A stretch of 32,234 bases of DNA from Luminiphilus sp. (lineage in GTDB: Bacteria > Pseudomonadota > Gammaproteobacteria > Pseudomonadales > Halieaceae). Positions 1 through 32,234 of this stretch are shown here, piece by piece. The DNA lies in NCBI GenBank assembly GCA_012270045.1, contig JAAXJC010000169.1:1-32234 (forward strand). The letters are read 5' to 3'. The notes under the pieces were generated by a model. That model had not been told where the DNA came from, did no database searches, and saw nothing but the letters and a program-made list of their open reading frames with translations. Each line of letters opens with the position of its first letter. The stretch's first letter is position 1. Both the position numbers and the translations under genes were made by a program.

Positions 1-728
1 GTCGCTGACGCGTCATCGCAAATATCGGGCACGGTGTCGCCGTCGGTATCGATCAGGCTGGCGCTGGTACTTACGGTACAGTTGGCCGAGACCGCTGCGG
101 TGGTGTAGGTGCCCGCCCCGCTGCTATAACTGCTGTCATTGCCGCAGGTGGTGGTGAATACCAGGGTCTCGAAATAGGTCGCATTGGCGATGGCTATGCC
201 GGTAAACGCCACCGTGCTGCCGTCATCCACCGTCTGGTTGGTCGCGGGAGACAAGGTCGTGCCCGTACCCTGGGATACCGTCACTACGTACTGGGTAACG
301 GATGCCACGAACAAATTGGACAGAGGTTGGTAGGCGGAATCGTGGGGTGCGGCGGAACTCAGGTTGAAGGCCCGGCTCTGGTCGGCGTCATCAAGATAGG
401 GGTCGGTCCAGTTCACCCGCGCAGTGAAGGCATCGCTGCCGGTACCGGCAGTAACCGAGATATTGTCCACAGAAAAAGTCACCCGCGGAGAGACCATGGT
501 GAGGGCGTTGGCCCGAGTGGTCATTTCGGTCGAATCCGGGTCATAACGGCCTGCCTCCATGACGGAGCCGATACGAACGAGAGCGTCGTTGCGGTTGCTG
601 GCGTCGTTCATGCCCTGGAACCAGTCGGACATCAGGATCACCGTCCCGGAAACAGAAATGGCCAGGATCAACGCCGCAATCATCACCTCAACGATTCCGA
701 CTCCGCGCTGTTGGGTGATTGGCCCCAT
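1..728 (-). CDS. PilV-like type IV prepilin with InlB-like and TSP3-like repeat sequence (3' end outside window)
   Basis: The reading frame is open from the ATG at 728 to the left edge (242 residues seen). Residues 8-18 hold a class III prepilin signal, RG|VGIVE, with Glu at mature position 5, followed by a hydrophobic helix; this is the PilV/minor-pilin pattern. Residues about 140-222 (VVTVSQGTGTTLSP, DDGSTVAFTG, TTTCG, TYTTAAVSANCTVS) resemble the bacterial InlB-like repeat common in secreted surface proteins. Residues 227-239 (DTDGDTVPDICDD) match a thrombospondin type 3 calcium-binding repeat. The start ATG overlaps the pilX stop (ATGA), so it is translationally coupled and part of the pilus operon. 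Its likely role is a pilus-tip or priming minor pilin carrying an adhesive or Ca-binding extension. The prepilin part is clear; the repeat assignment rests on pattern recognition only. Confidence 0.8.
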   Translation of the reverse strand, partial: MGPITQQRGVGIVEVMIAALILAISVSGTVILMSDWFQGMNDASNRNDALVRIGSVMEAGRYDPDSTEMTTRANALTMVSPRVTFSVDNISVTAGTGSDAFTARVNWTDPYLDDADQSRAFNLSSAAPHDSAYQPLSNLFVASVTQYVVTVSQGTGTTLSPATNQTVDDGSTVAFTGIAIANATYFETLVFTTTCGNDSSYSSGAGTYTTAAVSANCTVSTSASLIDTDGDTVPDICDDASA

Positions 729-1867
729 CAGTCTGTCTCCTGGTCGGTCCAGGTGCCGGCCACCAAAACGACATCGCCCGCGAAATCATCGACGTCAAAG
801 CCCGCTATCGCGGCAGATGTGATCTCGGTATTGGCATTCAGTTGCTGTCCCTCACCGTTCACGATGTAGGAACCGTTGATGGTGACGCCCCCCAGGCCAT
901 TGAGGTCGCAGATGCCGGTGCCACTGCCGGTGCTGTCGGACTCCACAAACACCAAACCCCAGACCGTGTTGTTGCCCAGAAAGACCTTGCCGGTGCTGTT
1001 GCACTCATCGATGACAATAATCACCGGGTTAGCAGCACTTCCCCAGGTCTTGCTGCCACTCTTGAGGGTGTTCACGTTGGAAGAATCTACCCAATACACC
1101 CCCGTGCTGCCGTCATCTGAGTGCAGGGCCTCAAGGCTGGTACGGGTGGTGTCAAATACCGTTGACCAGAGATCCGTTCCGGGCAGATCCTGCTGGTCAA
1201 CTATTGTTTCGGACATGGCGCTGCCATTGCAGTTCAGGTTGCCGTAGCGACGGGAGGACGGGCTGCCGCTGCAGGCGGTGCCAATGGCCGTGGTGGAACA
1301 ACCCGACTTGGTGCGCACCGTGGTGTAACTGCCACCACCGCCGGGATCCGCCTGTACCTCTGGGCTACCGGTAGTGCTGGTCAGGCACTGGGCCAGCATC
1401 AGAGGGGTATCCAGGGCCGGAGCTTTCAAGGGGGAATTGTCATCGACCCAGGTCGAGACCACCGATTGATTATCGCCGGAGGATGCCCGGGCAAACACCC
1501 GAATGCGGTCACCTCCGTCCTCGAACCAGAACACCGTTGCGTAGCTCCGCGAGGTGTCTACACCCGCCTTGCTCAAGGTGTACGAGACGGTGGTGCCGGT
1601 CACCTGGCTGGATACGGTTGACCCTCCCGAATAAGTTGGGTTGTTGGATTCCAACCAAACCACCCCCTCCGCCAAGGCCGCTTCCGCGGCGTAGAAAGAT
1701 TCCGTCGCCGAGTGGGTATTGTTGGTCAAGCGCACGGAGTCCATGGTGGCGACCGTCATCACCTTGCTCGCCAGCAGCGTGAGCAGCGCCAGCACGGCGA
1801 CGATGACGACAGAGTACGCCCCGCGCTGTGGCGTTGGCGATTGACAGTGGCGAGCCCGGGGCAACAT
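728..1867 (-). CDS. pilX: Type IV pilus assembly protein PilX-like
   Basis: A 379-residue protein. I place the start at ATG 1867 because it overlaps the pilW stop (ATGA); the frame is open further upstream, but that part lies inside pilW. After a short basic leader the sequence reads QRG|AYSVVIVAVLALLTLLASKVM: a prepilin cleavage site and hydrophobic helix without Glu at +5, as is common in the PilX_N family. The typical PilX motif AAEAALAEG follows at about residues 62-70. The C-terminal half has several Cys and Gly/Thr/Ser-rich stretches and no domain that I recognise. PilX minor pilins are inner-membrane prepilins that help prime pilus assembly and, in some species, promote cell-cell aggregation. 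The identity is inferred from the N-terminus and gene order. Confidence 0.82.
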   Translation of the reverse strand: MLPRARHCQSPTPQRGAYSVVIVAVLALLTLLASKVMTVATMDSVRLTNNTHSATESFYAAEAALAEGVVWLESNNPTYSGGSTVSSQVTGTTVSYTLSKAGVDTSRSYATVFWFEDGGDRIRVFARASSGDNQSVVSTWVDDNSPLKAPALDTPLMLAQCLTSTTGSPEVQADPGGGGSYTTVRTKSGCSTTAIGTACSGSPSSRRYGNLNCNGSAMSETIVDQQDLPGTDLWSTVFDTTRTSLEALHSDDGSTGVYWVDSSNVNTLKSGSKTWGSAANPVIIVIDECNSTGKVFLGNNTVWGLVFVESDSTGSGTGICDLNGLGGVTINGSYIVNGEGQQLNANTEITSAAIAGFDVDDFAGDVVLVAGTWTDQETD

Positions 1868-2790
1868 CAATAGGCCTTCGCTATCAGAGCGTCGTTTCGG
1901 GGGCTGGCAAGAACCTCTACATAAATCTGGTTCTCTGGCTGACTGCCACCGGCCGCCGGCACGCACTGGCCATCGGTGCTGCCGGGATAGGCGCAGACGG
2001 TAATTTTGTAGAGGCGCTGGACGCGGCAGGATACGGTGTTGCCACAGTCGAGACCCAGTGGATTGCTGTAGGACGCGTGGCTGTCGCAGGGGGATGCACC
2101 ATTGACCCCCAGCGGACAATTGTTGTCGGCATCAATGATCGTTTGCCCCAGGACTTCGACCTCGAATTCATCTACATACAGACTGTTGGCGACGGTGAGC
2201 GCGGACCAGCCGGAACTCGCCCCCGTAGCATTGCAGGCAGAATCGGTACTCGGCGCGCTGTCGTACTCGCTGGGGTGAATCACCGCCACCCCCTCCATGA
2301 CACCGGAAACCAACCGGTAACCAAAACGATGATGTACTGAGACCACCGCGCCCACGGTATCAACCGTGCCATCGGTGTTGGTGTCGCAGGCCGTGATCGC
2401 CTCGTCACTGGAGGCACAGGTGTGCTTACGCAGATATTGGACCAGAACACAGTCGCTGGTATTGCCCGCCGCGGTAGGTGCACCCGTGGTGGAGAACTCA
2501 ACGGCTGGATAGTCTCCCTCATCCCCCGCAACACCGGTACTGCCCCGGGTGGTGACCAGATAGGTACTGAGGGCCGTGGGGTTACCCCGGTAACCGGCGC
2601 GGCGAATATCCCCGGATAGGGCGCTGGTAATGGCGAATACCTGCTCTGTCTGGCTGGCTTCATCATAGAGTTCCTTGCCGGCGCCCACGGTGGTGACGTA
2701 GAGCGTGGTCCCTGCCAGCGCAATGAAACTGGCGATGGCTATTGCCACCATCAGTTCGACAAGACTCAATCCTCCCTGATTGACTGCCAT
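1867..2790 (-). CDS. pilW: Type IV pilus assembly protein PilW-like
   Basis: A 307-residue minor pilin. I chose ATG 2790 because a GGAG ribosome-binding site lies 7 bases upstream; an in-frame GTG at 2793 would add one residue. Residues 6-20 read GG|LSLVELMVAIAIA, a prepilin peptidase site with Glu at +5. The sequence GDIRRAGY further in is characteristic of PilW. The rest has several Cys and Asp/Asn/Gly-rich loops (ACDTNTDGTVDT, IIDADNNCPLG), typical of the globular domain of large minor pilins. It follows fimT by 23 bases and overlaps pilX, so the genes form one transcript. Expected role: minor pilin of the priming complex at the pilus tip, inserted in the inner membrane before assembly. 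Confidence 0.85.
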   Translation of the reverse strand: MAVNQGGLSLVELMVAIAIASFIALAGTTLYVTTVGAGKELYDEASQTEQVFAITSALSGDIRRAGYRGNPTALSTYLVTTRGSTGVAGDEGDYPAVEFSTTGAPTAAGNTSDCVLVQYLRKHTCASSDEAITACDTNTDGTVDTVGAVVSVHHRFGYRLVSGVMEGVAVIHPSEYDSAPSTDSACNATGASSGWSALTVANSLYVDEFEVEVLGQTIIDADNNCPLGVNGASPCDSHASYSNPLGLDCGNTVSCRVQRLYKITVCAYPGSTDGQCVPAAGGSQPENQIYVEVLASPRNDALIAKAY

Positions 2791-2813
2791 CACATCACTC
2801 CGGCGTTAGGCCC

Positions 2814-3329
2814 TCAGGAGCAGGAAGAATAACCGAAGTCACCGGTTGCCGAGCAAACCCTGACGCGACCGGCCAGATTGCGTTCCACCGTCAGGGAAGC
2901 GGTGCCCGACGTGAAGGTGACGGAACCCTCGCCCGCCGCCGCCAGGCCTCGGACAGCCTCAATGGAAAACGCGGCGGCCCCCCCACTGATGCCCCAACCC
3001 GTGACCACCGCCGGGACGCCGGAAAAGTCAGCCTGGGATACGTTTTTTGTGGGTGTTGAACCGGAATTTGTGACCGCGTAGCTCCAGGTCCCGGCAGAAC
3101 TGTCACTGGCCAGCGTGACCGTCACCGAACCGCCCGGCCCCTTGGCAATGGCATCGCTTTTGGCGCGGCGCAAATCTGAAGCGAAGGTCTGGGCAGCTCC
3201 GGACAACTGCTGGCGCTCGATCAGGCTACCGAAGGCGGGCACACCCACCGTCAACAGGATCGATACGACGGCAACAGCCACCATGAGTTCGATAACGGTA
3301 AATCCGGCTTGCGCCCTGCTCTTGGCCAT
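2814..3329 (-). CDS. fimT: GspH/FimT-family minor pilin
   Basis: A 171-residue protein. The start is set at ATG 3329, preceded by GGAAGG at 6 bases; a longer frame from a TTG at 3359 exists but adds residues ahead of the prepilin leader and has no better signal. Residues 9-23 read AG|FTVIELMVAVAVVSI, a canonical type IV prepilin site with Glu at +5. It continues as in FimT/FimU/GspH proteins (FASDLRRAKSDAIA, then a beta-rich domain with GRVRVCSATGDFGYSSCS at the C-terminus, two Cys). It is the first gene of the minor-pilin operon. FimT/FimU proteins connect the tip complex to the major pilin; some FimT proteins also bind DNA during transformation, which I cannot judge here. Confidence 0.85.
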   Translation of the reverse strand: MAKSRAQAGFTVIELMVAVAVVSILLTVGVPAFGSLIERQQLSGAAQTFASDLRRAKSDAIAKGPGGSVTVTLASDSSAGTWSYAVTNSGSTPTKNVSQADFSGVPAVVTGWGISGGAAAFSIEAVRGLAAAGEGSVTFTSGTASLTVERNLAGRVRVCSATGDFGYSSCS

Positions 3330-3651
3330 GACAGTCCTTCCATGAAACATCGGCTCCAAGCCTACCCGCCCCTTCTTTTTAGGGAAGCTTCGGTTGCCGG
3401 AACTGTGAAAACCGTCAAACTAATGACGCAGGAATAAGAGATTTTCCTAAAAACACCGAGTCACGGGTCGCTGCGGACCAAAAATCCGCAGCATCAGGCC
3501 GCATTGGGGTCACTAACTGGTAGCGGGCGGAAGGGTTGCCTGCGTACAACTCTCAAACTTAATCAGAAACTTACAGGTTCGTATGAGTTCCGCGAATCAA
3601 GGTTCTTCGCGACTCTGCTAGACTGCCGACTCACAAAAAGGACACTCCAAC
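3330..3651. other. Divergent intergenic region between the pilus operon and the redox operon
   Basis: These 322 bases separate the minus-strand fimT start from the plus-strand TlpA start. The stretch is more AT-rich than its neighbours. No ORF with family resemblance and no RNA gene is visible. It should carry promoters for both operons; I can propose only one weak sigma70-like site on the plus strand. Confidence 0.6.
3536..3563 (+). promoter_or_regulatory. Possible sigma70 promoter for the TlpA-ApbE operon
   Basis: TTGCCT and CTTAAT are separated by 16 bases, each matching four of six consensus positions. The site lies about 90 bases before the first ATG. A second candidate -10 (TAGACT, near 3619) sits closer to the gene but lacks a convincing -35. 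This is weak evidence. Confidence 0.3.
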
Positions 3652-4182
3652 ATGACGTCACTAGGCCACCCCCAACAGCTTTTGAGACCGGTGGCCCTGA
3701 TCTTTGCATTATTGCTAGGGTGGTCCCAACTGGCGACAGCGGCAACTTTGTCCGATGCGACCCCGGCTCCCGAATTCACCTTGCCACTGGTGGCCAACGG
3801 CGAGGGTGACATCAGCCTGCTCAACCTGAGGGGATCTGTTGTTTATGTGGATTTCTGGGCGTCCTGGTGCGGCCCCTGCCGATTGTCACTCCCCGCACTG
3901 GATACTCTCTACAGGGAGTTCGGGGATCAGGGTTTCGCGGTGACCGCGGTCAGCGTGGATGTGGTTGAGGAAGACGCCCTCGATTTCCTGAAACGCTACC
4001 CTGTCAGCTACCCGGTCGCCATTGACAAGACCGGTGCGGTGCCCCGCAGCTATTCGGTGAACGGCATGCCCTCGGGCTATCTGATCGATAAAGCCGGCAA
4101 GGTTCGGTCGGTTCACGTTGGCTTCAAGAAGGGCGATGAGGCCGCGCTGCGAGAAGAAATCAAGGCCTTGCTGGCGGAATAG
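3652..4182 (+). CDS. TlpA/ResA-like periplasmic thiol-disulfide oxidoreductase
   Basis: A 176-residue protein with an AAGGA ribosome-binding site upstream. Residues 1-30 form a signal peptide ending ATA|A, so the mature protein is periplasmic. The thioredoxin fold follows, with active site WCGPC (Cys73 and Cys76) and the cis-Pro loop at Met139-Pro140 (NGMPSGYLID). TlpA/ResA proteins act as reductants or oxidants for specific exported partners, often in cytochrome or cofactor maturation. It is the first gene of a six-gene run; the next gene begins 4 bases after its stop and encodes a tiny Cys-ending lipoprotein (DUF4266), a plausible thiol partner. The family is certain from the motif; the redox direction and the substrate are unknown. 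Confidence 0.9.
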   Translation: MTSLGHPQQLLRPVALIFALLLGWSQLATAATLSDATPAPEFTLPLVANGEGDISLLNLRGSVVYVDFWASWCGPCRLSLPALDTLYREFGDQGFAVTAVSVDVVEEDALDFLKRYPVSYPVAIDKTGAVPRSYSVNGMPSGYLIDKAGKVRSVHVGFKKGDEAALREEIKALLAE

Positions 4183-4186
4183 TTCG

Positions 4187-4408
4187 GTGAGCGTCCCCCG
4201 ATTCGTTGCTATTGCCTGCCTGGTCACCTTGTCCGGATGCTCAGGCATTGAACCCGTGCCCGCCTGGGAGCGGGGCTACCTCGCCGACGAGGGCATGCAG
4301 TGGCAGGCCAACCCCCGGGAGGCCAAATTCGAAGGCCATGTCTACACCAGCAAGGAAGCCTCCTCCGGCGGCGCTGGTGCAGCGGGGGGCGGCTGTGGCT
4401 GCAACTAA
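4187..4408 (+). CDS. DUF4266 small lipoprotein with C-terminal CGCN
   Basis: A 73-residue protein. I chose the GTG at 4187 because it gives a compact lipoprotein signal (LVTLSGC, Cys18) just after the TlpA stop. Ser at +2 after the lipid-modified Cys predicts outer-membrane sorting. The mature chain is only about 56 residues: PVPAWERGYLA, then MQW, then HVYTSKEASSGG, a Gly/Ala-rich tract and a terminal GGGCGCN. This layout is that of the DUF4266 family, which has no established function. The two terminal Cys could be a metal or thiol site served by the TlpA-like protein, or an attachment point; that is inference. Its last 14 bases overlap the start of the DUF3570 gene. Confidence 0.8.
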   Translation: MSVPRFVAIACLVTLSGCSGIEPVPAWERGYLADEGMQWQANPREAKFEGHVYTSKEASSGGAGAAGGGCGCN

Positions 4409-5585
4409 CGCTGGGGCTTCGCCGGTAGCGCCAACACCAACACCACGCAAAACACCGCTGCTCACCGCCCTGGGGGCCTCGGTCGCGACACTGCCCGCCT
4501 ATCAGGGGGTGCTCGCCGATGCGCCACCCGAATTCACTGAAGTGGGACTGCGGTACAGCCGCTACAGCGAGGACAACCTGGCCACCGACAAGTTCATTGG
4601 TGGATCCCGGGAACGCTACGATATCGACGTCACCCAGTTCTGGATTGAAGCCCCTGTGGGCTCAAGTTGGTCCGTCGCCCTGGATGTCCAGAACGACTAT
4701 ATGAGCGGGGCTTCGCCCTGGTTTGTGGGCACGCAAGTGAATGGACAACCCGGCGTGATCATGAGCGGCGCCAGCATCCAGGACAATCGTGTAGAAGTGG
4801 GCGTGACGACCCGATACTTCTGGGCAGATGGCAATGCGGGTTTTAACATCACCCAATCCAAGGAAGACGATTACGAGGCTTTGGCGTTCGCCTTTGACGT
4901 TGCCTGGAACAGCGATGACAACTCGCGAACCTGGTCAGTCTCTGCCAGCAACTCGAACGATCGGGTGGAGCCGGTAGACGGCAACATACCCGTGTTCATT
5001 GACCGGGAAGACCTGGATACCCAATCACTGTACTTTGGCGTCAGCCAGATTCTGTCTCGCACCGCCATCGTTCGAGTGGGTCTCAGTTACACCCAGAGCG
5101 AGGGGTATCTTTCCGATCCCTACAAGCTGTTCGACCAGCGTCCGGACGAGCATCAGCGCAGTGCGCTCACCTTCGGGTACCGCAAGTTTTTCACCGATTT
5201 CCAGGGCGCATTGCAGGTCGACTACCGGTTCTACTCCGACGATTGGGGCACCGACTCCCACACGGTGGAGGCGGCCTGGCACCAGAATTTTGATCGCGTC
5301 ACGCTGATGCCCTACCTGCGCTACTACACCCAGGGGGAAGCTGATTTTTTTGGCGTTACCGCAGACCTGGGCGCCGACTTTTACGCAGATGACTTTCGGC
5401 TGTCCTCCTATGGCGCCTTCACCCTGGGCCTGAGAAGCACCCTGCAGCTGGGCGACTGGCAGATTGAAGGTCAGCTCGAGCGCTATGAAAGTGACAACGA
5501 CTGGGGGCTTTACAGCGGCGACGCCGCACCGGCACTGGTCGACTTTTGGCGTGCGACCGTGGGCATCACCTGGCGCTTTGACTGA
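4395..5585 (+). CDS. DUF3570 outer-membrane-type protein
   Basis: About 396 residues from the GTG at 4395, which has a G-rich ribosome-binding-like stretch before it; a GTG at 4377 is also possible. Residues about 18-41 (RKTPLLTALGASVATLPAY) form a signal-like segment ending VLA|D. The rest is dominated by alternating polar and aromatic strands (RYSRYSEDN, YFGVSQIL, YRFYSDDWG, LMPYLRYYTQG) and ends WRATVGITWRFD, with a terminal aromatic residue near the end as in outer-membrane beta-barrels. It matches the DUF3570 family, which is found next to DUF4266 and ApbE genes. A role as outer-membrane partner of the small lipoprotein is likely, but its function is unknown. Confidence 0.8.
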   Translation: MAATNAGASPVAPTPTPRKTPLLTALGASVATLPAYQGVLADAPPEFTEVGLRYSRYSEDNLATDKFIGGSRERYDIDVTQFWIEAPVGSSWSVALDVQNDYMSGASPWFVGTQVNGQPGVIMSGASIQDNRVEVGVTTRYFWADGNAGFNITQSKEDDYEALAFAFDVAWNSDDNSRTWSVSASNSNDRVEPVDGNIPVFIDREDLDTQSLYFGVSQILSRTAIVRVGLSYTQSEGYLSDPYKLFDQRPDEHQRSALTFGYRKFFTDFQGALQVDYRFYSDDWGTDSHTVEAAWHQNFDRVTLMPYLRYYTQGEADFFGVTADLGADFYADDFRLSSYGAFTLGLRSTLQLGDWQIEGQLERYESDNDWGLYSGDAAPALVDFWRATVGITWRFD

Positions 5586-6525
5586 CAGCCTGCTCAGCAC
5601 CAGCCACCGACTGCAGGTCATGGGCGGGCCCGCGACCATCACCGTCCAGCACTCCCCTAACGACGCTGCCCTCGCCCGCTCCGCCTGCGACCGGGCCGAA
5701 GACACACTGCATACCCTTGAGACCCGTTACAGCCGATACCGCCCGGACAGCCTTATTAGCAAAATAAACGGGCGAGCCGGTTCAGACGTCTGGACAGCAC
5801 TGGACGACGAGGCACTGGCCCTGTTGCAGTTCTGTCACGCGCTGTGGACCCAGAGCGACGGGTTGTTTGATCCCACCGCAGGCATCCTGCGCAGGGTCTG
5901 GGACTTCAAAACGGGACGACCCGGCAATCCTGAGCAAATACCCGAGCTGCTGCAGCGGGTCGGCTGGTCCATGGTGTCCCTTGAGGAACACAAGGTTCGT
6001 CTGGAAAGGCCCGGCATGGAATTGGACCTCGGTGGCGTGGTCAAGGAGTATGCCGCTGACAAAGTCGCCCAGCAGTTGCGTGAGCAGGGCCTTGTCTGCG
6101 CTTTGATCGAACTGGCGGGGGATGTGGTGGCCATGGGGGAACCACGGCCGGGCCGGCCCTGGTCCGTGGGTATCAGTGATCCGGCACGGCCAACTGAAGC
6201 CTTGCTGACCGTAGAGTTGGTTAATGCCGCCCTGGCAACCAGTGGTAATTATCAGCGGGTGCTGGAGATCGGGGGCAAAAAATACAGCCATTTCCTGAAC
6301 CCCCGCAGCGGCTGGCCCGTGGCAGGGCCCGCGAGCATTTCGGTCATCTCGGATACCTGCCTCACTGCGGGTGCGGTAGCCACCGGGGCCTGCTTACACG
6401 ATGATGATCAGCGTCCTGTTTGGTTACAGCGAGCGGGCCTGCCCTGGCTGGAAGTGAATGAGCAAGGCCTGATGTCAGGGCCTCTACGAGACGCTCATCC
6501 GGGGAACAGGCTACAGCGTACCTGA
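5578..6525 (+). CDS. Divergent ApbE-like FAD:protein FMN transferase
   Basis: About 315 residues. The only start before the conserved core is a TTG at 5578 that overlaps the DUF3570 stop by 8 bases; ATG 5620 would cut into the first strand. ApbE landmarks are present in order: ETRYSRYRPDSLISKIN, DGLFDPTAGILRRVWDF, LDLGGVVKEYAADKVA, SGNY, SHFLNPRSGWPV (238-247) and TAGAVAT (263-269). ApbE enzymes move FMN from FAD onto Thr/Ser of target proteins. Two sites differ from the usual family: HxxDPxTG reads HFLNPRSG, and the ADAxAT motif, whose Asp I recall as a Mg ligand, reads AGAVAT (Gly265). There is no signal peptide, though most ApbE proteins are exported. Activity is therefore uncertain; the fold assignment is firm. 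Confidence 0.85.
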   Translation: MTDSLLSTSHRLQVMGGPATITVQHSPNDAALARSACDRAEDTLHTLETRYSRYRPDSLISKINGRAGSDVWTALDDEALALLQFCHALWTQSDGLFDPTAGILRRVWDFKTGRPGNPEQIPELLQRVGWSMVSLEEHKVRLERPGMELDLGGVVKEYAADKVAQQLREQGLVCALIELAGDVVAMGEPRPGRPWSVGISDPARPTEALLTVELVNAALATSGNYQRVLEIGGKKYSHFLNPRSGWPVAGPASISVISDTCLTAGAVATGACLHDDDQRPVWLQRAGLPWLEVNEQGLMSGPLRDAHPGNRLQRT

Positions 6526-6555
6526 GGGGTACACATTCTCTCGGCTCATGTTCTC

Positions 6556-6900
6556 ATGCCAGACAAACTTTACTTCGACGGTCACTGTCCACTCTGTGTC
6601 AAGGAGATGGATCGGCTGGAAAAAATAAAAGGCGACAGTCTGGAGCTCGTTGACATTCATAGCCTGGACGCCGCGGACAGCCCGGTTGACAAGGACACCT
6701 TGCTTCGGGTGCTGCACCTTGAACAGGATGGCGGCGTCATGAGGACCGGTATCGACGCCAATGTCGCTGCCTGGCAGCACACGCGCTACGGCATCCTCTG
6801 GCGCTGGATGCGCCTGCCACTTATCCGGCCCGTAATCGAGGTCGTCTATGATCGCTGGGCGCGCTGGCGCTACGATCGGCTGTACCACGATCAGGGCTGA
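6556..6900 (+). CDS. DUF393 (DCC-type) thiol-disulfide oxidoreductase
   Basis: A 114-residue cytoplasmic protein that begins LYFDGHCPLCVKEMDRL, the DUF393/DCC motif with a CPLC pair (Cys11 and Cys14). This family has a thioredoxin-like fold and is named for its conserved DxxCxxC-type start. No signal peptide is visible. It lies 30 bases after the ApbE gene and 3 bases before the flavin-reductase-like gene, so it is probably in the same transcript. Its substrate is unknown; DUF393 proteins are found in many gene contexts. Confidence 0.85.
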   Translation: MPDKLYFDGHCPLCVKEMDRLEKIKGDSLELVDIHSLDAADSPVDKDTLLRVLHLEQDGGVMRTGIDANVAAWQHTRYGILWRWMRLPLIRPVIEVVYDRWARWRYDRLYHDQG

Positions 6901-6903
6901 ATC

Positions 6904-7545
6904 GTGATAAAGCTTGATGCGGCTGCCTTGGAGGCCTTGCCGTCCCGGTACCGGGCCAACCTGATCAATGGCATCACTGGCTACAAGCCGGCGCTGCTGG
7001 TGGGTACTGCCAGTGCCGAGGGAGCCAGCAACCTGGCGGTGTTTTCCAATGTGTTCCACGTCGGCGCCAGCCCGCCAGTGCTGGGCCTGATTGTCAGACC
7101 CCGTCCGGAAGGTACCGAACGTCACACGCTGGACAATATACTGTCAAACGGTGCATTCACCCTGAACCACATAACCGATCGTCTGTTGCCTCAGGCACAC
7201 CAGACCTCAGCCCGCTACCCCAGAGACCAGTCAGAGTTCAGTGCAACCGGCCTTACTGAGGAATGGTTGGAGGGTTTCGCCGCACCTTTTGTTCATGAGG
7301 CACCGGTGCAGTTGGGCATGGGTTTGATCGAACATCGGGAACTCGCGGTCAACAACACGCACCTGGTGCTCGCTGCCCTGCGGGTGCTGCGCTGCCCTAC
7401 CGCTGCGGTCCGGGAGGACGGGTCCGTTGATCTGGCCACGTTGGGCACCCAGGCCATCTGCGGTCTCGACAGTTATCACTCCCCCGGCCAAGGCATACGC
7501 TTTTCCTATGCCAAAGCTGACAAGCCGGTGCAACGGCTGGACTGA
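6904..7545 (+). CDS. Flavin-reductase-like (FMN-binding split-barrel) protein
   Basis: 213 residues from a GTG start 3 bases after the DUF393 stop, with AGGG a few bases upstream. The sequence fits the flavin reductase-like domain: PALLVGTASAEGASNLAVFSN near the N-terminus, then PPVLGLIVRP, HTLDNILSNGAFTLNHI and a C-terminal barrel portion. Members bind FMN or FAD non-covalently and either reduce it with NAD(P)H or use it as a cofactor. Its position after ApbE and DUF393 suggests a shared flavin and thiol redox function, but that is inferred from context only. A stem-loop follows at 7576-7604. Confidence 0.78.
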   Translation: MIKLDAAALEALPSRYRANLINGITGYKPALLVGTASAEGASNLAVFSNVFHVGASPPVLGLIVRPRPEGTERHTLDNILSNGAFTLNHITDRLLPQAHQTSARYPRDQSEFSATGLTEEWLEGFAAPFVHEAPVQLGMGLIEHRELAVNNTHLVLAALRVLRCPTAAVREDGSVDLATLGTQAICGLDSYHSPGQGIRFSYAKADKPVQRLD

Positions 7546-7575
7546 TGTTCATTGGATCACCTGGCTGGCACCGTC

Positions 7576-7604
7576 GGTCAGCGCAAGGCACACAGCGCCT
7601 GACC
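7576..7604 (+). terminator. Stem-loop after the six-gene operon
   Basis: GGTCAGCGC pairs with GCGCCTGACC (one bulged base) around a 10-base loop, 30 bases after the flavin-reductase stop. No T-run follows, so it may be a 3'-end stabilising hairpin or a Rho-dependent end rather than a true intrinsic terminator. Confidence 0.35.
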
Positions 7605-7716
7605 AGCCCGTAAAGCTCTGCTCCCAATCCAGTTCACGCAAGACGCCAGTCGCAATAGCCACCGTCTGGCTGCGGCGTTGAGGTCGGGGAACTTTCATCC
7701 CGGCGACACGTCACAG

Positions 7717-7725
7717 TGGTATAAG
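7717..7725 (+). promoter_or_regulatory. Extended -10 promoter candidate for the DUF3014 gene
   Basis: TGGTATAAG fits an extended -10 element (TGnTATAAT) about 40 bases before the ATG at 7765. There is no good -35 at the right spacing. The 219-base gap before this gene also suggests that it has its own promoter. Confidence 0.4.
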
Positions 7726-7764
7726 CTAAGCCCACATCATCCTTGAGCTTTTGGAGCGCATACG

Positions 7765-8637
7765 ATGTCCGACGCGGAAACCCCCGCTGGCACGCCACCC
7801 CAGGGCGCCGGCAACAAAACCGGTATCTTTCTCGCCCTTGCCGGGCTTCTGGTGCTGTGCGCTGCCCTTTACTGGGGCTTCCTGCAGGAACCCGAGACGC
7901 CGCCACCCGCCACAACACAGACGCCGGTGACCCCGGAGGTGGAAATCGAGGTGGAGAAGATCGTCGCGGCACCCGCGCAACCCGAGGCCGAGCCAGCAGT
8001 ACCGGAGGCCCCGGAACCCGAGGTCCCGGTTGAAGTTGAACCCCCTCCCATCAGCCTTGGGGAGAGCGATGGGGTACTCGCCGAAACCATGGCATCAATC
8101 AATGCCGGCCAACTGGGTGAGCAGTTCATCATGCGACCCAACGGCCTTGAACGGGGCGTCGCCATCGTCGACAACCTGCGCCAGGGCGCGGTCCCTTACA
8201 AACTGCTACCGGTGGGACGGCCGAGTAAAGCCTTCCCCTTCTCTGATAATGGCCTCGCGGTCACCATGGACCCCGTAGGGTTTGAGCGCTACAACGGTCT
8301 GGCCGATACCATCGCCGGCATCGATGTCCCTGCAACCCTTGCGCTCTACGACCTGCTATCGGTCGCCATTGAAGAGGCCTGGGACGCCCTGGGTTACACC
8401 GATACGGGCTTTGAAGACGCGGTACTGAGCACCCTCGGCGCGATCATGCTGACGCCGGCCACCAACGTGGAGGCCCGCTTGATCAAGGATGAATCGAACT
8501 GGATCTATGAAGACGAGGCTCTTGAGTCCCTGTCGGCACTGCAAAAGCAGATTATGCGCATGGGGCCCGAAAACGCCGATAAAATTCAGGCCAAGGCCCG
8601 GGAACTCCGGGGTGCACTCATGGACCGCGAAGAATAA
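7765..8637 (+). CDS. DUF3014 membrane-anchored protein
   Basis: A 290-residue protein. A short cytoplasmic head is followed by one transmembrane helix (about 19-40, IFLALAGLLVLCAALYWGFL), then a Pro/Glu-rich spacer (about 43-95) and a folded periplasmic domain. The domain carries DUF3014 landmarks: ESDGVLAETMASI, RGVAIVDNLRQG, GFERYNGLADTIAGID, ALYDLLSVAIEEAWDALGY and ATNVEARLI. The function of this family is unknown; the layout suggests an inner-membrane protein whose domain reaches across the periplasm. It stands alone between the redox operon and the convergent recX-recA unit. Confidence 0.82.
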   Translation: MSDAETPAGTPPQGAGNKTGIFLALAGLLVLCAALYWGFLQEPETPPPATTQTPVTPEVEIEVEKIVAAPAQPEAEPAVPEAPEPEVPVEVEPPPISLGESDGVLAETMASINAGQLGEQFIMRPNGLERGVAIVDNLRQGAVPYKLLPVGRPSKAFPFSDNGLAVTMDPVGFERYNGLADTIAGIDVPATLALYDLLSVAIEEAWDALGYTDTGFEDAVLSTLGAIMLTPATNVEARLIKDESNWIYEDEALESLSALQKQIMRMGPENADKIQAKARELRGALMDREE

Positions 8638-8795
8638 TTCGCTCTAGGGTCTGCCAATAATAGGGCCCCCAGCCATTTGCGATCATTGATATCTGGGGCC
8701 GGGGCCATGGGCATCCAAGATCGGTAGGGCTCGCTTAATGGGGCACGCACGGGCAATGGGCCGCATTCTGGGCAGCAGAGGCCGTGGTTTCAGCG
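8638..8795. other. Convergent intergenic region with a bulged stem-loop
   Basis: Between the DUF3014 stop and the recX stop. The arms GGCCCCCAG (8664-8672) and CTGGGGCC (8693-8700) can pair around a 20-base loop. No T-run lies beside it, so termination from either side is only possible, not shown. No small gene is supported. Confidence 0.35.
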
Positions 8796-9278
8796 CTAGC
8801 TGGCCTCCAGAAGATGCATGAATTGCTCCGCTTCAAACCCTCGATACTGCATGAACCGCGCCCGCTTTGCCCATTCCTTGCGTCGGGGCTCGCCGTCGCC
8901 ATCGGGTATGGGTCTCGGAAACTTCTTGCCGTAGACCACTCGGGCCTGCTCAAACCAGTCGATGTCCAGTTCCGCCGCCTCCGCACAAAACTGCCAGCCC
9001 TGATCAATGCCCCGCTGGCGCAGTTCCCCGTCCAGGCGGCGGGGGCCCAGACCCTTGAGCACCAACTGCCGGAGCATGGCGGCGGCGAAGCGGCTGTCGC
9101 TTAACAGCCCCTCATCCACCAGCCGATCGAGTTGTTCGACGATGACCTGATCAAGCTCCTGGTCCCGACCAAATCGCCGGGCCAGTTTTTGCCGCAGTTC
9201 TTCCACGCTGTGCTCGCGCCGTGCCAGCAGGTCCATAGCAGCACGGCGCACATCAGCGGGGTTCGTTGTGGCCGCCAT
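8796..9278 (-). CDS. recX: Regulatory protein RecX
   Basis: A 160-residue protein that starts at ATG 9278, 5 bases after the recA stop. It has the RecX three-helix repeats: AAMDLLARREHSVEELRQKL, then LVDEGLLSDSRFAAAMLRQ and GLGPRRLDGELRQRGI. RecX binds inside the groove of RecA filaments and limits filament growth and ATPase activity. Tight spacing behind recA means that it is made at low level by read-through from the SOS-controlled recA promoter. Length and motifs are normal. Confidence 0.93.
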   Translation of the reverse strand: MAATTNPADVRRAAMDLLARREHSVEELRQKLARRFGRDQELDQVIVEQLDRLVDEGLLSDSRFAAAMLRQLVLKGLGPRRLDGELRQRGIDQGWQFCAEAAELDIDWFEQARVVYGKKFPRPIPDGDGEPRRKEWAKRARFMQYRGFEAEQFMHLLEAS

Positions 9279-9283
9279 TGTTA

Positions 9284-10333
9284 CTACTCGGCTGCGGCGG
9301 CACTGTCCTCTTCAGCGGCCGGCGCAGTCTCTACCGCCGCCAGGGGCACGCCCATGGTCTGGTGGCGAATCTGGTTCTCTATTTCATTGGCGATATCCGG
9401 GTTTTCCTCCAGGAACCGGGCGGCGTTGGCCTTGCCCTGACCGATCTTGTCGCCCTTGTAGGCATACCAGGCACCACTCTTATCCACCAAATTGAGCTTC
9501 ACGCCCCAGTCAATCACCTCACCCATGTGGTAGATGCCGGCGCCATACATGATCTGGAACTCCGCCTGTTTGAAGGGTGGCGATACCTTGTTCTTCACCA
9601 CCTTGACCCTTGTCTCATTACCGACCACTTCATCGCCGTCCTTGACCGCACCGATGCGCCGGATATCCAAGCGAACCGAGGCGTAGAACTTCAGGGCATT
9701 ACCGCCGGTGGTGGTTTCCGGGCTGCCGAACATGACACCGATCTTCATGCGAATCTGGTTGATAAAGATCACCAAACAGTTGGTTTGTTTGATCGCCCCG
9801 GTCAGCTTGCGCATGGCCTGACTGAGCAGGCGGGCCTGCAAGCCGACGTGGGAGTCGCCCATGTCACCCTCAATTTCTGCCTTGGGGGTGAGCGCGGCCA
9901 CCGAGTCGATCACCAGGACATCGACCGCGCCAGACCGGACCAGCATTTCAGCGACCTCCAGGGCCTGCTCACCGGTATCGGGCTGGGAAACGATCAGATC
10001 GTCCATCTGCACGCCCAGGCGCTCGGCGTACTGGGGGTCGAGGGCATGCTCGGCATCCACAAAGGCCGCCGTACCGCCCTTCTTCTGGGCTTCGGCGATC
10101 ACCTGCAGGGTCATGGTGGTCTTGCCCGAGGACTCCGGCCCGTAAATTTCCACAATGCGACCTTTGGGCAGACCCCCTATACCGAGGGCAATATCAAGCC
10201 CCAGGGAACCGGTAGAGATGGAGGGAATAGCGACGCGCTCCTGATCCCCCATACGCATGACGGTGCCTTTGCCGAACTGTCGTTCGATTTGGGCGAGAGC
10301 TGCATCAAGGGCCTTTTGCTTGTTGGGATCCAT
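9284..10333 (-). CDS. recA: Recombinase RecA
   Basis: 349 residues, normal length. The Walker A motif GPESSGKT lies at 65-72, followed by the conserved [48 protein letters not shown] and [21 protein letters not shown]. The C-terminus is acidic and Ala-rich ([11 protein letters not shown]), as usual for autoregulation. RecA forms filaments on single-stranded DNA, drives homologous recombination and triggers LexA self-cleavage. A LexA-type box lies 32 bases upstream of the ATG, and recX follows. cinA, which often precedes recA in related bacteria, is absent; mutS diverges instead. Confidence 0.98.
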
Positions 10334-10650
10334 AGGTTTTTCCTCGGTTTGGGGCCTGTAGAAAATACTGTACGTATATTCAGTGTTTTTGACTTCAGAT
10401 GCAAGCCAGTTTAAAGCTGCAATCTCGTTTGAAAACCATCGTATCCCTACACATGTCGCGATTAACGACAGATTTAGGGCCCAACCCCTGGAACCGTGGC
10501 TCTACACCCAGACATCACATGGTCATGTGCTGGCAACGTGGGCCCGGGGACACAGGTGGCTGCGCAGCTTGGCCGGCATCCATCGCCAGCGGGCACCATT
10601 GCCCGTAGAATGAGGCGACGCCACCGTCCCGACCTGACCGAAACACCGCC
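10334..10650. other. Divergent recA-mutS intergenic region
   Basis: These 317 bases hold the LexA box and, on the mutS side, two inverted repeats: CACATG-GT-CATGTG (10516-10529), nested between GGGCCCA (10477-10483) and TGGGCCC (10539-10545). No gene or RNA is recognised. Confidence 0.5.
10366..10385 (-). promoter_or_regulatory. LexA (SOS) box upstream of recA
   Basis: TACTGTACGTATATTCAGTG is read on the plus strand; the core is CTGT-N8-TCAG, one base off the CTGT-N8-ACAG consensus of gammaproteobacterial LexA. It lies 32-52 bases before the recA start, the expected place for repression of recA. Confidence 0.8.
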
Positions 10651-13206
10651 GTGCCTGACACCCCCTCCCACACACCCATGATGCAGCAGTATCTCGCCAT
10701 CAAGCGCGAGCACCCCGGGGAATTACTGTTTTACCGCATGGGGGATTTCTACGAGCTGTTTTATGACGACGCTCAGGTGGCGGCCGAGGTGCTGGACATC
10801 ACCCTGACCGCACGGGGTAAATCGGCTGGGGAACCGATTCCCATGGCCGGGGTGCCCTATCACGCCGCGGAAAATTACCTGGCACGCCTGGTGCGATCCG
10901 GACACGCGGTCGCCATTGCCGAACAGATCGGCGACCCCGCCACCAGCAAAGGCCCGGTGGAGCGCCGTGTGGTTCGCATTGTCACCCCCGGGACCCTGAG
11001 CGATGAATCGCTGCTGGATGCCCGCAGCGACTCGCTGCTCCTTTCCATGTTCAGCCAGGATGGGCGGACCGGGCTGGCCTGGGTTGATGTCTCCAGTGGA
11101 CGCTTCCTGGTAGCCGAGGTGGCCAACGGCGAGGCGGTCAACGCCGAACTGCAACGGCTGACCCCAGCCGAGATTCTGGTGGCGGAAGACAGCGTGCATG
11201 AAGAACTGATGGATCGCAGCGGCGTTCGCCGCCAGCCCGCCTGGCACTTTGCTCCGAGCGCAGCACGACGGGCGCTGAACAATCAATTCCAGACCCAGGA
11301 CCTCCGCGGTTTCGGCTGCGAGGAGATGGAGCTGGCCATTGCCGCCGCCGGCTGTCTGCTGGACTACCTCAAGGAAACCCAGCGCGGGCAATTGCCCCAC
11401 ATTCGCGGCATGCGCGCCGAAACCCAGTCTGACAGCGTCCTGCTGGACGCGGCAACCCGCCGGAACCTGGAGATTGACTGCAACCTGCAGGGCGGCGAGG
11501 AAAATACCCTGTTCTCGGTACTGGCGAGCACCCGAACCGCCATGGGCACCCGACACCTGAAGCGCTGGCTGCACCGACCAGTCAACGCCGTTGCCGAACT
11601 CTGCGCCCGGCAGGCCGCCGTCCGTCACCTGCTGGATGGCTACCGCTTCGAGACCGTGCGCGAGCACCTGAAAGCAGTCGGGGACGTGGAGCGCATCCTC
11701 GCCCGGGTGGCCCTGGGCTCTGCCCGGCCCCGTGATCTCACCCGACTCTGTGACAGCCTGGCGAAAGTGCCGGAGCTGCGCAGCGACCTGACCCTCGGGG
11801 ACGGGACCAGTGCGCGGATAGCGGAGATCGCAGAGCTGCTGGGCGACTTCCCCGAGCTTGTGGCGCTGCTGCATCGTGCTCTGGTGGAGAACCCCCCGGT
11901 GGTGGTCCGGGATGGTGGCGTTATCGCAGACGGCTACGATCCCGAGCTCGACGAGCTCCGGGATATCTCCCGCAATGCCAGTGATTACCTCATGGACATC
12001 GAAGTCCGTGAACGGGAGGCGACCGGGCTCAGCACCCTGAAGGTGGGCTACAACCGGGTGCACGGCTATTACATTGAGATTTCAAAGAGCCAGTCGGTCA
12101 ATGCGCCCGACAGCTATGTGCGGCGGCAAACCCTGAAAAATGCCGAGCGCTTCATCACCCCCGAACTGAAGACCTTCGAAGACAAAGCCCTGTCCGCGCG
12201 CTCCCGCGCCCTCGCCCGGGAGCGCCTGCTGTACGAGCAGTTGGTGGACCGGATTCGGGAGCATCTGGCGCCGCTGCAGGATTGCGCCACCGCGCTGTGT
12301 GACATCGATGTCCTGGCCTGCTTTGCCGAACGCGCCCAGGCGCTGGACCTGGTCTGTCCGGAATTCAGCGACGGCCCGATACTGGATATTGAGGCCGGCC
12401 GCCATCCGGTGGTGGAGCAGGTATTGGAGCAGCCCTTTATTGCCAACGGCGTGCGCCTGGACAGCCAGCGCCGCATGCTGCTGATCACCGGCCCCAACAT
12501 GGGCGGCAAATCCACCTACATGCGGCAGACGGCCCTGATTGCCCTTCTGGCCCACGTCGGCGCCTTTGTACCCGCCAGGCGCGCCCAGCTGTCGCCCCTT
12601 GACCGCATTTTTACCCGCATCGGTTCCTCCGATGACCTTGCCAGCGGCCGCTCCACCTTTATGGTCGAGATGACCGAAACCGCGAATATTCTCCACAACG
12701 CCAGCCCGAGAAGCCTGGTGCTCATGGATGAGGTTGGGCGGGGCACCAGCACCTTTGATGGGCTGAGCCTGGCCTGGGCCGCCGCCGTGGCACTGGCAAC
12801 ACGGGTCCGGGCGTTCACACTGTTTGCAACCCACTATTTTGAGCTGACTCACCTACCCGAGCACTACCCCGGTATGGCCAATGTGCACCTGGATGCAACC
12901 GAACATGAGGACCACGTGGTGTTCATGCACAACATTCAGGAGGGACCGGCCAACCGCAGCTTCGGATTACAGGTGGCCAAGCTGGCCGGGGTCCCCGACG
13001 ACGTACTGGCGCTGGCCAGGGATAAACTGGCCCAGTTGGAGGCCGGGAAACTGCATATTGAGACCGTCAGCTCACCCGCCCAGGATGATCTGTTCAGCAA
13101 CCCGGCGGAGCATCCAGCGCTGGCAAAGCTCAAGGAAATCGACCCGGATTCACTGACCCCCAGAGCGGCCCTCGATTTGCTCTATGAATTGCGCAAACAG
13201 TTCTAA
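10651..13206 (+). CDS. mutS: DNA mismatch repair protein MutS
   Basis: 851 residues from a GTG start; the in-frame ATGs at 10678 and 10681 would also leave the whole domain. The mismatch-reading Phe-x-Glu motif is at residues 31-35 (GDFYE). The connector and lever domains follow, then the ATPase with Walker [10 protein letters not shown] at 614-622, [12 protein letters not shown] at 693-704 and FATHYFELT. The C-terminus, [16 protein letters not shown], is the standard MutS tail (tetramer region). MutS finds mispaired bases and recruits MutL. The gene diverges from recA, and fdxA follows after 67 bases, which matches the order in Pseudomonas. Confidence 0.98.
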
Positions 13207-13273
13207 CGGGTGTATTTCCAAACCCCCCACAACAGCGGTATCCTTCCCGCGGATCTGATGGAGACAAGCAAGC

Positions 13274-13597
13274 ATGACCTTTGTTGTTGGCGAAGACTGT
13301 ATTAATTGCAAGCACACCGATTGTGTTGAGGTATGCCCGGTAGACTGCTTCTACGAGGGACCCAACTTCCTGGTCATCCATCCCGACGAGTGCATCGATT
13401 GCGCCCTGTGCGAACCCGAGTGTCCCATCGACGCCATTTATTCCGAGGACGAACTGCCCGCCGGTCAGGAGCAGTTTCTGGAGCTCAACGCTGAGTTGGC
13501 CGACATCTGGCCCAATATCACCGAGAAGAAGCCCCCGATGGACGATGCCGAAGCGTGGACCGGCAAGCCCGACAAGCTGCCTTTGCTGGAGCGCTGA
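13274..13597 (+). CDS. fdxA: Seven-iron ferredoxin FdxA
   Basis: 107 residues. The Cys pattern is that of 7Fe ferredoxins: Cys9, 17, 21, 25 in the first half (with an additional Cys12) and Cys40, 43, 46, 50 in the second ([12 protein letters not shown]), binding a [3Fe-4S] and a [4Fe-4S] cluster. The C-terminal extension ([20 protein letters not shown]) is typical of FdxA proteins of this group. It is a soluble one-electron carrier whose partners are not known for certain. A GGAG ribosome-binding site lies upstream. It follows mutS and converges on nlpD; in Pseudomonas rpoS comes next, and here it is missing. Confidence 0.95.
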
Positions 13598-13686
13598 ACG
13601 CCGCCACAATGCCCGTCGCGTAACACCCCTTATAGCTCCGCCTCCCGGCGTGGCCCCACCGACAATCTGTATTTTTATTCTGTGTA

Positions 13687-14664
13687 CTAGCGCTTGGGCA
13701 ACAAGCGCAGCGGATCGACCGGCGTGCCCTGCCGCCGAATTTCAAAGTGCAGCTTGACGGTATCGGTGCCCGTGCTGCCCATGGTGGCAATCTGCTGGCC
13801 TGCCGCCACCTCTGTGCCCTCCGCCACCAGCATGGCATCGTTGTGACCATAGGCACTGAGGAACTGCTCGTTGTGCTTCACAATGAGCAGGGCGCCGTAG
13901 CCGGTTAAACCGGTACCCGCGTAGACAACGACGCCCGCTGCAGTGGCATTCACAGGGTCACCCCGCTTGCCCGCAATATCGATGCCTTTGTGCAGGACAC
14001 TGGAGAAGGCCCGCTCAACCCCGCCGGAACTGGGCCAAAGCCAGCGGCTGACCGGACCCAGTTCTACTGTCGGGGGCGGACTGGGCTTGGGCGCAGGCTT
14101 TGCCTTCGGCGTCGCTTTCGGCTCTTTCTTCACGACCACCGCTGTTGACTGGGCATCCCCCCGGGCTGTTTTGGGCTCAGGCTTGGGAGTGGGCTTGGGG
14201 GTGGACTGGGCGGGCACCGGGGAGGACGGCTTCGCCGCTGGGGCTGCCCGACTGGCAGTGGCCACCTTGGGTGAGTCAGTCGCTGCGACGGGAGGGTTGG
14301 GCTCCGGTGAAACCGCAACCCGGCTGTCAGGCACGGTATTGAGCCGCTGCCCCGGATAAATCGTGTAGGGGGGGGAAATATCATTGGCCAACGCCAGGGC
14401 TCGGTAGTCAAGACCCAGCCGAAAGGCGATGGAGTACAGCGTGTCCCCGCGAACCACAGTGTAGGGCTCCCCGGGCACCAGATCGGACGGGTGGTCCCTG
14501 GCGTCTGCCACCACCGGTACTTGGCTGCTGGATTTCGCCGACCCGGTAATGGCACTGCGCGTCTCGATGGGGGCCGGGGGATTATCAGCGCAACCGACAG
14601 CGACCAGGGCAACAAACGCCGCCAGCGCCCTGCTCCACCATCGGGTGTTGCTAGCCACGGTCAC
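13687..14664 (-). CDS. nlpD: NlpD-like lipoprotein (LysM plus degenerate LytM), amidase activator
   Basis: 325 residues from a GTG start that overlaps the popT stop by 14 bases (a second GTG lies two codons on). The lipoprotein signal ends at Cys25 (VAVGC). A LysM domain at about 68-110 (YTVVRGDTLYSIAFRLG, IYPGQRLNT) binds peptidoglycan, a Pro/Lys/Ala-rich linker runs about 115-200, and a LytM/M23 domain ends the protein. The domain keeps HKGIDIAG, but the HxH metal motif is reduced to KLHFEIR, and the end VDPLRLLPKR matches E. coli NlpD. It therefore probably does not cut peptidoglycan itself but activates AmiC-type amidases during cell separation. rpoS, normally downstream of nlpD, is absent. 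Confidence 0.9.
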   Translation of the reverse strand: MTVASNTRWWSRALAAFVALVAVGCADNPPAPIETRSAITGSAKSSSQVPVVADARDHPSDLVPGEPYTVVRGDTLYSIAFRLGLDYRALALANDISPPYTIYPGQRLNTVPDSRVAVSPEPNPPVAATDSPKVATASRAAPAAKPSSPVPAQSTPKPTPKPEPKTARGDAQSTAVVVKKEPKATPKAKPAPKPSPPPTVELGPVSRWLWPSSGGVERAFSSVLHKGIDIAGKRGDPVNATAAGVVVYAGTGLTGYGALLIVKHNEQFLSAYGHNDAMLVAEGTEVAAGQQIATMGSTGTDTVKLHFEIRRQGTPVDPLRLLPKR

Positions 14665-15601
14665 CGGGCTCTGCCTTTTTCATGCGCAGGGCGACAGCAC
14701 GCAGGCCGGCCACCAGCAGCGCACCCATGGCCGCGCTGAGCAGACAGGCCATTAACTGACTGTCACCGTACAACAGCTCGAACTGGCCGGGGCCCACCGG
14801 GCGGGTCTGGAGTATCCGAACCCCACCATCCCGCCCGATGCCGGTGCTCAGTATCTCCTGCCAGGGCCACAGTATGACCAGGGAGCCCAACAGGAAGCCC
14901 ACCAGCACAGACAGCGTGGGACGCCTGGCCCGGTCCAGCAGCCAGGTCAAAAACCGGCTGAACACCAGCAGACCGGCAGCGCATCCCAGCGCGAACAGCG
15001 CCAGTGTGCTCCATTCCCGGTCCACGACCGCCGTGATGATTGCACTGTACATGCCAAGCAGCACCAGAATAAAACTGCCGGAAATGCCGGGCAGGATCAT
15101 GGCGCTGATGCCCAGCATGCCGGCCAGGAAAAAGCCGGCGGAAGTTTGGGGCAGGGTCAGTCCCGGACTCAGGCCCACGAACAGCATCACCACAATACCC
15201 GCCCCCATACACCCCAGGGCCGTTGCCGTAAGCCGCTGCAATTCGTCACGGACCAGCAACAGTGCTGACACCAGCACCAGGCCACAGAAAAAAGACCAGA
15301 CCAGCAGGGCCTGGGTCTCCAGCAGCAGCTTGAGAACGCTGGCCAGGGCGACAATCGCGGTACCGATACCCAGCATCAGGGGCAGCAAGAACCCGCCATC
15401 CACATGGGACCACAGATCCCGCCAGCGGCCCTGGCGCAACAGTCCCAAAGCCTCGACGTCAAAGGCTGCCACCGCAGCCAGTAACCGGGGGTAAATGCCG
15501 GTAATCAGGGCCACGGTTCCCCCGGAAACCCCGGGAACCAGATCGGCCGTCCCCATGGCGATACCCCGGGTGAAAATGCCGATGGGGGACTGCTGATTCA
15601 C
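14651..15601 (-). CDS. popT: DUF368 family (PopT-type) undecaprenyl-phosphate transporter
   Basis: 316 residues, all hydrophobic helices. The GTG start overlaps the pcm stop (GTGA). The two DUF368 hallmark sequences are present: [19 protein letters not shown] near the N-terminus and [16 protein letters not shown] in the middle. The family (PopT) has been shown to return undecaprenyl phosphate across the membrane so that the lipid carrier for cell-wall building can be reused. Its place between pcm and nlpD, downstream of ispD/ispF that feed isoprenoid synthesis, fits this role. In Pseudomonas surE occupies the space near pcm instead. The family assignment is strong; the substrate is inferred from characterised members. 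Confidence 0.88.
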
Positions 15602-16251
15602 CGCTGAACGCCTGGCAGCATGGGCACGAACTTCACCGCTTCAACGACCTCGGTCTCAGCCCCCGATTCGGTGCGTGTGACCACCTGTAAGTCTTGGCGC
15701 TGATCGCCCACAGGCAATATAAGCCGCCCGCCCACGACCAGTTGCTCAAGAAGGGCCAGGGGAACCTGCTCTGGTGCCGCAGCCGACAGAATGACGTCGA
15801 AGGGGCCCTTGTCCTGCCATCCCGCCAGACCATCGGCGAGGCGCAGCTGAACATTGCGCAGACGCAGTTCCCGGAAACGTTTGCGGGCGCGATCCACCAG
15901 TCCCTTGATCCGCTCAACCGCATAGACCTCACCGACCAACTGGGACAGGATGGCGGTCTGGTAGCCGGAGCCACTGCCTATTTCGAGAACCTTGGCCGGC
16001 GTGCCCTGGGCCAGGGCCAATTCGGTCATCCTCGCGACGATGTAGGGCTGGGAAAGGGTTTGGTTCCAGCCTATGGGCAGCGCCGTGTCTTCATAGGCCC
16101 GGTGGGCCAGGGCCTCATCGACAAAAAAATGTCGCGGGGTATCACGAACTGCATCGAGCACGGCCAATGAGGTGATGCCCTGCTCCACCAGGCGCTGCAC
16201 CAGGCGCTGGCGGGTGCGCATAGAGGTCATGCCGATGCCCTGGCGATTCAT
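15598..16251 (-). CDS. pcm: Protein-L-isoaspartate O-methyltransferase
   Basis: 217 residues from ATG 16251; the ATG at residue 8 (MTSMRTRQR, position 16230) matches the usual N-terminus of the family better and may be the true start. The substrate loop region reads [15 protein letters not shown], and the S-adenosylmethionine site [18 protein letters not shown] is intact, followed by VYAVERI and [15 protein letters not shown]. The enzyme methylates isoaspartyl residues and so starts their repair in ageing proteins. It sits 3 bases after ispF and is coupled to popT. Confidence 0.95.
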
Positions 16252-16254
16252 GCT

Positions 16255-16746
16255 TCAGGACCCTGTGCCCTGATCGCCGGTCAACAGCACAACGGCGTGA
16301 CAGGCAATACCCTCGCCGCGACCGATATAACCGAGCTGTTCAGTGGTGGTCGCCTTGACGCTGACACCGGTGACGTCAATCTGCAGATCACTGGCAATGT
16401 GACCGCGCATGGCATCGATATGGGGCGCCATTTTTGGCCGCTGGGCCACAACGGTCAGATCAACATTGCCCACCAGCCAGTTCTGGCCCGCCAGCAATAC
16501 CCGCACCTCGCGCAGCAGATGGCGACTGTCGGCACCGGCGAAATCCGGATCTGTATCGGGAAAATGCCTCCCGATATCACCCAGCGCAGCAGCACCCAGC
16601 AGGGCGTCACACAGGGCGTGCAACACCACGTCGCCGTCGGAGTGGGCCACCAACCCGCGGTCGTGGGGAATACGCTCTCCCCCCAGCACCACGTGATCCC
16701 CCGGGCCGAAGGCATGGACATCAAAACCGTGTCCGATCCGCATCAT
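16255..16746 (-). CDS. ispF: 2-C-methyl-D-erythritol 2,4-cyclodiphosphate synthase
   Basis: 163 residues; the ATG overlaps the ispD stop by 4 bases. The metal ligands Asp9 and His11 (GHGFDVHAF) and the [18 protein letters not shown] segment are present, as are the substrate-side motifs [11 protein letters not shown] and [20 protein letters not shown]. It forms the cyclic diphosphate of the MEP isoprenoid pathway as a trimer. It pairs with the upstream ispD, as in most gammaproteobacteria; truD, often next to ispF, is absent. Confidence 0.97.
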
Positions 16747-17447
16747 GGGGACGATTCCTCGTTCGCTTTCAGGTAGTACTCAGCAATCATCAGGTCTTCA
16801 GGTACCGTCACTTTCAGGTTGCGGGCAGAACCGGGAATCACCTGGACCTCATAACCCGCCTGTTCCATGGCGCTGGATTCATCGGTCACCAACTCGCCCT
16901 GCCCCTGCATGCGTTCCAGGGCATCACTCAAATCCCCCAGGCGAAACATCTGGGGAGTCTGGGCCCGCCACAGGGTTCGTCGATCCACCGTAGCCATCAC
17001 CCTGAGGTCGCCATCGACGCGCTTCACCGTATCGTTGACCGGTTGGGCCAGCAAGCCACCGCAATCGCCTTCGACCACGGCCGCTATCAGGGCCATCAAA
17101 TCCTCACCCGCCAGGCAGGGCCGGGCGGCATCGTGAACCAGTACCCAATCATCGGGTGCCGCCATGGCAGACAGGGCACGCAGCGCCGCCAGCACCGAAT
17201 CAGCCCGCTCCGCCCCCCCTGCCACGGTGGCGACCCTGGGGTCATTCAAGCTGGGCACCTTGCCGGTATGGGGGTCATCGGGCGCCAGAGCCACCATCAC
17301 ACCGCGAACATCGGCACAACCCAACAGCGCCTGCAGCGCATGATCCAGCAGCGGTCGACCCGCTATTTCGAGATACTGTTTGGGCAGCTCCGATGCCATG
17401 CGCTGCCCGGATCCGGCTGCCGGCACAACGCCCCAGAGAGCACTCAT
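16743..17447 (-). CDS. ispD: 2-C-methyl-D-erythritol 4-phosphate cytidylyltransferase
   Basis: 234 residues; ATG 17447 overlaps the ftsB stop (ATGA). The nucleotide-binding start PAAGSGQRM is followed by [29 protein letters not shown] and the substrate motifs DTVKRVD and [13 protein letters not shown], then [11 protein letters not shown]. It transfers CMP from CTP onto methylerythritol phosphate, so the CTP synthase gene upstream in the same chain (pyrG) supplies its co-substrate. Length and all key motifs are normal. Confidence 0.97.
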
Positions 17448-17743
17448 GGCCGCGGCTCTGGCTCCGATCCGCTTTCCTCTATGAACTGATAGTACTGTTC
17501 ATCTTCCATCACCAGGCCCAACTCCTCACGGGCGTGCTGCTCGACAGCCCGATGCCCGTTCTGAAGCTCCAATACCTGTCGGGCCAGCACATCATTGCGG
17601 GCCTTGAGCTCCGCGTTCCGTTGCTCTTCCAGGGCGATTTTCTCTTTCAGGCGTACCCCCTCCGCGATGCCGCCTTCGGCAAACCAGAGTCGATACTGCA
17701 GCAGCAGCACCAACGCCAGCAGCACCCCTATGATTATTCGCAT
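17444..17743 (-). CDS. ftsB: Cell division protein FtsB
   Basis: A 99-residue single-pass membrane protein. The helix at residues 2-16 (RIIIGVLLALVLLLQ) is followed by the FtsB signature LLQYRLWFAEGG, then a Leu/Glu-rich coiled coil (LKEKIALEEQRNAELKARN) and REELGLVMEDEQYYQFIE at the C-terminal side. FtsB binds FtsL and FtsQ in the divisome. It lies between eno (5 bases) and ispD (overlap), the standard arrangement in gammaproteobacteria. Confidence 0.95.
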   Translation of the reverse strand: MRIIIGVLLALVLLLQYRLWFAEGGIAEGVRLKEKIALEEQRNAELKARNDVLARQVLELQNGHRAVEQHAREELGLVMEDEQYYQFIEESGSEPEPRP

Positions 17744-17748
17744 CGCCG

Positions 17749-21650
<3,902 letters not shown>

Positions 21651-21664
21651 TCAGATGGGAGATC

Positions 21665-21693
21665 AGTCTATCAGCAAGCCGGGGTGCACTCAA
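21665..21693 (-). promoter_or_regulatory. Predicted sigma70 promoter of pyrG
   Basis: On the minus strand, TTGAGT and TAGACT are separated by exactly 17 bases, each matching four of six consensus positions. The -35 overlaps the tilS stop, and transcription would start near 21658, giving a leader of about 85 bases before pyrG. Confidence 0.5.
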
Positions 21694-23021
21694 TTAAGAG
21701 GCTCAAAATCAGTAGGATTCCATAGCGGCATCAGCCCGCCCGACTGGCCCCGGCCCCCAGGGTTGAAGCCCGCCAGGGGACCGATCAGAGGCGCATAGAC
21801 CGGGGTATCCCCGTCGGTGAGCAAAGGCAGGCGGGACCGCCACCAGGGCGGCACATCATATTCCTGGCAGAGTTTGCCAAAATCCCGGCTCTGGCCATCC
21901 GGAGCCGCCAGTTTTTCACCCTCACGGCGATAACGCATTGCCAGCTGCTGTCCCGGGGGCAGTCCGACTGAATCCGCCACACTGGTCCATTCGAGGCGGC
22001 CCCAGGCCCCTGACTGGGCAGCACCGACAGTGGCCGATCGGGGTAGTTCCGGCAGATCGTCAGGGATTTGGGTCAGCGCAATGTGACCGCGCCAACTGCG
22101 CAGCACCCCTTCGGTCAGCCGTAATTCGGGCGACCTGTCCGCACCGGCCTCCAGGCACTGACGGGCAAACTCCGTCAGCCGCGTGGCCGGGGGCGCCTGC
22201 AGCCCTGCCTCGGACAACCAGTGATGGATCAAATCCGCCAACAACTGCCGGTCGCTGACAGCGCCCATGGCCAGCACTGGCTCCCCCAGCAGGTTCTCCC
22301 CCACCGGCAGTGCCTGCTCGCCCAGTCTCGCCAGTAACCGCTCCTGCTGTTCGGCGCAACGCCCCAGGGCGTTGGCGAATAGGGGCCAGCGGTGCTGGAC
22401 CGCCGGCAGGATGTGTTGGCGCAGGTAACCGCGGTCGAAGCGGACGTCGGCGTTGCTGGGGTCGGTCACAAAGGGCAGTGACCAGCCCTCAGCCCAGCTT
22501 TCAATGTCGGACCGGGAGACGCCCAGAAGCGGCCGGGACAACAGGCCATGGCCCAGGGCTCGACGTCGCGGCATACCCGCCAGTCCACGGGGTCCAGTGC
22601 CCCGGAACAGCCTGTGCAGAATGGTTTCCGCCTGGTCATCCCCATGGTGAGCCAGCATCAGCAACTCGCCGGGTCCCAGGACCTGCCGGAATACCGCGTA
22701 TCGGGCTGTGCGGGCCGCGGCCTCCAGACCCTTGCCGGCATCCCTGGCCACCGTGACGCTGTGGATTTGCAGGTCAATATCGAGTCGGTCACAAACCCGC
22801 TGGCACAGTGCTGCCCAGTCGTCGGCACTGTCCTCAAGACCGTGGTGTATGTGAATGGCGGTCAGCGGCGGGCCGCCCTGCCCTCGCCACAGACTGGCGA
22901 GGTACAGCAGCACCATGCTGTCACAGCCACCGCTGAGCCCCAGCCACCAGCGCGCCGCGCCGGTGTCCCGTTGGAATTCGGGGATGACCTGCTCTGGAAG
23001 TGCCGCCGGGGCCAGGGTCAG
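21690..23021 (-). CDS. tilS: tRNA(Ile)-lysidine synthase with apparent CTG start
   Basis: About 443 residues counted from a CTG at 23021 that overlaps the accA stop (CTGA). The PP-loop motif SGGCDS is at residues 30-35, so the first ATG (residue 36, position 22916) is too late to be the start. Between the upstream stop and the motif there is no ATG, GTG or TTG, only CTG codons at 23021 and 23015. Later motifs are normal: [41 protein letters not shown] and [12 protein letters not shown]. The enzyme makes lysidine at the wobble position of the AUA-reading tRNA(Ile) and is essential in most bacteria, so the gene is expected to be functional. Confidence 0.88.
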
Positions 23022-23965
23022 TTACCGTAGGACATCAGTCTCTGGTAGCGCGCCTCCAGCATGGCATCGGTATCAATGGCGCACAGTCTGTCGACCTGTT
23101 CCACCAGATGGGACTGTATCCGTTGTGCCATCTCCACCGGGTTGCGGTGGGCCCCGCCCAGGGGCTCAGGAATAGTGGCATCAACGATACCCAAATCCTG
23201 CAGCGTCGAGGAGGTAACACCCATCGCCGAGGCCGCGTCCGGGGCAAATTCACTGCTCTTCCAGATGATGTTGGCGCAACCCTCGGGGGAGATCACAAAA
23301 TAGGTTGAATACTGGAGCATCGCCAGGTGATCGCCGACGCCGATACCCAGGGCGCCTCCGGAGGAACCCTCGCCGATCACAATGCAGACAATTGGGGTTC
23401 GCAATCTGGACATCACCGCCAGGTTGCGGGCGATCGCCTCGGAGATGCCCCGCTCTTCCGAGTCTATTCCCGGGTAGGCTCCGGGAGTGTCAATCAGGGT
23501 GACCACAGGCATTTTAAAGCGCTCTGCCATCTCCATCAGACGCAGCGCTTTGCGATAACCCTCGGGCTTGGGCATGCCGAAGTTGCGGTAGACCTTGTCC
23601 TTTACAGCCCGGCCCTTCTCCTGTCCGATCACCATGACCGGGCGGCCTTCCAGCCGGGCGACGCCACCAATGATGGCTTTGTCATCACCAAAATGCCGGT
23701 CACCGTGTAATTCATCAAACTCGGTGAAGATATGATCGATGTAGTCCAGCGAGTAGGGCCGCAGGGGGTGCCGAGCGACCCGGACGATATCCCAGGGGCT
23801 CAGGTCCGCGTAGATCTTTTCGGTCAGGGAGGTGCTCTTGTCCCGCAGCCGTTCGATTTCCTCGGCAAGGTTCAAGTCGGCATCTGAGCCGACGTTGCTC
23901 AGCTCCTCAATTTTGCCCTCAAGCTCGGCTATAGGTTGCTCAAAGTCGAGGTAGTTGGGATTCAT
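23018..23965 (-). CDS. accA: Acetyl-CoA carboxylase carboxyltransferase subunit alpha
   Basis: 315 residues from ATG 23965 ([22 protein letters not shown]), with GGAAG just upstream. Family motifs present: [67 protein letters not shown] and [17 protein letters not shown]. AccA and AccD together transfer the carboxyl group from biotin to acetyl-CoA, the first step of fatty acid synthesis. It heads the long minus-strand chain, diverges from dusC and overlaps tilS by 4 bases at its end. Confidence 0.97.
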
Positions 23966-24016
23966 AGCAGTCTTCCGGCTCGAATGGCTTGCGCATAACC
24001 CGCTAGTGTACATAAA

Positions 24017-24045
24017 CCATGGCATACCACGCCATGCCACCATGG
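24017..24045. promoter_or_regulatory. Imperfect inverted repeat between accA and dusC
   Basis: CCATGGCAT and ATGCCACCATGG face each other across 8 bases, with one unpaired base. The repeat lies in the 115-base divergent gap, 52 bases from the accA start and 36 from the dusC start, where a regulator could bind. No protein that would use it can be named. Confidence 0.3.
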
Positions 24046-24080
24046 GCCTGCACCCGCGGGTCATGTATCCTTGGCCCGCG

Positions 24081-25112
24081 ATGAAAGACAGCCATACGCA
24101 GCCAACAGGTCAACCAGACCACCGACTCGTGCTCGCCCCCATGGAGGGTGTGATGGACAGCATCATGCGGGCCATGCTGACCGGCATGGGCGGCTACGAC
24201 CGGTGTGTCACCGAATTCGTCAGGGTGTCCCAGACCGTGCTGCCGGCCCGGGTTTTTCATCGGCTATGCCCCGAATTACTCGAAGGCGGCAAGACCCCTT
24301 CAGGCACCCCGGTTTTTGTGCAATTACTGGGCAGTGACGCGCCGCTAATGGCCCGCAATGCCCGGGCGGCGGTGGGCCTTGGGGCTCCCGGCATAGACCT
24401 GAATTTTGGCTGCCCCGCCAAGACCGTCAATAAATCCCGGGGCGGAGCCGTGCTGCTCAAAACCCCTGACACCCTGCGCGGCGTCTGTAGCGCTGTCCGG
24501 GACGCCGTGCCTCCGTCGATACCGGTCACGGCAAAGATTCGCCTGGGCTTCGACGACGACTCGCATTTCATGGACATCGTGGCGGCGGCCCTGGCGGGGG
24601 GCATTTCGGAATTGACCATCCACGCCAGGACCCGACGGCAGGCCTATCGCCCACCCGCCCACTGGTCCCGGCTGGCAGAAGCCGTCGACATGGCCGCGGC
24701 GGCCGGTGTGCGGGTCATCGCCAACGGCGAACTGTGGTCCCCCGGAGATGTGCTGAGATGCCGCTCAGTATCCCGGTGCCGGGATTTTATGCTGGCCCGG
24801 GGCTCCCTGTGCCGCCCGGATTTGGGCCGCCAGGTCAGGGCCCAACTGATTCCGGAGACGGCGGCATCCCCTCCCCCTGCGCCTCTGGACTGGCCCGATA
24901 TTCCACCGCTGTTGCGCAGCTATCTGCATCGCAACGCAGCGACTTACGATGCCCGCTATGCCTGTAACCCACTGAAGCAATGGCTGGTCTACCTGCAGTA
25001 TCATTACCCCCAGGCCGGCGCGTTGTTTGCCAAGGTCAAACGTCTGCGGGACTTTAATGACATGGATAGGGCGCTGGTTGCCGAACAACCCGCGCTACCC
25101 ACCGCAGCCTAG
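24081..25112 (+). CDS. dusC: tRNA-dihydrouridine(16) synthase DusC-like
   Basis: 343 residues from ATG 24081; ATG 24063 would add six residues. The FMN-barrel start is [13 protein letters not shown], followed by CVTEFVRVS, the catalytic Cys111 in [15 protein letters not shown], the FMN-binding TAKIRLGF and HARTR, and [12 protein letters not shown]. The C-terminal helical domain ([25 protein letters not shown]) fits DusC rather than DusA or DusB. It reduces a D-loop uridine in tRNA with NADPH. The POT transporter gene starts 35 bases later and may share its transcript. Confidence 0.9.
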
Positions 25113-25147
25113 CTGCGTTCATAACAACGAAAGGAAGCAATAACACG

Positions 25148-26653
25148 ATGGAAACCACAGCAGGCGGCCACACCACCGGTCGCGAATTCATGGGACACCC
25201 CGCTGGCCTCTACATCTGTTTCGGCACGGAGCTGTGGGAACGCTTTTCCTTCTACGGCATGAAATACCTGCTGCTGCTGTACCTCACCAAATACCACCTG
25301 TTCGCGGATGACGCGGGCCTGGCGGTACTGGGCAGCTACACCGCACTGGTCTACGCCATGCCGGTGCTGGGTGGCCTGATTGCGGATCGCTACATCGGTA
25401 TGCGCCGGGCCGTGGTGTATGGCGGCCTGCTGCTGGTCGCCGGGCACCTGGGCATGGCCTTCGAGGGGGAACAGGCCCGCCTGGTTGACGGCAGCGTCAC
25501 TCGGGATGAGGGCGCCCTGCAGGTCTTTTACCTGTCCCTGGCGTTGATCATCATGGGCGTGGGCTTTCTCAAGCCCAATATCTCCACCGTGGTCGGCAAG
25601 CTGTACGCGGAAAATGATCCCCGGCGGGATGCCGGCTTCACCATTTTCTACATGGGCAGCACCTTCGGTGACTTCGCGGCCACCCTGCTCTGTGGCTGGC
25701 TGGGCGAGGTGTACGGCTGGGCCTACGGTTTCGGTGCCGCCGGCATTGGCATGTTGCTGGGGCTGGTGCTCTTTTTGTGGGGACAACCCCTGCTGGAGGG
25801 GCATGGGGAAGCGCCCTCGGACGCGGTACTGGCGGAGAAAAAAGGCCCGGTCAGCCTGGAGACCTTAATTTATCTTGCCGGCCTCGTGGGTGTGGTCGTG
25901 ATCTGGCAGATCGTGCAGTTCAACGCCGTGGTGGGCACCCTGCTGAACCTCGTCGCCATCGGTACCCTTGGGGGACTGGGCTGGTACATCTTTGCCCGCT
26001 GTGACCGCGTACAGCGGGACCGCATGCTGGCACTGGTCGCCTTGATCGTGTCCACGGTCTTCTTCTGGGCGCTGTTCGAGCAGGCGGCGGGCTCGATGAC
26101 GCTGTTCGCTGACCGGGATACCGACAAGACTCTGTTTGGCATTACCCTGACCGCATCCCAGTTCGGAGCCGCCAACTCGTTCTTTATCTTCACCCTGGCG
26201 CCGGTTTTTGCCTTCCTGTGGACCTGGCTGGGGCGCAAAAACCTGGAGCCCAGTACCCCGGTCAAATTCGCACTGGGCATTGCCCAGGCCGGGCTTGGTT
26301 TCGGCGCCCTCGCCTACGGGGCACAGTTCCCTGACGAGGCTGGTTTGGTATCTGCCTGGTGGTTGGTTCTGGCCTACCTGCTGCACACCACCGGTGAGTT
26401 GTGTCTGAGCCCGGTGGGACTGTCCGCGGTAACCAAACTTTCGGTGCCCAGTGTCGGGGGTGTCATGATGGGGGCCTGGTTCCTCGCCTCCGCGTATTCG
26501 TCCTATGTCGCGGCGCTGCTGGGCACCATGGTTACCGAGGCCCAGGGCTTTGCCCACCTGTTTGACCAACTGCTGTGGGCCGGCGTGATCGCCGGGGTGG
26601 CCATGCTCATAGCCACCCCCCTTCTGAAGCGCCTGATGCACGGGATTCACTGA
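25148..26653 (+). CDS. POT/PTR family peptide transporter
   Basis: 501 residues, about 12-14 transmembrane helices. The first helix carries the POT proton-site motif as ELWERFSFYGMKYLL, followed by GGLIADRYIGMRRAV. Proton-coupled peptide transporters usually take up di- and tripeptides. The second family signature, FYxxINxG, is altered: the sequence reads FTIFYMGSTFGDFAA, with Thr in place of Asn. The substrate may therefore differ from ordinary peptides. The C-terminal half is typical (FALFEQAAGSMTLFADRDTD-like helix region, and LHTTGELCLSPVGLSAVTKL). The protein does not match a named E. coli Dtp closely enough for a symbol. Confidence 0.87.
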   Translation: METTAGGHTTGREFMGHPAGLYICFGTELWERFSFYGMKYLLLLYLTKYHLFADDAGLAVLGSYTALVYAMPVLGGLIADRYIGMRRAVVYGGLLLVAGHLGMAFEGEQARLVDGSVTRDEGALQVFYLSLALIIMGVGFLKPNISTVVGKLYAENDPRRDAGFTIFYMGSTFGDFAATLLCGWLGEVYGWAYGFGAAGIGMLLGLVLFLWGQPLLEGHGEAPSDAVLAEKKGPVSLETLIYLAGLVGVVVIWQIVQFNAVVGTLLNLVAIGTLGGLGWYIFARCDRVQRDRMLALVALIVSTVFFWALFEQAAGSMTLFADRDTDKTLFGITLTASQFGAANSFFIFTLAPVFAFLWTWLGRKNLEPSTPVKFALGIAQAGLGFGALAYGAQFPDEAGLVSAWWLVLAYLLHTTGELCLSPVGLSAVTKLSVPSVGGVMMGAWFLASAYSSYVAALLGTMVTEAQGFAHLFDQLLWAGVIAGVAMLIATPLLKRLMHGIH

Positions 26654-26693
26654 TCGGCTGTACAGCGGTCGTTTGAAAAACTGGTGCGCCACT

Positions 26694-26720
26694 GCCCAAG
26701 GTCCCACGGGGGCTTTGGGC
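26694..26720. terminator. Stem-loop between convergent transporter and kinase genes
   Basis: GCCCAAG and CTTTGGGC pair, with an inner CCC/GGG, in the gap between two convergent genes. There is no T-run on either side, so it may act as a 3'-end stabiliser rather than a full intrinsic terminator. Confidence 0.35.
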
Positions 26721-26753
26721 CGTCGCCTGTCTCCAGCACCGGCTTCCCTCAGT

Positions 26754-27326
26754 TCAGTGTTCTGAGGCTAAGTCACCGATCAGGAAATCCGCTGCGGCAT
26801 CTATTGACCGACAAAAATCCGCGCCGGTATCGAAGTAGGACAGCCCGTGCTCTTTACACGCCGCTTTTATTCGCTTGCTGTGGGCAATCATGTTGCCAAC
26901 ATGATCCGCAATATAGTGATCCGATTGACGGGTCAACCAGTCTCCACCCGCTGGTTCATGCTGTTTGATTACAGCGACTTTTGTCGCCATCTCGGTCCTG
27001 GCGTAACCGAGGAACACCGCCCTGATCTTGCCCGGGCGTTGGGCGATCAGTCCGGCAACGGTTCTCGGCAGTAAGGCCTCGCCCTCAATCAGGTAGTCGA
27101 CGTCATCCGCCAGCAGACTGTCAATCATGCCCAATAGAAAAGGCGCCATCCTCTCGGCAATGTCATCAGGCCAGAGCAGATGATGGATACCCTGCTCGGG
27201 CATGCCGCTGTTGAAACCCATCATCAGCCAGTCGAGCGAAAGGTAGGGAATCCCTTTTTCCCCAAGGATTTTCCTCGCTAGCTGCGTTTTCCCTGATCGG
27301 GAAGCGCCACTTACCAGGAATAGCAC
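26754..27326 (-). CDS. Small P-loop kinase-like protein
   Basis: 190 residues from a GTG start with GGAAAA 8 bases before it. A nucleotide-binding P-loop is at residues 6-15 (SGASRSGKTQ), followed by a DWLMMGF segment in the place of the acidic residue of small kinases, then DYLIEGEALLP, VFLGYARTEMATK and a lid-like region rich in His and Arg (LTRQSDHYIADHV). This fits the adenylate-kinase/shikimate-kinase-like superfamily, but I cannot name a substrate. There is no signal peptide or membrane segment. It stands alone downstream of the RND operon on the same strand and could be co-transcribed with it; nothing else ties them. Confidence 0.7.
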   Translation of the reverse strand: MLFLVSGASRSGKTQLARKILGEKGIPYLSLDWLMMGFNSGMPEQGIHHLLWPDDIAERMAPFLLGMIDSLLADDVDYLIEGEALLPRTVAGLIAQRPGKIRAVFLGYARTEMATKVAVIKQHEPAGGDWLTRQSDHYIADHVGNMIAHSKRIKAACKEHGLSYFDTGADFCRSIDAAADFLIGDLASEH

Positions 27327-27424
27327 GGCGCTTTTCCGTCAGCTATCGACAACCCATGGGACAGTTCAGCAGATTCCACCCACAGGGGCTTGGGATTGAC
27401 TGCAGGGGTTCCCACAACCGGAGG

Positions 27425-30400
27425 CTACACCGCCTCTGAAGCACCCGGGGGCCCGGACTCGCCAACGGGCTGGCCATCCGTTGGCTTGCCACGCAGACGC
27501 CGGACGAACTGCTGGTAGTCCCAGCCAATCATGTACAGCGCCGGCACCATCAGCAGACTGACGAAGAGTGCGAACAGCACCCCGAAGGACAGTGACAGCA
27601 CGGCCGGCTTGAGGAACTCGGCGGTGGTCGAACGTTCGGCCATGATGGGTATCAAGCCGACAAACGTCGTTACCGTGGTAAGAAAGATCGGGCGGAACCG
27701 GTTCACCGCGGCATCCAGAACGGCTTCATAGGATGAAAGCCCTTCGTCCTCCCGGCGCCGGATATAGTCAACCAAAACCAGGTTGTCGTTCACTACCACG
27801 CCCGCGGCAGCCCCTATCCCAAAGTAGGAGAACAACGCCAGGGGCATATCGAACAAAAGATGACCGAAGATAGCCCCCATGAAGCCAAAGGGTATGGCCG
27901 TCATGATCAAAAGCGGCAAGGAGTAGGAGCGGAAGGCGACGGCAATGAGTGCATAAATTGCAAAGAGCGCAACCGTGTAAAGGGCCGAAATCTCACTAAA
28001 GAATTCCGCCTCGGACTCCTGAATACCTCCCTTGAGCACGCTGAGCCCTGGATATTTGGCCTCCAGCGTTGGAATAAACTCTTTGTTAACCGTCCGCGCG
28101 ATATCGCCCAGGGCGTCCCGTTCGACATTGGCCACCACACGAATAAAGCGCCGGCCGTCGCGCCGGCCAATGCGCTGGACGCCGGTCCCAAAACTGACAT
28201 CGGCCACTGCCGCCAGCGGAACACTGCGCCCGTCCGCCGTGCGCACCAGAAAGTCATCCAGGGAATTGAGCTGGCTGCGGGTTTCCCGGGGGTAACGCAC
28301 CATCACCCGGGCATCACCGTATTCCCGGGGCAGGCGCTGTACCTCCTCGCCGTAATAGCCCTGACGGACCTGGCGTGACACGTCGGCCAGACTGATACCC
28401 AGGCGCTCGGCACCGGGTTTCAGGGTGAAGCGCAGCTCGCTCAGCTCACCCTGCTGATCATCCCGCACGTAGAACGCGGCGTCGTAGGTCTGCAAATGCA
28501 ATTGAAGATCTTCACTGGCCGCTTTCAGCAACTCGAAATCGTTGTGCTGCAAGACGAAGGTGACAGTGGGTGCGCCGCTGTTATTGAGGGTGTAATTCAC
28601 CTCGATCTGCTCGGCATCCGGGATATCCCCCGTCAGTTCCCGCAGTCGCTCAGCCGCCGCGCGGGCACTCATATCCCGCACCTCAGGCGGCGCAAGCGAC
28701 ACAATGGCAAGCACATTTTCGGGGCGCGCACGCGCGTACCACCCCTCAATAATCTGGCCACTGCCCTGCCCCGAGCCGCTTGCGCTCGAGGACACCTCTT
28801 TCACCAAGGCTTTCTCGGCGTCCTGCAGCTGCTCCAGTACCTCCAGGGCCCGCTCAAAGGGCGTGCCGATGGGCAGGTCAACACTGATGTTGATCTCTTC
28901 ATTCTCCACCTGGGGGAAGAAAAAGAACTTCACCCAGCCGGTGGAAAACAAGCCCACAGAGATAATGAAACCCGAGACGAACACCATGGTGGTGGTGTAG
29001 CGCCGACGCAGGCACTTTTCCAGAAAGGGGCGGTAATGGTTGTGGGCGAAGTCGACGATGGCGTGGGCAAAATTCTGCTGCCACAGTTTCCAGCCCTTCA
29101 AATTTTTGCGTGGCTCGATATGGCGCAGGTGCACCGGCAGGATAAAAAAGGCTTCGATCAGTGACATGATCAGGGCAAGGGTGATCACAATGGACAACTG
29201 TCGGGTGATCTGGGTCTGGACACCGGAAACAAAAAGCCAGGGAGCGAAGGCGACAATCGTGGTCAAAACAGCAAAGATGACCGGCCGCGACACGCTGGCG
29301 GCACCCACCACCGCCGCCTGTTCGCCGTCCAGTCCCTTGTTGTGATTGTGGTGGTGAATACTCTCACCCACCACAATGGCGTCATCGACCACAATGCCCA
29401 GCACCAACAGGAAGGCGAAAGTGGAAATCACGTTCAGAGACACGTCACTGGCGGGCAGGAAAGCAAAGGCACCCATGAAGGCCACGCCTATACCCGCCGT
29501 TACCCAAAGTGCGACCGCCGGCCGAGTGGTCATGACCAGAACCAGAAACACCAGCAGCAAGCCCAGCAGGGACGATTCGGTAATCAAATCCATGCGCGAG
29601 GTATAGATTTCCGCGGTATTGAACCCCATGTTCAGCGTGATGCCCTCGGGCAGTGTCGGCTGGGTGTCCGCTATCCACTTCTTTGCCGACTCGCTGGACT
29701 TGACTACCTGCATGGTATCTGTGGACTGCACGTTCAAAACAACCACGGGCTCGCCATTGTATCGGGCGAGTAATTCGGTTTCCTCGAAACCATCAATCAC
29801 CCGGGCCACATCACCGACACGGATGGCACCGCCCTCGGGGGTCTGACGAATGACGATGTCTTCAAAGTCCCGCTGGGTGTCAGCGAGGTTGAGCACCCGC
29901 AGCTGCACGTCGCCGGTCTGGGTTTTGACACGGCCCGAGGACAGGTTGATGGAGCTATTGCGGATAACCGCCGCGACCTCGGCAAAGGTGATGCCGTACT
30001 GGCGCAGCGCGCGCTCGGACAGCTCCACCGTTACCTCTTCCTGGCGCACTCCCCACATATCAACCCGAGAGATATAGGGTCGGGACGCCAGATCCTGGCG
30101 TAGTTCCTCCGCCAGTCGTGCCAGCGCCCGCTCACCGATGTCGCCACTGACGGTGATGCGAAACATGGCCTCGTTCCAGTCCTGACGACGGATCCTCGGA
30201 TTTTCGATATCCCTGGGAAAGGATGTGATCGAGTCGACGGCATTTTTGACATCATTGGTAAACCCGTTGATGTCCACGTCTGCCAGTGTTTCCACACTGA
30301 TGCCGCCGTAACCCTCCCGGGACTCAGAGCGGATTCTGTTGACGTTGGGGACGCCGTCGAGCGCATCTTCTATGCGCTGAACAACCTGTTGTTCCACTTC

Positions 30401-30574
30401 GCTGGGGGAGGCGCCGGGCCAGGCGACATCGATCTGTACCACATAGGAGTTAAGGCCAGGAAACGCTTCCTTCTCGACATTCTGCAAGCCCAGCCAACCG
30501 GAGATGACAATCCCCAGCATCAGCAAGTTGGCAGCTACCGGGTTACGGACCCACCACGCGACCAATCTTTGCAT
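27425..30574 (-). CDS. RND-type efflux permease
   Basis: 1049 residues with the two-fold RND layout: a first helix (NPVAANLLMLGIVISGWLGL), a large periplasmic domain (about 35-330), six helices, a second periplasmic domain and six more helices. Helix 4 holds the proton-carrying Asp pair at 397-398 (GIVVDDAIVVGES), followed by a His cluster at 407-411. In the tenth helix the Lys of AcrB-type pumps is replaced by Asn (GVVVNDNLVLVDYI), as in other members of this branch. The pump uses the proton gradient to expel drugs, lipids or metabolites; the substrate cannot be read. Its membrane-fusion partner lies 10 bases upstream. No TolC-like gene or regulator is in the window. Confidence 0.95.
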   Translation of the reverse strand: MQRLVAWWVRNPVAANLLMLGIVISGWLGLQNVEKEAFPGLNSYVVQIDVAWPGASPSEVEQQVVQRIEDALDGVPNVNRIRSESREGYGGISVETLADVDINGFTNDVKNAVDSITSFPRDIENPRIRRQDWNEAMFRITVSGDIGERALARLAEELRQDLASRPYISRVDMWGVRQEEVTVELSERALRQYGITFAEVAAVIRNSSINLSSGRVKTQTGDVQLRVLNLADTQRDFEDIVIRQTPEGGAIRVGDVARVIDGFEETELLARYNGEPVVVLNVQSTDTMQVVKSSESAKKWIADTQPTLPEGITLNMGFNTAEIYTSRMDLITESSLLGLLLVFLVLVMTTRPAVALWVTAGIGVAFMGAFAFLPASDVSLNVISTFAFLLVLGIVVDDAIVVGESIHHHNHNKGLDGEQAAVVGAASVSRPVIFAVLTTIVAFAPWLFVSGVQTQITRQLSIVITLALIMSLIEAFFILPVHLRHIEPRKNLKGWKLWQQNFAHAIVDFAHNHYRPFLEKCLRRRYTTTMVFVSGFIISVGLFSTGWVKFFFFPQVENEEINISVDLPIGTPFERALEVLEQLQDAEKALVKEVSSSASGSGQGSGQIIEGWYARARPENVLAIVSLAPPEVRDMSARAAAERLRELTGDIPDAEQIEVNYTLNNSGAPTVTFVLQHNDFELLKAASEDLQLHLQTYDAAFYVRDDQQGELSELRFTLKPGAERLGISLADVSRQVRQGYYGEEVQRLPREYGDARVMVRYPRETRSQLNSLDDFLVRTADGRSVPLAAVADVSFGTGVQRIGRRDGRRFIRVVANVERDALGDIARTVNKEFIPTLEAKYPGLSVLKGGIQESEAEFFSEISALYTVALFAIYALIAVAFRSYSLPLLIMTAIPFGFMGAIFGHLLFDMPLALFSYFGIGAAAGVVVNDNLVLVDYIRRREDEGLSSYEAVLDAAVNRFRPIFLTTVTTFVGLIPIMAERSTTAEFLKPAVLSLSFGVLFALFVSLLMVPALYMIGWDYQQFVRRLRGKPTDGQPVGESGPPGASEAV

Positions 30575-30584
30575 TTACAACTCC

Positions 30585-31739
30585 TCAGTTGGCGACAACT
30601 TCGCCAGCGCCACCCGCCACCCGCTCCATGGTGATGGGTTCCAGGGACATACCGGGTATGGGATTGCGTATCGCGGAGGTGATAACCGCCTCGCCGGCAG
30701 TGACGCCGGACGCCAGAAAGACGTCGCTGGCACTGCTGTGAATGACGGCAACGTCCCTGACATCGAGGCGTCCTTGCTCAGACAGCACAAACACCCGATT
30801 ACCGGCCCGAAGACCCGCTACCGGTATCCTGATTGCATCATTGACAACACGCCCGGCAATGGCAGCTTCCACGAACAGGCCAACGGCCAGCGGCATTGCA
30901 GTTCCATTGCGTCCCAGGTCGTAGGGATTTTCAACCACCGCCGTGGCGTAGATCACTCGTGTTTGCTCATCGACCGCCGCATCCAGGCGCTCTACCCGCC
31001 CATTCCAGCTGTAGTACTCGCCGGCCACCACGGTGGTGAGGCTCACCGGCAGGCCCTGGCCGGGTGGCGCGATGTAACCAATGGGGACACCCAGGGCGCC
31101 CAACTGGGCGTCGGTCAGGGGTAGCCGAATTTCCACCCGATCTGTGCCAAAGGCCGAAGCCAGTACGGTACCGGGACCGACAAATTCACCCAGATCCACC
31201 GACTTGGTGCGCAGTCGTCCCGCGTAGGGCAGTGCAATACGGGTTCGGTCTAGATTGGTCTGGGCCAGGGACAGGTTCGCTTTGGCCGCCTCCAGTGCCG
31301 CTCGGGCCCGGCTGACCTGTGGCTTTTTCAGGGCCAGTGCCGAAGGATTCTTAACCCCCTGCAATTGCTTCCGGGCCACGTCGGCATCCGCCAGGGCGGT
31401 TTCCAGATCGACCTCCGCCGCCGCCACCCGGGCCTCGGCCTCGTTAAACGAAGCGCGGTAATCCGTGTCTTCGATAGTGACCAGGGTTTCACCGGGCTCG
31501 AACCGGCCACCCTCAACAAACTCGTCTGAGACCTGCACCACCCGCCCGGCCACCTGGGCAACCAGCTCGGAGCGCACCGTGGCCCGAACTTCACCGGTGG
31601 TTTCAACCGACAGCTGGCTGGTGACGCGCTGCGCCAGTTCGGTGTACACGTGGATCGCCTTGGGGGGCTCGGCGGCCACCTCCGGCGGCGGCTTGGTGGC
31701 ATTGAGCACCACCACGACTCCGATGCCCGCGGCCAACAC
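30585..31739 (-). CDS. RND efflux membrane-fusion (periplasmic adaptor) protein
   Basis: 384 residues from the first usual start, a GTG at 31739. The frame is open 15 codons further, to a stop at 31785, and the extra part (LGRLNKALLPLAVL) completes a normal signal anchor, so the real start may be a CTG near 31775. The mature part has the adaptor order: a lipoyl-type half (VAGRVVQVSDEFVEGGRFEPGETLVTI split), a long helical hairpin (about 95-165, rich in Ala, Glu and Gln), the second lipoyl half (LPYAGRLRTKSVDLGEFVGPGTVL), and a beta-barrel and membrane-proximal domain. It bridges the RND permease to an outer-membrane channel. A GAGGAG ribosome-binding site at its end serves the permease gene. 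Confidence 0.88.
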   Translation of the reverse strand: MLAAGIGVVVVLNATKPPPEVAAEPPKAIHVYTELAQRVTSQLSVETTGEVRATVRSELVAQVAGRVVQVSDEFVEGGRFEPGETLVTIEDTDYRASFNEAEARVAAAEVDLETALADADVARKQLQGVKNPSALALKKPQVSRARAALEAAKANLSLAQTNLDRTRIALPYAGRLRTKSVDLGEFVGPGTVLASAFGTDRVEIRLPLTDAQLGALGVPIGYIAPPGQGLPVSLTTVVAGEYYSWNGRVERLDAAVDEQTRVIYATAVVENPYDLGRNGTAMPLAVGLFVEAAIAGRVVNDAIRIPVAGLRAGNRVFVLSEQGRLDVRDVAVIHSSASDVFLASGVTAGEAVITSAIRNPIPGMSLEPITMERVAGGAGEVVAN

Positions 31740-31935
31740 CGCCAGGGGCAGGAGAGCCTTGTTAAGTCGACCCAGCTTTCCGTGTTACTATCCCGGCGAG
31801 ATGTATACGGCCCCGGGGCAAGCACAGAACACGCACATCCAATGTCCGGCATTCTACCAGCCAGCCACCGACGGCACCGGCCCCAGACATCCTTTCCGTT
31901 CAATTCGGTAAAATTACGTACGAAAACTGGTCATT

Positions 31936-31968
31936 TTTAAATAAAAAGGGCCCGCCGCGGCGAGCCCT
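31936..31968 (-). terminator. Intrinsic terminator of the SYLF-type gene
   Basis: On the minus strand, an 11-base GC-rich arm (31958-31968) pairs with 31947-31957 with one mismatch, followed at once by TTTTTATTTAA. It lies about 20 bases after the stop at 31989, a classical Rho-independent end. Confidence 0.85.
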
Positions 31969-31988
31969 GGTCTGCTCAAAGACCGGCA

Positions 31989-32234
31989 CTACTTGGGCGT
32001 GTAGGAGAACTTCTGCCCGCCGATCGACGCCTCGTACATCAAGCCACCTTTGGCGATGGTGAATATCGCCATGCCCTTGCGATAACCGGCACTGGCAATG
32101 GCCGCATCATTTTGCCCGCCGGACACGTTGGTTCCCGCTCCGGTGGTGTTCGCCTCGGCCCCTGCACCCGCGGTCAGGGCGACGGCCGTGGCCTGGGCAC
32201 TGAACTCAAAGTTGCCGCTGGTAAATTCTTCGAA
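31989..32234 (-). CDS. YSC84/SYLF-related lipid-binding-type protein (5' end outside window)
   Basis: Only the last 81 codons are in the window, ending at TAG 31989. The sequence reads FTSGNFEFSAQATAVALTAG, then a Gly/Ala/Asn-rich stretch, and closes with KGMAIFTIAKGG, LMYEASIGGQKFSYTPK. This is the pattern of the C-terminal half of YSC84-related/SYLF domain proteins, which are exported or cell-envelope proteins that bind phospholipids in characterised cases. The N-terminal part, where a signal peptide would be, is not visible. A strong intrinsic terminator follows. The family call is by recognition of the C-terminal pattern. Confidence 0.65.
   Translation of the reverse strand, partial: FEEFTSGNFEFSAQATAVALTAGAGAEANTTGAGTNVSGGQNDAAIASAGYRKGMAIFTIAKGGLMYEASIGGQKFSYTPK

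Follow-up and report, generated by a model that had tools for sequence, protein, structure and literature searches.

The closest described relative of the locus analyzed here is the DUF3570/ApbE flavinylation ("DsbD") system published by Meheust et al. (2021, eLife; PMC8238504). In that work, ApbE attaches FMN to DUF3570 at two [S/T]GA[S/T] sites, and the DUF3570 of C. luteolum was doubly flavinylated by its cognate ApbE when the signal-truncated proteins were co-expressed, an experiment in which most of the DUF3570 was in the insoluble pellet. The same text describes DUF3570 clusters that contain DsbD, thioredoxin, and DUF4266, as well as 316 clusters without a linked DsbD. The flavinylation motif follows the rule D-x-x-[ST]GA[ST] (PMC12052999).

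The core and its distribution

The window, i.e., the whole stretch of 32,234 nucleotides from Luminiphilus sp. that was analyzed, contains the following features.

3652..4182, plus strand: TlpA/ResA-type periplasmic thioredoxin with signal peptide (ATG start; WCGPC redox motif, Cys73 and Cys76; Pfam Redoxin, 1.6e-24)
4187..6525, plus strand: facultative cassette of DUF4266, DUF3570, and ApbE, with TlpA before it and DCC after it
4187..4408, plus strand: DUF4266 small lipoprotein of 73 aa (GTG start; Pfam DUF4266, 4.8e-21)
4395..5585, plus strand: DUF3570, with signal peptide and predicted 16-stranded outer-membrane beta-barrel, ApbE substrate by family (GTG start; Pfam, 2.4e-52)
4704..4715, plus strand: first flavinylation motif of DUF3570, S104-G-A-S107, with D101 ahead (D-x-x-S-G-A-S); predicted FMN site Ser107
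4764..4775, plus strand: second flavinylation motif of DUF3570, S124-G-A-S127; predicted FMN site Ser127
5578..6525, plus strand: ApbE (FAD:protein FMN transferase), signal-less G/E subtype (TTG start; Pfam, 7.8e-69)
6556..6900, plus strand: DCC1-like (DUF393) thiol oxidoreductase, second gene of the trio (ATG start; CPLC motif, Cys11 and Cys14; Pfam, 2.6e-19)
6904..7545, plus strand: flavin-reductase-like (FlavRed) split-barrel protein, third gene of the trio (GTG start; Pfam Flavin_Reduct PF01613, 1e-13)

The Pfam matches of all six ORFs were well over the curated cut-off, and the ORF coordinates confirmed the six-gene plus-strand layout of the initial annotation, including its gaps of 4, -14, -8, 30, and 3 bases. 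Terminator-like sites within the unit did not exceed the number expected by chance. Around the unit, the window carries recA, recX, DUF3014, and genes resembling those of type IV pili. The genome encodes one full DsbD, which is unlinked to the cluster, and a second, canonical ApbE that adjoins nqrD/E/F.

The TlpA-DUF4266-DUF3570-ApbE core belongs to the published system. It is made up of the same four families, with ApbE (5578 to 6525) beside DUF3570, two motifs in DUF3570 (S104-S107 and S124-S127), one of which has the Asp of the rule (D101), a C-terminal CXC on DUF4266 (GGGCGCN; Cys70 and Cys72), a thioredoxin-like partner (TlpA) in the cluster, and a DsbD in the genome. Relative to the available account of that system, the present locus differs in its unlinked DsbD and in the embedding of the cassette in a genus-specific TlpA-DCC-FlavRed unit. 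The initial annotation had regarded the four families as a recurrent core with no assigned function. Their recurrence is borne out by the published system and by class-wide loci, but the lack of an assigned function is outdated, since PMC8238504 describes DUF3570 as a protein that ApbE flavinylates at two sites. We judge the annotation to have been right in proposing an envelope complex that bears thiol and flavin cofactors.

DUF3570 was present in 73 of the 276 gammaproteobacterial genomes sampled, i.e., about a quarter. Among 40 DUF3570 loci from a class-wide gammaproteobacterial draw, whose neighbors were counted by eye and some of which end at contig ends, DUF4266 was nearby in 38, a TlpA-type thioredoxin in 35, and ApbE in 28. 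The association of DUF3570 with these three families is not due to chance. Other recurrent neighbors were DsbD (three loci, L114, L116, and L119), DUF1501 (three loci), and small barrels in the subgroup with canonical ApbE; the neighbor genes offered no further recurrent theme as a clue to the electron acceptor. Spread of DUF3570 by plasmids was rejected, as a search of PLSDB gave no match.

The predicted DUF3570 barrel and its ApbE

The AlphaFold2 model of DUF3570 (pLDDT 90.6, pTM 0.85) is a 16-strand barrel, the nearest folds being the BamA, PgaA, PelB, BcsC, CymA, and OmpG barrels (Z 17 to 22), in agreement with the barrel nature proposed in the initial annotation. The protein also has the signal peptide, the even strand number, and the C-terminal strand ending in an aromatic residue (...TWRFD) that characterize outer-membrane beta-barrels. 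Both the barrel and the predicted flavinylation of DUF3570 are well supported. In the model, short turns lie on one side (periplasmic) and long loops on the other, and the motifs of Ser107 and Ser127 bound the two ends of a single long loop that joins barrel strands 3 and 4. Barrel topology thus predicts that this loop lies on the outward-facing (cell-surface) side. The outer half contains 41 of the 45 most conserved positions (Fisher p 3e-6), a skew found only in the very top positions, given that mean conservation did not differ between the outer and inner halves (p 0.56). Charged and aromatic residues abound in the conserved outer vestibule.

In the window ApbE, Gly265 replaces the catalytic/metal-ligand Asp (E. 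coli D280, V. cholerae Asp285), and Glu157 is gained nearby, at the equivalent of E. coli G170. PMC12052999 counts the lost Asp among three conserved residues of the ApbE catalytic center, and E. coli D280 is a direct metal ligand (PMC4767422). Active-site Ser222 and His238 and the metal ligand Thr269 are kept, as in the canonical periplasmic ApbE/Ftp proteins of E. coli, V. cholerae, and T. pallidum, with which the window enzyme shares a fold family. Unlike these proteins, however, it has neither signal peptide nor lipobox; as judged by hydropathy, no start codon of its ORF yields a signal-like hydrophobic N-terminus. All 65 members of one ApbE clade (G/E type) carry the Asp-to-Gly/Gly-to-Glu swap. 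The active-site Ser and His are kept throughout this clade and the Thr in every member except two, and nearly all of its DUF3570-adjacent ApbEs lack a recognizable signal peptide. In 19 Chlorobiaceae genomes the G/E type was the sole ApbE match and must therefore be the enzyme there if DUF3570 is flavinylated; all DUF3570-adjacent Chlorobiaceae ApbEs sampled were of this type.

The absence of a signal peptide together with the Asp/Glu swap suggests that FMN is attached in the cytosol before export. This would not be universal, since a subgroup of clusters combines a canonical signal-bearing ApbE with SSAS in place of SGAS. A cytosolic ApbE is known for the Klebsiella fumarate reductase (reviewed in PMC12052999). 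The two enzymes are alike in being signal-less, cytosolic action being our proposal for that of the window, but the Klebsiella target stays cytosolic, whereas the window target is an exported outer-membrane barrel.

The remaining core proteins carry conserved cysteines. DUF4266 has a lipobox Cys18 followed by Ser, with outer-membrane sorting predicted, and each of the 71 homologues closes with GCGC followed by one or two further residues, none of them having Asp at +2; its single-sequence AlphaFold2 model was of low confidence (pLDDT 53) and uninformative. The CxxC of TlpA is kept in nearly all relatives.

Trio and cassette

The six-gene unit falls into two modules: TlpA, DCC, and FlavRed form a genus-wide trio, and DUF4266, DUF3570, and ApbE form an optional cassette. 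The trio usually adjoins recA and is uninterrupted in 20 congeners, where TlpA is directly followed by DCC (the DCC CxxC codon lies ~80 to 220 bases past the TlpA stop). Cassette-free congeners, some of them 97 to 100% complete, have the trio at the same syntenic place, and the window TlpA is orthologous to the TlpA of these trios. In ~10 congeners, the cassette lies elsewhere without adjacent TlpA, DCC, or FlavRed. Six further loci of the genus keep the six-gene order. A search of 56 genomes found FlavRed in 33, in most cases with no DUF3570 linked to it. DCC or FlavRed beside DUF3570 was seen only inside the genus of the window, and neither adjoined DUF3570 in any of the 40 class-wide loci. 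The initial annotation had read the unit as the usual four genes plus two, a description that does not hold for these arrangements. As trio and cassette each occur apart, neither DCC nor FlavRed is likely to be a dedicated component of a flavin outlet, and a single six-gene pathway was rejected as the default reading. A literature search for DUF393 together with flavin reductase returned nothing relevant.

Trees of TlpA and FlavRed bear on whether the trio gained or lost the cassette. In the TlpA tree, all Halieaceae TlpAs form one clade (SH-aLRT 100). Their placing among DUF3570-linked TlpAs, which depends on midpoint rooting, hints at loss or relocation. Two changes are required on the FlavRed tree, whose outgroup branches are long and unreliable.

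Proposed electron outlet and alternative readings

In the most likely reading, to which we give an even chance, the core, as a member of the published system, is a heme-free outer-membrane outlet that brings thiol-derived electrons to the cell surface. For the electron flow and its partners, we infer the following route. One covalent FMN would sit on Ser107 and another on Ser127, as the motifs are present and the modification was shown for a homologue. Because the cognate ApbE has no signal peptide, FMN would be attached in the cytosol, ahead of the export and assembly of the still-unfolded barrel. Electrons would pass from cytosolic thioredoxin through DsbD to TlpA, which would hand them to the C-terminal CXC pair of the outer-membrane lipoprotein DUF4266; from this pair they would reach the two FMNs and finally an acceptor at the cell surface. 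The DUF4266 step is a conjecture, since a pair of FMNs at the outer end of the barrel does not span the membrane on its own. The outlet would not require DCC and FlavRed, which form the separate genus-wide trio with TlpA. We found no published demonstration of electron transfer by any DUF3570 system. The proposed role resembles that of the MtrCAB porin-cytochrome conduits, in which outer-membrane electron transfer is barrel based, and an Mtr barrel was among the fold matches of DUF3570 (6r2q_B, Z 16.0, rmsd 8.4), with a Z common to many unrelated barrels. Unlike MtrCAB, the cluster contains no heme protein, covalent FMN would be the cofactor, and there is no sequence relation.

Two alternatives keep the flavinylated barrel and change its purpose. 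In assimilatory metal reduction, which we consider unlikely, the barrel would reduce Fe(III) or Cu(II) at or in the vestibule and admit the reduced ion, acting as an uptake porin and not as a respiratory or balancing outlet. The VIT1 ferrous-iron transporter in 25 of the DUF3570 clusters described in PMC8238504 agrees with this, as do the charged and aromatic vestibule and a TonB-dependent receptor adjoining the cassette of one congener (L061). That receptor, however, was the only uptake-related one of ~30 Pfam-scanned neighbor proteins in other loci, and in the window the cluster is surrounded by pilus-like genes, DUF3014, recX, and recA. Somewhat less probable still is a thiol oxidase, in which the FMNs would oxidize DUF4266/TlpA thiols, with O2 or another surface acceptor as the sink, and promote envelope disulfide formation. 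The almost invariant CXC tail and the thiol activity of TlpA-type proteins fit such a role, but proteins of the TlpA/ResA type normally act as reductants and receive their electrons from DsbD or a related protein. Linkage of DsbD to several clusters, both in the three loci named above and in those described in PMC8238504, also argues against it.

The other two alternatives concern the partners of the barrel. The local G/E ApbE might be inactive or otherwise employed, the canonical NQR-linked ApbE flavinylating DUF3570 in the periplasm; the lost Asp and the presence of the second enzyme favor this, but the retained Ser, His, and (in all but two members) Thr, the Glu that all 65 members have gained next to the metal site, and the exclusive presence of the G/E type in 19 Chlorobiaceae genomes oppose it. 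Moreover, one pair from the Chlorobiaceae, whose sampled DUF3570-adjacent ApbEs were all G/E, was reported to work in PMC8238504, and we rate this alternative as low as the thiol oxidase. A dedicated six-gene pathway close to the initial annotation, in which DCC and FlavRed would provide the barrel system with thiols and with reduced or free flavin, appears very improbable: the tight spacing and the order kept in six other loci are countered by the syntenic trio of cassette-free congeners (near-complete genomes included), the cassettes that lie elsewhere without DCC or FlavRed, and the absence of these two genes beside DUF3570 in the class-wide loci.

New here are the DUF3570 barrel with its predicted surface-side flavin loop, the signal-less G/E ApbE, and the two-module structure; the available text of PMC8238504 does not use the word "barrel" and describes neither an outer-membrane barrel, nor a surface-side flavin loop, nor this ApbE subtype. 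The Asp-to-Gly/Gly-to-Glu swap is a ready sequence marker for the subtype, and the cassette-free congeners are natural controls. If the flavin loop of the barrel faces the surface, surface flavin fluorescence, protease access, and the reduction of surface acceptors become specific tests. If the signal-less ApbE acts ahead of export, the machineries of export and barrel assembly must let covalently bound flavins through. The full version, in which DUF3570 is flavinylated in the cytosol by the remodeled ApbE, exported with its flavins on, and holds the FMN pair at the surface as a heme-free, thiol-fed outlet, is more tentative than the outlet as such, and we regard it as possible though doubtful; if true, it would represent a new kind of outer-membrane electron conduit.

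Composition of the six-gene unit and its published relatives

The six genes on the plus strand at 3652-7545 lie where the initial annotation had placed them, with gaps of exactly 4, -14, -8, 30 and 3 bases, and Pfam confirmed the family of each: TlpA, DUF4266, DUF3570, ApbE, DCC (DUF393) and the flavin-reductase-like FlavRed. A site scan of the unit found promoter- and terminator-like sites in its interior not above the number expected by chance. The genome spans 3.36 Mb, and among named matches, the window's DUF3570 is closest to those from metagenome assemblies of Luminiphilus (Halieaceae), at 82-84% identity.

The first four genes are a further member of a published system. Meheust et al. 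2021 (PMC8238504) describe clusters in which ApbE and DUF3570 occur together with a thioredoxin-like protein, DUF4266 with its CXC tail and, in many cases, DsbD, and consider their function uncertain; they show that ApbE attaches FMN to the DUF3570 of Chlorobium luteolum at two [S/T]GA[S/T] sites. Every sequence feature reported there is present in the four window genes. The view that this set is recurrent was thus correct, whereas its lack of any assigned function was not, given the published FMN attachment.

In a class-wide draw, DUF3570 was detected in 73 of 276 gammaproteobacterial genomes. According to a by-eye tally of 40 loci, some of which end at contig ends, DUF4266 was nearby in 38, a TlpA-type protein in 35 and ApbE in 28, and neither DCC nor FlavRed was beside DUF3570 in any. 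The neighborhood search that had been proposed supports co-occurrence of DUF4266, DUF3570 and ApbE; DCC and FlavRed adjoined DUF3570 only within the genus to which the window belongs.

Other neighbors were seen at individual loci. RTX calcium-binding repeat proteins adjoin the cluster at L034:6647-7861 and L037:7681-9966, one locus being from Chlorobiaceae and the other gammaproteobacterial. A DUF1501 protein lies directly upstream of TlpA-DUF4266-DUF3570 in three gammaproteobacterial loci:

DUF1501 proteins upstream of the cluster
L041:5083-6390, DUF1501 protein
L124:2985-4268, DUF1501 protein
L125:5248-6564, DUF1501 protein

A cassette inside a trio

The unit had been read as the usual four genes extended by two downstream. 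Instead, it is a DUF4266-DUF3570-ApbE cassette inside a TlpA-DCC-FlavRed trio, since each module also occurs without the other. FlavRed relatives were present in 33 of 56 related genomes, and in 20 congeners TlpA, DCC and FlavRed follow one another uninterrupted by cassette genes. As in the window, 18 of these 20 trios are followed by DUF3014 and, where the contig continues, by RecX and RecA. No DUF4266 was seen in several of these genomes, including G017 (100% complete), G004 and G010 (97%). Conversely, about 10 congeners carry the cassette at another site with no adjoining TlpA, and several of them also possess the trio. All Halieaceae TlpAs, cassette-linked or not, fall into one clade (SH-aLRT 100). 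Genome G032, which has the six-gene unit, contains an extra DCC-FlavRed copy at a contig edge (L143:1-936) that may be an assembly duplicate.

The predicted DUF3570 barrel and its flavin loop

The AlphaFold2 model of DUF3570 (65-sequence alignment; mean pLDDT 90.6, pTM 0.85) has disorder confined to the signal region and 16 barrel strands, with turns of 2-4 residues on one side and loops of mostly 13-25 on the other. The strand 3-4 loop contains a small hairpin and is bounded by SGAS 104-107 and SGAS 124-127. As a rule, both ends of outer-membrane barrels are in the periplasm, which places this loop on the outward-facing side. DUF3570 is thus predicted, with good support, to be an outer-membrane barrel with both flavinylation sites on the surface side. 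Of the 45 most conserved positions, the inner half contains 4, and the remaining 41 belong to the outer half or the outer loops (Fisher p 3e-6); the two halves did not differ in mean conservation (p 0.56). Most of the conserved residues on the outer side have charged or aromatic side chains (e.g., Y57, D101, R132, D189, W284, R309 and D333). The top fold matches (Z 17-22) were BamA, PgaA, PelB, BcsC, CymA and OmpG, and the barrel fold common to them does not indicate function.

Two DUF3570 ORFs, of 920 (L098:4866-7625) and 904 codons (L105:3930-6641), are about twice the usual length with one full DUF3570 match each, possibly reflecting a fused extra domain. At L046, L051 and L052, DUF3570 is broken across two or three frames, as is ApbE at L046, owing to assembly errors or decay.

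An ApbE subtype and the proposed mechanism

Alignment to solved structures (E. coli numbering read off the structure chain) showed that Gly265 and Glu157 of the window ApbE correspond to E. coli D280 and G170. In E. coli, the ligands of metal 1 are D280, T284 and the carbonyl of T166, and that of metal 2 is E169 (PMC4767422); the Asp equivalent to D280 is one of three conserved catalytic-centre residues (2025 review, PMC12052999). The two positions covary without exception across 79 different ApbEs, of which 65 carry G/E and 14 the canonical D/G pair. The G/E proteins form a single clade even after removal of both columns (SH-aLRT 100), so the switch was probably one ancient event rather than 65 independent ones. 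Judged by hydropathy only, most D/G proteins have a hydrophobic signal segment and nearly all G/E proteins have none; the window ApbE, for which no possible start codon yields a signal peptide, is predicted with good support to be signal-less.

Sixty of the 65 G/E genes adjoin DUF3570, and the other five are close to the end of a contig or locus, or separated from DUF3570 by a few kilobases. The D/G ApbEs that adjoin DUF3570 form a subgroup whose DUF3570 mostly has SSAS for SGAS. This second kind of cluster, with a canonical signal-bearing ApbE, is seen at L036, L128, L132, L133 and relatives; the L128 cluster is preceded by small OMP_b-brl barrels and followed by a TPR protein. The G/E type is the sole ApbE match in 19 Chlorobiaceae genomes, and because the published active pair comes from this family, the subtype is likely active, the C. 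luteolum ApbE being assigned by family and not by its own sequence. A second, canonical ApbE in the window's genome adjoins nqrD/E/F and presumably serves NQR.

We propose that ApbE would attach FMN to DUF3570 before export. In PMC8238504, signal-truncated C. luteolum proteins were co-expressed in E. coli and DUF3570 was mostly in the insoluble pellet, which fits flavinylation of an unfolded barrel. Electrons would then pass from DsbD, of which the genome has one, unlinked to the unit, through TlpA, DUF4266 and the FMN pair to a surface acceptor.

The only literature we found naming DUF3570 or DUF4266 is PMC8238504, in an incomplete search that may have missed a later paper; a follow-up paper from 2024 that deals with flavinylated proteins (PMC11334425) does not contain the term DUF3570. 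Within that search, the barrel with a surface-side flavin loop, the G/E ApbE subtype and the cassette-in-trio layout appear to be new.
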